DNA from: Actinomycetes bacterium
GTDB lineage: Bacteria; Actinomycetota; Acidimicrobiia; Acidimicrobiales; Aldehydirespiratoraceae
Direction of reading: 5' to 3'
Assembly (NCBI GenBank): GCA_024276495.1
Contig: JAJRXC010000029.1
Coordinates: forward strand, 1-64,000
Length of the DNA: 64,000 bases
This document shows positions 1-64,000 of this stretch, in pieces. The notes under the pieces are model-generated. The model was not told the origin of the DNA. It saw only the letters and a list, made by a program, of their open reading frames with translations, and ran no database searches. Numbering within the stretch: the stretch's first letter is position 1; each line of letters begins with the position of its first letter. Made by a program: the position numbers and the translations under genes.

Positions 1-328
1 GGAGCGCCGCCAACACCTCATCGGCGGTCAACCCCGTCGCCCCCGCCACCAACTCCACCAGCGGCCCCACCTCACCGGCCGCGCCACCCTGCGCGTCGAC
101 CAACGGATCCGCCATGTTCGTGATGTTGTCGACGATGCCGATGCCCACCCGGTCTCCGGCCACTCGCTCCTCGGTGAACGCGGGCCGGGCACCGTCGAGC
201 ACGTTCTGACCGGCGTCGAGCCTCGGGAACAGCTCGAGACCCCAGACGACGGCCAGGATCACCGCGCCGGCCACAACCACCACGAACCATGCAAACGTGT
301 TCGAGTTCCTGGTCGATCTGCTCACCAT
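1..328 (-). CDS. Membrane-anchored protein of unknown function (3' end off window)
   Basis: The frame opens with ATG at 328 and has no stop before the left edge, so about 109 residues are visible and the C-terminus is missing. Residues 13-31 form one hydrophobic N-terminal membrane segment. The remainder is soluble, alternating acidic and hydrophobic, and is predicted to lie outside the membrane. I do not recognise the family. It is the last visible gene of a minus-strand operon with two small membrane proteins and a DUF1059-type protein, 25 bases after the latter. Codon use fits its neighbours. The start is supported by frame and by the hydrophobic helix beginning right after it; the Shine-Dalgarno is weak (GAAAG). 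Confidence 0.7.
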   Translation of the reverse strand, partial: MVSRSTRNSNTFAWFVVVVAGAVILAVVWGLELFPRLDAGQNVLDGARPAFTEERVAGDRVGIGIVDNITNMADPLVDAQGGAAGEVGPLVELVAGATGLTADEVLAAL

Positions 329-353
329 CTCAGTTCTTTCGGGTCGCGGGTGG

Positions 354-530
354 CTATGTCTCGGTCACCGTCGAAAGCGCGTAGTTGACCAGCGTCTCGT
401 TGAGCTCGACCCCGTGGGCCTTGCTCGCATGCGCGGCGACCTTCTCGACGAGCTCTTCGGCCGTCTCTGCCCGTGTGACCGACTTACAGTCGGTGACGCC
501 GACGTGTACTCAACGAAATTCGAGTGTCAT
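354..530 (-). CDS. DUF1059-family small protein, probable selenoprotein (in-frame TGA at codon 7)
   Basis: Reading from ATG at 530 gives 58 residues if the TGA at 512-510 is decoded. The product begins MTLEFR, then the TGA, then VHVGVTDC, and goes on to TRAETAEELVEKVAAHASKAHG. This matches the DUF1059 pattern of Cys, D/H-V-G, a second Cys, a T-E-E-E-L-type helix and a terminal H-x-x-x-x-H-G. The TGA falls exactly where the family has its first conserved Cys. The ATG has a strong AAGGAG six bases upstream. No ATG, GTG or TTG lies between the TGA and the conserved core, so a shorter start cannot explain the gene. A hairpin at 494-478 has SECIS geometry. The alternative is a pseudogene or base error. 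DUF1059 proteins are uncharacterised; two Cys suggest a redox or metal role. It lies in an operon 19 bases after a membrane-protein gene. Confidence 0.75.
478..494 (-). promoter_or_regulatory. Candidate bacterial SECIS hairpin of the DUF1059 gene
   Basis: The transcript forms a perfect 6-bp stem, ACCGAC with GTCGGT, closing a five-base loop TGTAA. The loop starts 21 nt after the TGA. Known bacterial SECIS elements place the apical loop about 16-37 nt after UGA with a G in the first two loop positions; both hold here. The assignment is by geometry only. Confidence 0.55.
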
Positions 531-549
531 CCCGTGCTCCTTCGGATCT

Positions 550-813
550 TCAGGCGACCGACTCGTCGGACCGGCTCACATCGGCCACGAGGCCTTCGAG
601 TGCGTCCGCGACGGCGCCGAGATTGGCGTTGATGTTGCCGGTCAGCTCGTTGATCGGCTTCGTTTGATGGGCGATGGCCCTCACGCCGAACGTGATCTTG
701 CCCAGTTGATCGTTGGCATGGCGCAAGATGAAGATGATCCGGACGAGATAGCCGACGAGGGCGAGCACCGCGATTGCCACGAGGACGAGGGTGACGATCG
801 CGACGGCAGACAT
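550..813 (-). CDS. Small single-pass membrane protein, unknown function
   Basis: This encodes 87 residues. The N-terminus (about residues 2-30) is one long hydrophobic helix followed by RHANDQL. The rest is a soluble, probably helical tail with regularly spaced hydrophobics, consistent with a coiled coil, ending in an acidic SRSDESVA. I do not recognise the family. It starts 10 bases after the stop of the 82-residue membrane protein upstream and ends 19 bases before the DUF1059 gene, so it sits in the middle of a four-gene operon. The two small membrane proteins have the same layout (N-terminal helix, helical tail) and may form a complex; this is inference. Confidence 0.75.
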   Translation of the reverse strand: MSAVAIVTLVLVAIAVLALVGYLVRIIFILRHANDQLGKITFGVRAIAHQTKPINELTGNINANLGAVADALEGLVADVSRSDESVA

Positions 814-823
814 GTTTCTCCGA

Positions 824-1072
824 TCAGACCAGTCGACGCAGGGCAGTCACGTAGCGCACCGCCTCGCCGGTGACCTTCGCGACCTTCGCGTCGGTGTCGA
901 CCAGTTTCGAGACAGGGACCAGGTTCTCGGTGAGGAGCACCCCGTGTTCGAGGATGTCGTCGCTGTAGGCCTGGATCTCCAGGCCGGGCCGCACGACCCG
1001 GTTCGCGAGCAGGATGACCAGCGGGATGACGATCACCAGACCCACGAGGTTCGCCAACCACCACAGCCACAT
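824..1072 (-). CDS. Small single-pass membrane protein, unknown function; first gene of operon
   Basis: This encodes 82 residues. Residues 1-25 are Trp-rich and strongly hydrophobic (MWLWWLANLVGLVIVIPLV), a membrane anchor. The tail resembles that of the next gene: hydrophobics at helical spacing, and a VSKLVDTDAKV stretch. A GAGGGGG Shine-Dalgarno precedes the ATG. It is the promoter-proximal gene of the minus-strand operon that includes the probable DUF1059 selenoprotein, and is divergent from the CooC-like ATPase gene. No family recognised. Confidence 0.7.
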   Translation of the reverse strand: MWLWWLANLVGLVIVIPLVILLANRVVRPGLEIQAYSDDILEHGVLLTENLVPVSKLVDTDAKVAKVTGEAVRYVTALRRLV

Positions 1073-1234
1073 TGAACAACACCCCCTCGGCGTCTACGCT
1101 CGTGTTCCACGCTCGCAGAGCGGTCGTGCAAGACGTTTCGACTTCGCAACACCGTAGTCCATGTGCTAGATGTTGTCGACACCTAGTCTCTCCGGCTGGG
1201 TTGGCGGCAACGCACCCGACCAGCGAGGGCCCAG
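1073..1234. promoter_or_regulatory. Divergent control region, small-membrane-protein operon / CooC-like gene
   Basis: These 162 bases separate two divergent starts and must hold both promoters. A GTTGTCGACAC stretch contains the palindrome TGTCGACA (near 1168-1175). I see no clear -35/-10 pair and assign no regulator. Confidence 0.35.
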
Positions 1235-2002
1235 ATGAAAATCGGAGTAGTCGGCAAGGGCGGGGTGGGCAAAACGACGATCTCGTCGATGGTTTGTGCC
1301 TCCTACGCCAGGCGTGGACGCCGGGTGATCGCGGTCGACACGGACTCCAACCCGAATCTGGGGATCTCGCTCGGCCTGAGCGTCGAACAGACCGAGGCCC
1401 TCCAGGTCCTACCGAGATCCGTGATCGTCGGAGAACGAGGCGACCTCACGGTGGATGAGCTGATCGACGACTATGGCGCGCCCACCCCGCTCGGCCCGAC
1501 GGTGATGTCGGCGCTGCGGGTCACCGAGGCCGCAGCCGGGTGCACCTGCGGTGGTCACGCGACGGTGCGAAGCCTCCTCGGCGAAGCCATGGAGCAACAC
1601 GCCGACATCACCCTCATCGACATGGAAGCCGGGATCGAACACCTCAGCCGATCCGGGGGCACGCTGGCCCACGCCGACGTCTTGTTGATGGTGATGGAGG
1701 CGACGGTGAAATCGGTGATCACGGCCGCCCGGACGATCGCGCTGGCCGACGAGCTCGGAATCCCGCACTGCGTCGGCGTCGGGAACAAGGCCCGCCTCCC
1801 CGAGGACCGGGCCGTGTTCGAGCAACTGTGCGAGGAGTACGAGGTTCCTCTGCTCGCGATCGTCCCGCACGATGCCGGCGTCGTCGATGCCGACCGGGGC
1901 GGTCACGCGCTGTCCCCCGATGCCGGCGGCCCGGCCTGGGCCGAGATCGACCGACTCCTCGACCACGTCGATCAGCTGCTGGGTTCGAACGCTCCGGCGT
2001 AG
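1235..2002 (+). CDS. CooC-like nickel-enzyme maturation ATPase (MinD/ParA superfamily)
   Basis: This is a 255-residue cytosolic P-loop ATPase. The N-terminal KGGVGKT is the deviant Walker A of the SIMIBI class. DTDSNPN is the Walker A-prime region and LIDMEAGIEHL the Walker B/switch II region. Two nearby Cys (GCTCGGHATVRSLLGE, about residues 103-118) match the region where CooC proteins carry metal-binding Cys. CooC supports nickel insertion into carbon monoxide dehydrogenase. No CODH gene is visible, so the client is unknown; hypF next door suggests a [NiFe] hydrogenase instead. It is followed after 6 bases by a LuxR-type regulator gene, probably in the same transcript. It could alternatively be another ParA/MinD-like protein. 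Confidence 0.75.
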   Translation: MKIGVVGKGGVGKTTISSMVCASYARRGRRVIAVDTDSNPNLGISLGLSVEQTEALQVLPRSVIVGERGDLTVDELIDDYGAPTPLGPTVMSALRVTEAAAGCTCGGHATVRSLLGEAMEQHADITLIDMEAGIEHLSRSGGTLAHADVLLMVMEATVKSVITAARTIALADELGIPHCVGVGNKARLPEDRAVFEQLCEEYEVPLLAIVPHDAGVVDADRGGHALSPDAGGPAWAEIDRLLDHVDQLLGSNAPA

Positions 2003-2008
2003 AACCCG

Positions 2009-2644
2009 ATGAGTACCGGAGCCGAAGGTGTGACCGCGCCGATCGACATCGTCATCGTGGACAAGAGTCCGCTGGTCACCGAGGGTCTGCGTGCCTTTTT
2101 CCGGGCGGACGGGCGAATCGGGGAGATCGCCGTCGCGGCCGGTGTCGACGAGTTCTTCGCCATCTCCACGAAGCGGGCCTTCGATGTCGCCGTGACCGGC
2201 TGGGTGCTCGGGGCCGACTCCGGGAGCCGGATACTCGAAGCGGTGGCCGATCGCGACGACGGCCCGCGAGTGGTCGTCTACACGGGCGCCCCCGCGGCCA
2301 ACATTCCCCACACCGTGATGGCCTTGGGGGGCGCGGCGTTCTGTTCGAAGACCGAACCGCCGGCCCGCCTCATCGAGATCGTCGTCGAGGTGGCTCGCGG
2401 GCAGATGGTGTTCCCGTTTCTCGAGGTACGTCGATGGAGAAGTGATCGGCTGAGCACGCTGACCCCACGGGAGATGGCCTTCGTCGCCGCGCTCGCCGAC
2501 GGGCACAGCAACAAGTCGCTGGCGGCCGAGTTCGGGGTCACGGTCAACACCGTCAAGTTCCATCTCCGCAATGCCTACGCCAAGCTCGATGCCCGCAACC
2601 GGGCCCAGGCGGTCGCCGTTTTCCTCCAGTCAGAGGGTGGGTGA
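2009..2644 (+). CDS. LuxR-type regulator with degenerate receiver domain
   Basis: This encodes 211 residues in two domains. Residues about 12-130 have the fold pattern of a receiver (IDIVIVDKSPLVTEGLRAFF). The usual phospho-acceptor Asp after the third strand is absent: the site reads VAVTGWVLG. Residues about 145-205 form a LuxR/NarL helix-turn-helix beginning LTPREMAFVAALADGHSNK. The protein is likely a DNA-binding regulator that does not depend on Asp phosphorylation. It follows the CooC-like gene by 6 bases and its 3' end overlaps the convergent hypF by 15 bases. It may control the nickel-enzyme maturation genes; that is inferred from position only. Confidence 0.85.
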   Translation: MSTGAEGVTAPIDIVIVDKSPLVTEGLRAFFRADGRIGEIAVAAGVDEFFAISTKRAFDVAVTGWVLGADSGSRILEAVADRDDGPRVVVYTGAPAANIPHTVMALGGAAFCSKTEPPARLIEIVVEVARGQMVFPFLEVRRWRSDRLSTLTPREMAFVAALADGHSNKSLAAEFGVTVNTVKFHLRNAYAKLDARNRAQAVAVFLQSEGG

Positions 2645-4933
2645 CGTGACGGCACCGGCCTGATCTCGGGCCGCGGCGATCGCAGCCTGACCGAGGCTGA
2701 CTCCCCCGTCGTTCGGGGGAACCCGTCGATGACGCAACACCCGAAATCCGTGCACGTCGAGCCCGGTGACGACACTTGTCGTCAGCACTCGGTTCATGAA
2801 CACCCCACCGGAGAGCGCGACCGTCGACGGACCTCCGCCCTCCCGGATCCGAACGCACGCCGCGATCACCGTGCCGGCGACGCCGGCGTGGAAACGGGCC
2901 GCGATTCGTCGGACCCCGATCCCGGCGCGGAGATCGGCGAGCGCGGCGGCGAAGAGCTCACCGCCCCGGATCGAGAACGTCTCGTAGCCGTCGAACGACG
3001 CCGCGTAGGCGCCCCGTTCGTGCGAGTCGACCATCTGCTCGAGCTCGACGGCGGCCTGGCCCTCGTAGTTGACCGTGTCGCGGACACCGAGCAGCGCGGC
3101 AACGGCGTCGAAGAGCCGGCCGGCACTCGAGGTGGTCGGCCCGGCGAGCGCCGACCGGGACAACGCGACGATGTCGGCCCATCGCGGTTGTCGGCGGATC
3201 AGATCGACATCGGTGGCCTCGGCCTCTCCGGCCGCGATGAGGTAGGCGGCCGCCATCCGCCAGGGCTCACGCATCGCGGCGTCACCACCCAGCAGCGGCC
3301 GCGGCTCGAAAGAGGCGACTCGCTCGAAGTCGACGAGATCCGCCACCAGGAACTCGCCGCCCCACAAGGTGTGGTCCGAGCCGTAGCCGAGCCCGTCGAA
3401 CGCCACACCGATCACCGGTTCGTGATGTTCGTTGTCGACCATGCATGCCGCGATGTGGGCGTGATGATGTTGAACCGGGACGAGATCGACGCCTCGCAAC
3501 CGCTGGGCGAAAGCCGTGGACAGGTAGTCCGGGTGCAGGTCGTGGGCGACGAGCCGCGGCGTCATGCGGAAGAGCCGCTCGAAGTGTTCGACGGCGTCGA
3601 GGTAGGAGTCGTGTGTCTCGATGTTCTTCAGGTCGCCGATGTGGTGCGACACCACCGCACGATCACCGTGTGCGACGGTGATCGTGTTCTTGAGCTCGGC
3701 CCCGCAGGCGAGAATCGGCCGCCGGGCCTCGACGGGCAGCCGGATCGCCGTCGGCACGTACCCCCGCGAGCGGCGCAGCATCATCGGCTCGCCGGCAACG
3801 ACCCGGACGACCGAATCGTCGGTGCGGGTGCGAATCGGCCGATCGTGGACCAAGAACGCGTCCGCGATTCCCGACAACCGGTCAAGGGCCTCGTCGTCTC
3901 GGAACGCGATCGGTTCGTCGCTGACGTTGGCGCTGGTGAGAACGATCGGTTCGCCCGTCGCCGCCATGATCAGTGTGTGAAGAGGTGTGTACGGCAGCAT
4001 CACGCCCAGTTCGCCGGTGTGAGGGGCGACCGCCGACGCGAGACCGCTGTCGACGCGTCGGGGCATGACGACGATGGGTCGGGCGGCGTCGCGAAGCAGC
4101 GCCTTCGCGACGCCGTCGACGGCACACAGCGCGCTCGCCCCGTCCAGGTCGGGAACCATCACGGCGAAGGGCTTGTCGTCTCGCCGCTTGCGGGTCCGCA
4201 GCGCCCCCACGGCCTCGTCGGACCGTGCCCGGGCGGCGAGGTGGTACCCGCCGAGGCCCTTCATGGCGACGATCTTGTCCGCGAGGAGAAGTGCGGCGGC
4301 CCCACCGACGGGATCCGAACCGAGGGACCGGCCGGCCCGGTCGACCAACGAGAGCGTCGGCCCACAGGCCGGACAACAGATGGGCTGGGCGTGGAAACGT
4401 CGATCGGAGGGATCGGAGTACTCGGCCCGACACGCCGGACACATCTCGAATGACGACATCGTCGTGCGGGCCCGGTCGTAGGGCACGTTTTCGACGATCG
4501 TGAATCGAGGACCACAATTCGTGCAGTTGGTGAAGGCGTAGCCGAAACGACGCCCATCGGGATCCGCGATCTCCGCGAGGCATTCGGGGCAGGTCGCGGC
4601 GTCGGGGGTCACCCGCACCGGCTCGCGGCCGCCGCGCTCGCTCGCGACGATCTCGAAGCCCGAACGCCCGACGGGTTCGATGTCGACGGTTTCGATCGTC
4701 TGGACGACCGCGAGCGCCGGGGTTTCCCGATCGAGCGCGACGCGGAGCTCGTCGAGTCGCTCCCGCGGGCCCTCGACCTCGATGACGACCGCCGCGCCGA
4801 CGTTCCTGACCCAGCCGCCGAGGCCCAGCCGAGTCGCGACCCCGTGCACGAACGGGCGGAACCCCACGCCCTGCACCGTTCCACGAACGGTCAGCGATCG
4901 AGCCTGGATCGACCGAGGCGGACCGGTGGTCAC
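2630..4933 (-). CDS. hypF: Carbamoyltransferase HypF, [NiFe]-hydrogenase maturation
   Basis: This 767-residue protein has all HypF parts in order. An acylphosphatase domain carries GTVQGVGFRPFV at residues 18-29. Two zinc fingers follow (C115/C118 with C137/C140, and C165/C168 with C187/C190). Next come a YrdC-like domain and a Kae1-like C-terminal domain with QHHHAHIAA. HypF uses carbamoyl phosphate and ATP to make the thiocarboxamide on HypE that becomes the cyanide ligands of [NiFe] hydrogenases. The start is GTG at 4933; length is typical of the family. No hydrogenase structural gene or other hyp gene is visible here, so the rest of the set must lie outside the window. It is 147 bases downstream of the methyltransferase gene on the same strand. 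Confidence 0.95.
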   Translation of the reverse strand: MTTGPPRSIQARSLTVRGTVQGVGFRPFVHGVATRLGLGGWVRNVGAAVVIEVEGPRERLDELRVALDRETPALAVVQTIETVDIEPVGRSGFEIVASERGGREPVRVTPDAATCPECLAEIADPDGRRFGYAFTNCTNCGPRFTIVENVPYDRARTTMSSFEMCPACRAEYSDPSDRRFHAQPICCPACGPTLSLVDRAGRSLGSDPVGGAAALLLADKIVAMKGLGGYHLAARARSDEAVGALRTRKRRDDKPFAVMVPDLDGASALCAVDGVAKALLRDAARPIVVMPRRVDSGLASAVAPHTGELGVMLPYTPLHTLIMAATGEPIVLTSANVSDEPIAFRDDEALDRLSGIADAFLVHDRPIRTRTDDSVVRVVAGEPMMLRRSRGYVPTAIRLPVEARRPILACGAELKNTITVAHGDRAVVSHHIGDLKNIETHDSYLDAVEHFERLFRMTPRLVAHDLHPDYLSTAFAQRLRGVDLVPVQHHHAHIAACMVDNEHHEPVIGVAFDGLGYGSDHTLWGGEFLVADLVDFERVASFEPRPLLGGDAAMREPWRMAAAYLIAAGEAEATDVDLIRRQPRWADIVALSRSALAGPTTSSAGRLFDAVAALLGVRDTVNYEGQAAVELEQMVDSHERGAYAASFDGYETFSIRGGELFAAALADLRAGIGVRRIAARFHAGVAGTVIAACVRIREGGGPSTVALSGGVFMNRVLTTSVVTGLDVHGFRVLRHRRVPPNDGGVSLGQAAIAAARDQAGAVTSPTL

Positions 4934-5080
4934 GAGCCGGATCGATCAGCGACAACGGAGGTCATGCACGGCAGTCTGCCGCGACCCATCACGGGACGTG
5001 CCGACAAGTGCCCGCGGGTCCGCCGCGCCCGAAGCCGGACGCGCGGAGTCTCGACGAACCTCGACGCGGCCGATCGACGG

Positions 5081-5860
5081 CTACTGCGTGTCCCACCAGA
5101 TGATGACGCGCTCGGTCGGAAACGATGTCGTCTTGGCAAACTCCGCGACTTCCGGTTCGCGGTCGGCCGGTAGGCAGAGCTGTCTCGTCCAGAACGCGGC
5201 CGCGACCGGCGCCGCCCGCTCCGCGTCTCGTTCGGTCGCACGTGACTCCTCCACCTGCACCTCGAAACCAGCGTGCTCCAACACCTCGGCGGCCAGGAAC
5301 GCGGTCGGCCCGGATGGCCTGTCGATGCCCCAGAAGTGTTTCCACATCGACGCCCGATTCGTCTGCGGATGGTCCGCCGTGATCTCGAAGACCACACGTC
5401 GCCGCGCATGGGAGTGCGCCGCGCCGGCGAACGCCGCCAGGTCGGACACGTTGTAGAGCACGTTGTTCGACACGACGACGTCTGCGATCGGCACACTCCC
5501 GGCGATCTCCGGCCATGATCCGGTCACCGTCTCGCAGGGAATGCCTCGTTCCGCGGCCGTGGACGCGAAGGCGGCGGTCATGTCCGCTTGGCGGTCCGTG
5601 CCGATCAGAGCGGTTGCCGGTGGTACCAGCGCAAAGCCGGCTGCTCCACCACCGCAGCCCACGTCGAGGACGGTCCCGCCCCCGCCGAGGGCTTCCGCAG
5701 CCCGCTCACCCGATCGCGACAACGGAAACTTCCCGGCCGGAGGCGCGGCGAACATCTCAGAGGGGAAGACGAACGGCCGCTGCGGGGCTGACGCAAGGAT
5801 GTGGGCCGGGACCTCCCAGCCGGCCAGCTCCGACGCCCACTGCTTCGCAGCGTCGGTCAT
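5081..5860 (-). CDS. SAM-dependent class I methyltransferase
   Basis: This encodes 259 residues. Motif I of class I methyltransferases is clear (VLDVGCGGGAAGFAL, about residues 64-78), followed by an acidic residue at the end of strand 2 (LIGTDRQADM). VVVSNNVLYNV is motif IV. The substrate cannot be read from the sequence. Its ATG overlaps the stop of the DsrE-like selenoprotein gene (ATGA), so the two are translationally coupled. It is the sixth gene of a run that starts with an ABC solute-binding protein. Context suggests it acts on something imported by that transporter, or with the DsrE protein; this is inference. Confidence 0.85.
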   Translation of the reverse strand: MTDAAKQWASELAGWEVPAHILASAPQRPFVFPSEMFAAPPAGKFPLSRSGERAAEALGGGGTVLDVGCGGGAAGFALVPPATALIGTDRQADMTAAFASTAAERGIPCETVTGSWPEIAGSVPIADVVVSNNVLYNVSDLAAFAGAAHSHARRRVVFEITADHPQTNRASMWKHFWGIDRPSGPTAFLAAEVLEHAGFEVQVEESRATERDAERAAPVAAAFWTRQLCLPADREPEVAEFAKTTSFPTERVIIWWDTQ

Positions 5861-6225
5861 GATCCGAGGTAGATGAACTCGGCTTCGTCGTTGGCGACCT
5901 CGAGCATGATGTCTGCGAGCTTACGAAGCCTGCCACCGACCGATGCGACCATGTCGTCTGAAACCGCACGGGCTTCGGTACAACCCGGTCAAAACGTGAA
6001 ATCTCCCGGCCCGCCCTTCGCAGCCTTCATTCTCGCGCGGATGTCGTTGCCCACCTCGTTGTCGGGGAAGACATCCGGGTTGGCGGCCAACACGGCCGGC
6101 CCGGCCAGACGGATCTCGGTCTTGATCCCCTTCTCTTCGGCCGCCGCGGCAAAGCGGTAGGCCGTGATGAACGGTTTCAGGTTCTCGTTCGGGTCGGCGT
6201 TGGTGAAGAAGATGAGCTTTTTCAA
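5857..6225 (-). CDS. DsrE-like selenoprotein with U-P-G-C redox motif
   Basis: Translation from TTG at 6225 runs 78 residues to a TGA at 5991-5989 and then continues in frame for 43 more (PGCTEARAVSDDMV... ending EFIYLGS), 122 residues in total. The N-terminus KKLIFFTNADPNENL is DsrE/DsrF-like. The TGA replaces the first Cys of the family's C-x-x-C, giving U-P-G-C. The real stop overlaps the methyltransferase ATG as ATGA, as do neighbouring junctions; the TTG start likewise overlaps the upstream ABC ATPase stop (TTGA). Without readthrough the gene would end about 130 bases short of the next start. A SECIS-like hairpin lies at 5976-5960. Sec-containing DsrE-like proteins are known from metagenomic selenoproteome surveys. 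It is probably a cytosolic thiol/selenol redox or sulfur-handling protein. Confidence 0.88.
5960..5976 (-). promoter_or_regulatory. Candidate bacterial SECIS hairpin of the DsrE-like gene
   Basis: A 6-bp stem, GAAGCC with GGTTTC (one G-U pair), closes the loop CGTGC. The loop begins 18 nt after the TGA and has G at position 2. Stem length, loop size and G position equal those of the hairpin in the DUF1059 gene. A competing pairing (CGGGTT with AGCCCG) places its loop only 7 nt after the TGA, too near for a SECIS. Confidence 0.6.
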
Positions 6226-7013
6226 GGTGTTCCCTTTTGTTGATCGACGGTTTGTCGAGTGACGGCTGCGAGCAGCGCCTTGGTTGCCGGATGTGCCGGA
6301 TCGCCGATGATCGTCTCGCCGGGACCCATCTCGACGATCCGCCCCGCATCCATGACGGCGATGGTGTCGCCCACGTATCGGGCCATGGCCAAGTCGTGGG
6401 TGATGTACAAGATGGCGGTGTTGTTGGCCTCCTGCAAGCGGGACAGTAGTTCGATCATGACCCCACGCAGCGACGCGTCGAGCATCGACGTCGGTTCATC
6501 CGCGACGACGAGCTCCGGTTTGGCGACCAGCGCCCGAGCAAGGGCAACTCGTTGACGTTGACCGCCCGACAGCGCATCGGGGTACCGCCTCCCGAGCTCG
6601 ATCGGCAACCCGACCTCCACGAGCGCGCCGTTCACGAGCTCCGCGCGCGCCGATGCCGGCACGCGTTCGATCGCCAGCGACTCACCGACGAGTCGTTCGA
6701 CGGTCATTCCCGGATGCAGCGACTGATACGGGTTCTGGAAGATCATGTGAACTCGTCGGCGCAGCTTGCGGAGCTCTCGGCGTGAAACGGTGCTCAGATC
6801 CTGCCCGTCGACCGACACCGTGCCCGTTGTCGGAGCAACGAGGCCGAGTGCCACTTTCGCGACCGTCGACTTTCCGGCACCACTCCGGCCCACGAGCGCC
6901 AACCGCTCCCCCCGATTCATGGAGAACGAGACATCGGCAGTGGCCACGACCGGGGGTTTTCGCCGGCTTCGAAATGTCACGCCGACGTCCTTCATCTCGA
7001 GCACGGGCGTCAT
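6222..7013 (-). CDS. ABC transporter ATPase, peptide/nickel (OppF/DppF) type
   Basis: This encodes 263 residues, with ATG at 7013 chosen because it overlaps the upstream stop (ATGA). Walker A is GRSGAGKST, the signature is LSGGQRQRVALARAL, and Walker B is LVVADEPTSMLDA. The C-terminus carries the DPAHPATKALLAAV segment typical of peptide/nickel importers of this class. It supplies the second ATPase of the importer; the first is fused to a permease in the gene upstream. Its stop overlaps the start of the DsrE-like selenoprotein gene by 4 bases (TTGA). Cytosolic face of the membrane. Confidence 0.93.
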   Translation of the reverse strand: MTPVLEMKDVGVTFRSRRKPPVVATADVSFSMNRGERLALVGRSGAGKSTVAKVALGLVAPTTGTVSVDGQDLSTVSRRELRKLRRRVHMIFQNPYQSLHPGMTVERLVGESLAIERVPASARAELVNGALVEVGLPIELGRRYPDALSGGQRQRVALARALVAKPELVVADEPTSMLDASLRGVMIELLSRLQEANNTAILYITHDLAMARYVGDTIAVMDAGRIVEMGPGETIIGDPAHPATKALLAAVTRQTVDQQKGTP

Positions 7014-8815
7014 GTGACCACCAGATGACAAGCCACCGGAAACTGCTCGGGAACCGTCTCTTCGCAGACATCCACCATTTTCGGACACCGCGGAGCGAAT
7101 CGGCAGCCGGACTCGACCTGGGAAAGGTCCGGCGGATCCCCCGGGATCGGGACCGGTGGCCGACGCGGGCCGAGAACCGGCGGAAAAGCGTTCAGCAACA
7201 GTTCCGTGTAGGGATGCCCGGGCGAGCGCAGTATCTCGGCCGCGTCACCCATTTCGACGATGCGCCCCGCATACATGATCGCGAGATCATCGGCGATTCC
7301 TCCCACCATCCGCAGATCATGAGAGATGATGAGGATGTCCATGTCGAGCTCGGTTCGCAAACGGTCGAGCAGGTCGAGAAGCTCGCGCTGGGTCACCACG
7401 TCCAACCCGGTGGTCGGCTCGTCGGCGATGAGGAGCTCAGGCTGGTTGGCGATCGCCATGGCGATGACAACCCGTTGGCGCATCCCGCCGCTGAGCTCAT
7501 GCGGGTAGGCGTCGTGTCGATCGACCGGGATGCCGACACGCGACAAGAGCTCTGACGCACGCTTCTTTCCGTCCGCGTGGGTCATCAGCGCCGACTCCGC
7601 GACCTGGCGACGAATCGTCACGATCGGATCGAGCAGGCTCATGGCGGCTTGAGGAACAACCGCGAATCTGCGACCCCGCAGCTTCGTCAGCCCAACACGT
7701 CCGAGCCGCCTCAGATCCGTGTCGCCGAGCACCACCTCGCCCTCGACGATTCGGCCTGGCGGCCCGAGCAACCCCGCCACCGCCATCGCCATCGTCGACT
7801 TGCCGCTTCCCGATTCCCCGACGATGCCGAGAATCCGGCTCTTCCGAGTGCGAAGATGCACCGACGTCACCGCGAGTACGGGCGGCTCCGTCTCGTAGTG
7901 AACCGACAGATCTCGCACAACCAGCGATTCGCCCTCGCCCGCGGGTGCGGCCGGATGCGGCGGCAGCGTGCGTCGCATCCCTCGTCGGTAGCCATATCCC
8001 GTGAGCCGCGGGTCGGCCCACTCTTCGGCCGCGTAGCCGACGAACGCGAAGCCGACGATCAGGATCGTCAGCGCAAAGCCGGGTGGCAGGATCCACCACT
8101 TCCACGCGTCGGTGAGAATCACGCTCGAGTTGTTGGCGAAGAAGAGCGTTGCTCCCCACGACACGCTGCCGGGGTCGCCGAGACCGAGGAAGGCGATGCC
8201 GGACTGCACGATCACGGCAACCGCCGCGGCCCGTACGAACTGCGACGACAGCAATGGCGTCAAGCGGGGCAGGACGTGTCGACCGAGGATCCGCCACAGG
8301 CTCGCCCCCATCGCCTCGGCCGCCACCACGTGCTCGAACTCCTTCACTTTCAGGACCTGGCCTCGCAACAAGCGCGCCGGGCGCGCCCACAGCACCCCCG
8401 CGATGAGCGCGATCGTCACCGAGAGTCCCCGTCCGAAGTAGGTCACCAACACCAGCACCAGCACGAGGAATGGCATCGACAACACCAGATCGACGATCCG
8501 CATGAGCACGGCATCGATAGTTCCGCCGCGATAGCCGGCCACGAGCGCGACGCCGGTGCCGAGCGCGGTCGCGATCACCGCGGCGATGAGTCCGACGCTC
8601 AGCGAGACCCGCGCGCCGAACAGCAGCTGCGACCAGAGGTCCCGCCCGAGATCGTCGGTTCCGAGGGGATGATTCGCCGACGGTTCCTCGAAGGGGAGAC
8701 CGGTCGTCTCAGTGGGCGGATGCTCGGCGAGCATCGGAGCGAACACCGCGGCGAGCAGCACCAGGGCAATGAAGACGCCACCGATCGACGCGACGACCTT
8801 GGTGGATCGTGCCAT
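7010..8815 (-). CDS. Fused ABC permease (DppC-type) and ATPase (DppD-type)
   Basis: This 601-residue protein joins two subunits that are normally separate. Residues about 1-280 are a DppC/OppC-type permease: an N-terminal helix, a FEEPSANHPLGTDDLGRD segment, several membrane spans, and the EAMGAS loop that contacts the ATPase. After a short Pro-rich linker, residues about 295-600 are an ATPase with Walker A GESGSGKST and signature ELSGGMRQRVV. Its C-terminal Cys-containing segment (ESGCRFAPRCPKMVDVCE) is the optional iron-sulfur-type motif seen in OppD/DppD. It overlaps the upstream permease stop (TGATG) and the downstream ATPase start (ATGA). Confidence 0.93.
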   Translation of the reverse strand: MARSTKVVASIGGVFIALVLLAAVFAPMLAEHPPTETTGLPFEEPSANHPLGTDDLGRDLWSQLLFGARVSLSVGLIAAVIATALGTGVALVAGYRGGTIDAVLMRIVDLVLSMPFLVLVLVLVTYFGRGLSVTIALIAGVLWARPARLLRGQVLKVKEFEHVVAAEAMGASLWRILGRHVLPRLTPLLSSQFVRAAAVAVIVQSGIAFLGLGDPGSVSWGATLFFANNSSVILTDAWKWWILPPGFALTILIVGFAFVGYAAEEWADPRLTGYGYRRGMRRTLPPHPAAPAGEGESLVVRDLSVHYETEPPVLAVTSVHLRTRKSRILGIVGESGSGKSTMAMAVAGLLGPPGRIVEGEVVLGDTDLRRLGRVGLTKLRGRRFAVVPQAAMSLLDPIVTIRRQVAESALMTHADGKKRASELLSRVGIPVDRHDAYPHELSGGMRQRVVIAMAIANQPELLIADEPTTGLDVVTQRELLDLLDRLRTELDMDILIISHDLRMVGGIADDLAIMYAGRIVEMGDAAEILRSPGHPYTELLLNAFPPVLGPRRPPVPIPGDPPDLSQVESGCRFAPRCPKMVDVCEETVPEQFPVACHLVVT

Positions 8816-9783
8816 CAGCCGATGTCCTTCACGCGCGGATCGAGGCGCGGATAGAGCAGGTCATTGAGGAAGTTGGCCCCGATCGCGATCAGGGCGAGAA
8901 GGAGGAACACGCCCTGGAGCACGGGATAGTCCCTCGCCAGGACGCTGTCGAACGCCAACGAGCCGAGACCCGGGTACGAGAAAACGGTTTCGACGACGGT
9001 GGCGGCGCCGACCAGCGTGCTGAATCCCAACAGCACGGCGGTCGAGACGGGCAGGAGCGCGTTGCGTTGCGCGTGCCGACGAACGGCGCGATCGTTCAAC
9101 CCCTTCGCCCGGGCCATGAACACGTAGTCCTCGCCCAACTCCGACACCAGCGCTGAGCGACTCGCCACGAATATCGAGCCGGCACCGGCAAGGACCAGGG
9201 TCGAGGCGGGCAGCACGAGACGGCGGGCCACATCGGTGACCCGAGCCCAGCCGCTGATGTCCGCGGCCGCCACCGCGCCGTAGACCGGAAACCAGTCCAG
9301 TTTCACCGAGAACGTCAACAAGAGCATGAGCCCGACGAAGAAAGCCGGGAGGGCGTCGACGGCGAGGACGCCGGACAACAAGACGATGTCGCGTTTGGTG
9401 CCGCGCCGCCAGCCGGCGGCGAACCCGAGTAGCACACCAACGACCGTCGATGCCGCCACCGCCACGCCGACCAGCAGGACCGACCATCCCAGCCGTCCCA
9501 CGACAACGTCTCGTACCGGTTGACCCGTGCGGATCGACACGCCGAGATCCCCGCTCGTCAGATTCTTGATGTAGGTCACGAACTGTTCGGTGTTGGATCC
9601 GTCCAGGTCGTAGCTCGCCAAGATGGCCTCGCGCTGTTCGGGCGTCACGAGCGGGGACGACTCCGGCGGCATCAGGTAGTCGATGGGGTCACCGGCGGCC
9701 AGCCTCGGCAGTACGAAGTTCAAAAGCAGCGCCGCGAGAACGACCAGACCGTACTGAAGCGCCAGTCGACGAACCCGCCTCAC
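8815..9783 (-). CDS. ABC transporter permease, DppB/NikB type
   Basis: This 322-residue inner-membrane protein has about six membrane spans. The N-terminal segment ends in RLAAGDPIDYLMPPESS, as in DppB/OppB permeases. The conserved ATPase-contact loop is DYVFMARAKGLND, followed by a typical C-terminal FLNDLLYPRLDPRV. It forms the translocation path with the permease half of the fusion protein downstream and overlaps it by one base. It begins 57 bases after the solute-binding protein gene. The transported substrate is not evident; peptides, nickel chelates or other small organics are all possible for this family. Confidence 0.93.
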   Translation of the reverse strand: MRRVRRLALQYGLVVLAALLLNFVLPRLAAGDPIDYLMPPESSPLVTPEQREAILASYDLDGSNTEQFVTYIKNLTSGDLGVSIRTGQPVRDVVVGRLGWSVLLVGVAVAASTVVGVLLGFAAGWRRGTKRDIVLLSGVLAVDALPAFFVGLMLLLTFSVKLDWFPVYGAVAAADISGWARVTDVARRLVLPASTLVLAGAGSIFVASRSALVSELGEDYVFMARAKGLNDRAVRRHAQRNALLPVSTAVLLGFSTLVGAATVVETVFSYPGLGSLAFDSVLARDYPVLQGVFLLLALIAIGANFLNDLLYPRLDPRVKDIG

Positions 9784-9840
9784 AGCCTGGTCAGCCGCGG
9801 CGGCGGGTCCGTGTCCTGGAGCATCAGCGAGGCGAAGAAG

Positions 9841-11727
9841 CTAGTCCTGCACCGTGCCGGCGCGGGCGTTCTTGCGGCGGACGAAGAACGCGCCCCCCGC
9901 CAACACCACGGCAGCACCGGCAACCGCGAGCAGCAGTCCCGAGTTGCCGTCGTCGCTGCTCGTCTCGGCATCGGCCGGCGCATCTTCGGTAGTCGGCGCA
10001 TCGTCGGTGGTCGGCGCATCCTCGGTGGCCGACGCTTCCTCAGTGGCTGGCGCATCCTCTGTGTCGGCTGCCTCATCCGCGACTGGCGGGTCTTCTGCGG
10101 CCCGAGCCGCATCGACATAACTCGCGATGAACGACTTCTTGTTGAACACGCCGTGGCCCGGGTCCGACACCCAACCGTCGTACGCCGCCGGCCGGTAGGC
10201 CCACCGGCCATCCGGGTAGAACAGGGTGACCGCCGGCATCAGCTCGGCGAGCTTCTCCTGCACTGCGACATTGCCCACCGCGACGCGCTCCTCGGCGCTC
10301 AGCTCGGTGGCGGCGACCGCCAGCGCATCGAACTCGGGGTCGGCCAGCCCGCTGAAGAACCCACCAACCCCGATGTCGCCGGGAGAATGGAAGAAGAACA
10401 GCAACGCGTCCGGATCAGCATGTGCGTGGGCCTCGAAGGTGTTGATGAACATGTCGATGTTCGGCGGACCATCGGGACCCGGGCGGCGGAGGGACGAGAT
10501 CGCGGCCGGGTCCAACGACTCAACCGTCACGGCCACTCCGATCGCCGCGACCTGCTCGGCGACCAGCTCACCCGATCGAATCTGCGGCGGAGCGAACGAA
10601 TTGACATAGAGCGTCCACTCGAGACGGTCGCCGTCGGGACTGACTCGGACACCGTCATCACCCATCGTGTAGCCCGCATCGTCGAGCATCGTGTTGGCAG
10701 CCGCGACATCGAAGACGTGACCGCCCGTCGGATGGGCCCAAGCGGAATCGGGATGGGTCCATGTGTCGTTGCCCGGGCGGGCCAACCCGCCCTCGACCAG
10801 GTTCACGAACACATCCAGATCGAGCGACATGCTGATGGCGCGTCGCACAGTGGCGTCGTTGAGAATCGGCCGGCGCGTGTTGAACATCAGATACACGGAC
10901 TGGAGACGACTTCCCTCGATGATCTCCAGGTCCGGGTTGTCCCTCATGCCGTCGATGAGGTTGCTGGGAACGTTTCGTGTCACGAAATCGAGCTCGCCCG
11001 ACTCCAAACCGGCCCACGCGGCCTGCGCGTTGCGCACCACCGGCATGATGAGCTCGTCGACCGTCACGTCGCCGAGGAAATAGTCTTCATTGGCGACCAG
11101 GCGGTACGAGGTGTCAGGAACGTACTCGACCATTTCGAACGGACCGGTGCCGATCGGCAATTCGGTGGCGTAGGTCAACGGTTCGTCGATCTGGGACCAG
11201 ATGTGCTCCGGCAGGATCGGAAGGTCACCACCGGGCAGAAACTTGAAGGTCGGAATCGGATCCTCGAAGTTGAGCACCACCGTGAAGTCGTCAACCACTT
11301 CGGCCGAAACGAAGGTCGGGTAGTCGGTCACGTGGTGTCCGTATCGCGAAGGCCCGCCCAGATCGGAGATGAACTGAAACGTGAAGGCGACATCGTCCGC
11401 GGTGAACGCCTCGCCGTCATGCCACTTGACACCTTCGCGCAGCGTGATCGTCCACGTGCGAGCGTCGTCAGACGACTCGGCGCCCGTCGCGAGAAAGCCC
11501 TCAGGGGATTCCGAGGCCTGTGACCAGAACAAGGTGTCGTAGACGAGGTTCGTGAGATCGTGGGTCAGGGGCTGCGCCATCGGGCGAATGAGCGGGTTGA
11601 AGTTCTTCTCAGCCGCGTGCAGACCGATGGTCAAGCTGACGGTCTCGTCTTCTTGCGCGCTGACCGACACTGTGCCGGCCAGCAGGACGAAGAGAACGGC
11701 AAACAGAGCAGTCGTGCGTGATTTCAT
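9841..11727 (-). CDS. Extracellular solute-binding protein (SBP family 5) with C-terminal membrane anchor
   Basis: This encodes 628 residues from ATG at 11727. The signal peptide is MKSRTTALFAVLFVLLAGTVSVSAQ; it lacks a lipobox Cys. The central part is a family-5 solute-binding domain with the WTITLREGVKWHDGEAFTAD motif and VRRAISMSLD. After about residue 550 comes a low-complexity acidic Ala/Thr/Glu repeat, then a C-terminal hydrophobic helix with RRKNAR. The binding protein is thus probably held by its C-terminus instead of by lipid, which is unusual for this family. The region between this start and the NagD-like stop is only 60 bases, so the importer may share a transcript with cbbY and the phosphatase. 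Confidence 0.9.
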   Translation of the reverse strand: MKSRTTALFAVLFVLLAGTVSVSAQEDETVSLTIGLHAAEKNFNPLIRPMAQPLTHDLTNLVYDTLFWSQASESPEGFLATGAESSDDARTWTITLREGVKWHDGEAFTADDVAFTFQFISDLGGPSRYGHHVTDYPTFVSAEVVDDFTVVLNFEDPIPTFKFLPGGDLPILPEHIWSQIDEPLTYATELPIGTGPFEMVEYVPDTSYRLVANEDYFLGDVTVDELIMPVVRNAQAAWAGLESGELDFVTRNVPSNLIDGMRDNPDLEIIEGSRLQSVYLMFNTRRPILNDATVRRAISMSLDLDVFVNLVEGGLARPGNDTWTHPDSAWAHPTGGHVFDVAAANTMLDDAGYTMGDDGVRVSPDGDRLEWTLYVNSFAPPQIRSGELVAEQVAAIGVAVTVESLDPAAISSLRRPGPDGPPNIDMFINTFEAHAHADPDALLFFFHSPGDIGVGGFFSGLADPEFDALAVAATELSAEERVAVGNVAVQEKLAELMPAVTLFYPDGRWAYRPAAYDGWVSDPGHGVFNKKSFIASYVDAARAAEDPPVADEAADTEDAPATEEASATEDAPTTDDAPTTEDAPADAETSSDDGNSGLLLAVAGAAVVLAGGAFFVRRKNARAGTVQD

Positions 11728-11787
11728 TCGGCGGACCGTAACAGTCCGACGATCGCTGTCTAAGGGCAATGTGCATCTAGTGGTCCG

Positions 11788-12567
11788 TCACCGCTTCTTG
11801 TCGGCGTCGAGATCGCGAACGAGGGTCGCCAAGTCGACGGCCAGATGATCGGGAGCCGGCGCCACCGGGAGGTCGGCCTCACCGGTCACTCCGCTCAACA
11901 CCAACGCGAACTCGAAGCCGAGGGTCGCGGCGAACGCCCCGTCGGTGTCGGCCCGGTCGCCGACCACGATCCCGTGGGTGCCGTACCGTTCGTGGATGTA
12001 GGTCGCGAGCGGTTGATGCGGTTTGCCGGCGAAGGTGGCGTCGACTCCCCCGGCGGTCGCCACCGCCGAGACCAGTGATCCGCAGCCGGGCAGCAGCGTC
12101 GTGGCCGAGGGCAGCGTCGCGTCGGAGTTGGTTCCGATGAGCCGGGCGCCGCCGTGGATCGCCTGGACCGCCCGGGTCAACATGTCGAAATCGAACTCCG
12201 GTGTCCACCCGACGACCACCACGTCGACGGGACCCTCGTCCCGCGGGATCGCACCTCGCGCCGAGACGGCCTCCCTGACGCCGGCGCCGCCGCAGACGAG
12301 CACGGTCTCGCCCGGTTCGACGAGCGTGCCGGCGGCCATCGCCGAGCTGACGACCGCGTCGGTCGCGTCGATCGAGTGGCGCGCCAGCTTCGCTTCGTTG
12401 CCGTGTCGGGTGAGCGACGAGTTGTTCGTTGCGAACACGACGGTTCTTCCCGCGTTCTGCAACGTGCGCACGGCGTCGGCGGCCCCTTCGATCGGTGACT
12501 CCCCGAGCCAGATCACGCCGTCGAGGTCGATCACCCACACCGACGACTCGTCGATCGACGCCATCAT
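11788..12567 (-). CDS. NagD-like HAD phosphatase, possible 2-phosphoglycolate phosphatase
   Basis: This encodes 259 residues. The HAD motif I Asp pair is D14 and D16 (WVIDLDGVIW). FATNNSSLTR is motif II and GIVVGDRADTDGAFA is motif IV. It belongs to the NagD/4-nitrophenylphosphatase branch, which includes phosphoglycolate phosphatases. Since it is coupled to cbbY (ATGA overlap at 12567) and lies beside RuBisCO, removal of phosphoglycolate made by RuBisCO oxygenation is a reasonable guess. No separate gph/cbbZ is seen. Length is normal for the family. Confidence 0.85.
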   Translation of the reverse strand: MMASIDESSVWVIDLDGVIWLGESPIEGAADAVRTLQNAGRTVVFATNNSSLTRHGNEAKLARHSIDATDAVVSSAMAAGTLVEPGETVLVCGGAGVREAVSARGAIPRDEGPVDVVVVGWTPEFDFDMLTRAVQAIHGGARLIGTNSDATLPSATTLLPGCGSLVSAVATAGGVDATFAGKPHQPLATYIHERYGTHGIVVGDRADTDGAFAATLGFEFALVLSGVTGEADLPVAPAPDHLAVDLATLVRDLDADKKR

Positions 12568-13328
12568 CGGTCGAACAGGAGGGTGAGGAAGTCGGGGTTC
12601 TCCAACAACGAGCCGGGCCCGCCATCGGTTCCCGCCCAATCGAACTCCGCCACGATCAGGTCGGCCGCGCCGAAGTCGTCGTCGCGGTTGTAGAGGCTCG
12701 GGACCGCGACGCACGCCAGTCCTGCGGCCTTCGCCGACTCGACGCCGTTGACGGAGTCTTCGATCGCGATCCCCCGGGCCGGCCCCGGCATCAGCTTCTC
12801 CAGTTTCTCCATGGCGAGAAGGTAGGCCTCCGGCGACGGTTTGAGCGTCGTGACGTCGTCACCGGCGACGACGACGCACAACCGGTCACGGGCGCGGCGA
12901 CCGATCAGGTGGGTCACGAGCGGTTCGACCCAGGCTCGCCGGCCCGTGGTGACGATTCCCGTGGGCACACCGGCGCGTTGCAGCCCATGGACGAGATCGT
13001 GTACGCCGGGCCGGGCATCGATCTTCCCGGATCGCACGATGTCGACGAAGAGGTTCGTCTTCACCGCGTGCAACTCGGCGGCAAGTGCGTCGGCATCGTC
13101 GCCCGGCATCGACTCGTGCGTCACGAGATGGTGCCGGAGCCGCTGGCGTCCCCCGGCGACCCGGAGAAGTCGCCCGTAGCCCGCCGCATCCCATCTGATG
13201 TCGAGTCCCCGGGCGGCAAACGCTGCGTTGAACGCGACGCGATGACCGTCCCGCTCGGTCTCGGCGAGCGTGCCGTCGACATCGAACAGAACCGCCCCGG
13301 GGGGTGGCGACCTCGTGTCCCGGTTCAT
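12564..13328 (-). CDS. cbbY: CbbY-type HAD phosphatase (xylulose-1,5-bisphosphate phosphatase)
   Basis: This encodes 254 residues. Motif I is LFDVDGTLAETERDGHRVAF with D16 and D18; the TERDGHRVAFNAAF extension is characteristic of CbbY. LKPSPEAYLLAM and IAIEDSVNGVESAKAAG are motifs III and IV. CbbY removes xylulose-1,5-bisphosphate, a misfire product that inhibits RuBisCO. The gene is divergent from cbbL across 148 bases, so it probably shares control by CbbR. The downstream NagD-like phosphatase starts inside its stop codon. Confidence 0.9.
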   Translation of the reverse strand: MNRDTRSPPPGAVLFDVDGTLAETERDGHRVAFNAAFAARGLDIRWDAAGYGRLLRVAGGRQRLRHHLVTHESMPGDDADALAAELHAVKTNLFVDIVRSGKIDARPGVHDLVHGLQRAGVPTGIVTTGRRAWVEPLVTHLIGRRARDRLCVVVAGDDVTTLKPSPEAYLLAMEKLEKLMPGPARGIAIEDSVNGVESAKAAGLACVAVPSLYNRDDDFGAADLIVAEFDWAGTDGGPGSLLENPDFLTLLFDR

Positions 13329-14922
<1,594 letters not shown>

Positions 14923-14930
14923 GAGCCGAC

Positions 14931-15350
14931 ATGCGACTCACCCAAGGAGCCTTCTCCTTCCTTCCGGATCTGACCGATGAGCAGATCACCGCCCAGCTGC
15001 AGTACTGCCTGGACAACGGATGGGCGGTCAACATCGAGTACACCAACGATCCCCACCCTCGAAACACCTACTGGGAGATGTGGGGCGCACCGATGTTCGA
15101 CCTCTCGGTCGCCGCCGCGGCGATGCTCGAGCTCGACAAGTGCCGCAAGGCGTACGGCGACCGCTACATCCGGATCTGCGCGTTCGACAACAGCGGAGGA
15201 TGGGAGAGCCTTCGAACCTCCTTCATCGTCAATCGACCGGCGCGAGAGCCGGGCTTCGCCCTGAACCGTGAAAGCGGGACCGGCCGCTCGATTGGCTACC
15301 AACTCCACTCCTACGCGACCGACGCGCCGGAGGACCAGCGCTACTCATGA
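14931..15350 (+). CDS. cbbS: RuBisCO small subunit, red-type
   Basis: This encodes 139 residues starting with ATG 8 bases after the cbbL stop and preceded by AGGAG. The sequence [19 protein letters not shown] and the [11 protein letters not shown]-like segment ([17 protein letters not shown]) are typical of red-type small subunits. The C-terminal extension beyond residue about 110, which forms the beta-hairpin that fills the central pore of red-type enzymes, is present. The stop overlaps the cbbX start (ATGA). Four small-subunit pairs cap each end of the L8 core. Confidence 0.97.
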
Positions 15351-16318
15351 CCGAGGCGCCCGACCATCCGGCCCCTGCCGACGCGCCGGAGCCCGAGGCT
15401 CCGGCGCCCGACGTCGACGCGATGGTGGACCTGCGACGCGAGCTGGTGGAATCGGGTGTCCAGGAGCTCCTGACCGAGCTCGACGATGCCCTGATCGGGC
15501 TCGCCCCGGTGAAGACCCGCATCGCGGAGACCGCGTCGCTGCTGCTCGTCGACCGGGTCCGAACCCGGCTGGGGCTCGTCAGCGAACCGCCGACCCTGCA
15601 CATGAGCTTCACCGGCAACCCGGGGACCGGCAAGACCACCGTCGCCCTCCGCATGGCCGAGATCCTCCATCGCCTCGGATATCTCCGCACGGCGAAGGTG
15701 GTCAGCGTCACCCGTGACGACCTCGTCGGCGAGTTCATCGGACACACCGCGCCCAAGACCAAAGAAGTGCTCAAGCGGGCGATGGGCGGGGTGCTCTTCA
15801 TCGACGAGGCCTACTACCTGCATCGTCCGGAGAACGAGCGCGACTACGGCCGGGAGTCGATCGAGATCCTTCTCCAGGTGATGGAGGACAAACGCAGCGA
15901 GCTCGTCGTCATCCTCGCCGGCTACGAAGAAGAGATGGCGCGCTTCTTCGCGTCCAATCCCGGTTTCCGGTCGCGCATCGCTCACCACATCGACTTCCCC
16001 GACTACTCCGACGCCGAACTGCTCGCGATCGCGGCGCTCATGCTCGACGAGCGGGGCTACCGCTTGTCCGACGACGCGCGGGAGGCACTCGAGGAGTACA
16101 TCGCCTTGCGGCGTGCGCAACCCTTGTTCGCGAATGCCCGGTCGATCCGCAACGCGCTCGACCGGGCGATTCTGCGCCACGCGAACCGACAGGTCGCCCG
16201 GGACGAACCGGTGTCGGTCGCGGACCTCATGACCCTCGAGGCGATCGACATCCGGACCAGCCGCGTGTTCGAGATCGCCGACCCGCAAGGGTCGGCATCC
16301 GAGGGGGAGGCGAGATGA
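15347..16318 (+). CDS. cbbX: RuBisCO activase CbbX (AAA+)
   Basis: This encodes 323 residues. Walker A is GNPGTGKTT (residues 90-98), Walker B is [11 protein letters not shown]. The sensor region contains [17 protein letters not shown]. CbbX remodels inhibited red-type RuBisCO by threading the large-subunit C-terminus, with ribulose bisphosphate as activator. The N-terminal 25 residues are Pro/Ala-rich and probably disordered. It overlaps cbbS upstream and glpX downstream, both by 4 bases. Confidence 0.97.
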
Positions 16319-17283
16319 CCCCCGCTCCCCCGATCGGAACGTTGCTGGCCGAAGTGACCGCAGCGGCGGCCGCCGCCGCGATTCCCCACGCCGGTGCCGG
16401 GGAGAAGGAGGAGGCCGACCAGGCCGCGGTCGACGCGATGCGCGACCGGCTGATGTCGGCGGAGATCGATGCCACGATCGTCATCGGCGAGGGGGAAAAG
16501 GACGAGGCCCCGATGCTGGCGGCCGGAGAGCGCCTCGGCCGCGGGGGTTTCGCGCTCGACATCGCGGTGGACCCGGTGGAGGGAACCAGCCTTCTCGCGG
16601 AGGACCGCGACGGCGCCCTGGCGATCATCGGCGCCGCACCGGCGGGCGCCATGTTCGATCCCGGTCCCGCGTTCTACATGGACAAGCTCGTGGTGGGCCC
16701 GAATTGTGCCGGCCACGTCGACCTCGATACCCCGCTGGAGGAGACGATCCGGATCATCGCCCGTCGCGAAGGGATCAGAACCGACGAGGTCTGTGTCGCA
16801 CTGCTCTACCGCCCGCGAAATGCCGACTACCTGTCGGCCATCCGACGAGCCGGCGCGAAGTGCCTCCTGTTGGACCACGGCGATGTCGGCCCGGCCCTGC
16901 TGGCCGCCCTCGACGAGCCGGCCGTTCACGCGGTCGTGGGCATCGGCGGGACTCCCGAGGGAGTGGCCGTCGCCTGCGCGCTGCGCGGCCTCGGCGCCGA
17001 GATCCAGGGTCGCCTGGCGCCACAGCTCCCCGAGGAACGAGACGAGGTGCGGGAGTTCTTCGATGACCCGGCGGCGCTGCTGACCGGGGAGGACCTGGTC
17101 GCTCCGGGCCCCGCCTGGTTCGCGGTGAGCGGGATCACCGGAGGCGGGGGATTCCACCGGGTCGAGGCCGACGGCGACGGCTGGAGGACGAGAAGCCTCG
17201 CGATCTCCCATGACGGGACCGGCCACTCGGAGTGGCTCGATCTCCGCGTCGTTCCGGCTGAACGACCGTCGCGCGTTCGATAG
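16315..17283 (+). CDS. glpX: Class II fructose-1,6-/sedoheptulose-1,7-bisphosphatase (GlpX type)
   Basis: This encodes 322 residues. The conserved [11 protein letters not shown] motif and the metal-binding DPVEGTSL are present, as is the substrate segment [13 protein letters not shown]. GlpX-type enzymes hydrolyse fructose-1,6-bisphosphate, and in several autotrophs also sedoheptulose-1,7-bisphosphate, which the Calvin cycle needs. No other SBPase is visible. It overlaps cbbX by 4 bases and ends 22 bases from the convergent cbbR stop. Confidence 0.95.
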
Positions 17284-17305
17284 CGGTCGCCCGGCGCGGC
17301 GCCGC

Positions 17306-18190
17306 CTACCGGTGGTCCGAGAGCATGGCGATGAACGCCGACGCCGGGGCCGACGGTGGGCGGGTCGACAACCAGACGATGTGCCACTGTCGCACCATCG
17401 GGAAGTGTGGCGCACGCAGCTCGATCACCTCACCTCGAGCGATGAACCGCTCCGCCGCGATCTCCGGCATCACCGCGAGTCCCAGGCCTTCCCCGACCGC
17501 GGCCAGGACCGCCATGTTCGAGCCGAGCACCATCGTGCGCTGCAGCTCTAGGCCCTCGGCCGCGAACATCTGCTCGATCGCGGCGCGGGTTCCCGATCCC
17601 TGCTCCCGCATCAGGAACGGGTGCGCGGCGATCTCGTCGAGCGTCGGCGCCGTTCCGGCGAGGGCATGGGTCGGCCCGCACAAGAGGAGCAAGCGGTTCT
17701 CGCCGAACACCTGGGCTTCGGCACCGAGTCCGGCCGGCGGCCGGCCCATGATCGCCAGATCCGCCGCTCCCTCCCGGAGGGCATCGGTCGCGTCGGCACG
17801 ATTCGCGACCATGAGGGTGATGTCGACCTCAGGGCACGCTTCGAGGAAGGCCCGCAGCACCCGAGGCACGACATACTCCCCGGCGGTCGGAACGGCGACG
17901 ACCGAGAGCCGGCCCTTCGGTTGCTCGGCGAGGTCGGCGACCGACTGGGCGGCCTCGTCGATGAGTCCGAGGATTCGCCGCGTGTAGTCCCAGTAGACCT
18001 CGCCGGCCGGTGTCAGGGCGCGTGCCCTTCCCCGCCCCGAGAAGAGCCGGGCGTCGAGGCTCTTCTCGAGAGCACGGATCGTGTCGGAGACCGACGGTTG
18101 GGAGACATAGAGCTTCGCTGCTGCCTGGGTGACGCTTCCGTCGTTTCTCACGACCTCGGCGAAGACCTCCAGTTGACGGATCGTGATCAT
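17306..18190 (-). CDS. cbbR: LysR-type regulator CbbR
   Basis: This encodes 294 residues. The N-terminal winged helix-turn-helix is residues 3-62 (RQLEVFAEVVRNDGSVTQAA, then LYVSQPSVSDTIRALEKSL). The C-terminal two-lobe effector domain spans about 90-290. LysR family placement is certain. The CbbR name rests on position, between the cbbLSX-glpX cluster and the fba-prk-tkt operon, and on its divergent start against fba. CbbR proteins sense metabolites such as RuBP, NADPH or ATP and usually activate cbb operons. Confidence 0.85.
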   Translation of the reverse strand: MITIRQLEVFAEVVRNDGSVTQAAAKLYVSQPSVSDTIRALEKSLDARLFSGRGRARALTPAGEVYWDYTRRILGLIDEAAQSVADLAEQPKGRLSVVAVPTAGEYVVPRVLRAFLEACPEVDITLMVANRADATDALREGAADLAIMGRPPAGLGAEAQVFGENRLLLLCGPTHALAGTAPTLDEIAAHPFLMREQGSGTRAAIEQMFAAEGLELQRTMVLGSNMAVLAAVGEGLGLAVMPEIAAERFIARGEVIELRAPHFPMVRQWHIVWLSTRPPSAPASAFIAMLSDHR

Positions 18191-18326
18191 CGTCTACCTC
18201 TCCTCCCCCGGGGGATTGGACCAGTATGTCATCGGTTGGACATGATGTCATGTTAGATAAGGTTCGATTTGAGCCGATACTCCATGACTCGTAGGGTGAG
18301 CCCACTACCGAGGGGGCGATCCGTTC
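18191..18326. promoter_or_regulatory. Divergent cbbR / aldolase-operon control region
   Basis: The 136 bases contain the near-palindrome GACATGATGTC (18239-18249), flanked by further ATGTCAT elements (from 18227) in an AT-rich patch. This is a plausible CbbR binding region for autoregulation and for the fba-prk-tkt operon. No promoter boxes assigned. Confidence 0.45.
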
Positions 18327-19349
18327 ATGGACCTGCAGACACTCACAGACACCACCGCGGCACTGGTGGAACAGGGTCGGGGAATCCTGGCGATCGACGA
18401 GAGCACACCCACCTGCAACAAGCGATTCGACGCACTGGGCATCCCCACGACCGAGGAGAACCGCCGGACGTATCGCGAGCTTCTCGTCTCCGGAGAAGGC
18501 CTGTCGGACCACATCGGGGGCGCGATCCTCTTCGACGAGACGATCCGTCAGACAACCGGCGACGGTGAAGCGTTTCCGGACTTCATGGCCTCCCGCGGGA
18601 TCGTTCCGGGCATCAAGGTCGACACCGGAGCGAAGCCACTGGCCGGCCATCCCGGAGAGCTGGTCACCGAGGGGCTCGACGGCCTTCGTGACCGACTCGA
18701 CGAGTATCGCGAGATGGGCGCGCGCTTCGCCAAGTGGCGAGCGGTGATCACCATCGGCGACGAAACCCCCACCCGGGCCTGCACCGAGGCCAACGCCCAC
18801 GCGTTGGCCCGTTACGCGGCGCTCTGCCAGGAGGCCGGGATCGTCCCCATCGTGGAGCCCGAAGTGCTCATGGACGGTGCCCATGGCATCGACCGGTGCC
18901 ACGAGGTCACCGCGACGACGCTGGCGACGGTCTTCGAACAACTCCACACCCAAGACGTCCGGCTCGAGGGCATCGTCTTGAAGCCGAACATGGTGATCTC
19001 CGGCCTTCTCCACGAAGACCGCGCCGGGCCGGACGAGGTCGCCGAACGGACCCTCGCGTGTCTGCGCGACTGCGTGCCGGCCGCCGTCGGCGGGATCGCG
19101 TTCTTGTCCGGGGGCCAAGACGACGTGGAAGCGACCGAACATCTCGACCTGATGCATCGCCTCGACGGCGACCTTCCCTGGCCCCTGACGTTCTCGTACG
19201 GCCGGGCGTTGCAGCGATCCGCCCTCCGGATCTGGCAGGGTCGCCCCGACAACGTGGACGACGCACGGAACGCTCTCCTCGAACGGGCCCGCCTCAACAG
19301 CCTGGCAGCCCGGGGTCGCTACCACGCCGACGCGGAACAGCCGGTCTGA
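18327..19349 (+). CDS. fba: Fructose-bisphosphate aldolase, class I
   Basis: This encodes 340 residues with the class I (Schiff-base) signature. GRGILAIDEST is at residues 17-27 and the active-site Lys is K219 in IVLKPNMV. It lacks the metal-ligand pattern of class II enzymes. In the Calvin cycle it makes fructose- and sedoheptulose-bisphosphate; in glycolysis it runs the other way. It is first in the plus-strand operon fba-prk-tkt-rpe-prk-nuoF-like-gap-like and is divergent from cbbR. The gap to the next gene is 52 bases. Confidence 0.95.
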   Translation: MDLQTLTDTTAALVEQGRGILAIDESTPTCNKRFDALGIPTTEENRRTYRELLVSGEGLSDHIGGAILFDETIRQTTGDGEAFPDFMASRGIVPGIKVDTGAKPLAGHPGELVTEGLDGLRDRLDEYREMGARFAKWRAVITIGDETPTRACTEANAHALARYAALCQEAGIVPIVEPEVLMDGAHGIDRCHEVTATTLATVFEQLHTQDVRLEGIVLKPNMVISGLLHEDRAGPDEVAERTLACLRDCVPAAVGGIAFLSGGQDDVEATEHLDLMHRLDGDLPWPLTFSYGRALQRSALRIWQGRPDNVDDARNALLERARLNSLAARGRYHADAEQPV

Positions 19350-19401
19350 TGTCCGCCCGAACCGCTCTCCTGTACCCGCCGACGAAGCGGTAGGAACCAA
19401 C

Positions 19402-20262
19402 ATGTCGAAGAAGCATCCGATCGTCGCGGTCACCGGATCGTCCGGCGCGGGAACGACGACGGTCAAGGTCGCGTTCGACCACATCTTCACTCGCGAGGGC
19501 ATCAGCTCGGTCTTCGTCGAAGGCGACGCCTTCCACCGTTACGACCGCGAGGGGATGAAGGCGGCCGTGGCCGCGGCCGACGCCGAGGGCACGACGCTCA
19601 GCCACTTCGGACCCGTTGGCAACGTGCTCGACAAGCTCGAGGAGCTGTTCGTGGAATACGGCGAGTCGGGCACCGGCCGGACCCGGCACTACATCCACAA
19701 CGAGATCGAGGCCAAGCAGTACAACGGCGCACCCGGCACGTTCACCGAGTGGGAAGACATCGAACGGGGAACCGATCTGTTGTTCTACGAGGGTCTCCAC
19801 GGCGGTGCCGTCGTCGACGACGTCGACATCGCCCGCCAGGTCGACCTCCTGATCGGTGTCGTGCCGATCGTCAACCTCGAGTGGATCCAGAAGATCCATC
19901 GCGACAGCTCCACCCGGGGCTACGACAGCAAGGACGTGACCAGAACGATCCTGCGGCGCATGTCCGACTATGTGCACTACATCACGCCGCAGTTCAGTCT
20001 CACCGACATCAACTTTCAGCGGGTGCCGACCGTCGACACCTCGAATCCATTCGTTGCCCGCGATGTGCCGACCCTCGACGAGAGCTTCATCGTCATCAGG
20101 TTCCGGGAACCGTCGAAGTTCGACGTCGACTTCCCCTATCTCCTCGCGATGCTCCACGGCTCGTTCATGTCACGGCGCAACACGATCGTCGTCCCCGGTG
20201 GGAAATGGGGAGTCGCGATGGAGATCGTGCTCACTCCCATCATCAAGAACCTGATCGCCTGA
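19402..20262 (+). CDS. cbbP: Phosphoribulokinase, class I (bacterial type)
   Basis: This encodes 286 residues, the class I length. The P-loop GSSGAGTTT (residues 12-20) has the Gly-Thr-Thr form of bacterial class I enzymes. FVEGDAFHRYDREGM and the FYEGLHGG segment carry the conserved catalytic acid and Walker B region. It phosphorylates ribulose-5-phosphate to RuBP with ATP and is often NADH-activated in this class. It lies between aldolase and transketolase, with a single base between its stop and the tkt ATG. A second PRK of the other class is encoded at 22934-23860. Confidence 0.96.
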   Translation: MSKKHPIVAVTGSSGAGTTTVKVAFDHIFTREGISSVFVEGDAFHRYDREGMKAAVAAADAEGTTLSHFGPVGNVLDKLEELFVEYGESGTGRTRHYIHNEIEAKQYNGAPGTFTEWEDIERGTDLLFYEGLHGGAVVDDVDIARQVDLLIGVVPIVNLEWIQKIHRDSSTRGYDSKDVTRTILRRMSDYVHYITPQFSLTDINFQRVPTVDTSNPFVARDVPTLDESFIVIRFREPSKFDVDFPYLLAMLHGSFMSRRNTIVVPGGKWGVAMEIVLTPIIKNLIA

Positions 20263-20263
20263 C

Positions 20264-22276
20264 ATGACCCCAATCGACGACCTTCGTCCCATGGCCGATG
20301 CCATCCGGATGCTGTCGGTCGACGCCGTGCAGGCCGCGAGCTCGGGCCACCCGGGGATGCCGATGGGGATGGCCGATGTGGCCACCGTCTTGTTCGACCG
20401 GTTCCTCTCCTTCGACCCGTCGTGTCCGGACTGGCCGGACCGGGACCGTCTGGTGCTCTCCGCCGGCCACGGCTCGATGCTGCTGTACGCCGCGCTCTGG
20501 TTGTCCGGGTACGACGGCGTCGAGCTCGACCACCTCCGCTCGTTTCGTCAACTCGGCAGTCCCGCCGCGGGCCATCCCGAACACGGCCACCTGCCCGGAA
20601 TCGAGACCACGACCGGGCCACTCGGACAGGGGATCGCCAACGGTGTGGGGATGGCCATCGCCGAACGACGATTGCGCGAGACCTTCGGCGCGGAGGTCTG
20701 CGACCATCGAACCTTCGTCCTCGCCGGTGACGGATGCCTCATGGAGGGCATCAGCCAGGAGGCGATCAGCCTGGCCGGTCATCTGGGCCTCGACCGCGTG
20801 ATCGTGCTTTTCGACGACAACCACATCTCGATCGACGGCCCGACCGAGCTCGCGGTGTCGGACGATCAACTCGCGCGATTCGCCGCGAGCAACTGGCACA
20901 CGTTGGCCGTCGACGGTCACGATCCGCTCGCAATCGAAGCCGCGATCGAGGCGGCGATCGCGGCCGACCGCCCGTCCATCGTCGCCTGCCGCACGACGAT
21001 CGGCTTCGGGTCGCCGAACCGGGCGGGAACCTCGGGCGTCCATGGCGCGGCGCTCGGGGAGGACGAGGTGGCCGCGACCCGCCGGCAGCTCGGCTGGACC
21101 GCCCCTCCCTTCGAGATTCCCGCACCGATTCTCGACCGGTGGCGGCGCTGCGGAGACTCGGGCCGCGCCGCGCGAGACGAGTGGGAGGCCAGGGTCGCCG
21201 CCCTCCCCGAACCCACCGGCGGGGAGTTCTCCGACCGTCTCGCCGGCGTCGAACCGACCGGCGTGCGCGGCACCCTGCGCGAGCTCCGACGCGCCGTCGC
21301 CGAGGACGCGTCGACCCAGGCAACCCGCAAATCCAGTGAGCAGGTGCTGGCGGCGATCACACCCGAGCACCCGGCCCTGCTCGGCGGCTCCGCCGATCTC
21401 AGCGGGTCCAACCTGACGATGACGCCCGCCCACCGGCCGGTCCGGGCCGGTGACTTCACGGGGAACTATCTGCACTACGGCGTTCGGGAACACGCGATGG
21501 CCGCGGCGATGAACGGGATCGCCCTGCACGGTGGCCACCTCCCCTACGGCGGCACCTTCCTGGTGTTCGCCGACTACAGCCGACCGTCGCTGCGCCTCGC
21601 CGCGATCATGGGGCTCGACGTCATTCATGTGATGACCCACGACTCGATCGGGCTGGGCGAAGACGGGACGACGCACCAACCGGTCGAACAGCTCGCATCG
21701 CTCCGGGTCATCCCGGGACTGCGGGTGATCCGCCCGGCCGACGCGGTCGAGACCGTCGAGGCCTGGGAGGTGGCGCTCACGCGCGACTCGACGCCGACGG
21801 TGCTGTGCTTGTCCCGCCAGGGGTTGCCGATGCTCCGAGGCGACACCGGCGTCGACGATCCGAACCGTGTGGCCGAAGGCGCCTATGTGCTTCGGGAACC
21901 CACCGGCGAGCGCGAGGTGACCCTCCTGGCCTCCGGCTCGGAGGTCAGCATCGCGATCGCGGCTGCAGCGCTTCTCGACGCCGAGGGATTCGCCGTGGCG
22001 GTGGTGTCGATGCCGTGCTGGGAGCTCTTTGCCCGACAATCGGCCCCGCAGCAGGCCGCGGTGCTGGGTGACGCGCCCCGAGTCGGCGTCGAAGCCGCCG
22101 TCATCGGGACCTGGCACCGATGGCTGGCCCCCGGGGATCGCTTCGTCGGCATGGAGGGGTTCGGAGAATCGGGGCCCGGCCCAGAGCTCTACGATCACTT
22201 CGGCATCACCCCGGCCGCGGTGGCCGCTGAGGCGCGCGCCGCGATGGAGCACCGACGACATCAGGTCACGCGATGA
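20264..22276 (+). CDS. tkt: Transketolase
   Basis: This encodes 670 residues, full length. The N-terminal [16 protein letters not shown] and the thiamine-diphosphate motif beginning [13 protein letters not shown] with DDNHISIDG are present. The central pyrimidine domain has [17 protein letters not shown]. It transfers two-carbon units in the regenerative Calvin cycle and pentose phosphate pathway. The stop overlaps the rpe start (ATGA). A typical Cys-free active site is complete. Confidence 0.97.
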
Positions 22277-22941
22277 CGACACGGATCGCTCCCTCCATCC
22301 TCTCGGCCGACTTCGCCCGGCTCGGCGACGAGGTTCGTGCCGTCGACGAGGCCGGCGCCGACTGGATCCACGTCGACGTCATGGACGGCCATTTCGTCCC
22401 CAACCTGACGATCGGCCCACTCGTCGTCGAAGCGCTGCGGCCCCACACGGAGAAGCCGCTCGACGTGCACCTCATGATCGATCCGGTCGACCCGTACCTC
22501 GAGGCGTTCGCCGCGGCCGGCGCCGACGTCATCACCGTTCACGCCGAGGCGTGCGCCCATCTCGACCGAACCCTCGATGCGATTCGGGCGCTGGGGAAAC
22601 GAGCCGGCGTCGCTCTGAACCCGGCGACGCCGCCCGGCGTCCTTGAGTACGTGCTCGACCGCCTCGACCTGATCCTCGTGATGTCGGTCAACCCGGGATT
22701 CGGTGGACAGCGGTTCATCGACGCGGCCCTCGAGAAGATCGAGGCCGTGCGGGCCATGATCGACGGGCGACGAATCGACATCGAGGTCGACGGCGGAGTC
22801 GGACCCGCGAACGCCGCCGCGGTCGTCGGAGCCGGCGCCGATGTGCTCGTCGCGGGCTCCGCGGTGTTCCGCGACGGCACCTACCGCGACAACATCCGCT
22901 CCATTCGCGAGGCCGGCGACTCGACACCTCTCGATGGCTGA
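22273..22941 (+). CDS. rpe: Ribulose-phosphate 3-epimerase
   Basis: This encodes 222 residues, a (beta/alpha)8 barrel. The start [16 protein letters not shown], the metal site segment [20 protein letters not shown], and the phosphate-binding [10 protein letters not shown] and VDGGVG are all conserved. It interconverts ribulose-5- and xylulose-5-phosphate to feed phosphoribulokinase. It overlaps tkt by 4 and the next gene by 8 bases. Confidence 0.97.
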
Positions 22942-23860
22942 CCGCGCGCGGCCGGTGATCCTGGGGATCGTCGGTGACTCCGCGGTCGGCAAGACGACAC
23001 TGTCCAACGGAATCGCCGAGATCCTCGGACCCGAGCGGGTCACCGTCATCCGCATCGACGACTACCACCGGCTCGATCGCGCCGAACGGGCGGCGAGCGA
23101 GCACACCGCGCTCGACCCGGCCGCGAATCATCTCGACATCATGGAGCAGCACCTCCGCCTGCTCCGGGAGGGCCGGCCGATCCTCAAACCCGTGTACAAC
23201 CACACGACGGGAACCCTCGATCGTCCCGAGTACGTCGTCCCGACCGACTTCGTGATCGCGGAAGGACTTCTCGGCTATCGGACCGGTCCACTGCGGTCCT
23301 GCTACGACGTGAAGGTGTTCCTCGAGCCGGAAGAGGACCTTCGGGTTCTCTGGAAGATCCGGCGCGACACCGCCTTGCGGGGGTACGACCGCGAGGAAGT
23401 GATCGAGCAGCTGCGGGCCCGGGTCCACGACCGCGCCGCGCACGTCATGCCCCAGCGGGCGTTCGCGGACATCGTGATCCAGTTCCACCGGCCCCCCGGG
23501 GTGCAGGATCCGACCGGGCCACTCGACGTCCGCCATTCGCTTCGACCCACCCTGCCCCATCCGGACTTCTCGCCGCTGCTTGACGACGAGACCTCCCAGG
23601 ATCTCCGGCTCGGCCTGGCGCGGGACTTCGACAGCAAACCGGTCGACGTGCTCGACATCGACGGCCACATCTCCGACGAGCGAACCCGTCGGGTCGAGGA
23701 GCTCATGTGGCGGCTCCTCCCCGACGAGCGACACGAGCGGGTCGGCCTGGGCGAGTACTTCGACGGTACCCGCATGCGTGTCAGCAACGCGTTGGCGCTC
23801 ACCCAGCGGCTCGTCGCGTTCCACATGATCAGGGCCCGACTGGATTGCGATGTCACCTGA
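22934..23860 (+). CDS. Second phosphoribulokinase, class II (cyanobacterial/archaeal-like)
   Basis: This encodes 308 residues from ATG at 22934. The P-loop is [11 protein letters not shown] (from residue 14). [18 protein letters not shown] and [20 protein letters not shown] match class II phosphoribulokinases, as do [18 protein letters not shown] and [12 protein letters not shown]. This is a different family branch from the class I PRK at 19402-20262. A related uridine-kinase-like activity cannot be excluded, but the class II pattern is strong. Having both classes in one operon is odd; see findings. The gene overlaps rpe and the NuoF-like gene. Confidence 0.85.
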
Positions 23861-25310
23861 CGCCGTGGACGAGGGCGGCCGTCGAATTCCCGGCCGCGCC
23901 CATCGGGTTCTCCACACGTTGCCGGACCGGACCCTCGACGACTATCTCGGTCGCGGCGGTGGCCGCGGCTATCTCGCGGCCCAGGCTCTCGAACCCGACG
24001 AGATCATCGACATCGTCCTGGAGTCGGGAATCCGAGGGAGAGGCGGGGCCGGATTCCCGGCGGGAAGAAAGTGGCGCACGGTGGCGGGAAACGCGCGGGG
24101 CCACGGGCCGGCGACGGTTGTCGTCAACGGTGCCGAGGGCGAACCCGGGACGTTCAAGGACAGGTCGATTCTCCGCGCCAGTCCGTACATCGTGATCGAA
24201 GGAGCCTTGATCGCGGCCCGCGCCATCGGAGCCGACCTGATCGTGGTCGCGCTGAAGGAGAGCTTTCGTGCGGAGGTCGGCCGAGTTCGCGACGCGATCG
24301 AGGAGATCACGGAGGCCGGGTACGGCGACACGATCGACTGGCTCGTGTTCGAGGGTCCCGACGAGTACCTCTTCGGAGAGGAGTCGGCGTTGCTCGAGAC
24401 GATCGACGGCCGCTTCCCCTTTCCTCGAATCGTGCCGACCTTCCGACGCGGCGTCGACACCGCGCACGCCGACGAGGGGTGGCCACCTCCGGCGTTGGTG
24501 AACAACGTCGAGACGATCTCGAACATCGGCCGAATCCTCGCCCGGGGCGCGGACTGGTTCCGCTCGATGGGGACCGCCGATTCGCCCGGCACCGTCGTCT
24601 GCACGGTCACCGGGCACACCCGCCGTCACGGCGTCGCGGAGTTTCGCATGGGAACGCCGTTGTCCGATGTCATCGAGCTCATCGGTGGGGGCCCGAGCGA
24701 GGGAGCGATCAAGGCCGTGCTGCCCGGCGTGGCCAATCCCGTCATTCCCGGAGACGCGATCGACGTGCCGGTCAGCTACGAGGGGTTCAGCGCGATCGGA
24801 AGCGGCATCGGGTCCGCTGGCTTCATCGTCTTCGACGAGACGGTCGACATGGTCGCCGTTGCCGCCGGGGTCTCACGATTCCTGACCGTCGAGTCCTGTG
24901 GACAGTGCACTCCGTGCAAGTTCGACGGCATCACGTTGACCGAGCTCCTCACCAAGCTGTGCCGGTCGCAGGCGACCAAGCAGGACCTCGAGACGATCCG
25001 TCACCGAGCCGGCACGGTCTCGTTCGGCGCACGCTGCTACCTGGGAACGCAGCAGGAGGTCGTGCTCAAGAGCCTTCTCGAGCATTTCGGCCACGAGTTC
25101 GAAGCTCACGTCGCGGGCCGCGCGGCGCCGGTCCCGCCGGTCCTCATCGCCGAGTTGACCGACATTCGCGGTGATCTCGCGGTGCTCGACGAGCGCCACC
25201 TCGAGAAGCAGCCGGACTGGACGTTCAACCCGCGGTGGTCGAACTCCGTACCGGTGGAGCTGCTCTCCGGTGTCCAGCCGCCGTGGCACGCCCGCGGACT
25301 CCACCAATGA
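23850..25310 (+). CDS. NuoF/HoxF-like NADH-binding flavo-iron-sulfur protein
   Basis: This encodes 486 residues. The FMN and NADH site is GIRGRGGAGFPAGRKW (about 55-70) with NGAEGEPGTFKD, and the partner segment GEESALLETIDG is present. ESCGQCTPCK plus a downstream Cys (GARCYLG) ligate one 4Fe-4S cluster. An extra C-terminal tail of about 70 residues follows. There is no thioredoxin-like NuoE domain at the N-terminus and no nuoE or nuoG gene alongside, so this is not a complete complex I unit. It could serve a hydrogenase or formate dehydrogenase encoded elsewhere, or NAD(P)H supply to the cycle. It overlaps the class II PRK and the GAPDH-like gene. Confidence 0.88.
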   Translation: MSPDAVDEGGRRIPGRAHRVLHTLPDRTLDDYLGRGGGRGYLAAQALEPDEIIDIVLESGIRGRGGAGFPAGRKWRTVAGNARGHGPATVVVNGAEGEPGTFKDRSILRASPYIVIEGALIAARAIGADLIVVALKESFRAEVGRVRDAIEEITEAGYGDTIDWLVFEGPDEYLFGEESALLETIDGRFPFPRIVPTFRRGVDTAHADEGWPPPALVNNVETISNIGRILARGADWFRSMGTADSPGTVVCTVTGHTRRHGVAEFRMGTPLSDVIELIGGGPSEGAIKAVLPGVANPVIPGDAIDVPVSYEGFSAIGSGIGSAGFIVFDETVDMVAVAAGVSRFLTVESCGQCTPCKFDGITLTELLTKLCRSQATKQDLETIRHRAGTVSFGARCYLGTQQEVVLKSLLEHFGHEFEAHVAGRAAPVPPVLIAELTDIRGDLAVLDERHLEKQPDWTFNPRWSNSVPVELLSGVQPPWHARGLHQ

Positions 25311-26299
25311 GGCCGACTCGGGTGGGGGTCGGTGGCGACCTCCGCATCGGCCGTCACCTGCACCGGACCCTGGCCGCGTCGGACCTCGGCATCGTCGTGG
25401 TCCCGATGCGCCGCGGGACGCAGGGGGATCACCACCCGTACGCCGAGGCGGGCCTCGACATCGTCGTGGAATGTGCGGCAACCGGGGTCGCCCGCGCGGT
25501 GTCGGTTCGTCACCTCGAGGCGGGAGCACGACATGTCGTCGTCTGTGCTCCGGAGGGCGAAGCCGACACGACGATCATCTTCGGTGTGAACGACAACGAG
25601 CTCGACCCCGCGATCCACCGGATCGTGTCCACCGCGTCGGCCGGCGCCCAGTGCTTCGCACCGATGGTGAAGGTGCTCGACGATTTCTTCGGTGTTCGGA
25701 ACGGGCTCGTCGCCCGGCCCGAGGATTCCCGGACGTCGCTCGGGGCCCGGGCTCCCGCCGTTCGAAGGGACGCGGCGACGGTCGGAATCGTCCTGTCGAC
25801 CGAGACGGGCAGCCGAGCAGCGGCGATCGTCGGCCAGTCGATTCGCGGTGAGCCCGGCGTGGTCATCGAGACAGGGTCGCCGGCGACCACCGCGACGACC
25901 GAGTTCACCGCCGTGCTCGAGTGCGAACCGTCCGTCGACGAGGTGAACGCGGCCTTCGCCGATGCCTCGGCGGGTCGACTCGCCGGGCTGTTGGCCTTCG
26001 CCGACGCGCCGGTCGAGCCCGACGTGGTCCTGGCGTCGTCGGCTTCGTGCGTCTTCGACGCCGCCGCGACGATGACCCTCGGCTCGATGGTGAAGGTCAC
26101 GGCCCGGCACAACTTCTCGAGAGGGCCTTCGTGCCGGCTGGTCGACCTCGTCCGGATCCTCCGCGATGTCATCGACGCCGATCAGCGGTCGTTCCACACC
26201 TCGGAGGCGAAACGCCACACTTCCTCGGAGGCGTCGACGAGCGTCGTCGCCGGCCCGAGAATCCCCTCCCGGCCGGTGGTGACGCCGGGCCAACCGTGA
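25307..26299 (+). CDS. GAPDH-like protein lacking the catalytic cysteine (probable pseudoenzyme)
   Basis: This encodes 330 residues from an ATG overlapping the upstream stop (ATGA). The Rossmann start GVGGDLRIGRHLHR parallels GINGFGRIGR of GAPDH. The segment STASAGAQCFAPMVKVLDDF aligns with SNASCTTNCLAPMVKVLDDF, so the catalytic Cys is Ala. The following catalytic His segment is missing, and the C-terminal WYDNEWG is RHNFSRG. FDAAATMTLGSMVKV confirms homology. The fold is probably kept but dehydrogenase activity lost; a regulatory or scaffold role in the Calvin operon is possible. About 40 extra C-terminal residues run into the convergent esterase gene, as if the ancestral stop was lost. Confidence 0.8.
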   Translation: MRPTRVGVGGDLRIGRHLHRTLAASDLGIVVVPMRRGTQGDHHPYAEAGLDIVVECAATGVARAVSVRHLEAGARHVVVCAPEGEADTTIIFGVNDNELDPAIHRIVSTASAGAQCFAPMVKVLDDFFGVRNGLVARPEDSRTSLGARAPAVRRDAATVGIVLSTETGSRAAAIVGQSIRGEPGVVIETGSPATTATTEFTAVLECEPSVDEVNAAFADASAGRLAGLLAFADAPVEPDVVLASSASCVFDAAATMTLGSMVKVTARHNFSRGPSCRLVDLVRILRDVIDADQRSFHTSEAKRHTSSEASTSVVAGPRIPSRPVVTPGQP

Positions 26300-27225
26300 C
26301 CGACGCCGGCCAGCCGGAGGTGTTCGACCCGCCCCCCGTCGGCGCAGCCCGGCCAGGCCAACCGAACGAAGGACTGGTCGCCGTTCGCCCCCGTTTCGAC
26401 CTCATCGGGGGTCGGGTCGCAGCCGTTCGCGTCGGCCCACGCCGCGAGCCCGTCACCGACCGGTTCGTGGAACACGGTGCGGTCCGTGCCGGGAAAGGGT
26501 GGACCTTCGCCTCCGTCGTAGCGCGCCCGCGGATCGTCGACGCTGTGGATGTGAAGGATGGCGACCACCTCGGTCGGCGAGAAGTCGTCGAGCGCCATCG
26601 CTCCGGCGACCGGCACCGCGACGCGCACGAGATCGCTTGCTTCCGCGGCGATCCGGTAGGCCATGATCGCTCCGTTGGAGTGGCCGGTCACCGCGATCTT
26701 GTCCGGGTCGATCTCGACCCGGCCGACCAGGTCCGCCACGACCGCGCGGATGAACCCGACATCGTCGACGTTGTTTCGCTGGGCTGGACCACAGCAGTTG
26801 GATCCGGCGTTCCAGGTGTGGAGCAGATCGGCGAACGGTCCGGTCCCGTCCGGGTACACGGCGACGAATCCTTCGCGGTCGGCGATCTCGTCGAGCCCGA
26901 TGTCGGACTTGAATTGGGCCGCGGTGCCGCCGCCACCGTGCAAGGCGATGACCACCGGGGCCGGTTCGGGCCCGATGCCGGCCGGCACGTGGACGAAGTA
27001 GCGGCGATCGATGCCGTCGTGGCGAAGCGAGATCTCGTGATCGCCGGGGGCGAGGCCGGGGCGGAGGGTCGACGGCGCCGCGTCGATCGACGTCGTGGTG
27101 GCGGGTGGAGACGGTGCCGACGTGGTCGGGGACGAGTCGGTCGCCGCGCCGGGGTCGCCCGGTTCCGGCGCGCAGCCGGCGGCGAGGAGAACGAGAGCCA
27201 TCGCGGTGACGACGAGCGTGCGCAT
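26182..27225 (-). CDS. Secreted lipoprotein esterase, LpqC/PHB-depolymerase-like (CE1 family)
   Basis: This encodes 347 residues from ATG at 27225. The signal peptide has lipobox LAAGC with Cys18, so it is lipid-anchored outside the membrane. A Thr/Pro/Ser-rich linker follows. The alpha/beta-hydrolase domain shows the oxyanion segment ALHGGGGTAAQF, the nucleophile elbow GHSNGAIMAY, a conserved Cys pair (GSNCCGPA) and the catalytic-His region GVGHGWPG. Family members hydrolyse polyhydroxyalkanoate, acetyl- or feruloyl-esters. The 3' end overlaps the GAPDH-like gene by 118 bases tail to tail. Confidence 0.88.
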   Translation of the reverse strand: MRTLVVTAMALVLLAAGCAPEPGDPGAATDSSPTTSAPSPPATTTSIDAAPSTLRPGLAPGDHEISLRHDGIDRRYFVHVPAGIGPEPAPVVIALHGGGGTAAQFKSDIGLDEIADREGFVAVYPDGTGPFADLLHTWNAGSNCCGPAQRNNVDDVGFIRAVVADLVGRVEIDPDKIAVTGHSNGAIMAYRIAAEASDLVRVAVPVAGAMALDDFSPTEVVAILHIHSVDDPRARYDGGEGPPFPGTDRTVFHEPVGDGLAAWADANGCDPTPDEVETGANGDQSFVRLAWPGCADGGRVEHLRLAGVGHGWPGVTTGREGILGPATTLVDASEEVWRFASEVWNDR

Positions 27226-27347
27226 CCACCGAGTATGCAGCTCGGATGTCAGGGATCCGTGAGCCGACCGCGGATCACGGAATCGGGACCTCCGACCCTG
27301 TGCCGCAGCACGTTCTACAATCAGCATCGAGCTCGGGGAGCAGGACC

Positions 27348-27836
27348 ATGACAGCCGAAGACCGCCCGACATCCGACATCGACCTCACTGCCGACACCGC
27401 CGCGCTCGACGAGGCCCGCAGTCGACGCCATGCGTTGGGCGACGCCGCCGACCTGATCGAGGACCTCATTGCCCGGCCCGGTTCCGACCCCCAGTGGACG
27501 GTGCGCGTCGCCGATTCCCTGCAGGGCCTCCGCCGGGCCTTCGACAACCACGTTGCCGAGGTCGAGCACGACGAGGGGCTGCTCCCCCAGCTCCGCCATG
27601 ATTCGGCCCGGCTCTCGAACGGCATCGACCGCATGTACGCGGAGCATGTCACGATCGCGGCCGAGCTCGATGCGGTCGCCGCGCTCATCGCGGATTGCGC
27701 GGGCGACTGCGGGGCCGACAGCGTCGAGTCGATCCGAGAGGCCGTCGTCGACGTGCTCCGTTCGATCTCTCGTCACCGGCAGCGGGGCGCCGACCTCGTC
27801 TACGAGGCCTATCACGTCGACATCGGGGGCGGCTGA
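27348..27836 (+). CDS. Hemerythrin-like (HHE) domain protein
   Basis: This encodes 162 residues from ATG at 27348, preceded by GGAG. It is all helical. Candidate di-iron ligands are spread as in HHE proteins: FDNHVAEVEHDEG, MYAEHVTIAAEL and a C-terminal SRHRQRGADLVYEAYHVDIGG. The last segment closely resembles the final helix of bacterial hemerythrin domains. Such proteins bind oxygen or nitric oxide or sense redox state; the role here is unknown. It stands alone between the esterase and the MarR operon. Confidence 0.7.
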   Translation: MTAEDRPTSDIDLTADTAALDEARSRRHALGDAADLIEDLIARPGSDPQWTVRVADSLQGLRRAFDNHVAEVEHDEGLLPQLRHDSARLSNGIDRMYAEHVTIAAELDAVAALIADCAGDCGADSVESIREAVVDVLRSISRHRQRGADLVYEAYHVDIGGG

Positions 27837-27922
27837 ACGACCGGGCTCGGCCGCGCGCCGCGGCCAGGGTGCCAGAACGGGAGTGGTTCGATCCGTCGGC
27901 AACACGGGGTTCTCGCGGGCGC

Positions 27923-27951
27923 TTGACATTTAGATATCTGATTATTAGAGT
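27923..27951 (+). promoter_or_regulatory. Sigma-70-type promoter of the MarR/sulfatase operon
   Basis: TTGACA (27923-27928) and TAGAGT (27946-27951) are separated by 17 bases. The -10 box lies between the two arms of the palindrome listed next. An AAAGGAG ribosome site follows at 27974, ten bases before the first ATG. Confidence 0.75.
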
Positions 27952-27970
27952 TCTGTCTATCAGACATCTA
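27931..27970 (+). promoter_or_regulatory. Inverted-repeat operator, probable MarR binding site
   Basis: TAGATATCTGAT (27931-27942) and ATCAGACATCTA (27959-27970) are inverted repeats matching at 11 of 12 positions, with a 16-base spacer that holds the -10 box. A repressor bound here would block the promoter. The MarR protein encoded two genes downstream is the obvious candidate, giving autoregulation. Confidence 0.75.
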
Positions 27971-27989
27971 GCTAAAGGAGATTCCGAAC

Positions 27990-28256
27990 ATGGCAACGCT
28001 CGTGATCCGACATGGGGTGGCCAACTACGACTCGTGGCGAACCACCTACGACGACGCGGAGACACTTCGAACGAAGCACGGCTGCACCCAGGACCGTGTG
28101 CTGCGCGACCCGAACGACGACGAGCTGCTCGTCGTGCACGAGTTCCCCGACCTCGACGCCGCCCGGGCATTCGCCGACGACCCGGAGCTGGCCCAGGCGA
28201 TGCAAACCGCCGGCGTCACCGGGCCACCGAGAATCGAGTTCTACACTGATGCATGA
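27990..28256 (+). CDS. Small antibiotic-biosynthesis-monooxygenase-like (ABM/dimeric alpha-beta barrel) protein
   Basis: This encodes 88 residues. The pattern ATLVIRHGVANYDSWRTTYDD, a VVHEFPDLDAARAFADDPEL helix and a last strand RIEFYTDA fits a ferredoxin-like dimeric barrel of the ABM type. Such proteins often act as cofactor-free monooxygenases or cyclases, or have no known activity. It is first in the operon under the promoter at 27923. Its stop overlaps the MarR start (ATGA). Confidence 0.75.
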   Translation: MATLVIRHGVANYDSWRTTYDDAETLRTKHGCTQDRVLRDPNDDELLVVHEFPDLDAARAFADDPELAQAMQTAGVTGPPRIEFYTDA

Positions 28257-28906
28257 GCAATCCCGGCCTCGCCCGCAACGATGACGACTTCGTCGAGGAG
28301 TATCCCGGCGCCGATCCGAAGTCGAGCGAGTCGTTCGTCAACCTCGTCCAGGTGGGTGACCGTCTGGACGCGGAGATCTCCCGCCGTCTGCGGGCCGAGG
28401 CCGGGCTCTCACTTCGGGCGCTGATGCTCCTCGCGACGCTCGACGGCCTCGGCGGTCGGGCCACGGCCTCGGAGCTCGGTCAGCACGTCCCGATCACGTC
28501 CGCGTCGATCACGTCGCTTCTCGATACGTGCGAACGAAAGAACCTCGTCGTGCGCCGGGCCGACCCCGACGACCGCCGCAAGACGCCGGTCTTCATCACC
28601 CAGGAGGGGTACGACCTCATGGATCGTCTCCTCCCGGGCATGCATCAGCTCGAGCGGGAGGTGACCGACGTGCTCACCGACGCCGAGAAGGTCACCCTCC
28701 TGACGCTGCTGGCGAAGATCCAGGAATCGGTGATCGCGATCTCGGCCCAGGATCCCGCGTTGGAACGGGCGCCGCGGGTGCGACCATCCCGCATGCGCTA
28801 CCGCCCGGTCCGCACGGGTCCCGGGTCGTCGATCGACCAGGAAGATCGAGGGGAAGGCTCGCCGGCTACCCGACGCTCGCCGCGGCGAGGCAGGGTCACC
28901 CCGTGA
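28253..28906 (+). CDS. MarR-family transcriptional regulator
   Basis: This encodes 217 residues. The winged helix-turn-helix core is residues about 45-150, with [29 protein letters not shown] as recognition region and [16 protein letters not shown] as wing. The last 50 residues are basic and probably disordered, longer than usual. It is coupled to the ABM-like gene upstream and to the first sulfatase downstream (GTGA), so repressor and targets share one transcript. Its operator is probably the palindrome at 27931-27970. Confidence 0.92.
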
Positions 28907-30339
28907 GCCAACGCCCCAACGTCATCCTGATCAACTGCGACGACCTCGGCTACGGCGATCTCGGCTGTTACGGCTCACCGGTCCACGACACCCCGGCCCT
29001 CGACAAGATGGCAGCCGAAGGGATCCGGCTCACCGACTTCTACATGGCGTCGCCGGTGTGCTCGCCCTCCCGCGGGGCGATGTTGACCGGCTGCTATCCG
29101 GCCCGGATCGGGTTCGACGACTTCGACGGGATCCATGTGCTGTTCCCGGGCATGGGAGTGGGTCTGAATCCGTCCGAGGTGACGATCGCCCGCCTGCTCA
29201 AGGACGTGGGCTACGCGACGATGATGGTCGGAAAATGGCACTGCGGCGACCAACCGGAGTTCCTGCCAACCAACCACGGCTTCGATCACTGGCTCGGCCT
29301 GCCCTACAGCAACGACATGGGCATCCAACCCGGTGAGTTGAGCGAGAAGGAACGGGCCGAAATCGAGGAGAAGAGGGGGATCACCTTGCCCCCGCCCCAC
29401 AAGGTGCCGCTCCCACTGATGCTCGACGACGATGTGATCGAGGCCCAACCCGATCAGGCGTCGTTGACAGCCCGTTACCTCCAGGAGTCGATCCGCTTCA
29501 TCCGGGAACCCCGCGACAAGCCGTTCTTCCTCTACTTCGCCCACATGTACGTGCACCTGCCGATCTACGTCCAGGCGAGGTTCGCCGAGGAGTCGCGCAA
29601 CGGGCCCTACGGTGCCGCTGTTCGCTGCATCGACTGGGCGGCCGAGGTGTTGTTCCACGAGCTCGCCGCGCTCGGCATCGACGACGATACGATCGTGATC
29701 TTCACGAGCGACAACGGCGCCCTCGCCCGACCCGGCGAAGGCAGCAACCTCCCTCTACGGGCCAACAAGGGGACGACGTGGGAGGGCGGCCAGCGGGTGC
29801 CGTGCATCATTCGCTGGCCGGGTCGGATTCCCGCCGGGATCGAGAGCAACGCGGTGACCACGGCCATGGACCTCTACCCAACGATCGCCAGATGGTGTGG
29901 GGCGACGCTCCCGACCGATCGCACGATCGACGGGCGCGACATCTCGGCCATCCTGCTCGACGACGACCCGACGTCGCCGCACGAGGCCTTCTTCTACTAC
30001 TCCGGTTCCAACCTTGAGGCGGTACGGTCCGGAAAGTGGAAGCTCCACGTCTACAAGACTCCCGGCTTCCGGCCCGGCGCGGGCCCGATCGAGGAGCTCT
30101 ACGACCTCGAGAACGACATCGGCGAGACCGACGACGTCGCCGCCGACCACCCCGAGATCGTGGCCGAGCTCCGCGGCCACATCGAACGGGCCCGGCTCGA
30201 CCTCGGCGACGGGGCGACCGCCACGACCGGTGCGGGCCGTCGCCCGATCGGGCGGGTCGACGACCCCGCGCCGCTCACGACGTTCGATCCCGACCATCCG
30301 TACTACATGGCCGAATACGACCTCGCGGACCGTGGCTGA
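28903..30339 (+). CDS. Type I sulfatase (formylglycine-dependent)
   Basis: This encodes 478 residues from GTG at 28903, which overlaps the MarR stop. The N-terminus [19 protein letters not shown] supplies calcium ligands. [11 protein letters not shown] is the C-x-P-S-R motif whose Cys becomes formylglycine. [20 protein letters not shown] and FTSDNGA complete the active site. It is arylsulfatase-like and hydrolyses sulfate esters of unknown substrate. No signal peptide is seen, so it may be cytosolic. No formylglycine-generating enzyme is in the window. Confidence 0.95.
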
Positions 30340-30354
30340 ACGAGGACTCCGGCG

Positions 30355-31971
30355 ATGAGCCTCGACCCGCGCCGCCCGAACGTCCTCTGGGTGTCGTTCG
30401 AGGACACCAACCCGGTCTACGGCTGTTACGGAGATCCGGTGGCACGCACTCCGACCGTGGATCGACTCGCCACGCAGGGGACCCGCTTCCCGCTCGCGTT
30501 CTCGACCGCCGGTGTGTGCGCACCGGCGCGTGCCGCGGTGATCACCGGCATGTACCCGATCTCGATCGGGACCCACCACATGCGCACGACCCACGAGAAC
30601 CCGGCGGTGCCCGAGCTGCCGACGCCCTACTCCGCCCGGCTGCCACCCCACGTGAAGTGCTTCACCGAGTACCTCCGAGCCGCCGGCTGATACTGCACCA
30701 ACAACGAGAAGACCGACTACCAGTTCGCCGAACCCCGCAGCGCGTGGGACGAGTGTTCCGACACCGCGCACTGGCGCAACCGGCCCGACCCGGACCAGCC
30801 GTTCTTCGCCGTGTTCAATCCCCATGACACCCACGAGAGCGGGATGTGGCCGGGCATGATCGACGAGATCACGTTCGATCCTGACGACATGGTCGTGCCG
30901 CCCACCTTTCCCGACACGGCGAAGGTGCGCGTGGCGCTGGCCCAGATGTACGCCCAGATCGAGATCGTCGACCGTCGTCTGGCCGAGTTGCTCGATGAGC
31001 TCGACGACGACGGCCTGGCCGACAACACGCTCGTGATCCACTGGTCCGACCACGGGCCCCTCCCCCGCGGCAAACGTTGGCCCTACGATGCCGGCATCCA
31101 CGTCCCGATGATCGTGCGCTGGCCGGGCCGGATGCCGGCCGGCGAGGTGAGCGACCGGATCGTCAGCACCATGGATCTCGGGCCGAGCGTCTTGTCGGCC
31201 TGCGATCTCGCGATCCCCGCTCACCTGCACGGTCGGGCCTTCCTCGGTGCCGCCGCGGCGCCGCCTCGCCGATACGTCCACGCCTCGCGCGACCGACACG
31301 ACAGCGCCTACGACCGGATCCGGGCCGTGCGTGACACCCGCTGGAAGTATCTGCGCCACTACTACCCGCACCAGCCGTACGTGAGCTGGATTCCGTTTCG
31401 CAACGCCCACCCGATCATGCAGGAGATGATGCGTCTGCACGCGCTCGGTGAGCTCGAGGGAGTTCCCGCCTCGTTTCTCGCCGACTCCCGACCGGCCGAG
31501 GAGCTCTACGACTGCGACTCGGACCCGTACGAGACCGAGAACCTCGCCGCCGACCCCGCCCACCGGTCGACGCTGGAACGACTCCGGACCGAATGCGACC
31601 GATGGCTCGCCGACGTCGGTGATCTGGGCGAGATCGACGAGGCGCAGATGGTGGCGACCTGGTACCCCGACGGCGTTCCCGTGGTGCCGCCACCGCGGTT
31701 CGTTCCCGTCACCCCCACCGACGCGGGGACCGCGCCGGTCGACGACGACGCCGAGATCGAGGGACCGGCCCTCATCCAGATCCACAGCGGCACCCAGGGC
31801 GCGTCGATCGAGTACCGGATCGACGACGATCCGAACTGGCGCTTGTACTCGGGGCCGATCCGGCTCGCCGTCGGTTCGGAGACGGTGATCCACGCCCGAG
31901 CCGACCGGATCGGGTTCGAGCCGAGCGCCGAGGTCACCGTCCGGTTCCGGGTCACCGCCGCATCGGCGTGA
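30355..31971 (+). pseudogene. Type I sulfatase (sulfohydrolase-like) interrupted by in-frame TGA
   Basis: One reading frame from ATG 30355 to 31971 would give 538 residues but for the TGA at 30688-30690. The first part has NVLWVSFEDTNPVYGCYG and the formylglycine motif CAPARAAVITG. After the TGA the frame continues at once with YCTNNEKTDYQF, as in N-sulfoglucosamine-type sulfohydrolases, where related proteins read AGYYCTNN at the break. Metal and active-site residues follow (FAVFNPHDTHES, HWSDHGPLPRGKRW). The C-terminus (about 480-535) is a small beta-rich chitobiase-like domain. Either the gene is recently broken, the base is wrong, or the stop is read through. The gene starts 15 bases after the first sulfatase. 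Confidence 0.8.
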
Positions 31972-31986
31972 CCGCCGGCGCCGTGG

Positions 31987-32703
31987 TCAGCGAACGATCC
32001 GCATCCCGGTGATGCCGCCGTCGATGAGCAGCTGCTGGCCGCTCGTGAACGTGGTGGGCGCGGCGAGATAGACGACCGCGGCGGCAACTTCTTCGGGGGC
32101 GACCAGCCGACCCAGCGGTTGACGCGCCTCGAGCGCGGCCCGCGTCGCGTCGGGGTCGTCGCTCTCGGCGACGAGCCGCCGAACCCAGGGGCCGTCCACC
32201 GTGCCCGGGCTCACACAGTTGACCCGGATTCCCGTTGTGGCCTCGTCGGCGGCCATGGCTTTCGTCAGCCCCAGGACGGCACCCTTCGACGCGCCATAGA
32301 CCGCCCGCTCGACCAGGCCCACCTCGGCCGCGACCGAACAGGTGTTGACGATCGCCCCGGATCCGGCCGCCCGCATGAACGGGAGCACCGCGGCGCTCAT
32401 GTTGGCGATGCCGAAGACGTTGACGGCGAAGACCCGGTCCCAGTCCTGCGGCGTCGCGTCGACGACGTCGCCGACCGCACCGACCCCGGCGTTGTTGCAC
32501 AGCACGTCGATGCGTCCGTGTTCCTCGTGGATCGTGCGAACCTCGGCCGCCACCGCGGCGGGATCCCGCAGATCGGTCCCCCATTCGATGTCGAGACCGA
32601 CTGCCCGATCGCCTTGCGCCTCGAAGGCGGCAACAATGGCGGTTCCGATGCCACCGGCGGCGCCGGTGACGATCACGACTCGGGAGTCGGAATGCTCGTT
32701 CAT
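31987..32703 (-). CDS. Short-chain dehydrogenase/reductase
   Basis: This encodes 238 residues. The NAD(P)-binding TGAAGGIGTA (residues 13-22), CNNAGVG, and catalytic Ser with YxxxK (YGASK) are intact. LDIEWGTDL at the end of strand 2 suggests NAD preference. The substrate is unknown. It lies convergent to the second sulfatase and divergent from the third, inside the sulfatase cluster, so it may act on a sugar or steroid released by them; this is inference. Confidence 0.92.
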   Translation of the reverse strand: MNEHSDSRVVIVTGAAGGIGTAIVAAFEAQGDRAVGLDIEWGTDLRDPAAVAAEVRTIHEEHGRIDVLCNNAGVGAVGDVVDATPQDWDRVFAVNVFGIANMSAAVLPFMRAAGSGAIVNTCSVAAEVGLVERAVYGASKGAVLGLTKAMAADEATTGIRVNCVSPGTVDGPWVRRLVAESDDPDATRAALEARQPLGRLVAPEEVAAAVVYLAAPTTFTSGQQLLIDGGITGMRIVR

Positions 32704-32809
32704 GTCAGTCGTCTAGCAGCAAATCGTGGACAGAGCGGCATGCCGGCGCCGTCCCCGTGACCGCCTACGACCGGCGAACGATCGTCGCCACCACCGAGGT
32801 CAGCGCGCG

Positions 32810-34279
32810 ATGAGATTCCTCTACATCGACATCGACACCCTGCGGGCCGATCATCTCGGCTGCTACGGCTACCACCGCGACACCACCCCCAACATCGACG
32901 CGCTGGCGGCCGACAGCATCCGCTTCGAGAACGCCTACGCGTCCGACGTGCCCTGCCTGCCCTCGCGCACCGCGCTCGCCACCGGCCTGTTCGGCATCCG
33001 CAACGGCGTGATCAACCACGGCGGACTCGCCGCCGACCTGCGGGCCGAGGGTGCGGCCCGGTTCTTTCTCGGCGCCGTCGCGACGAACTCGTGGGCGTCG
33101 AGGTTCTACCGGACGGGTTGGCACACCGCATCCATCTCGAGCTTCCCGTTTCGCCATTCGGCGAGCTGGTGGAACCACGGGGTCATGGAGGCGATGAACC
33201 TGATGCGGGGCATGGGTGGAGAGCGGGCCGATGAGGTCCTTCCCGGGGCGCTCGACTGGCTCGACCGTCGCGGCCGGCGCGACCAGTGGTTCCTGCACCT
33301 TCACCTCTGGGATCCACACACCCCGTACAACACCCCCGAGGAGTACGGGAACCCGTTCGCCGGCGATCCCGTTCCGGCCTGGCACACCGAGGAGGTCCGA
33401 CAGCACAACTGGGGTCTGGCCGGGCCGCACTCGGCCCAGGAACCGTGGGGGTTCAGCCCCGACGAGTGGGGAGCTCCGCCGGCCCGCCAGCCGTAGAACG
33501 CCGACTCGATGGACGCGGTCAAGGGCATCTTCGACGGCTACGACGTGGGTGTCCGCTACGCCGACGACGCCGTGGGCACGATCATGAACAAGCTCGACGA
33601 TCTCGGCGTGCTCGATGACACCGCAGTGCTCATCTCCTCGGATCACGGAGAGGCGTTCGGCGAGCTCGGTGTCTACGCGGATCACCAGGCGGCCGACGAG
33701 GCGACCTGTCACATTCCCGCGATCCTGCACTGGCCCGGGCTCGCGCCACGGGTCTACTCCGGCCTCCGATACCACCTCGACCTCGCCGCGACCGTCGTCG
33801 ACCTCGCCGGGATCACGGTGCCGACGGACTGGTGGAGCGGCGAGAGCTGCAGGGACGCCCTGGAGGCGGGGACCGACGCGGGCCGCGACGCGCTCTTCTT
33901 GTCGCAGGGGGCGTGGAGCTGCCAGCGAGGTGTGCGCTGGGGCGACCATCTCTACCTGCGCACGTTCCACGACGGGTATCACCCCCATTGGGACGAGGAG
34001 ATGCTGTTCGACATCGCCGCCGATCCTCACGAGGTCGACGATCTCACCTCGAACGAGCCCGCGATGGTCGCCCGCGCGGCCGGCATGCTCGAGGAGTGGA
34101 CCCACACGCAGCTCGAGATCGCGCTCGGCGATCTCGGCGACCCGATGCAGATCGTGCTCGACGAGGGAGGGCCGTTCCACGTCAGGGGTCATCTTCCGGC
34201 GTATCTGCAACGCCTCCGGGAAACGGGGCGGGCCGGGTGGGCCGACACGCTCGCCGACCGGTTCCCCCACGATGCGTGA
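32810..34279 (+). pseudogene. Type I sulfatase interrupted by in-frame TAG
   Basis: A single frame from ATG 32810 to 34279 (489 residues) is broken by TAG at 33494-33496. The first part has FLYIDIDTLRADHLGCYG and the formylglycine motif CLPSRTALATG. The second part continues without a shift as NADSMDAVKGIFDGYDVGVRYADD and has SSDHGEAFGELGVYADH. The codon context PARQP-stop-NADSM suggests a lost Trp codon (TGG to TAG). Downstream translation could restart at ATG 33509, giving a protein without the catalytic Cys. A point mutation or base error is the simplest reading. Confidence 0.8.
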
Positions 34280-34388
34280 CCGATCGACGCCGATGATTTA
34301 GGTCGATCTTTACTCTCCGATAGCTCCGCTCGCCGTCGTGATGCGTCACCGTTCTCCCCGGAAGGACCGTCGACACGGGGAGGATCGC

Positions 34389-36413
34389 ATGGGGCACCAC
34401 GAGCATCCGTCGAGTCCCGGGCGCCGCCCGGACCTCTCGGCCGTGACGATGTCGGGCGTCGCCCGACGACTCACGACCCGGTTCGTGGTGACGACCGCGC
34501 TGACCTTTGTGGTGATGGGTGGCGGGTTGGCGCTCCTGGTGGCCCATGTGGTCGAACGCAGCGCCGAGGACGACGCCCGGGACGCGGCGTTGCTCGCGGC
34601 GTCGCTCGTCGTCGACGAGTTGATCGATGATCTCGCGGAGGGGGCGACGGTGATCGACCCGGCCGTGCACGAGGGTGTGATCACGGCATCGGCGATCGAA
34701 CGGCTGGTCATCTACAGTCCCGACGGCGTCGTCGTGGGGTCCACGACGGCCGGCCTCGTCGGCGATGTCGTCGACGACAGCGAGGGGCTCGAGGCGGCGT
34801 TGCGAGGCGTGACCACGACCGGCATCGATCGGCCGACCGCAGATCACGGGTTCGCGCCCGGAACCGGTCGACTCATGGAGGTGTACACCCCGGTTCGGGC
34901 CCCCTCCGGCGAGATCATCGCGGTGTTCGAGCTGTACACGAGCTACGAACCGACCGCGGCCGAGGCCCGTCGACTGACCTACGTGCTCATCGCGGTGATC
35001 GCGATCGGGTTGTCGTCCCTCTACGCGACCCTGTTCCCCCTGGTCCGCCGGACGTCGGCAAACCTGATCGAGCGGCATCGCGCCCTGCAGTGGCATGCCC
35101 GCCACGACACGCTCACCGGGCTCTCCAACCGGGACGACTTCCACGATCGTCTCAACGATCGACTGCGATCCGACCGGAACCGGCCGGTGATCCTCGCGAT
35201 GGTCGACATCGCCGGGTTTCGGGAGGTCAACGAGCTGCTGGGTCACGACGCGGCCGACGAGGTGCTGGTCGAGGTCTCGCGGCGACTCGTCGCCGCTGCG
35301 CCCCCGTCGGCGATCATCGCCCGATTCGGCGGTGACGAGTTCGTCCTCGCGGTGGACGGTGGCACAGTCCCGCCGCCCGACGTGTTCGCGACAAGCATCG
35401 AGGACACCCTCGTCGAACCCATCGATGCCGGCGGCGTGGACATCACCATCGAAGTGCACGTCGCGGTGCTGGCCATCCATCTTCCCGAAACCGATGCGAA
35501 GGATTCGCTGCGCCGACTCGACACGGTTCTGGGGAAGGTCAAGGCCAGCCGGAGCGGCGCGTTGACCGCTCGCGACACGAAACCCCGCCGCATCCCCCGC
35601 CTGACCCTCCTCAGCGAGTTCCAGAGCGCGTTGCTGGCCGATGACCTCGAGTTGCACTACCAGCCGATGGTGTCCCTCGAGACGGGCGAGACGATCGGGG
35701 CCGAAGCCCTGCTCCGGTGGACGTTGCGCAACGGCGAGGCGATCTCTCCCGGCGAGTTCATCCCGATGCTCGAGCGCACCGCGCTCATCCGTCCGCTGAC
35801 GAGATGGGTTCTCTCCCGGGTCGCCGACGATCGACGGCGCCTCCATGTGCGCGGGTTCGACCCTCGGTTGTGTGTGAACCTCTCGACCCGGTCACTCACC
35901 GATCGCCGGCTTGTCGACGACGTCGCCGAGTTCTTCCCGCGGGACCCGTCGAACGATTCGGGCCGACCGATCGAGCTGGAGCTGACCGAAACCGCGATCC
36001 TTCGCAATCCGGAGATGGTGATCCCGCTGCTCGCCGACCTCCGCGCCCGGGGACTCTCGATCGCACTCGACGATTTCGGGACCGGCCAATCGTCGCTGAG
36101 CCAGCTCCGCCAGCTTCCCCTCGACACGCTCAAGATCGACAGGGCGTTCGTCCGCGACCTCGCCACCAGTCGCGCCGCGCAGGTTCTCGTGCAGGCCATC
36201 GTCGAGGTCGCGGGCCAGCTCGAGCTCGCGGTCGTGCTCGAGGGGATCGAGACGCCCGACGAGCTGGACGTCGCGAGGTCGCTCGGATGTGAGATCGGTC
36301 AGGGCTATCTGTTCGCGAGGCCCGCGCCGCTCGAGTCGCTCATCGAACGGCTCCGGGACGAGCGGGAGATGGCCAACCGTCTGAGCGGCCGGATCGAGCG
36401 ACATTCGGGCTGA
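34389..36413 (+). CDS. Membrane GGDEF-EAL protein (cyclic di-GMP turnover)
   Basis: This encodes 674 residues from ATG 34389, chosen for the GGGGAGG five bases upstream; in-frame starts exist up to 51 bases earlier. A membrane span at about 26-50, an extracytoplasmic sensor region, and a second span near 198-222 are followed by a GGDEF domain (FGGDEF at residue 313) and an EAL domain (EAL at 439, with LELTETAI and DDFGTG). Both catalytic motifs look intact. It probably makes or degrades c-di-GMP in response to an external signal. It is monocistronic between the sulfatases and the PF10118-like gene. Confidence 0.94.
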   Translation: MGHHEHPSSPGRRPDLSAVTMSGVARRLTTRFVVTTALTFVVMGGGLALLVAHVVERSAEDDARDAALLAASLVVDELIDDLAEGATVIDPAVHEGVITASAIERLVIYSPDGVVVGSTTAGLVGDVVDDSEGLEAALRGVTTTGIDRPTADHGFAPGTGRLMEVYTPVRAPSGEIIAVFELYTSYEPTAAEARRLTYVLIAVIAIGLSSLYATLFPLVRRTSANLIERHRALQWHARHDTLTGLSNRDDFHDRLNDRLRSDRNRPVILAMVDIAGFREVNELLGHDAADEVLVEVSRRLVAAAPPSAIIARFGGDEFVLAVDGGTVPPPDVFATSIEDTLVEPIDAGGVDITIEVHVAVLAIHLPETDAKDSLRRLDTVLGKVKASRSGALTARDTKPRRIPRLTLLSEFQSALLADDLELHYQPMVSLETGETIGAEALLRWTLRNGEAISPGEFIPMLERTALIRPLTRWVLSRVADDRRRLHVRGFDPRLCVNLSTRSLTDRRLVDDVAEFFPRDPSNDSGRPIELELTETAILRNPEMVIPLLADLRARGLSIALDDFGTGQSSLSQLRQLPLDTLKIDRAFVRDLATSRAAQVLVQAIVEVAGQLELAVVLEGIETPDELDVARSLGCEIGQGYLFARPAPLESLIERLRDEREMANRLSGRIERHSG

Positions 36414-36483
36414 GCCCGCTCACGCGGCAAGACGCGCAAGTCGGCGCGACCGGGGCCGACTCCAGCCGTTCGGGCCGAATCGC

Positions 36484-37365
36484 TCATGCGACCCCCGCCG
36501 GCTTGGCGGTGAGGCGGCCCTCGTCGCCGAAGAGCTCCTCGCGCCACTGCTCGAGCAGGGCCTCGGTGTCGTGGTCGTCGGGGTGGAAATCGGGGCGGTT
36601 GTAGTCGCGCAGGCGCCGCCACACGTCACGGGTGAGGATCGGGTTGCTCCGGAGTCGGCCGAGACTCGTGCGCAGTCGACCCCGCCGGTAGGTCTCGCGG
36701 TCGCCGAGCAGCGACAGCACGACCTGCACGGTCATCCCGCCGAGGAAGCCCACGGTGATGATGTTCATCGTGATCCGCCGGGTGCGTTCGGTTCCGCCGA
36801 CGGCCTTGTAGACGTCGAACGCGACGGCCTTGTGTTCGTTCTCCTCCAGCGCGTGCCAGATGAACACGTCGGCGACCTCGGGGGCGCCGAGCAGGCGGCG
36901 GGCATCCTCGTCGCTCAGGAGGATCTCGGCGAGGGTGGCCGTGTAGTGCTCGAGCGCCGCCGTGCTCGCCAGGTTGCCGATCGGCTTCATCATCTTCTCC
37001 CGCATGGCGAGCGCCCACCGCACCACCGCTTCGATGCGTTTCGACGGGTAGCCGAGCGCGTCGAGACGGTCGTTGAGGGCGCGATGTTCGCGGCCGTGCA
37101 CCGCCTCCTGCCCGATGAACCCGGCGACCTCCCGTTTGAGGACCGGATCGGTGATCTGGTCACGAAAGTGGCGTACCGAACGCACGAAGAAGTCCTCACC
37201 GTCGGGGAACACCGAGGAGAGGGCGGCGATGACGTAGCTCGAGATGAGGTCCTCGTCGGCCGCGAAGTGCTTCGGGATGTCCTGGAGGGAATCCTCGAAG
37301 GAGATTCGCCGGGTGGGGATCGTGCGACGAGCGGACACGGTGGACGGTGCTGCGTTGGGGGACAT
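36484..37365 (-). CDS. Predicted metal-dependent hydrolase (PF10118/COG3687-like)
   Basis: This encodes 293 residues from ATG 37365; a GTG nine codons earlier is possible. The pattern matches the PF10118 family: FAADEDLISSYVIAALSSVFP, GQEAVHGREHRALN and WHALEENEHKAVAFDVY supply Glu/His pairs that may bind two metals, similar to ferritin-like helical proteins. Hydrophobic helices near residues 205-230 may touch the membrane. Function is not established. It is divergent from a TetR regulator with a palindrome between them. Confidence 0.85.
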   Translation of the reverse strand: MSPNAAPSTVSARRTIPTRRISFEDSLQDIPKHFAADEDLISSYVIAALSSVFPDGEDFFVRSVRHFRDQITDPVLKREVAGFIGQEAVHGREHRALNDRLDALGYPSKRIEAVVRWALAMREKMMKPIGNLASTAALEHYTATLAEILLSDEDARRLLGAPEVADVFIWHALEENEHKAVAFDVYKAVGGTERTRRITMNIITVGFLGGMTVQVVLSLLGDRETYRRGRLRTSLGRLRSNPILTRDVWRRLRDYNRPDFHPDDHDTEALLEQWREELFGDEGRLTAKPAGVA

Positions 37366-37406
37366 CGGTGGCTTTCCGATCGGGGGGTCCACTGCACCCT
37401 AGACGA

Positions 37407-37433
37407 ATTGAGTCTTTCACATAATATCTCAAT
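37407..37433. promoter_or_regulatory. Inverted repeat between TetR and PF10118-like genes
   Basis: ATTGAG (37407-37412) and CTCAAT (37428-37433) are exact inverted repeats separated by 15 AT-rich bases. The position in an 84-base divergent gap fits a TetR operator controlling both genes. Confidence 0.6.
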
Positions 37434-37449
37434 CTGTTATCCTCGTCAC

Positions 37450-38088
37450 ATGCCTTCCTCCGCGACCGTCGCCCCTGCCGCTCCCACCACGGCAAGGGGC
37501 GCACACACCCGACGCAGGATCCTCGATGTCGCCATCGAACGATTCGGCCACGACGGTTTCCGGGCCACGTCGGTGGCCGACATCGCCCGCCATGCCGACG
37601 TGAGCGGCACCCTCGCCTACGCCTACTTCGACAACAAGCTGGGGTTGTTCCTCGCCGCCCTCGACGACGACATCGCCGGCCTCATCGACGAGGGCGTCTC
37701 GTCGGTTCTCGACACGACCGGCGACGACTCCTGGCGAAGCACCCTGATCCTCACCCTCGTCGAGTCACTCGACCGACATCCCCTCGCCCGCCGCATGCTC
37801 GCCGGTCTCGAACCCGGCTTCACCGAACGCGTCGTCGAGCTCCCCGCCCTCGGAGAGCTGCGGGCAGCCGTCGTCGCCCGGCTCCGCCGCGACCGCGACG
37901 CCGGCCTCGTCCGAACCGACATCGATCTCACCACGATCGGCAACGGCACGGTCGGCATCTTCGTCTCGATGCTGATGGCCGCAGTCCAGTTCGGCGTCGA
38001 CGGGGTCGAGGCGCAGGCCCGAGACATGCTCGCCGTCGTCGGCGCCGCGATCGACCCGTTCGACTCACCCGACAATCGCCCGGAGTAG
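37450..38088 (+). CDS. TetR-family regulator
   Basis: This encodes 212 residues from ATG 37450. The helix-turn-helix is residues about 18-65 (RRRILDVAIERFGHDGFRAT, then YAYFDNKLGLFLAAL). The C-terminal ligand domain is helical and of unknown specificity. It is divergent from the PF10118-like gene and followed after 9 bases by uridine phosphorylase. Confidence 0.93.
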   Translation: MPSSATVAPAAPTTARGAHTRRRILDVAIERFGHDGFRATSVADIARHADVSGTLAYAYFDNKLGLFLAALDDDIAGLIDEGVSSVLDTTGDDSWRSTLILTLVESLDRHPLARRMLAGLEPGFTERVVELPALGELRAAVVARLRRDRDAGLVRTDIDLTTIGNGTVGIFVSMLMAAVQFGVDGVEAQARDMLAVVGAAIDPFDSPDNRPE

Positions 38089-38097
38089 CGTCGGACC

Positions 38098-38856
38098 ATG
38101 GCAGACGTCTTTCACCTCGGGTTGACGAAAGAGCTGGTGGGGGGCGCGTCGTTGGCGATCGTGCCGGGCGACCCCGGACGCGTGGAGCGCATCGCCCGCC
38201 TCCTCGACGATCCGGTACCCCTCGCGTCGACCCGTGAGTTCACGTCGTACCGGGGCCTCGCCGCCGGGCAACCGGTGATCGTCTGCTCCACCGGCATCGG
38301 AGGTCCATCGACCTCCATCGCCGTCGAGGAACTGGCCCAACTCGGCGTCCGCACCTTCCTGCGGGTCGGAACCACCGGGGCGATCCAACCCGACCTCGAC
38401 GTCGGCACCATCATCGTCACCAACGGCGCCGTCCGACTCGACGGCGCCAGTCGCCACTTCGCCCCGCTCGAGTTTCCCGCGGTGTCCGACTTCGAGTGCA
38501 CGACCGCCCTCGTCGCCGCCACTCGCGCCACCGGCAGTGAACCACGAGTCGGCGTGACCGCATCGGCCGACACCTTCTACCCCGGACAGGAGCGCTACGA
38601 CACCGTCTCCGGCCGGGTCATGAAGGAGCTCGAAGGCAGCCTCGCCGAATGGCAGGCGCTCGGGGTGCTCAACTACGAGATGGAGAGCGCCACCCTGTTC
38701 ACGATGTGCGCGACCAACGGCTGGCGGGCCGGCTGCGTCGCCGGCGCGATCGTGAATCGACACGACCAGGAGATCCCGGACCCCGCCGTCATCGAGGAGA
38801 CCGAGGCGCGTTCGATTCGGGTGGTGGTCGAGGCGGCTCGTCTGCTCCTGGCCTGA
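38098..38856 (+). CDS. udp: Uridine phosphorylase
   Basis: This encodes 252 residues of the nucleoside phosphorylase fold. [12 protein letters not shown] binds phosphate, [16 protein letters not shown] and RVGTTGAIQ form the ribose/phosphate site, and [12 protein letters not shown] carries the conserved Glu-Met-Glu. The enzyme splits uridine to uracil and ribose-1-phosphate for pyrimidine salvage. Close to the TetR gene upstream, possibly co-transcribed. Confidence 0.93.
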
Positions 38857-38877
38857 CCGTCGCCGCCCAGCCCGGAC

Positions 38878-39441
38878 TCAGTCGTCGGCGCGGGCGTCGG
38901 GTCCGTCGGGATCGCCCAGCGCGTCGGCGAGCCGATCGAGCACGCCGTCTTCGAGGTTCGCGTAGACGAGATGTGACCCGGTGAAACGCCGGGCCTCCGC
39001 CAACAAGGCATCCTCGTCGAGATCGCTCACCAGCATCGCGACGGTCGCGGAGCCGGGTACGACCGCCGCGCGAAACCATGCGACCCAATCGTCGGAGATC
39101 CCCAGGTCGATCACTTTGGCAGCGACCGCTCCGGCCCCGGCCCCGGCCGCGATCCCCGCCACCCAACCGACCGGGCCACCGAGGATCAGGCCGACGAGGC
39201 CGGCCCACATCGCGCCGGAGAACGCGCTCCGACCCGCCTGGAGATCCTTTGTCTCGACGACGTTGGTGTGGCCGTCCTCGTCCTTCACGATGAGGACGAG
39301 ATCGGCGAGGACCAGCGCGTTCCTCGATTCGAGCCGGGCCGCCGCGGTCATGAACTCGCGGGCCCGGTACACGTCTTCGAACGAGATCCCCACCAACGTC
39401 TGGGGGGTGGTGGTGTCCGTCTGCGCGGTTGTGTCGTTCAT
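38878..39441 (-). CDS. DUF1269-family membrane-associated protein
   Basis: This encodes 187 residues. TLVGISFEDVYRAREFM and LADLVLIVKDEDGHTNVVETKDL lead into a Gly/Ala-rich hydrophobic stretch (about 75-110, GLVGLILGGPVGWVAGIAAGAGAG), probably a membrane hairpin. Next comes a conserved IDLGISDDWVAWFRAAVVPGS-type segment. The family is common in actinobacteria and has no known function. It is convergent with uridine phosphorylase and lies 15 bases downstream of the 2OG-oxygenase stop on the same strand. Confidence 0.88.
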   Translation of the reverse strand: MNDTTAQTDTTTPQTLVGISFEDVYRAREFMTAAARLESRNALVLADLVLIVKDEDGHTNVVETKDLQAGRSAFSGAMWAGLVGLILGGPVGWVAGIAAGAGAGAVAAKVIDLGISDDWVAWFRAAVVPGSATVAMLVSDLDEDALLAEARRFTGSHLVYANLEDGVLDRLADALGDPDGPDARADD

Positions 39442-39456
39442 GGCGATGAGCCGACG

Positions 39457-40395
39457 CTACATCACCGTCGAGCGAAACTTCCGCAGCAGCCACGGTCCGG
39501 CCTGCACCGGCGGGTGCCGGGGCATCTCGCCGGGAACTCGACACGAGGGAAGACACTCGATGACGGCGTCCCAGTTGGCCATGTGGAAGAACGCGAACGA
39601 CATCCGCTCCTCGGCGGTCGGGACGACTCGATGCATCGTGGAACGCCACCGGTCATTGGTCCACTGGGCGATCGAGTCGCCCAAGTTGACGATGAACGAG
39701 TCCGGGTCGTGTTCGACGTCGACCCATCCACGGTCGAGGTCCTCGATCTGCAGGCCGGACACGCCGTCGGTGCGCAGGATCGTCAGCGTGCCGTAGTCGG
39801 TGTGGGCGCCAGCGCGCAACGCCCCCGGGTAGGAGGCCGACGGGCGGGACAGGGCCGGATAGCGGATCGCCCTCATCGACGTGATGGGCCGATCGGTCAG
39901 CGGCACGAAATGGTCCGCCGGGAGCTCGAGCGCCACGGCCATCGCCGACATCAGCCGCTCGGCGATCCCGCTCAACGCACGATAGTAGTCCTCCCATGCG
40001 CCCCGCAGCCCGGCCGGGCGCTCCGGCCACAGACTCGGCGACCGAATCCATCCCTCGTCGGCCGACGTCGGGAACGACCCACCACAATCGGGGCCGACCG
40101 ACAACGACTCCTTCAGATCGGCGACGCCGTCACCGGCGCCGAGCGAGCGAGCCAGCGTCTCGTGGCGAAACGGCGAGTACCCGTAGGGGTAGCCGGGTTC
40201 GGGGAACTCGATCCGGCGCCGTTCCGCCTCGGGGAGGGCGAAGAACTCCCGGGCGGTGTCCCATGCCCGATCGACGACAGCGGACGGAACCGCCGCTCGC
40301 GGAACCCGGAAGAACCCGTTCTCCTCGCACGCGGTGGCCAACGCGGCGGCCTGGACGTCGATCGGATCGTCGAGGTCGACGATCCCGAGTCGCAA
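39457..40395 (-). CDS. 2-oxoglutarate/Fe(II) oxygenase, isopenicillin-N-synthase-like
   Basis: From TTG at 40395 this is 312 residues. The upstream frame has no ATG outside the neighbouring gene, and a GGGAG precedes this TTG, which decides the start. The DIOX_N part has ATACEENGFFRV. The Fe(II) site is AHTDYGTLTI (His-x-Asp) and TMHRVV (His); an Arg-x-Ser-like 2OG-binding segment (ERMSFAFF) follows. Members hydroxylate or desaturate small molecules. The substrate is unknown. It follows the small repeat protein by 22 bases. Confidence 0.88.
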   Translation of the reverse strand: MRLGIVDLDDPIDVQAAALATACEENGFFRVPRAAVPSAVVDRAWDTAREFFALPEAERRRIEFPEPGYPYGYSPFRHETLARSLGAGDGVADLKESLSVGPDCGGSFPTSADEGWIRSPSLWPERPAGLRGAWEDYYRALSGIAERLMSAMAVALELPADHFVPLTDRPITSMRAIRYPALSRPSASYPGALRAGAHTDYGTLTILRTDGVSGLQIEDLDRGWVDVEHDPDSFIVNLGDSIAQWTNDRWRSTMHRVVPTAEERMSFAFFHMANWDAVIECLPSCRVPGEMPRHPPVQAGPWLLRKFRSTVM

Positions 40396-40417
40396 CGCGA
40401 GCTCCCGACCGGAGGAC

Positions 40418-40714
40418 TCAGGCGCGGACGCCGGTGACGGGTTGGTCACCCATCGGGGTCTTGACACTGCCCGTGAAGTTGTCGCCGTCGACCGTCCCGG
40501 TGAACGTGAGGGTGATCTCACCCATCGGACTCTTCATGTCGCTGGCGAAGCTCACCGCGTCGCCGTCGAAGACCACGTCGTAGAGCGTGGCCTCGCCCAT
40601 CGGGCTCTTCATCGTTCCCGTACCGTCGTCGCCGAGACTCACTTCCGGCTTCTGCTCCCCCATCGGGGTCTGCATGGTCATGATCCAATTGCCGGCTGCG
40701 CTCATCGTTTCCAT
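40418..40714 (-). CDS. Small beta-rich protein with repeated (K/Q)(S/T)PMGE motif
   Basis: This encodes 98 residues; ATG 40705 is an alternative start. A core GNWIMTMQTPMGEQKPEVSL is followed by alternating short strands, with TPMGE, SPMGE, SPMGE and TPMGD at four evenly spaced sites. The layout looks like a small antiparallel barrel in which each PMG(E/D) is a turn. Similar short proteins with T-P-M-G-E repeats occur in other bacteria, but I know no function. It is first of a two-gene unit with the 2OG oxygenase and divergent from the ini regulator gene. Confidence 0.75.
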   Translation of the reverse strand: METMSAAGNWIMTMQTPMGEQKPEVSLGDDGTGTMKSPMGEATLYDVVFDGDAVSFASDMKSPMGEITLTFTGTVDGDNFTGSVKTPMGDQPVTGVRA

Positions 40715-40849
40715 CCCTGTGCTGTTCGGTCGGACCGAAAGCTAGTCGCCCGGCCGTGTCGGCGAACAGGCAGACAGGCGCGATCATCTCGCAACGGCCG
40801 ATCCCCGACCAACTGCCCGGGTCGGCCCGCCGGCATCTACCATCTCCTG

Positions 40850-43348
40850 ATGGGCGCCGCGATCACTCTCGTCATCGGACCGGGGGGCTGCGGAAAATCC
40901 CACCTCGTCGACGCCGTCGCCGCCGCTCACGACGGCCCTGTCACCCGAATCACCCCAACCGTCGCCGAGCGCGCCACCGTGCTCGGGGCGTTTCGTCAAC
41001 TCCTCGATGATGCCGATCCCGACTCGGCGCCCGAGCGACTTGCCGGGATCATCGGCCACGACGGGCTCCTCGTGATCGACGACGCCCACTTCCTCGACGA
41101 CGACTCCCTCACCGTCGTCGGTGAGCTCGCCGGCCGCAGGATCACGCTCGCGCTCACCCACCGGCCGCTCCCCCGCCCGGCGCTCGCCGCCCTCGACGAG
41201 ACGCTCTCGGCCCGAGGCGAGGTCGTGGATGTCGTCCACGTCGCCCCGCTCGACGCGATCGCCCTCGCGGCCGTGCTCGCCACGACATCGGGAACGGCGA
41301 TCGACACCGACCGGCTGTCGGCGATTCATGCCGCGACCGGCGGGGTTCCCGGGTGGGCCCTCGCCCTGGTCGACGCCGAGGACCCGGTGGCTGATGCGCC
41401 GGCGCTGTTGGCCCACCGGGTCGAGGCGGAGCTGGCCCGGGGTGCCCCCGCGGTCTCCGCCGTCGCCGAGATCGCGGCGCTCGCGCCCGATCTCGCCGAC
41501 GATGTCATCGCCGCCGCCCTCGACCTGCCCACCGACGACGTCCGCACCGCGTTCGACGAGTTGGCCGTCGCCGGCCTTCTCGACCCCGACGCGGGCACGT
41601 TGTGGCCGTGCGTCGCCGCCACCTGCCGGGCGTTGCCATCGAGCGCCCGGCGTCGTTCCCTGCACGATCGCCTCGCCCGGACGCTGCTCGCGCGGGGCGG
41701 CGAGGTCGGCGCCGCGGCCCGCCACCTGCTCCAATCGGGTGCGACCGGCGCCGACGCCGCCGCGGTCTACGTCCTCGCCGGCGACGAGTTGCGCTTCCGG
41801 GATCCCAACGCTGCGATCGCCTGGTACGACGAAGCCGCCGTCGGCAACCGCGGACCGGCGACGACGATCGGTCCGATCGAAGCAGAGGCGTTCGCCGGTC
41901 GACCGATCATCGCCCGCTCGGCCCCCGACGGCCTTCCCCCGACCGAACGGGCCCGGCTGCTCGCCGTCCGGGTCGTCGACGAGGCCCGTTCCGGTCGACC
42001 GGACCGGGCCGCTCGGCTCCTCGACCTGTTGGCCGACGGTGACACGGCCCATCCGGTGCTGCGCCGCGACGCCGCCCGCCTCTTCGCCACTGCCCTGCGG
42101 TGTGCCGCGCCGCCGGGCGCCGGGCCGGCCGATCCCGGCGTTCCCGAACCTCCTCGAGACCCACTCGACCCGGTCGCCGAGTTGGCGTTCCGCCTGGCCG
42201 TCGCGTGCCTCGGTGAACGAGGGGACCCGGCCGCTGTCGGGGTGCGCTTCACCGCCGCGGCCGACCTCATGGAGCAGCTCGAGCCGAGCGTCGTCCTCCC
42301 CGACTCGCCCCACGCGATCGGGACGCTTCACCTCGCCGCGGTCGGTGACCTCTCCGGCGCCTCGATCCTGATCGAGCGGGCCACCCGGACCGAGCCGGGT
42401 GGACCGGTCCTCGGTCCGCGGCATCGTCTCCTGCACGCGTGGATCGCCCTGCGCCGGGCCCGCTACGAGACACCTGCGGCCCTCGTTCGCAATCCCCCCG
42501 AGGTCCTCGACCCCCGGGATCGGGTCGTCTGGGCGGCGCTCGCCGCCAGCCTCGCTCGCCGCAACGGCGACATCGCCCGTCTGCGCGACGCCTGGGCCAC
42601 CGCCGAGCCGCTGCTGCTGGCCGGGGTCGCCGACCTCTTCCACATCGAGTTGATCGGCGAGCTCGTCCTTGCGGCGGCCCGGTTGGGCCATCCCGAACGG
42701 TCCCGGGCCACCACCGGGGCGTTCTCGACGATGGTGGCATCGACCGTCGCGACGGTTTGGGGCGTGCCCCATGCCTGGTTGGAGCTGAACGTGGCGATCG
42801 AAGCGGACGACGGCGTCGCGGCCGGGGAGGCCACCGACCGGTTGCGTCAACGGGCCACCGATGGCCCACACGACCGCGCCCTCGTCGCCGCCGCGGAGCT
42901 CTGGACGGTGATCGTCGACGGGAACATCGATGGGCCCGAACGAATCGACGAGGTCCACTCCACGGCCGACGCGCTCGCCGGACGAGGGCTGCTGTGGGAG
43001 GCGTCGCGGCTGGCCGGCCAGGCCGCGATCCGTGTGGCCGACACCGGCGACGCCCGGCGCCTTCTCGACCTGGCCCGGCGACTCCACCGTGGCGGATCCG
43101 AGCCGGCCGCGACAGCGCCGAGTGGCACCGCGACGGGGTTGTCGCCGCGGGAGATCGAGATCGCCCGTTACGTGATCGACGGCGTCACCTACCGCGAGAT
43201 CGGCGGCCAGCTCTATCTGTCACCGAAGACCGTCGAACACCACGTCGCGAGGATCCGACGCAAGGTCGGAGCCGGGTCGCGAGCCGAGATGCTCGCCATC
43301 CTGCGTGAGATCCTCCCCACTCCAGGAGACGCCGACGGGCAGGAATGA
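40850..43348 (+). CDS. LuxR-family ATPase regulator, IniR-like
   Basis: This encodes 832 residues from ATG 40850. The P-loop is GPGGCGKSHL (about 10-19) and Walker B is LLVIDDAHFLDD. Helical repeats fill the middle. The C-terminal LuxR helix-turn-helix begins GLSPREIEIARYVIDGVTYREI. This is the large STAND/LAL-type layout. The gene lies directly upstream of iniB-, iniA- and iniC-like genes, as the mycobacterial regulator IniR lies near iniBAC. I therefore infer it controls the ini set through the palindromes at 43413-43436 and 48847-48875. Confidence 0.82.
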   Translation: MGAAITLVIGPGGCGKSHLVDAVAAAHDGPVTRITPTVAERATVLGAFRQLLDDADPDSAPERLAGIIGHDGLLVIDDAHFLDDDSLTVVGELAGRRITLALTHRPLPRPALAALDETLSARGEVVDVVHVAPLDAIALAAVLATTSGTAIDTDRLSAIHAATGGVPGWALALVDAEDPVADAPALLAHRVEAELARGAPAVSAVAEIAALAPDLADDVIAAALDLPTDDVRTAFDELAVAGLLDPDAGTLWPCVAATCRALPSSARRRSLHDRLARTLLARGGEVGAAARHLLQSGATGADAAAVYVLAGDELRFRDPNAAIAWYDEAAVGNRGPATTIGPIEAEAFAGRPIIARSAPDGLPPTERARLLAVRVVDEARSGRPDRAARLLDLLADGDTAHPVLRRDAARLFATALRCAAPPGAGPADPGVPEPPRDPLDPVAELAFRLAVACLGERGDPAAVGVRFTAAADLMEQLEPSVVLPDSPHAIGTLHLAAVGDLSGASILIERATRTEPGGPVLGPRHRLLHAWIALRRARYETPAALVRNPPEVLDPRDRVVWAALAASLARRNGDIARLRDAWATAEPLLLAGVADLFHIELIGELVLAAARLGHPERSRATTGAFSTMVASTVATVWGVPHAWLELNVAIEADDGVAAGEATDRLRQRATDGPHDRALVAAAELWTVIVDGNIDGPERIDEVHSTADALAGRGLLWEASRLAGQAAIRVADTGDARRLLDLARRLHRGGSEPAATAPSGTATGLSPREIEIARYVIDGVTYREIGGQLYLSPKTVEHHVARIRRKVGAGSRAEMLAILREILPTPGDADGQE

Positions 43349-43412
43349 TATTCTCACACGCTGACACGTGGGGTGCCGAAGAGATCGGCCGTCCCGGAGC
43401 CCCTATTGGTGC

Positions 43413-43436
43413 CCCCGGGGTGGGGGGATGTCCCCG
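43413..43436 (+). promoter_or_regulatory. Palindrome pair upstream of the iniB-like gene
   Basis: CCCCGGGG (43413-43420) is followed two bases later by GGGGGATGTCCCCG (43423-43436), a near-perfect palindrome. Nearly the same two elements precede the other IniB-type gene (48847-48875). This points to one regulator for both. The 165-base gap holds no other recognisable element. Confidence 0.65.
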
Positions 43437-43513
43437 ATTCGGAGTTCCTCCAGGTTCCCTACGTTGCAGACAGCCACTCCGACCGGAGCGGCACCGAACA
43501 GGAGGAATCCGAA

Positions 43514-44725
43514 ATGGCAGTTGACGTGAAGGCCGCATTCGAAGAGCTGATCCGCAAGATCCTCGGCGACCGCGAGGCCGCCGCAGCCTATGTGGCCGAT
43601 CCCGAGGGCACCCTCGTCGAGGCCGGCGTGACCGGCGGCGATCTCAGCTCGGCCGACATCCGCGCAGTGGTCGAGGAGGTCTGCAACGATCTCGACCTCA
43701 GCCCCGAGGTTCGCTCCTCGTTGCAGTCCTACTCCAACCCGTCCCCGTCGACAACGGCCGGTGCGGCCGCTCCGGCTGCCCCCGCCGGTGCGCCGACTCC
43801 GCCGCCTCCGGTTGCGCCGCCGGCGCAGCCGCCCCTGGAGATGGTCCAGCAGCACCTCAACTACGTCACCTACGTGACCTACGAGGGCGACGAGACGATC
43901 ACCCAGGAGATCACCAACATCGACCAGAGCACCGACATCAACATCGATGTCGGCGACTACAACGACGGCGAGATCATCGTCGACATCGACAACGTGTCGG
44001 CTACCGACGGCGGCGTCGCTGCCGGCGAGGGTGCCTCGGTCGAGGACGTGATCACCGGTGACGGCAACGTCCAGGTCGACGGCAACGTCACCGACAGCGC
44101 GGTCAACACCGGGGAGAACACCGGCAACATCGTCGGCGAGATGGACGACTCGTCGATCGTCAGCGGCAACGAGATCGGCGGCGACGTCGTCTCGGTCGGC
44201 GACATGGACGTCGACGACTCCGCCATCGGCTTCGGCGACGGTGACACCGGCAACGTCTCCGACGTCAGCGGGTCCGGCGACATCGGACAAGGCGTCGGCG
44301 GCGGCATCACCCAGGTCGGCACCGACGACACCGCCGCAGCCCAGGGCGGCGGCGACGCCTTCGGAGACATCGACGATTCGGCAGTGAGCACCGGAGGTGG
44401 CGAGACCACCAACGTCAGCGACATCGACGACGGCTCGGCCGTCTCACTCGGCGACGGCGACGCCGAGGGCACCAACATCGAGGACTCCACGATCCTCGAT
44501 GTCGACCTCGACCTCGGCCGAGGAGGCGGCGGTGGCGACGCCCTCACCCGAAGCGTGGCCGAGACGACCGGTGAAGAGGCCCTCGAGCGGGCCGGCAACG
44601 GGCTCGATCGGTCGAGCGACTCGCTGACCAACGGCGGCATGGTCGACGCCAAGCCGGACGTCATCGAGGAAGTGCCGGAGCCCATGGACGACATGAGCGA
44701 CATGGACGACATGGGCGACATGTAG
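43514..44725 (+). CDS. IniB-like acidic repeat protein
   Basis: This encodes 403 residues from ATG 43514, with GGAGG eight bases upstream. Residues about 5-65 form an IniB-type N-terminal domain (RKILGDREAAAAYVADPEGTL, then DLSSADIRAVVEEV). A Pro/Ala linker follows, then about 230 residues of acidic, Gly/Asp/Ser-rich short repeats (DDSSIVSGNEIGGDVVSVGD and similar), likely a beta-solenoid. It ends in repeated MDDM/MGDM. No signal peptide. In mycobacteria iniB leads the cell-wall-stress operon iniBAC; the exact role of IniB is unknown. Here it is followed by a strong hairpin and then iniA. Confidence 0.8.
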   Translation: MAVDVKAAFEELIRKILGDREAAAAYVADPEGTLVEAGVTGGDLSSADIRAVVEEVCNDLDLSPEVRSSLQSYSNPSPSTTAGAAAPAAPAGAPTPPPPVAPPAQPPLEMVQQHLNYVTYVTYEGDETITQEITNIDQSTDINIDVGDYNDGEIIVDIDNVSATDGGVAAGEGASVEDVITGDGNVQVDGNVTDSAVNTGENTGNIVGEMDDSSIVSGNEIGGDVVSVGDMDVDDSAIGFGDGDTGNVSDVSGSGDIGQGVGGGITQVGTDDTAAAQGGGDAFGDIDDSAVSTGGGETTNVSDIDDGSAVSLGDGDAEGTNIEDSTILDVDLDLGRGGGGGDALTRSVAETTGEEALERAGNGLDRSSDSLTNGGMVDAKPDVIEEVPEPMDDMSDMDDMGDM

Positions 44726-44754
44726 GACCGGTCGCCCCGTGACAATCGCGAGGA

Positions 44755-44784
44755 CAGATGACCCCACCTCGGTGGGGTCATCTG
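44755..44784 (+). terminator. Hairpin between iniB-like and iniA-like genes
   Basis: CAGATGACCCCACC pairs with GGTGGGGTCATCTG over 14 bases around a two-base centre. There is no T-run after it. It may be an attenuator or partial terminator that lowers iniA-iniC relative to iniB, or may protect the mRNA. Confidence 0.65.
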
Positions 44785-44833
44785 CTCGCGTCGGTCCCCA
44801 CACCGTCCCGACGACCGCCGACCCTCCCGAACG

Positions 44834-46672
44834 ATGACGCCTCCGACCACACCCGACTCCGCCGCCCAGACCGTCGTCGACAACGCCCTCCGTGCCTGCT
44901 CGGCGTTCGGGCGCGAAGACCTGATGGCCCGGCTCGAATCGACGAACGCGGCCCTGGCCGGCGATGCCGCCCACGTCGTCGTCGTCGGCGAGTTCAAACA
45001 GGGAAAGAGCTCACTCGTCAACGCCCTCGTGGCCGCGACGATCTGTCCGGTCGACGACGACATCGCCACCGCGGTACCGACGTTCTTGCGCGAGGCGCCG
45101 TCACCTCGGGCCGAGGTCGTCTACGCCGACGACCTCGACCCGGAGATTCCGACCGCCGAACTGGTCGGCGAGCGCATCGACCTGAACGATCTCCACCAAT
45201 ACGTCACCGAGCACCGGGCCCTGGACCGGAACCTCGACCGGACGGTACGGGCCGTCAACATCTGGCTTCCCCGGCGGATCCTCGCCGGCCTCACCCTGGT
45301 CGACACCCCCGGCGTCGGCGGGCTCGGCTCGGCCCACAACACCCCCACCATGGGGGCGCTCCCACTCGCCGACGCGGTGGTGTTCGTCACCGATGCGTCA
45401 CAGGAGCTCACCCGAGCGGAGCTCGACTTCCTCCACCGGGCCCACGACGCGTGCGACAACCTGGTCGTCGCCCTCACGAAGACGGATCTCTATCCACAAT
45501 GGCGCAAGATCCGGGACCTCGACGAGGACCATCTCCGCCGGGCCGGGCTCGACGTCGAGATACTGCCGATCTCGGCGCCGCTTCGCGTCCGAGCGGTGCA
45601 AGGCGACGACAGGGAGCTCAACCAGGCGTCGGGATATCCGGCGCTTGTCCGATTCCTCGCCGACCGGGTCGTCAAGGCCGCGCAGCGCAACGCGCAGCGC
45701 AACGCCGGCGTCGAGGTCAGCGCGGTGTGCGATCAGTTGGCCTCGCAGTTCTCGTCGGAACGGTCTGCGCTCGCCGATCCCGAACGAGCCCAGGCGATCG
45801 TCGACGACCTGACCGAGACCAAGGTCCGCACGGAGGCCCTCCGCAGCCAGGCCGCCCGCTGGAACCAGACGCTCGGCGACGGCATCGCCGATCTCGTCGC
45901 CGACGTCGAACACGACTATCGGGGCCGCACCCGCATGCTGCTCAAGGAGTGCGACGCGGCGATCGACAACAGCGACCCGGCCGACACATGGTCGGAGTTC
46001 GAGCCGTGGCTGTCGGAGCGGGTCTCGCGTGAGGTGCTCGAGAACTATCGGTTCCTGCAGGACTCGGCGGCGACGCTGAGTGCCCTCGTCGCCGAGCACT
46101 TCCAGGACGCGAGTGGCGAGGTGCTCGACCAGCTCGCGATCCACAACCCCATTCCGATCATGGGGTCGACGACCATCGATGCCACGGTCGACACCGAGAA
46201 GCCGAGCGCCGCCGCCCGCGGCTTCACCGCCCTACGGGGCAGCTACATGGGCGTGCTCATGTTCACGATGATCGGCTCGATGGTCGGCGTCGCACTCGGG
46301 CCCGTCGCCATCGGCATCGGTGTGATCATGGGCCGCAAGACACTGCGGGAGGAGAAGCAGCGACAGGTCGCCAACCGACGCGTCCAGGCCAAGAACGCCG
46401 TCCGCAAGTACACCGACGAGGTCACGTTCCATGTCAACAAGGACTCCCGTGACACGCTTCGCCGGGTCCAACGCCAGCTCCGCGACCACTACTCGGCGCG
46501 CGCCGAGGAGCTCCACCGGTCGACGACCGAGGCACTGAAGGCGGCCAACCTCGCCGCCAAGCAGCTCGAGTCCGACCGGGCCAAGCGGATCGCCGACATC
46601 GATGCCGAGCTGGCCCGGATCACGTCCCTGCGTGACATGGCCCAGAGCCTGGTGGTGGGGAGCGCGAAATGA
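44834..46672 (+). CDS. Dynamin-family GTPase, IniA-like
   Basis: This encodes 612 residues. G1 is GEFKQGKSSL (residues 52-61), G3 is DTPGVGG and G4 is TKTD. A long helical stalk follows, with a hydrophobic hairpin at about 472-503 (MGVLMFTMIGSMVGVALGPV) that fits the IniA membrane-insertion region. Mycobacterial IniA is a bacterial dynamin that remodels membranes under cell-wall drug stress. It overlaps iniC by 4 bases (ATGA), so the two GTPases are probably made in fixed ratio. Confidence 0.9.
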   Translation: MTPPTTPDSAAQTVVDNALRACSAFGREDLMARLESTNAALAGDAAHVVVVGEFKQGKSSLVNALVAATICPVDDDIATAVPTFLREAPSPRAEVVYADDLDPEIPTAELVGERIDLNDLHQYVTEHRALDRNLDRTVRAVNIWLPRRILAGLTLVDTPGVGGLGSAHNTPTMGALPLADAVVFVTDASQELTRAELDFLHRAHDACDNLVVALTKTDLYPQWRKIRDLDEDHLRRAGLDVEILPISAPLRVRAVQGDDRELNQASGYPALVRFLADRVVKAAQRNAQRNAGVEVSAVCDQLASQFSSERSALADPERAQAIVDDLTETKVRTEALRSQAARWNQTLGDGIADLVADVEHDYRGRTRMLLKECDAAIDNSDPADTWSEFEPWLSERVSREVLENYRFLQDSAATLSALVAEHFQDASGEVLDQLAIHNPIPIMGSTTIDATVDTEKPSAAARGFTALRGSYMGVLMFTMIGSMVGVALGPVAIGIGVIMGRKTLREEKQRQVANRRVQAKNAVRKYTDEVTFHVNKDSRDTLRRVQRQLRDHYSARAEELHRSTTEALKAANLAAKQLESDRAKRIADIDAELARITSLRDMAQSLVVGSAK

Positions 46673-48126
46673 GCCTGCTCGACGAAACCGTCGCCCTGCT
46701 CGACGACGCCCGCCGCATCTACGCCGGCAGCGAACTCGCCGACGTCATCGACGATCTCGGGACCCGTCTCGCCGCGCCGCTTCGCGTCGCCATCGCCGGA
46801 AAGGTCAAGTCGGGCAAGTCGACCCTGCTCAACGCCCTCGTCGGCGAACAGCTCGCTCCGACCGACGAAGGAGAGTGCACCAAGATCGTCACCTGGTACC
46901 GCGACGGGCACACCTATCAGGTCCTGCTGGTGCCCCACGAAGGCGAACCCCGCCAGGTGCCCTTCGTGCGAGAGGCCGGATCGGTCGAGGTCGACCTCGG
47001 CGACACCGCGCCGGGCGACATCGAACGTCTCGACATCACATGGCCGTCGCAGCAACTGCGCGACGTCACCTTGATCGACACCCCGGGGATCGGTTCCCTG
47101 TCGACCGACATCTCGGATCGCACCTGGTCCTTCATCCGGCCCGACGACGACGACACCCCCGCCGACGCGGTGCTGTACCTCATGAAGCACCTGCATGCCG
47201 GCGATCTCGATTTCCTCGCGACGTTCCACGACACCGAGGTGTCGCAGCCGAATCCGGTCAACGCCATCGGCGTGCTGTCGCGAGCCGACGAGATCGGGGT
47301 CGGTCGACTCGACGCCCTCGGCTCGGCGAACCGAATCGCGGCGCGCTACCGCCGAGACCCGCGGGTGCGCCGGCTGGTTCAGACCGTGGTGCCCGTGGCC
47401 GGCCTGCTGGCCGAGTCGGCTGCCACACTCACCGAGGACGAGTACCGCGCGCTCGTCGTGGTGGCCGATCGCACACCGAAGGAGACCGAGGAGGCACTGC
47501 TCTCCGCCGACCGTTTCGTCGACACCCCCGAGATCGCGCTGACGAGCCTCGAACGTGCGCATCTTCTCGACCGGTTCGGCATCTTCGGTGTCCGCCTCGC
47601 GACCATGCTGATTCGTCGCGAGGTCGTCGCCAACGCCCGCGAACTGAGCGCCGAGCTCCTGGAGCGCAGCGGCCTCGACGAGGTCCGCGAGCTCCTGCGC
47701 ACGCTGTTTCTCCAGCGCCGTGACCTGTTGAAGTCCCGGAGCGCGTTGTTCGCGCTGGACCGGCTCGTCGGCGAACACCCGGTGCCCGGCGCCGACGCCT
47801 TGCGCAGCGACATCGAACGAGTGCTGGCCGGGGCCCACGGGTTCGCCGAGTTGCGCGTGTTGAGCTCGCTGCGAGCCGGACAGGTGACCGCCCGCGACGA
47901 GGTGGTCAAGGAGATGGAACGGCTGCTCGGCTGCAACGGGGCGGCGCCGGCGCGGCGCCTCGGCCTCGACGACGACGCGAGCCGCGCCGAGATCGAGACC
48001 ACGGCCAAAGAGGCCCTCGCCGCGTGGCGACGGCGAGCCGAGAACCCGCTGACGCAGCACGACCTCCAGGTCGCCGGTCAGGTGATCATCCGCACGCTCG
48101 AGGGGCTGCTGACGGACCGGACCTGA
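46669..48126 (+). CDS. Dynamin-family GTPase, IniC-like
   Basis: This encodes 485 residues. G1 is GKVKSGKST (44-52), G3 is DTPGIGS, and the switch I Thr lies in ECTKIVTWYR. It lacks the long hydrophobic hairpin of IniA and is shorter, as IniC is. It probably pairs with the upstream IniA-like protein. Its C-terminus (WRRRAENPLTQHDLQVAGQ) is predicted helical. It ends 28 bases from the stop of the convergent IniB-type gene, with a GC palindrome between. Confidence 0.9.
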   Translation: MSLLDETVALLDDARRIYAGSELADVIDDLGTRLAAPLRVAIAGKVKSGKSTLLNALVGEQLAPTDEGECTKIVTWYRDGHTYQVLLVPHEGEPRQVPFVREAGSVEVDLGDTAPGDIERLDITWPSQQLRDVTLIDTPGIGSLSTDISDRTWSFIRPDDDDTPADAVLYLMKHLHAGDLDFLATFHDTEVSQPNPVNAIGVLSRADEIGVGRLDALGSANRIAARYRRDPRVRRLVQTVVPVAGLLAESAATLTEDEYRALVVVADRTPKETEEALLSADRFVDTPEIALTSLERAHLLDRFGIFGVRLATMLIRREVVANARELSAELLERSGLDEVRELLRTLFLQRRDLLKSRSALFALDRLVGEHPVPGADALRSDIERVLAGAHGFAELRVLSSLRAGQVTARDEVVKEMERLLGCNGAAPARRLGLDDDASRAEIETTAKEALAAWRRRAENPLTQHDLQVAGQVIIRTLEGLLTDRT

Positions 48127-48138
48127 CCGGCGGGGTGC

Positions 48139-48154
48139 GCCGCCGCGCGGCGGC
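48139..48154. terminator. GC-only palindrome between convergent genes
   Basis: GCCGCCGCGCGGCGGC is a perfect 16-base palindrome in the gap between the iniC-like stop and the convergent IniB-type stop. Position fits a bidirectional terminator; it lacks a T-run. Confidence 0.5.
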
Positions 48155-48813
48155 TACTCCAACCCGTCGAGATCGGCCGGGTCGCCGGCATCGAGCGTCG
48201 CCTCGGGCTCGATCGGATCCCTGAGCTCGACGGTGTCGACATCGTGACCGGACGGATCCGTGCCCTCGAGCCCGTGCGTTCCCTCGTGGTCGAGGCCATC
48301 GTCGATCGACCAACCGTCGACGCCTCCGTCGCCGTCGACCCCGGTGTCTCCCGGCCCGACCGCGGCGTCGAGATCGGCCTCGAGTTCGTCGGTGCCCGGA
48401 TCATCGTCGAGACCGACGGCGGCGTTCGACGCGACCTCGTCACCTGCGCCGGTGCCGAAACCGTCGACGACGCCCTCGGCACCGAGGGAATCGATCGCGA
48501 CATCGGCAGCCGCGAGAGGTGCCGCCGCCAGCGCTCGGAGCGCGTCGAGCGCGTCGCCGTCGTGTTCGGCGCCGAACCCGACCGGATCGAGATCCGGGAT
48601 CGGGCTGTCGGCGATCGTAAACGACGACAGATGTTCGGCGACATCGGCCGGCAGGTCGGCTGCGACGTTCACGATGGCCTCGGCGACGAGGTCGTCCGGC
48701 AGGTCGTGGCCCCGGGCCGCCAGGAACCCGCCCGGATCCTGTTCGAACTCGGCTCGGACCGACGGGTCCCGTCTGAGATCGTCGAGCAGTTCGCGTAGCG
48801 TTGTGTCAGACAT
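48154..48813 (-). CDS. Second IniB-type N-domain acidic protein
   Basis: This encodes 219 residues from ATG 48813. Residues 1-65 resemble the N-domain of the IniB-like protein: LRELLDDLRRDPSVRAEFEQDPGGFLAARG, then PDDLVAEAIVNVAADLP. The rest is very acidic and rich in Gly and Asp (for example DGDGGVDGWSIDDGLDHEG), probably disordered. No signal peptide. It is divergent from the Hsp70-like gene and shares the ini palindromes, so it is likely part of the same response. Confidence 0.75.
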   Translation of the reverse strand: MSDTTLRELLDDLRRDPSVRAEFEQDPGGFLAARGHDLPDDLVAEAIVNVAADLPADVAEHLSSFTIADSPIPDLDPVGFGAEHDGDALDALRALAAAPLAAADVAIDSLGAEGVVDGFGTGAGDEVASNAAVGLDDDPGTDELEADLDAAVGPGDTGVDGDGGVDGWSIDDGLDHEGTHGLEGTDPSGHDVDTVELRDPIEPEATLDAGDPADLDGLE

Positions 48814-48846
48814 GGACTGGTCCTCTCCCCGAGAGTAGCGGCGACA

Positions 48847-48875
48847 CCCCGGGGGACGAATGGGGGATATCCCCC
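48847..48875. promoter_or_regulatory. Palindrome pair between IniB-type and Hsp70-like genes
   Basis: CCCCGGGG (48847-48854) and the perfect palindrome GGGGGATATCCCCC (48862-48875) lie in the 162-base divergent region. They match the pair upstream of the iniB-like gene except for one or two bases and a wider spacing (7 instead of 2 bases). The site could serve both divergent genes. Confidence 0.7.
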
Positions 48876-48975
48876 GTGGAGCCCCGTTTTCCGGGCCGCT
48901 CACCGGTCCGGCACCCGTCGTTGCCGCCCTCTGGCACTACTATGACGGCTCGAACGAGTTCGAAGGAGAGCCCGC

Positions 48976-50970
48976 GTGAGCTATGTAGTCGGTGTCGACC
49001 TGGGTACGACCTTCACCGCGGCCGCAGTGTGGCGCGATGGATTCGCCCAGATCGCGAGCCTCGGAAGCCGTGGTGCCGCCATTCCTTCGGTGGTACTGCT
49101 GCGCGGCGACGAGGAGATCCTCACCGGCGAGGCCGCGGAGCGCCGGGCGGTGTCCGAGCCCGATCGGGTCGCCCGCGAGTTCAAGCGCCGGCTCGGCGAC
49201 TCGACCCCGATCCTCCTCGCCGGCACGCCGTACTCGGCGGAGGCCCTGATGAGCCGGTTGCTGCGTTGGGTCATCGAGGAGGTGACAACCCGTGAGGGGG
49301 AACCGCCCGACGCCATCACGGTGTCGCACCCGGCCAACTGGGGGGCGTACAAGATCGATCTTCTCAATCAGGCGATCCGGATCGCCGATGTCGGTGCACC
49401 GGTGACCCTGATCACCGAACCCGAGGCCGCCGCGATCGCCTACGCCTCCGAGCAGCGCCTCGATGTCGGCCAGGTCGTCGCCGTGTTCGACCTCGGTGGC
49501 GGCACCTTCGATGCCGCGGTGTTGCGACGAACCGCCGACGGGTTCGAGATCCTGGGCGACCCGGAGGGAATCGAGCGGCTGGGTGGCATCGATTTCGACG
49601 CCGCGGTCTTCGCCCATGTCGCCCGCACGGTCGGCGACAGCCTCGCCGAGCTCGACGAGAACGACCTCGCCGCCCAGAAGGCGGTTGCCCGGCTTCGCAC
49701 CGACTGCACGCAGGCCAAAGAAGCGCTGTCGGCCGACACCGACGCGTCGATCCCGGTGCTGCTGCCCAACCTGCAGACCGAGGTCCGGATCACCCGCGCC
49801 GAGTTCGAGGCGATCGTTCGGCCGTCGCTGGTCGACGCGATCGAAGCCCTCCGGCGGGCGTTGCGCAACGCCGGCGTCCAGCCCGACGATGTCGCCGCCG
49901 TGCTGCTCGTCGGCGGCTCGTCCCGGATCCCCCTCGTCGCCCAGCTGGTGGGGGCCGAACTGGGCCGACCGGTCGCGGTCGATGCCCATCCCAAGCACGC
50001 CATCGCGATCGGTGCGTCCTACGCCGCCGCCACCACGTCGGGCGCGCTCGAGTCGACACCGGTCGCCGCCCCGCCCGCCGACCCGGTCACCGCCGCACCG
50101 ACCGAACCCGTCGAACCCGTCACCCCCGAACCTACCGCCGCGCCACCGACGATCGTCACGCCGGCGGTCGGCGATGCCCCACCGACGATCACGGCCCCGG
50201 CGGTCGGCGCGGCCGCCACGGCATCGACGCCCGTCGTTTCGACCGACCCGACCCTGGAGGGACCGGGCGGCCCCGTCGGAAACGATGCCCTGCCCGAGAC
50301 ACCGACCGGACCACCGTCGTCACCTCCCGGCGCATCCGGGTCGGGCGGCGGTGCCGGCTGGCGAAAGCCCGGAGTGCTGATCGGCGCGGTGATCCTCCTC
50401 GCGCTCGTGATCGGCGCCGCGTTCGCGTTCGCCGGCGGGGGCGACGACACCGCGGCTGTCGACGAAGCCGTCGATGGGGGCAACGGCGCCGCCACCGGCA
50501 ACGAACCCGACGATGCCGGAGATCTCGTGGCCGACACCCCCGAGTCGACGACCTCGACGACCTCGACCACCACGACCACGACGATCCCGGCCGACGAGGA
50601 CTGCGCCGCGGCGATGCAGCTCGACCGTTGGGTGTGTCTCGAGAGCGTGCGCACCGACGGCGGCACCGTCACGATCGGCTATCGCGCCGAGTTCGGTGGC
50701 GAGACGCCCTCGATCGCCACCGGCATCCACCTCCACGTGTTCGGCAACGACCTCGACCCGGTCAACGCCGGAAGCAACGGTCCGAACCCCGGGAGCTGGG
50801 AGGTCGTCGAGGCGGTCGGTGAGTTCAGCCTCCCCGTCGACCATCCGATATTCGCCGCCTCGCCCGCGAAGGTCTGCGCGGTCGTCGGCGATGCCCGCGG
50901 TGAGCTGGTCGGCGGCTCACCCCACGGCTACTACGACGCCAACGGCGGCAACTGCCTGCCTCTGGCCTGA
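48976..50970 (+). CDS. Membrane-anchored Hsp70-like ATPase with extracellular domain
   Basis: This encodes 664 residues. Residues 1-350 are an actin-like Hsp70 ATPase domain: VGVDLGTTFTAAAVW, VFDLGGGTFDAAVL and LLVGGSSRIPLV are the nucleotide-binding motifs. The usual substrate-binding and lid domains are absent. In their place come about 100 Pro/Thr/Ala-rich residues, a membrane span near 467-487, a Thr-rich spacer, and a C-terminal outside domain with paired Cys. The protein thus has a cytosolic ATPase joined to an extracellular sensor or binding module. It is divergent from the IniB-type gene and shares its operators. Confidence 0.88.
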   Translation: MSYVVGVDLGTTFTAAAVWRDGFAQIASLGSRGAAIPSVVLLRGDEEILTGEAAERRAVSEPDRVAREFKRRLGDSTPILLAGTPYSAEALMSRLLRWVIEEVTTREGEPPDAITVSHPANWGAYKIDLLNQAIRIADVGAPVTLITEPEAAAIAYASEQRLDVGQVVAVFDLGGGTFDAAVLRRTADGFEILGDPEGIERLGGIDFDAAVFAHVARTVGDSLAELDENDLAAQKAVARLRTDCTQAKEALSADTDASIPVLLPNLQTEVRITRAEFEAIVRPSLVDAIEALRRALRNAGVQPDDVAAVLLVGGSSRIPLVAQLVGAELGRPVAVDAHPKHAIAIGASYAAATTSGALESTPVAAPPADPVTAAPTEPVEPVTPEPTAAPPTIVTPAVGDAPPTITAPAVGAAATASTPVVSTDPTLEGPGGPVGNDALPETPTGPPSSPPGASGSGGGAGWRKPGVLIGAVILLALVIGAAFAFAGGGDDTAAVDEAVDGGNGAATGNEPDDAGDLVADTPESTTSTTSTTTTTTIPADEDCAAAMQLDRWVCLESVRTDGGTVTIGYRAEFGGETPSIATGIHLHVFGNDLDPVNAGSNGPNPGSWEVVEAVGEFSLPVDHPIFAASPAKVCAVVGDARGELVGGSPHGYYDANGGNCLPLA

Positions 50971-50978
50971 CCGGCGCC

Positions 50979-51732
50979 TCACCCCGTGTCCACCTTCCAG
51001 TCGACGTGTTGCAGTCCTTCGGGCCGATAGACGCAGTACGCCCCGGTCGACACGGCGCCGCTCAGATGGGCGCCGAGGCCGGCGTCGACTGCACCGATCC
51101 GACTGATCGCGGTCCGCAGACTCTTCGTGACCCGAACTCGGGCACGCTCCGCGTGGCCGGTCTCTCGCCGTGACCGGCCGCCGAGACCGGTCGATCTCCG
51201 GAGCTCGTCCACGATGAAGTCGAGCTCCTCTCGGGCCAGTTCGGCACGATGGGTGTCGTTGAAGGAGCGGCCTCGTCGAGATCCTCCTGAAGTGCCGCGA
51301 TGCGGGCGCGATACGCCTTGATCGCTGTGTCATCCAACACGGCGCCGCCTCTTGCGTCGCCGCCGAGCAGCTCCGATCCGGGGCGCCCTCGGGTGTTGCC
51401 GTCGAGCGCGGCCGCGAGATCGACGACATGGAACTCACGCCCGGGCTGCTGTTGGCATCGAGGTCGATGTCGGCCGACGCCCTCGTCATGAGCTCGGTGG
51501 CAGCTGATCGGTTGCCCTCGGTCGCAGCCAGCTCCGCCTCATGGTGCAACAAGACGGGAACGAACAGCCGGGTTCCCGCCTCAAAGATCTGCGGTGGCGC
51601 CAGGGTCACGAACTCGGCGTCGATGAGCACCGCGACGGTGAACGCCACGTCGGCGTTCTGGACCGCACCGGAATAGTCGACCATCGAGGGCCAGAGCCGG
51701 GTCATCGACGGGCCCGCAGACGCCGTGGCGAA
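50979..51732 (-). pseudogene. Remnant of a large ATPase/LuxR-type regulator, frameshifted
   Basis: Minus-strand reading frames tile a single protein C-terminus with at least two shifts. First comes a helical repeat part (IDAEFVTLAPPQIFEAGTRL), then, in another frame, GREFHVVDLAAAL with LDDTAIKAYRARIAALQEDL. In a third frame follows REELDFIVDELRRSTGLGGR with ERARVRVTKSLRTAISRI and a last TGAYCVYRPEG. This order is found at the C-terminus of AfsR/adenylate-cyclase-like ATPase regulators. The N-terminal ATPase is missing and the upstream side shows no start. It is a decayed fragment. Confidence 0.75.
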
Positions 51733-52166
51733 AGGGTCGACACGTCTTTGCCGCGTGATCCGGCACGGAACGTCGTGACGCCGATCGTCACGTCTGATCG
51801 GCGACAAGCCCGATCTCGAAACGCCCGAAGGCACCCACATGTCCACGTCCACCAGCGCTCCGGGAAAAGCCGTCACGCTCCTTGGCGCCGTGGTGCCGGC
51901 CGACTCAACAGTCCTTCCGTGGGTGCACCAGTTCGGTCGGGTCGGCGAACGCCTTCCGCAACGAGCTTCCCTGGGCGGTGGCCGGACCCGACGAGCCCAC
52001 CGGAGTCGACGACACGTTCATCGCCCACGGACCGATCCTCTCGGAATTGGCCGCCGTCGGTCGGGATCGGGTTCTCTGCCACCGGTGACCGAGACCGGGC
52101 GAGGTCGCGTTCACCAGTCCGACGATCGGGCGACGAGTTGCCGGGCGACGCCGACCCGGCCCCCGC
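51733..52166. other. 434 bases without a supportable gene
   Basis: A plus-strand frame from ATG 51839 reads MSTSTSAPGKAVTLLGAVVP and loses sense after about 38 codons. A second frame carries on more plausibly with PDEPTGVDDTFIAHGPILSE to about 52088. This may be another frameshifted remnant. I recognise no family and see no RNA gene. Confidence 0.4.
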
Positions 52167-52559
52167 TCAGTGATCGTTGAGGGTGACGATCACACCGCGG
52201 TCGTTGCGGTGACCGGTCCGGCCTCCGGGAAGCGCGTGCATGAAGTTGATGATCTTGAGCTTGAAGCCGTACTTCTGCTTGACCTTCGCGGCGAGAGCGA
52301 CGAAGTCTTCGCCGGCGACGACCTCGGCGGTGCCCGCCACCGATTGGGTGTTCTCCTTCACCCGACCGCGGCTGTCCGAGGCTTGCAGCGCGACGCGGGC
52401 GTTGTTCTCGATTCGCTTGATCTTCCAGGGCTCCGACGACGTGATGAAGCCGACTCGACCGTCGCCGGCGTCGACGGGCCAGACCGGGACGGGCTTGGGT
52501 GTGCCGTCTTTTCTGTAGGTGGTCACGGCGACGTACTTCTCTTCAGCGAGGTTGTGCAT
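52167..52559 (-). CDS. PPOX-class flavin/F420-dependent oxidoreductase
   Basis: This encodes 130 residues of the split-barrel pyridoxamine-phosphate-oxidase-like family. YVAVTTYRKDGTPKPVPVWPV is the start typical of the F420-binding actinobacterial branch. GFITSSEPWKIKRIENNARVAL and the TAEVV segment complete the barrel. Cofactor F420 or FMN cannot be told apart by reading. It is divergent from an AraC regulator gene. Confidence 0.85.
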   Translation of the reverse strand: MHNLAEEKYVAVTTYRKDGTPKPVPVWPVDAGDGRVGFITSSEPWKIKRIENNARVALQASDSRGRVKENTQSVAGTAEVVAGEDFVALAAKVKQKYGFKLKIINFMHALPGGRTGHRNDRGVIVTLNDH

Positions 52560-52635
52560 GAACGCCAGCCTGCAGCACGCCGGGCCGCGTGTCCATGCTC
52601 ATTCCGCCACATTTCCTGCCCGATCGTCCAGTGGC

Positions 52636-53637
52636 ATGGACGACGGGTACGGATCGCGTCACACTGGCCCGGTGGATGATCGGACACCGACCGACGCGAT
52701 CGGCGAAGCGTTGAGATACGTCCAGATGTCGGGCATCTTCTATTGCCCGTCGGAGATGACCGAGCCCTGGGGGCTCGAGTTGCCACCGATGGAGAACTGC
52801 GTCTGGTTCCATGCCGTCACGGCCGGCGTGGCCAACGTCGACGTCAACGGTGACCTTCGCACGGTACTTGCCGGCGACCTCGTCCTCGTTCCTCACGGCC
52901 ACGGACACCGCGCCTGGGGAACACAACCGGCCCCCACCCCGAGCGTCTTCACCCTTCCTCACGACTACTACAGCGACCAGTACGCCCTGCTCACCCATGG
53001 CGGTGGCGGCGACCGGACCCATGTCGTCTGCGGCGGCATCCGATTCGACCATCCCGCGGCCCGCCATCTCGTCGCCTCGCTCCCCACCGTCATCCACGTC
53101 GAGGCGTCGCGCTCGAGCCGGGCCGACTGGATGCAGGCGACGCTCGAGTTGATGGCCGAGGAGACCCGCCATGTGCGCCCCGGCAGCGAGGCGGTCATCA
53201 GTCGGCTGTGTGACATCGTCGTGATGCAGGCGATCCGCACGTGGATCGAACGCGACCCGGCCGCCCAGACCGGGTGGCTCGGTGCCATTCGCGACGAGCA
53301 GATCGGTGCCGCCATCGCCCGGATCCACACCGACCCGGCCCGCGACTGGACCGTAGCCGCGCTCGCCGACACGGCCGCCATGTCCCGTTCGGCCTTCGCC
53401 GCCCGCTTCACCGAGCTCGTGGGTGAACCGGCCATGCACTATGTGACGCGGTGGCGGATGAACGTCGCGTTCGATCTCCTCCGTGGGAGCGAGTCGACGA
53501 TTGCCGATGTCGCGGCCAAGGTCGGCTACGACTCCGAAGCCGCGTTCCGCCGCGCCTTCAAGCGGGTCACCGGCACCACGCCGCGCGCCGCCCGTCGCGC
53601 CGAGACCGCACCGGTCCTCGCGTCCCTGCCCGGGTAG
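52636..53637 (+). CDS. AraC-family regulator with cupin sensor domain
   Basis: This encodes 333 residues from ATG 52636; a GTG at 52672 is an alternative. The N-terminal cupin-type domain (MENCVWFHAVTAGVANVDVN, then LAGDLVLVPHGHGH) is of the AraC_binding_2 kind. Two helix-turn-helix units fill the last 100 residues (WTVAALADTAAMSRSAFAARF and IADVAAKVGYDSEAAFRRAF). It may control the divergent PPOX gene. A GC hairpin follows the stop. Confidence 0.92.
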   Translation: MDDGYGSRHTGPVDDRTPTDAIGEALRYVQMSGIFYCPSEMTEPWGLELPPMENCVWFHAVTAGVANVDVNGDLRTVLAGDLVLVPHGHGHRAWGTQPAPTPSVFTLPHDYYSDQYALLTHGGGGDRTHVVCGGIRFDHPAARHLVASLPTVIHVEASRSSRADWMQATLELMAEETRHVRPGSEAVISRLCDIVVMQAIRTWIERDPAAQTGWLGAIRDEQIGAAIARIHTDPARDWTVAALADTAAMSRSAFAARFTELVGEPAMHYVTRWRMNVAFDLLRGSESTIADVAAKVGYDSEAAFRRAFKRVTGTTPRAARRAETAPVLASLPG

Positions 53638-53654
53638 GCCGGCCCCCGCCGGCC
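53637..53654 (+). terminator. Hairpin after the AraC gene
   Basis: GGCCGG pairs with CCGGCC around a six-base loop, starting at the stop codon's last base. No T-run. Position suggests a weak terminator. Confidence 0.5.
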
Positions 53655-53757
53655 GGTGCGGGCTTCACACAAGCTTGATGTTGGCAACGCGAAGGCCTTG
53701 ATGAAGGTCGCCTTAAATGATCCTTGTCAACCAAGATCACACGAAAGGAAGCCTCTG

Positions 53758-53967
53758 ATGATGTGGGGTTATGCAGGATTCGGGATTGTCGGAATGGTCC
53801 TCTTCTGGGGGGTCGTGATCTGGGCGTTCGTCCGGGTCGGCGACAACTCCCGCACGGCGTATCCGACACCGGAACGCACCGCGATCCAGATCCTCGAAGC
53901 GCGGTTCGCCCGCGGCGAGATCGACGCCGACGAGTTCGAGACACGGCGGGCCGAGCTCATCCACTGA
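53758..53967 (+). CDS. Short membrane protein with SHOCT domain
   Basis: This encodes 69 residues from the ATG at 53758 with AAAGGAAG upstream. Residues 5-24 are a membrane span (FGIVGMVLFWGVVIWAF). The C-terminus AIQILEARFARGEIDADEFETRRAEL is a SHOCT motif, a short helical module often found at protein ends. It is first in a likely operon with a secreted protein and, after a hairpin, a two-component system. Confidence 0.85.
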   Translation: MMWGYAGFGIVGMVLFWGVVIWAFVRVGDNSRTAYPTPERTAIQILEARFARGEIDADEFETRRAELIH

Positions 53968-54020
53968 GCCGATCCGCACCGAAGAACAACCAGCACCGAG
54001 AAACGAGCAAAGGAAACGAC

Positions 54021-54377
54021 ATGACCGAGACACACACCACCGAACCGAGCGTCGGCCGGGCTCGCAAGCTGGCGGTCGCCGCCGCCCTGGTCGCCGGCCT
54101 GAGCGGCGCCTTCACGATCGTCGGGATCTCCGCGGCGTCGTCTGACCCCGGCTCCGGCACCCCGAGCACCGAGGTCGAGGGCGATGCCCCGATGGGACTC
54201 GGGGACCCGGCCGGATGCGACTGGTCCGAAGACGGACACGGAATGTTCGACGAGGGCCTCGCGATGTTCGAGGAGGGCCGGGCGATGTTCGACAGCGGCG
54301 ACTCCGACCACGGCGACATGGGTGCGATGGGCGCCATCGCCGACATGATGGGCGCCGGATCCCGAATGGCTTCGTGA
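54021..54377 (+). CDS. Membrane-anchored or exported protein with Met/Asp/Gly-rich tail
   Basis: This encodes 118 residues, preceded by AAAGGAAACG. Residues 14-38 form a hydrophobic signal or anchor (KLAVAAALVAGLSGAFTIVG). The C-terminus has three copies of an MF(D/E)(E/S)G-type heptad (GMFDEGLAMFEEGRAMFDSG) then a DHGDMGAMG stretch rich in Met, His and Asp, which might bind metal ions. No family recognised. It lies between the SHOCT gene and a response regulator, a context seen around copper or envelope-stress systems; this is inference. Confidence 0.7.
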   Translation: MTETHTTEPSVGRARKLAVAAALVAGLSGAFTIVGISAASSDPGSGTPSTEVEGDAPMGLGDPAGCDWSEDGHGMFDEGLAMFEEGRAMFDSGDSDHGDMGAMGAIADMMGAGSRMAS

Positions 54378-54400
54378 GCGCACCGGCTCGGACCGACGAC

Positions 54401-54431
54401 AGAGGCACCGCCGATGGTCGGCGGTGCCTCT
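54401..54431 (+). terminator. Strong hairpin before the response regulator
   Basis: AGAGGCACCGCCGA pairs perfectly with TCGGCGGTGCCTCT around a TGG loop (14-bp stem). It ends 10 bases before the response-regulator ATG. No T-run. It likely ends or attenuates the SHOCT transcript. Confidence 0.75.
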
Positions 54432-54441
54432 ACGCTGCACG

Positions 54442-55140
54442 ATGATGGATCAGGAGCGGATTCTGTTGGTCGACGACGAGCCCGACCTCCGGCGGATGGT
54501 TCGCCAGTATCTCGAGGCCGAGGGGTTCGCCGTCGCCGAGGCGGCCGACGGCACCGAGGCCCTGGACCGGTTTCGCGACTCGTCACCCGATCTGATCCTG
54601 CTCGATGTGTCGATGCCCGCACCCGACGGCTTCGAGGTGCTGCAGACGCTGCGGCGCAACTCCGACGTTCCGGTCATCATGCTCACCGCGAAGTCCGAGG
54701 AGATCGACCGGGTGGTCGGCCTCACGATCGGTGCCGACGACTACGTGACGAAGCCGTTCAGCCCACGTGAGCTCGTCGCCCGCGTTCGCGCCGTCCTCCG
54801 TCGCCGCCGGCCGGGCCTTGCCGACACCGATGCGGTGCTCGGGTTCGACGGCATCACCATCGACCCGGAGAAGCGGGAGGTCGTGGTCGACGACGGACAA
54901 CTCGACCTGAGCAGTCTGGAGTTCGATCTCCTGGCCGGTCTGGCCTCGGCTCCCGGCCGCGTCTTCACCCGGGCCCAGCTGCTCGAGAAGGTCTGGGGCT
55001 GGGACTACTTCGGGGCCGAACGGGTCGTCGACGTGCATGTCGCGAATCTCCGCAAGCGGCTCGGGGACGATGCCGCCAACCCCAGGTTCATCGCGACCGT
55101 GCGGGGTGTGGGCTACAAGTTCGTCGCAGCCCCGACATGA
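54442..55140 (+). CDS. OmpR/PhoB-type response regulator
   Basis: This encodes 232 residues from ATG 54442. The receiver has the acidic pair in LLVDDEPDLRR, phospho-acceptor Asp in ILLDVSMPAPDG, and Lys in YVTKPFSPREL. The winged-helix DNA-binding domain spans about 130-230, with ERVVDVHVANLRKRLGDD and TVRGVGYKF. It overlaps the sensor kinase start by 4 bases (ATGA). Confidence 0.96.
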   Translation: MMDQERILLVDDEPDLRRMVRQYLEAEGFAVAEAADGTEALDRFRDSSPDLILLDVSMPAPDGFEVLQTLRRNSDVPVIMLTAKSEEIDRVVGLTIGADDYVTKPFSPRELVARVRAVLRRRRPGLADTDAVLGFDGITIDPEKREVVVDDGQLDLSSLEFDLLAGLASAPGRVFTRAQLLEKVWGWDYFGAERVVDVHVANLRKRLGDDAANPRFIATVRGVGYKFVAAPT

Positions 55141-56288
55141 ACCGCACCGGCACGAGTTTGCGGACCCGGCTCCTCCTGTCGCACCTGGCGGTCGTGAGCA
55201 TCGGCGTCGCCGTGCTGTTGGTGGCCAGCAACCGGCTCAGCTCCGTGTTCATCGACAACCAGCTGCGGTCGATGGCCGCCATGATGTCCGGCGCGGGGAG
55301 CTCGACCGGTGAGATCGAGGCTGCCGTGCGAACCGAGTTCAACCGGGCCCTGTTCTGGGCGGCAGTGATCAGCGGCGTCGTCGCGGTCGTGGTCGCGACG
55401 CTCGCCGCGGCCCGGGTGTTGCGCCCCCTCGAGGAGGTGCGGCGTGTTGCCCAGCGTCTGGCCACCGGCAACTACGAGGAACGGGTGCCGATCCCGCACG
55501 AATGGGAGCTGGCCGAACTGGCCGGCGACGTCAACGCCTTGGCCGAGGCGCTGGAGCAGACCGAGCAGCGCCGCCTCCAGCTGGTGTCGGAGGTCGCCCA
55601 CGAGCTCCGCACGCCGGTCGCGACCCTCAAGGGATATCTGGAGGGCATTCTCGACGGTGTCTTCTCCGCCGACGACGAGACGTTGGCCGCCTCGATCCGC
55701 GAGATCACCCGCATCGAACGGCTCTCCTCCGACCTGTCCACCCTCTCCCGGACCGAGGAGGGTCAAGTCGAGCTGCATGTGCGGTCGTTCGATCTGACCG
55801 ATCTCGTCCGCGAGGTCGGCGAGCGGCTGCGCCCCCAGTTCGACGACAACGGTGTCGAGCTGAGCGTCGACGCGGGCCCTTCCACTCCGGTCGCCGCCGA
55901 CCGGGACCGGCTCGCCCAGGTCCTGACCAACCTGGTCGGCAACGCGCTGGCGTACACACCCGCGGGTGGGCGAGTCGAGCTGCGGTCGACGGTCGACGAC
56001 GAGGTGGTGAGGGTCGAGGTCGTCGACAACGGCCGGGGTTTGTCGGTCGACCAGCTCCCGCTGGTCTTCGAGCGCTTCTACCGGGCCGACCGTTCGGCCA
56101 CCGGGGGAACGGGCATCGGTTTGACGATCGCTCGTGGTCTGGCCCGTCTGCACGGCGGCGACGTGACCGCGGCGTCGCCGGGGCTCGGCAAGGGTTCGAC
56201 GTTCACCCTGATGGTCCCGCGGGCGACGGCGGACCGGTTGCCCACCACGGTGCCGAAGGGTCCGCGAGAGCCCGAGCCGCGGCCGTAG
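55137..56288 (+). CDS. Sensor histidine kinase
   Basis: This encodes 383 residues. Two membrane spans (about 12-32 and 72-92) bracket a short sensor loop. HAMP follows, then the H-box SEVAHELRTPVATLKGYLEG and the N, G1 and G2 boxes (NLVGNALAYTPAGG, VDNGRGL, GGTGIGLTIARG). It phosphorylates the response regulator encoded immediately upstream. The sensor loop is small (about 40 residues), so the signal may come through a partner such as the exported protein upstream. Confidence 0.95.
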   Translation: MNRTGTSLRTRLLLSHLAVVSIGVAVLLVASNRLSSVFIDNQLRSMAAMMSGAGSSTGEIEAAVRTEFNRALFWAAVISGVVAVVVATLAAARVLRPLEEVRRVAQRLATGNYEERVPIPHEWELAELAGDVNALAEALEQTEQRRLQLVSEVAHELRTPVATLKGYLEGILDGVFSADDETLAASIREITRIERLSSDLSTLSRTEEGQVELHVRSFDLTDLVREVGERLRPQFDDNGVELSVDAGPSTPVAADRDRLAQVLTNLVGNALAYTPAGGRVELRSTVDDEVVRVEVVDNGRGLSVDQLPLVFERFYRADRSATGGTGIGLTIARGLARLHGGDVTAASPGLGKGSTFTLMVPRATADRLPTTVPKGPREPEPRP

Positions 56289-56410
56289 CCAGTCGCCGTC
56301 TGGAAGTCGTGGTGCAGCGCGGGGAACGTGTGAGGCGCACGGCGACGTCGAGACGCTGCAGGTCCTCGTTGAGCTGGACCGACATCGGCGAAGCCTTTCG
56401 CACCGGGTCG

Positions 56411-57283
56411 CTACCCGCCCGTGGGGATGACCCGGTAGAAGCTCGTCGCGGTGTCGCGGAACACCTTCTCGTGGGCGGCGGCGTCGGCGCCGAGCACCGC
56501 GCCGACGGTCGCGATCCAGTTCTCCATCGAGCCGTTGAGGGTGCAGACCGGCCAGTCGCTGCCGTACATGACCCGTTCGACGGAGAAGGCCTCGATCGCC
56601 TGCTCGAGGTAGGGAGCGAACAGGTCGCCCCGGGGGGCCGTGCCCTCCACGATCTCGGTCTGGAGCCCCGACAGCTTGCAGAAGACGTTGGCTGCGTCGG
56701 CCAGGTGAGCGAGCCGGGCCGACCACGACTTGAACCGGTCGGGGTTGCCGACCGCGGGTTTGCCGACGTGATCGAGCACGAACCGGGCGCGGTCGTCGCA
56801 CCGGTCGACGAGGTCGATCACGTCGTCGAGCTCGTCGGCCCGGCAGCACAGATCGAATGTCAGGCCCATCGCGCTCAGCGCGTCGACGCCGTCGACCAGG
56901 GACCGGGCGAACCCCTCCGGCTCGCCCTGGATGTTGTGGCGGACCCCGACGACATCGTCTCGCGACACGATCTCCGAGAGGTCGGCGTCGACATGATCCG
57001 TGGTGAGGTCGACGCGGGCGACGATCCCGGTCAGGCGAGGTCGACCGGGGCGGCCCGAGACGTCGGTGACCCAATCGACTTCGTCGACGGCCTGCTCAGC
57101 GTCGCACTCGGCCTGGACGAACACGAAGCCTTCGATGGGCACGGCTTCCACCGACGCGGGGATGTCGGTGGGTTCGAAGGGCCCGTCGATGCCGAGACCG
57201 TCGAGCCAGCGGTACGACAACACGTCGCGGTTCCACAGATGAAGGTGGGAATCCACGATGGCCGAGGCCAGGACGACGCCCAT
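56411..57283 (-). CDS. Amidohydrolase-2 family (TIM-barrel lactonase-like)
   Basis: This encodes 290 residues from ATG 57283. VDSHLHLWNRDVLSYRWL is the metal-binding start, VFVQAEC and GVRHNIQGEP are strand ends, and MYGSDWPVCTL holds the catalytic Asp. Members near this sequence hydrolyse sugar lactones such as L-fucono- or L-rhamnono-lactone. The upstream enolase-superfamily gene ends one base before its ATG, as in L-fuconate or L-rhamnonate pathways, so the pair probably degrades a sugar acid. Confidence 0.88.
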   Translation of the reverse strand: MGVVLASAIVDSHLHLWNRDVLSYRWLDGLGIDGPFEPTDIPASVEAVPIEGFVFVQAECDAEQAVDEVDWVTDVSGRPGRPRLTGIVARVDLTTDHVDADLSEIVSRDDVVGVRHNIQGEPEGFARSLVDGVDALSAMGLTFDLCCRADELDDVIDLVDRCDDRARFVLDHVGKPAVGNPDRFKSWSARLAHLADAANVFCKLSGLQTEIVEGTAPRGDLFAPYLEQAIEAFSVERVMYGSDWPVCTLNGSMENWIATVGAVLGADAAAHEKVFRDTATSFYRVIPTGG

Positions 57284-57284
57284 G

Positions 57285-58379
57285 TCAACGAGTCGCCATT
57301 CGATCGAGGGCGTCGTGATCCCACGAGATCCCGAGGCCGGGCGATGTCGGAGCGAGGGCATGGCCACTCTCGATGACGAGCTCCGTGGTCGTGACCGAAC
57401 GAAGCTGCGGGATGAATTCGACGAAGCACGCGTTCGGCACCGCACAGGCGAGGCTCACGTGGATCTCCATCAGGAAGTGGGGCGCGACCTTCAAACCGAA
57501 CGCCTCGGCGAGATGGGCGACCTTCATCCACGGGGTGATCCCCCCGATGCGCGACACGTCGACCTGGACGAAGTCGCACCCGCCCCGTCCGATGTACTCG
57601 CGGAACCCGGCGAGCGAATAGATGCTCTCGCCCACCGCGATCGGCACCGCGCTCTGGGCGGCCAGTCGGACATGGCCGCTCACGTCGTCGGCCGGCAGCG
57701 GCTCCTCCAACCAGCCCACCCCGTGGGCCGCGAGCATGTCGCAGCGCCGGCGTGCCTCGGCGACGGTGAACCCCTGATTGGCGTCGACCAGCAGCGCGAC
57801 ATCGGGCCCCAGCGCATCTCTGGTCGCGGCCACGCGGGCCTCGTCTTCGGCCGCGGATCGACCCACCTTGATCTTCAGCCCTCGCCACCCCTGGTCGAGG
57901 ACCTTCGCCGCCGACTCGACGAGTTGGGCCGGCTCGAGATGGAGCCATCCTCCTTCGCTGTCGTAGAGCGGAAGCCGGTCCTGGGCGCCACCCAACAACT
58001 GCCACAGGGGCACGCCGGTCACCTTCGACCGCAGGTCCCACACGGCGAGATCGACCGCGGCGAGGGCGAGGCTCGTGACCGCACCGACTGCGGTTGCGTG
58101 GGTCGACATGAGCAGGTCGCGCCAGACCGCCTCCGGACGCGACGCGTCCTGGCCGATGAGGCGCGGCAGCAGGTCGGTCTTCAGCAACGCGAGGACGGCG
58201 GTTCCGCCGGTGCCGATCGTGTAGGAGTAGCCCAACCCGTCCCCGGCCGACGTGCGGATCCGCACGAAGATCGTCTCCTGTTTCGTGAACGCCTGGATCG
58301 CGTCGGTCCGGACGGTCTCGACGTCGATGTCGACGAGGAACGCCTCGGCGTGGTCGATGGTGCACGGGTCGGGTGTCAT
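57285..58379 (-). CDS. Mandelate racemase/enolase-superfamily sugar-acid dehydratase
   Basis: This encodes 364 residues. The catalytic KIKVG (K-x-K, about 180-184), metal ligands in LLVDANQGFT, WLEEPL and AVGESIY, and the later APHFLMEIHVSL His are in family order. This pattern fits acid-sugar dehydratases or racemases of the mandelate racemase subgroup. The exact substrate cannot be read. It is paired with an amidohydrolase-2 gene that follows almost at once. Confidence 0.9.
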   Translation of the reverse strand: MTPDPCTIDHAEAFLVDIDVETVRTDAIQAFTKQETIFVRIRTSAGDGLGYSYTIGTGGTAVLALLKTDLLPRLIGQDASRPEAVWRDLLMSTHATAVGAVTSLALAAVDLAVWDLRSKVTGVPLWQLLGGAQDRLPLYDSEGGWLHLEPAQLVESAAKVLDQGWRGLKIKVGRSAAEDEARVAATRDALGPDVALLVDANQGFTVAEARRRCDMLAAHGVGWLEEPLPADDVSGHVRLAAQSAVPIAVGESIYSLAGFREYIGRGGCDFVQVDVSRIGGITPWMKVAHLAEAFGLKVAPHFLMEIHVSLACAVPNACFVEFIPQLRSVTTTELVIESGHALAPTSPGLGISWDHDALDRMATR

Positions 58380-58392
58380 CTGCAGGCTTCTT

Positions 58393-58770
58393 TCATGACG
58401 CGGGAGGGTCGTCGGTCAGACCGAGCTCCGTGCGGAGCCGTTTGGGAAGCGCGTCGACGATCGTGCGGTGGGAGTCTTCGATGTGTTCGCGGAGCTGGTC
58501 GTCGTCGAGTCCGGGACGCGCGAAGTGTTGGACCCAGGTGAAGCCCCGCGACGCCAGATACGGGGCGGGGCGCAACCCGGGCATCCGAACGAGGAAGTCG
58601 TAGTCGGTCGGTGAGGTCTTGAAGGTGATCGCGGTGACGTCGCCGTCGTCCCAGCCGGCGATGGCGAAGACCTTTCCGCCGACCTTCCAGACGTCCGCGT
58701 CTCCCCATTGCACGACATGGGTCGTGGCCGGTAGCGAACGGCAGTAGGCGTTGAAGTCGGCGCGGTTCAT
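58393..58770 (-). CDS. MmcQ/YjbR-family protein
   Basis: This encodes 125 residues from ATG 58770. MNRADFNAYCRSLPATTHVVQWGDADVWKVGGKVFAIAG is the standard MmcQ/YjbR start, followed by FKTSPTDYDFLVRMPG and a helical end. The family has a DNA-binding-like double-wing fold without established function. It lies 13 bases upstream of the enolase-superfamily gene. Confidence 0.9.
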   Translation of the reverse strand: MNRADFNAYCRSLPATTHVVQWGDADVWKVGGKVFAIAGWDDGDVTAITFKTSPTDYDFLVRMPGLRPAPYLASRGFTWVQHFARPGLDDDQLREHIEDSHRTIVDALPKRLRTELGLTDDPPAS

Positions 58771-58858
58771 GGTGGCGGTTCGACACACTACGGCGGATTG
58801 TCGACTTCCCGGAAGCCCGATCACCGCACCGACCGGCGGTCGTGGCATGGTGAGAGCC

Positions 58859-59653
58859 ATGAGTGAGCGAGTTCTGTGCATTCCCCACGGCGGCGGGCCC
58901 ATGCCGGTGATGGGCGATCCGTCCCACGACCGTCTGGTGGAGTTCCTGCGGCGCACCCCGGACCGGATCGGGCGGCCGGCGGCGATCGTCGTGGTGAGTG
59001 CCCATTGGGAATGCGCCCGGCCGACCCTCACGGCGGGCCCGGCGCCGAGCCTGATCTACGACTACGGCGGCTTTCCCGCAGAGACGTACACGCTCGAGTA
59101 TCCGGCACCGGGAGATCCCGATCTTGCCGGTCGGGTCGCGGGGATGCTGGGCGACGCCGGGTTCGATCCCGTTCTCGATGCCGACCGCGGTTTTGATCAC
59201 GGCATGTTCATCCCCCTCTTGTTGATGTATCCCGACGCGTCGATTCCGGTCATCCAGCTCTCGATGCTGCGAAGTCTCGATCCGGCCGCGCACATCGAGA
59301 TGGGTGCGGCCCTCGCGCCGTTGGTCCACGACGACGTGTTGATCCTCGGATCGGGATTCACCTTCCACAACATGAACGCGTTCGGCCCGACCCATCCGGT
59401 CACGGGCGGCGACCCCGAGAACGAGGCGTTCGAGGAGTGGCTGGGCGACACCTGCACGAACCCCGACCTCACCGAGGCCGAACGCACGACCCGGCTCGTC
59501 GATTGGGCCGAGGCTCCCGGAGCCCGTTGGTGTCATCCCCGCGAGGAGCATCTGCTCCCGCTGCACGTCTGCTACGGCGCCGGCGGCGGGCCGGCCTCGC
59601 GGGTGTTCGACGACCTGGTGCTCGGCAAGCGGGCCGGCGGCTACATCTGGTAG
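58859..59653 (+). CDS. LigB-family (DODA-type) extradiol dioxygenase
   Basis: This encodes 264 residues from ATG 58859. LCIPHGGGPMPV, VVVSAHWE, the DHGMFIPLLLMYPDASIPVIQLS segment and a late HPREEHLLPLHVCYGA give the His/Glu ligands for Fe or Zn seen in 4,5-DOPA dioxygenase-like proteins. It is likely a ring-cleaving dioxygenase of catechol-type substrates. Divergent from the MmcQ gene. Confidence 0.9.
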   Translation: MSERVLCIPHGGGPMPVMGDPSHDRLVEFLRRTPDRIGRPAAIVVVSAHWECARPTLTAGPAPSLIYDYGGFPAETYTLEYPAPGDPDLAGRVAGMLGDAGFDPVLDADRGFDHGMFIPLLLMYPDASIPVIQLSMLRSLDPAAHIEMGAALAPLVHDDVLILGSGFTFHNMNAFGPTHPVTGGDPENEAFEEWLGDTCTNPDLTEAERTTRLVDWAEAPGARWCHPREEHLLPLHVCYGAGGGPASRVFDDLVLGKRAGGYIW

Positions 59654-59699
59654 CCGGCGCCGGGATCCACGACCGGCGGGCCTTTCACCCGGGCGGCGC

Positions 59700-59900
59700 T
59701 TCGTCGAGGCGGGCGGAAACCCGGGTTTCGACGACGTACCACCGGGCAAGTTCTACTCGACCCCCGTTGCCTGGATGGTCGCCCAGAATCTCACCACCGG
59801 CACGTCACCGACGACGTTCAGCCCGAACGACCCGGTGACCCGTGCGCAGTTCGCGACATTCACCTTCCGGCTCGCCACCGGCACCACATGGCGGCCCTGA
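59700..59900 (+). pseudogene. Remnant C-terminal SLH domain
   Basis: A plus-strand frame ending at TGA 59898-59900 reads NPGFDDVPPGKFYSTPVAWM, AQNLTTGTSPTTFSPNDPVT and RAQFATFTFRLATG, one SLH repeat as found at the end of actinobacterial surface proteins. No start codon or upstream domain exists in this frame, and it lies directly after the LigB-like stop. It is the 3' tail of a lost or moved cell-surface protein gene. Confidence 0.75.
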
Positions 59901-60003
59901 GCCGTCGCGACGCCCGCGCCCGTTCTCGACGCACGTGGGCTTCGCCTCTGCGTCGTACTCTGTCGGCTCTGGGCACATACGGCTGACTCGAAAGCGAGCA
60001 TTC

Positions 60004-61992
60004 GTGGGAAACCTCGGAACCAGAGTCGAACAACCCGTGCGAAGCCATGTCGCCGCCCTCGACGGTCTACGAGGGATCGCGGTCGCCGCCGTCGTCGCCT
60101 ACCACCTGCGACCCGAGTGGGCACCCGGAGGTTTCCTCGGCGTCGATCTCTTCTTCGTCCTGTCGGGCTATCTCATCACGAGCCTTCTTCTCGACGAGCG
60201 CACGCGCTCCGGCGCGATCGACCTGATCTCATTCGCGGGTCGTCGACTCCGTCGCCTCCTACCGGCCGTACTCATCGTGGTGGTGGCAGTGGTCGCGTAC
60301 GAGGCGATCGCGGGCGATGCCGGGCGAGTTGAGCAGGTTCGCCGCCACGCCGTCGCGACACTCGCCTACACCGCCAACTGGGTGTTCATCGTCGACGGCG
60401 ACAGCTATTTCGCCGATGTCGCGGGACCCTCGATGTTCCGTCACATGTGGTCGCTGGCGATCGAGGAGCAGTGCTACCTCGTTTGGCCGGCAACGGTTCT
60501 CGTCGTGTTGCGGTTCGGTGGTCGGCGTGCCGTGGGATCCGTCGCGGCGATCACCGGGATGGTGTCGATCGTGTTGATGGCATCCCACTTCGACGCTGGT
60601 GATCCGAGCCGCGCCTACTTCGGGACCGATACCCGGATCTTCGAGCCGCTCATCGGGGCGCTGGGCGCGGCGGTGTGGCCGCTGCGAGCCGAGAAACCGC
60701 GGTGGCTCGCGCCGGTCGGTGCGGTCGCCGGTGTCGGGTGGCTCGCCGCGGTCTTCGCCATCGACGACGAGTGGGGCGGCTTCTACCAGGGTGGGGCCGT
60801 GGTCCTCGGCGCCATGGGTCTGCTGGCGGTCATCGGCGCGACCCGGCCAGGCTCGCTCGCCCGTCTCACAGGCACTCCCCCGCTCGTGGGTCTGGGGACG
60901 ATCTCCTACGCGGTCTACCTGTGGCACTGGCCGATCCTGTTGATGTTGCGCCGGGCCGGATGGACCGGATACATCGTCGACGTCACCGTTGTCGTACTCA
61001 CCGTGACGTTGTCAACGGTGTCGTATCTGCTCGTCGAGCGGCCGATCCGTCGGGCCGGACGCACCCCCGAGCGGCTCGCCCACCGCTGGCGCCCGATCGG
61101 AGCGGCCCTGGCCTCGGTCCTGCTCGTCGGCGTCGTCGTTGTCGTCGCGATGCGAACCACGGTTCCCGCCGAGGCCACCACGGTCGACGAGGTGATCGCG
61201 GCCCTGTCCGCGCCGGCGGACCGGGCCGCGCCGGACGACACGGGGATGGACGCACGCCCGGTGACCATCGTGTTGATCGGCGACAGCTCGGCGTGGACGC
61301 TCGGTGGCGGCCTGGTCACGGCGGAAACCGACCAGGGGCCGTACTCATCGCCTTTCGATCCCGATCAGATCACCCTCGTGAACCTGGCCCGCAAGGGCTA
61401 TCGCCTTCTGCTCGACCGTCCCGCCGAGCTGTTCGATGTCGGGGAGGTTGCGGCCGAGGATCTCGAGGACGAGGCATTTTGGATGGAGACGGTCACTGCG
61501 GTGCGTCCCGATCTGATCGTCGCGTTGTTCGGCCTGAGCGACCTGCAGGAACGCGCAGCCGAAGGTGCCGCCGGCGAGCTCGATCCACCCGACCTCGCCG
61601 CGCTGCTGGCCAGTCCCGGGGCGGTTCTGCTGGACACCTTGGCGGACACGGCCCCCGTGATGGTGCTCGCCACCCCGCGGCTCGTCGCGGCCGACATGCC
61701 GCAACCGGAGATCGCTGCCCTCTTCGAAACCGCGAGCCACTCCCAGACGGACTTGCTCAACGACCTGCTGGCCGAGATCGCGGCATCCGACCCCCGAATC
61801 GGGTTCCTGGACTTCGGGGGGTGGCTGTGTCCCCTCGACGGCGCTGACGTCCCACTTCGCGATGGGTGTCGTACCACCGTCGATGGCGAGCCGGTTCGCT
61901 ACGACGGTGTCCACTTCACCGAGGCGGGCGCCGCGATGGCATCGGAGTGGCTGACCGGCCCTTTGCTCGCGGCCGCCGGCTCGTCACCATGA
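60004..61992 (+). CDS. Acyltransferase-3 / SGNH fusion membrane protein (OafA-like)
   Basis: This encodes 662 residues from GTG 60004; GTG 60037 is an alternative. The acyltransferase-3 domain (HVAALDGLRGIAVAAVVAYH, FFVLSGYLIT, RRLRRLLPA, FRHMWSLAIEEQ) has about ten membrane spans over residues 20-375. The outside C-terminal domain is SGNH-like (IGDSSAW, then DGVHFTEAGA as the Asp-x-x-His pair). Such proteins O-acetylate surface polysaccharides or wall polymers. Confidence 0.92.
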   Translation: MGNLGTRVEQPVRSHVAALDGLRGIAVAAVVAYHLRPEWAPGGFLGVDLFFVLSGYLITSLLLDERTRSGAIDLISFAGRRLRRLLPAVLIVVVAVVAYEAIAGDAGRVEQVRRHAVATLAYTANWVFIVDGDSYFADVAGPSMFRHMWSLAIEEQCYLVWPATVLVVLRFGGRRAVGSVAAITGMVSIVLMASHFDAGDPSRAYFGTDTRIFEPLIGALGAAVWPLRAEKPRWLAPVGAVAGVGWLAAVFAIDDEWGGFYQGGAVVLGAMGLLAVIGATRPGSLARLTGTPPLVGLGTISYAVYLWHWPILLMLRRAGWTGYIVDVTVVVLTVTLSTVSYLLVERPIRRAGRTPERLAHRWRPIGAALASVLLVGVVVVVAMRTTVPAEATTVDEVIAALSAPADRAAPDDTGMDARPVTIVLIGDSSAWTLGGGLVTAETDQGPYSSPFDPDQITLVNLARKGYRLLLDRPAELFDVGEVAAEDLEDEAFWMETVTAVRPDLIVALFGLSDLQERAAEGAAGELDPPDLAALLASPGAVLLDTLADTAPVMVLATPRLVAADMPQPEIAALFETASHSQTDLLNDLLAEIAASDPRIGFLDFGGWLCPLDGADVPLRDGCRTTVDGEPVRYDGVHFTEAGAAMASEWLTGPLLAAAGSSP

Positions 61993-62023
61993 GGTTCTGG
62001 CGGTGACCGATCCTCGCCGCTGC

Positions 62024-62422
62024 TCACCATCCGTCGCCCGGATCTGCCGGAACGACCAGCAGGCCCGAGTCCGACATGACCTCGTCGATGAGGTCACGGC
62101 TCCCGGCCACGTAGCTCCACGGATGGTCGATCTCGTTTCCGAAGAACCATGCCTTGTCCTCGGGCCAGCACCATCGCGGGTTCGACCGGTCGAGCCCCGA
62201 CGCCTCGTTGATCGCGTCTACTCCGTCGATAGGACCGTCGAAAAGGAACATGTCACGTCCTCCCCACCAGGGGTGAACAGCGCACCGGTCGATGAGATCC
62301 GAGACCGCCAGTTGGGCCGGCGACTTCGGCTGCACCTGCCACTTCCCGTCTCTCCACCGGAACGCGGTCGAGCGATACCCCCATCCGAGCCAGACGGCGA
62401 AGTGACATCTCTGCGGTGTCAT
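62024..62422 (-). CDS. Conserved-looking protein of unknown function, Trp-rich
   Basis: This encodes 132 residues from ATG 62422. It is rich in Trp and aromatic residues (WLGWGYRSTAFRWRDGKW, NPRWCWPEDKAWFFGNEID) and ends in SDSGLLVVPADPGDGW. No signal peptide or membrane span, and no family I recognise. Its ATG overlaps the stop of a short frame from the SulP side (ATGA), which suggests coupling. It is convergent with the acyltransferase gene. Confidence 0.6.
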   Translation of the reverse strand: MTPQRCHFAVWLGWGYRSTAFRWRDGKWQVQPKSPAQLAVSDLIDRCAVHPWWGGRDMFLFDGPIDGVDAINEASGLDRSNPRWCWPEDKAWFFGNEIDHPWSYVAGSRDLIDEVMSDSGLLVVPADPGDGW

Positions 62423-62529
62423 GGTGTGACGGCGCATGCGGGCTCGACGACACCGGCGAGCAGGTCACGGGTCTCCGGTTCCGTCAGGTCATGCCACGGC
62501 ATCGACTCGTCGGGCTGGTGGCGCTCCAA
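62419..62529 (-). CDS. Possible short coding sequence between SulP and unknown protein
   Basis: A frame open from inside the SulP gene to TGA 62421-62419 reads sensibly near its end (ERHQPDESMPWHDLTEPETR, DLLAGVVEPACAVTP). TTG 62529 is the best start I can find, giving 36 residues, but there is no good ribosome site. The stop overlaps the next ATG. It may be a real small gene or the tail of a truncated one. Confidence 0.3.
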   Translation of the reverse strand: MERHQPDESMPWHDLTEPETRDLLAGVVEPACAVTP

Positions 62530-62618
62530 CGGGGCGCAGGGCAGTACGGCGAGATCCGGACCGAGCCGATCAGCCTGGCTGTCTCTGCCGTCCGGGAGAT
62601 GTCGGGTCTCGACGACCC

Positions 62619-64000
62619 TTAGGCTCCGTCGGCGGCGACCCGACCCGAGGTGCGCTGGTGGAGACGCTCGGCGTGGGGATTGAGACCGACGAGGTGGGCG
62701 TCGATGTCGCGGTCGGCGAAGCGGGCGATGACCGCGTCGAGCGCCGCGACCGCCGACGTGTCCCAGATTCGGGCCGCGCTCAGGTCGATCTCGACTCGCG
62801 AGACCTTGACGGCGTCGTAGTCGAAGGAGTGGACGAGATCGTTGGTGGAGGCGAAGAAGAGCTCACCGCTGACCGCGTAGAGCCGCTCGACGTTGTCCGG
62901 GTCGACGACGCTCGTGACCTTGACGACCCCGGAGACGTGCCGGGCGAAGAACACCGCGGACAACACGACACCGACGACGACACCGTAGGCGAGGTTGTGG
63001 GTGATGACGACGATCGCGACCGTGGCGACGGTGACCGCGGTTTCGGTGTGCGGCGCCGCCTGCAGACTCGACGGCCTGATGCTGCGCCAGTTGAAGGTGC
63101 TGACCGACACCATGATCATCACCGCGACGAGGGCCGCCATGGGGATGCGGGCGACGAGCCCGCCGAGCCCGATGATCATGATCAGGAGGAACACACCGGA
63201 GGCGAGCGTGGAGAGCCTCGTTCGGCCGCCGGAGCGGTGGTTGATCATCGACTGGCCGATCATGGCGCAGCCGGCCATGCCACCGAGGAAGCCGGTGGCG
63301 ATGTTCGCGATGCCCTGACCGCGGGATTCGACGTTCTTGTCCGACGTCGTCTGGGTCAGGTCATCGAGTAGTTGGGCGGTGAGGAGCGACTCCAACAGCC
63401 CGACAAAGGCGAGGGTGATCGCGAACGGAAGGACGATGCCGAGAGTCTCGAAGGTGAACGGCACATCCGGCAGGCTCAACCCCGGCAGGGCGCTCGGCAG
63501 CTCGCCCATGTCGCCGACGGTCGGCAGGGAGAGGTCGAAACGCATCGCCAACCCCGCGAGCACGACGATCGCGACGAGGGGCGACGGCACGGCCGTCGTG
63601 AGGCGGGGCAGGCCGTAGATGATCCCGAGTCCGGCCGAGATGAACACGAAGTTCAAGGGAAGCTGCGACGCGTCAACGCCCTCCTCGGTGAGAAAGATCT
63701 GGGGAACCTGGGCGAGGAAGATGAGGATGGCGAGGGCGTTCACGAATCCGACCATCACGGTGCGCGGCACGAAACGCATGAGCGAACCGATGCCGAGGTA
63801 GCCGAGGCCGACCTGGATCACACCGGCGAGCACCGTCGCGGCGAAGAGGTAGGCGACGCCGTGCTCCTTCACCAGCGGCACGAGGACGAGCGCCATCGCC
63901 CCCGTCGCGGCGGAGATCATGCCGGAGCGGCCACCGGCGATGGAGATGATGATCGCAATCGAGAACGAGGCGTAGAGGCCGACCTTCGGGTCGACGCCGG
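62619..64000 (-). CDS. SulP-family anion transporter with STAS domain (5' end off window)
   Basis: The frame is open to the right edge and enters at the first membrane segments (GVDPKVGLYASF, GGRSGMISAATGAMALV), so only the N-terminus is missing. Ten or so membrane spans follow, with the conserved GLLESLLTAQLLDD and GCAMIGQSMINHRSGGRTRLS. The C-terminal STAS domain (RLYAVSGELFFASTNDLVHS, EIDLSAARIWDTSAVAALD) lies in the cytosol. SulP proteins carry sulfate, bicarbonate or organic anions; bicarbonate uptake would suit an autotroph but is only an inference. Confidence 0.93.
   Translation of the reverse strand, partial: GVDPKVGLYASFSIAIIISIAGGRSGMISAATGAMALVLVPLVKEHGVAYLFAATVLAGVIQVGLGYLGIGSLMRFVPRTVMVGFVNALAILIFLAQVPQIFLTEEGVDASQLPLNFVFISAGLGIIYGLPRLTTAVPSPLVAIVVLAGLAMRFDLSLPTVGDMGELPSALPGLSLPDVPFTFETLGIVLPFAITLAFVGLLESLLTAQLLDDLTQTTSDKNVESRGQGIANIATGFLGGMAGCAMIGQSMINHRSGGRTRLSTLASGVFLLIMIIGLGGLVARIPMAALVAVMIMVSVSTFNWRSIRPSSLQAAPHTETAVTVATVAIVVITHNLAYGVVVGVVLSAVFFARHVSGVVKVTSVVDPDNVERLYAVSGELFFASTNDLVHSFDYDAVKVSRVEIDLSAARIWDTSAVAALDAVIARFADRDIDAHLVGLNPHAERLHQRTSGRVAADGA

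Follow-up and report, generated by a model that had tools for sequence, protein, structure and literature searches.

The window, by which we mean the whole stretch of 64,000 nucleotides analysed here (positions 1 to 64,000 of contig JAJRXC010000029.1, assembly GCA_024276495.1, Actinomycetes bacterium), starts with a run of small genes on the minus strand. One of these is a DUF1059 gene with an in-frame TGA, and a CooC-like ATPase gene and hypF lie further in. The types given here for the ATPase and the membrane proteins should be read with the knowledge that the former was assigned through Pfam and NCBIfam relatives, with no CooC model over its cut-off, and that transmembrane helices were judged by eye. 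The features are the following:

1..328, minus strand: next gene of the run, truncated at the end of the contig and hydrophobic close to its start
354..530, minus strand: putative selenoprotein gene of the DUF1059 family, 58 codons and a TAG stop, with conserved U7, C15, H34 and H39
478..494, minus strand: SECIS-like hairpin with a 6-bp stem and the loop UGUAA lying 21 nt after the UGA
510..512, minus strand: TGA, codon 7, predicted to be read as selenocysteine (Sec), at the family's first conserved Cys
537..542, minus strand: Shine-Dalgarno sequence AAGGAG, six bases 5' of the ATG
550..813, minus strand: 87-aa protein with a hydrophobic N-terminus, conserved upstream neighbour; DUF948 at 22.8 bits, below the cut-off
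824..1072, minus strand: 82-aa protein with a hydrophobic N-terminus, conserved second upstream neighbour
1235..2002, plus strand: CooC/MinD/ArsA-type P-loop ATPase, divergent
2630..4933, minus strand: HypF, [NiFe]-hydrogenase maturation carbamoyltransferase
5857..6225, minus strand: DsrE-like candidate selenoprotein with UPGC; TGA at 5991-5989, hairpin loop CGUGC 18 nt after the UGA

The initial annotation placed a DUF1059 protein at 354-530 without naming a strand. The coordinates are right and the strand is minus, with the coding part running from 530 down to 357 and the stop codon TAG at 356-354. Read through with the TGA as U, the product is MTLEFRUVHVGVTDCKSVTRAETAEELVEKVAAHASKAHGVELNETLVNYALSTVTET, which matches PF06348 over residues 4-49 with 40.1 bits (cut-off 21.1), while an NCBIfam search with the same protein matched no selenoprotein or DUF1059 model. 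The family alignment has four conserved positions, C/U7, C15, H34 and H39, of which the two histidines are about as well conserved as the Cys pair. The TGA (512-510) falls on the first of them, as had been claimed, and is flanked on both sides by conserved coding sequence. The ribosome binding site called excellent in the initial annotation is also there, an AAGGAG at 542-537. No alternative start would keep the domain, since the only in-frame ATG, GTG or TTG 3' of the TGA is a GTG four codons from the stop; likewise, the list of open reading frames holds no minus-strand frame of at least 40 aa in the gene beyond the TGA.

The window gene is not alone in the family in having a TGA here. The PF06348 model was run against 149 relatives and 395 genomes of the class, and a Sec/Cys alignment (A1) against 397 genomes from the order and 396 from the phylum; these genome sets overlap. 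One TGA was present in 13 of 48 PF06348 match rows from the 149 relatives, and in 27 of 60 (order) and 20 of 54 (phylum) A1 match rows; the place of the TGA within the row was read in all but 12 TGA rows of the 60- and 54-row sets. Neither TAA nor TAG occurred among the matches listed in the 48-, 60- and 54-row sets. A regular expression for the full motif, with C or U at the first position and shorter DUF1059 forms thus falling outside both counts, gave 39 distinct genes in which the first Cys codon is TGA (41 matches, two false frames removed) and 58 with Cys there (59 matches, one removed). The 39 comprise the window gene, 26 genes of an RDADHAC-like subgroup (23 from the same order as the window, three from named records) and 12 from other classes. 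When a DNA pattern of the subgroup was run against 84,980 species, it matched 20 stretches, 18 of them DUF1059 genes with TGA. These 18, mostly already among the TGA genes from the genome searches, all come from records with Acidimicrobiales, Actinomycetota, Actinobacteria or Actinomycetes in the title. The remaining two, from Anaerolineales (L150) and Deltaproteobacteria (L153), are not DUF1059 and were rejected. One genome (G090) has three Sec-type DUF1059 genes (L022, L044, L046), with the two small neighbours at L044 only.

Closer to the window gene the picture is different. The initial annotation had named Cys codons in all close relatives as one half of an argument against its reading, and this is indeed so for the nine nearest orthologues: among ten genes of the VGVTDC type, only the window has TGA and the other nine have TGY. 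In the tree, the window's clade (16 rows, support 100) has the window as its single Sec row, so that Sec at this locus relies on one metagenome-assembled genome. Outside these nine, a further 38 DUF1059 genes carry TGA at this position. The whole DUF1059 tree, which is poorly resolved with its 57 columns, needs at least nine changes between Sec and Cys.

A genome without Sec machinery had been the other half of that argument, and it does not apply here. The window genome has selA (395 bits) and selB (292 bits) adjacent to each other, and a tRNA-SeC (64.6 bits) with anticodon tca. Among 31 genomes in which a TGA gene was read, selB scored over the cut-off in 28 and tRNA-Sec was found in 23, with at least one of them in 29; the two with neither, G538 and G1051, are 85% and 78% complete. 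Taken alone, the presence of the machinery is mild evidence, because it is common among the relatives anyway (selB in 100 of 149, tRNA-Sec in 101 of 149). A second candidate lies in the window itself, where the DsrE-like frame matches PF02635 with 27.1 bits (cut-off 22.7); DsrE-like UxxC proteins are a listed selenoprotein family in the part of a recent catalogue that was consulted (PMC13188914). A scan of the window for other read-through frames of the UxxC type, under a strict composition filter, returned none, and it is uninformative since it missed the DsrE-like gene too.

The gene had been described as part of an operon of small membrane proteins, which fits, and the gene set also matches a known hydrogenase cluster. 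Ray et al. 2022 (PMC9561532) describe, in their section on the cluster, a group 1m [NiFe]-hydrogenase locus that holds DUF1059 and two single-TM proteins of 82-92 aa, together with a CooC-type Ni ATPase, a HybD peptidase, an FeS assembly protein, a TPR protein and a BirA homologue. In that section DUF1059 is termed 'of unknown function', with no mention of selenium. The window carries DUF1059, the two small TM proteins and the CooC-like ATPase together, and its contig stops at base 1, before a large subunit is reached in the run. Relatives extend further. A hydrogenase large subunit is present in six of nine fetched orthologous regions (L170, L171, L175-L178); none was matched within 19.5 kb in L173 and L174, and L172 stops at a contig edge. 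In the Acidimicrobiales isolate YX2bin23 (L164), a single strand carries a large subunit (cut), a protease, a NifU-like protein, another protease, a TPR protein, a BirA-like protein, the 82- and 87-aa proteins and a Sec-type DUF1059. Both small neighbours stand beside eight of the nine Cys orthologues, and the ninth (L112, at a contig edge) has one. Across the family, both occur within 1.5 kb on the same strand at 19 of the 39 Sec genes and at 21 of the 58 Cys genes, counts in which L107 has them more than 1 kb away, L143 has them downstream and some loci have less than 1 kb of upstream sequence. Neither neighbour lies within 1.5 kb at 20 of the 39 Sec genes, and eight ORFs chosen by length at four of these 20 loci had no shared theme (ABC transporter ATPases, YdjC, Hsp20, and four without a family). 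It is very likely that the window gene set is linked to a group 1m-type [NiFe]-hydrogenase, judging from gene content and order in relatives rather than from a hydrogenase tree. As side observations, the window (1-328) and L172 (9805-10134, genome G437) have the same gene downstream of DUF1059, and each contig stops within it or shortly after it. Close to the DUF1059 run, both the window (6222-11769) and L173 (11941-17800) also have genes for ABC transporters of the peptide/nickel type (SBP_bac_5, permeases, ATPases).

What the protein might do there can be approached from its four conserved residues. An AlphaFold model (pLDDT 90.7) consists of a strand, a short helix, a strand, a long helix and a helix, with H34 and H39 on a single predicted helix. 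Foldseek with this model gave no match at E 0.001, and a sequence search of the PDB found no relative of the window protein. A structural list contained the viral C2H2 zinc finger AFV1p06 (2lvh), a weak hit (Z 3.6, 2.2 Å over 43) tied with unrelated rows. The conserved positions suggest that U/C7, C15, H34 and H39 form one metal site. Another role would be that of a selenol/thiol redox centre without bound metal, in which Sec7 and Cys15 pass on electrons or reduce hydrogenase cysteines. Both residues are conserved, and the catalogue, in the part consulted, regards most uncharacterised selenoproteins as likely redox proteins (PMC13188914). The protein lacks a CxxC or UxxC motif, however, and two histidines conserved about as strongly as the Cys pair and placed on one helix are what metal sites have. 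We regard the redox role as a serious but lesser possibility, and give a modest preference to a metal-site helper over a pure selenol redox protein.

For the decoding itself, much depends on the hairpin. A perfect 6-bp stem with loop TGTAA at 21 nt from the TGA had been claimed, and exactly this is found at 494-478 (ACCGAC-TGTAA-GTCGGT). The bacterial SECIS (bSECIS) model, as given in the Fig. 2 legend of PMC13188914, has a loop of 3-9 nt with G in the first two loop positions, lying 16-37 nt from the UGA, on a stem of 4-16 bp with an MFE of -7.5 or lower. The window hairpin falls within these limits (loop 21-22 nt after the UGA, 6-7 bp, -8.2 kcal/mol). In the window and the 26 subgroup genes the hairpin starts at an equal distance from the UGA; counted zero-based from the UGA, bases 18-23 pair with bases 29-34 around a 5-nt loop. 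The loop is CGTTG, AGGTG, AGTTG or CGGTG in all 26, and together with the window's UGUAA it reads NG[G/U]NN in 27 of 27. The perfect stem at -6 kcal/mol or lower with the loop at 21-22 nt is found in 18 of 39 Sec genes vs 2 of 58 Cys genes. The level of -7.5 kcal/mol is reached by the window and, with perfect stems, by 11 of the 26 subgroup genes (25 of 26 if bulges are allowed), and a bulge-tolerant finder at that level separates the groups mildly (27 of 39 Sec vs 20 of 58 Cys). The 12 Sec genes from other classes have their hairpins at other places or have weak ones.

Checking the hairpin for covariance, as had been suggested, gave a mixed answer. When the window is added to the 17 Gln-type genes, 88.9% of cells are paired and three of six pairs changed on both sides, and controls with slid partners were lower in every measure. 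The window row by itself accounts for two of the three changes, and the remaining one concerns an outer pair that 11 of 18 rows leave open, which makes the covariation inside the subgroup slight. Fold energy alone is also unexceptional, with z about -1 for the window against shuffles, a mean z of -0.84 for the 26 subgroup genes (4 of 26 at 0.05 or below) and +0.12 for the 58 Cys genes (2 of 58). The weight lies in the position of the window hairpin, its pairing partners and its loop letters.

The hairpin might then be a by-product of the conserved peptide T-D-C-K-S-V and codon bias, with no part in decoding. As many as 28% of synonymous recodings of the window fold equally well, and L088 codes for Cys and still has a 10-bp hairpin. 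Against this, distance and partners equal those of the A-C-R-W-Q genes, which have another peptide frame: in the window protein the second Cys comes one residue later, so the hairpins coincide by their distance from the UGA and not by peptide frame. The loop codons of the subgroup are CGT, AGG or AGT, whereas CGC is common later in the same ORFs; for Arg, CGT or AGG is used in 20 of 21 loop codons vs 6 of 66 later ones (Fisher 1.9e-13, a value that is too small because relatives were treated as independent). Finally, where Gln is replaced by Ser, Ala or Arg the 3' arm is shifted or bulged, and the CAGG arm is retained, one base shifted, with Ser or Ala and lost with Arg. A by-product is improbable on these grounds. 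Two Cys genes deserve mention here. The L088/L117 orthologue (G419; DUF1059 at L117:1501-1671) has TGC and its 10-bp hairpin at the SECIS place, possibly a fossil or a precursor SECIS, and the Cys-type gene L138 (G859), in a genome with selB and tRNA-Sec, has a 14-bp hairpin with the loop 21 nt after the Cys codon.

Slightly less probable again is that a sequencing error or a recent nonsense mutation turned a Cys codon into the window TGA, in a family that may be Sec elsewhere. No other row among the close orthologues has Sec, the gene is known in a single copy from a metagenome-assembled genome, and one base turns TGY into TGA. But the start, the ribosome site and the remaining gene are intact, the hairpin stands at the distance of the Sec genes, where just 2 of the 58 Cys genes form one of -6 kcal/mol or lower, the loop codon is TGT where the nine Cys orthologues have TGC, and the genome has selA, selB and tRNA-Sec. 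That the TGA, lying within an open frame, is read as Trp or by unspecific read-through has a negligible probability, as the 87-aa neighbour terminates at TGA, a tRNA-SeC with anticodon tca is present, and the TGA sits at the Cys of the homologues in the genes read (the regular expression required C or U there, and the reading covered all but 12 of the TGA rows in the 60- and 54-row sets).

The candidate selenoprotein of the initial annotation is thus supported by Sec/Cys pairs, by a hairpin within the published bSECIS model and by selA, selB and tRNA-Sec in the genome. We are confident that the TGA is decoded as Sec, a reading of the window that draws on hairpin, machinery and family and on one assembly. 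SelB would bring Sec-tRNA(UCA) to the UGA of codon 7, guided by the hairpin 21 nt downstream. Sec would replace the first residue of a C-C-H-H set, and the compact DUF1059 domain may hold a C2H2-like metal site in which Sec could be a stronger and more easily re-reduced ligand for a soft metal. The gene would serve in an accessory set with two small membrane proteins, a CooC-type ATPase, proteases and NifU-like, TPR and BirA-like proteins, its likeliest job being that of a metal-binding, perhaps nickel-handling, or redox helper in hydrogenase assembly or protection. As an overall explanation, a 58-residue selenoprotein with Sec as a putative metal-site ligand in a hydrogenase accessory set is likely. 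The wider proposal, a new family across the phylum in which Sec ligates a C2H2-like metal site, some copies serve group 1m, Sec and Cys were exchanged repeatedly and L088 keeps a fossil SECIS, is tentative, its chances being a little under even.

As far as the searched literature goes, DUF1059 is probably a selenoprotein family absent from current lists. It has no row in Table 1 of the 2026 catalogue of 119 prokaryotic selenoprotein families and subfamilies (PMC13188914), and passages on DUF1059 retrieved by full-text search do not mention selenium. A search for selenoproteins together with Acidimicrobi- found none, most subscription papers being outside its coverage, and a groundwater MAG study cited in the catalogue (PMC13188914) may list candidates. 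If the reading is true, it adds a selenoprotein family likely to escape ordinary gene calling, because the frame is broken at codon 7. It would also make an accessory protein the link between selenium use and the scavenging of atmospheric hydrogen, connect selenium supply with the proposed high-affinity hydrogenase of soil Actinomycetota, and turn the published link between DUF1059 and hydrogenase into a chemical hypothesis. With syntenic Sec and Cys orthologues in one gene set, the benefit of Sec over Cys at a metal ligand is directly testable.

Among known systems, the Cys form of DUF1059 (PF06348) is the closest, sharing the domain, the C/U-C-H-H positions and syntenic orthologues in hydrogenase clusters; the window gene differs in that its first Cys is Sec, by our reading, and its hairpin and loop fit a bSECIS. 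With the 119 catalogued families it shares a UGA at a conserved Cys, a bSECIS and the Sec machinery, but many of the catalogue rows consulted are UxxC or CxxU, whereas the window protein has U-x7-C and later H-x4-H (PMC13188914). What the window has in common with the group 1m cluster, as described in PMC9561532, is DUF1059 with a pair of small TM proteins and a CooC-type ATPase. In [NiFeSe] hydrogenases selenium is likewise tied to a [NiFe] enzyme, but there Sec is inside the hydrogenase, according to the part of PMC13188914 consulted, while the large subunit of G419 has Cys in the DPCMPC near its end.
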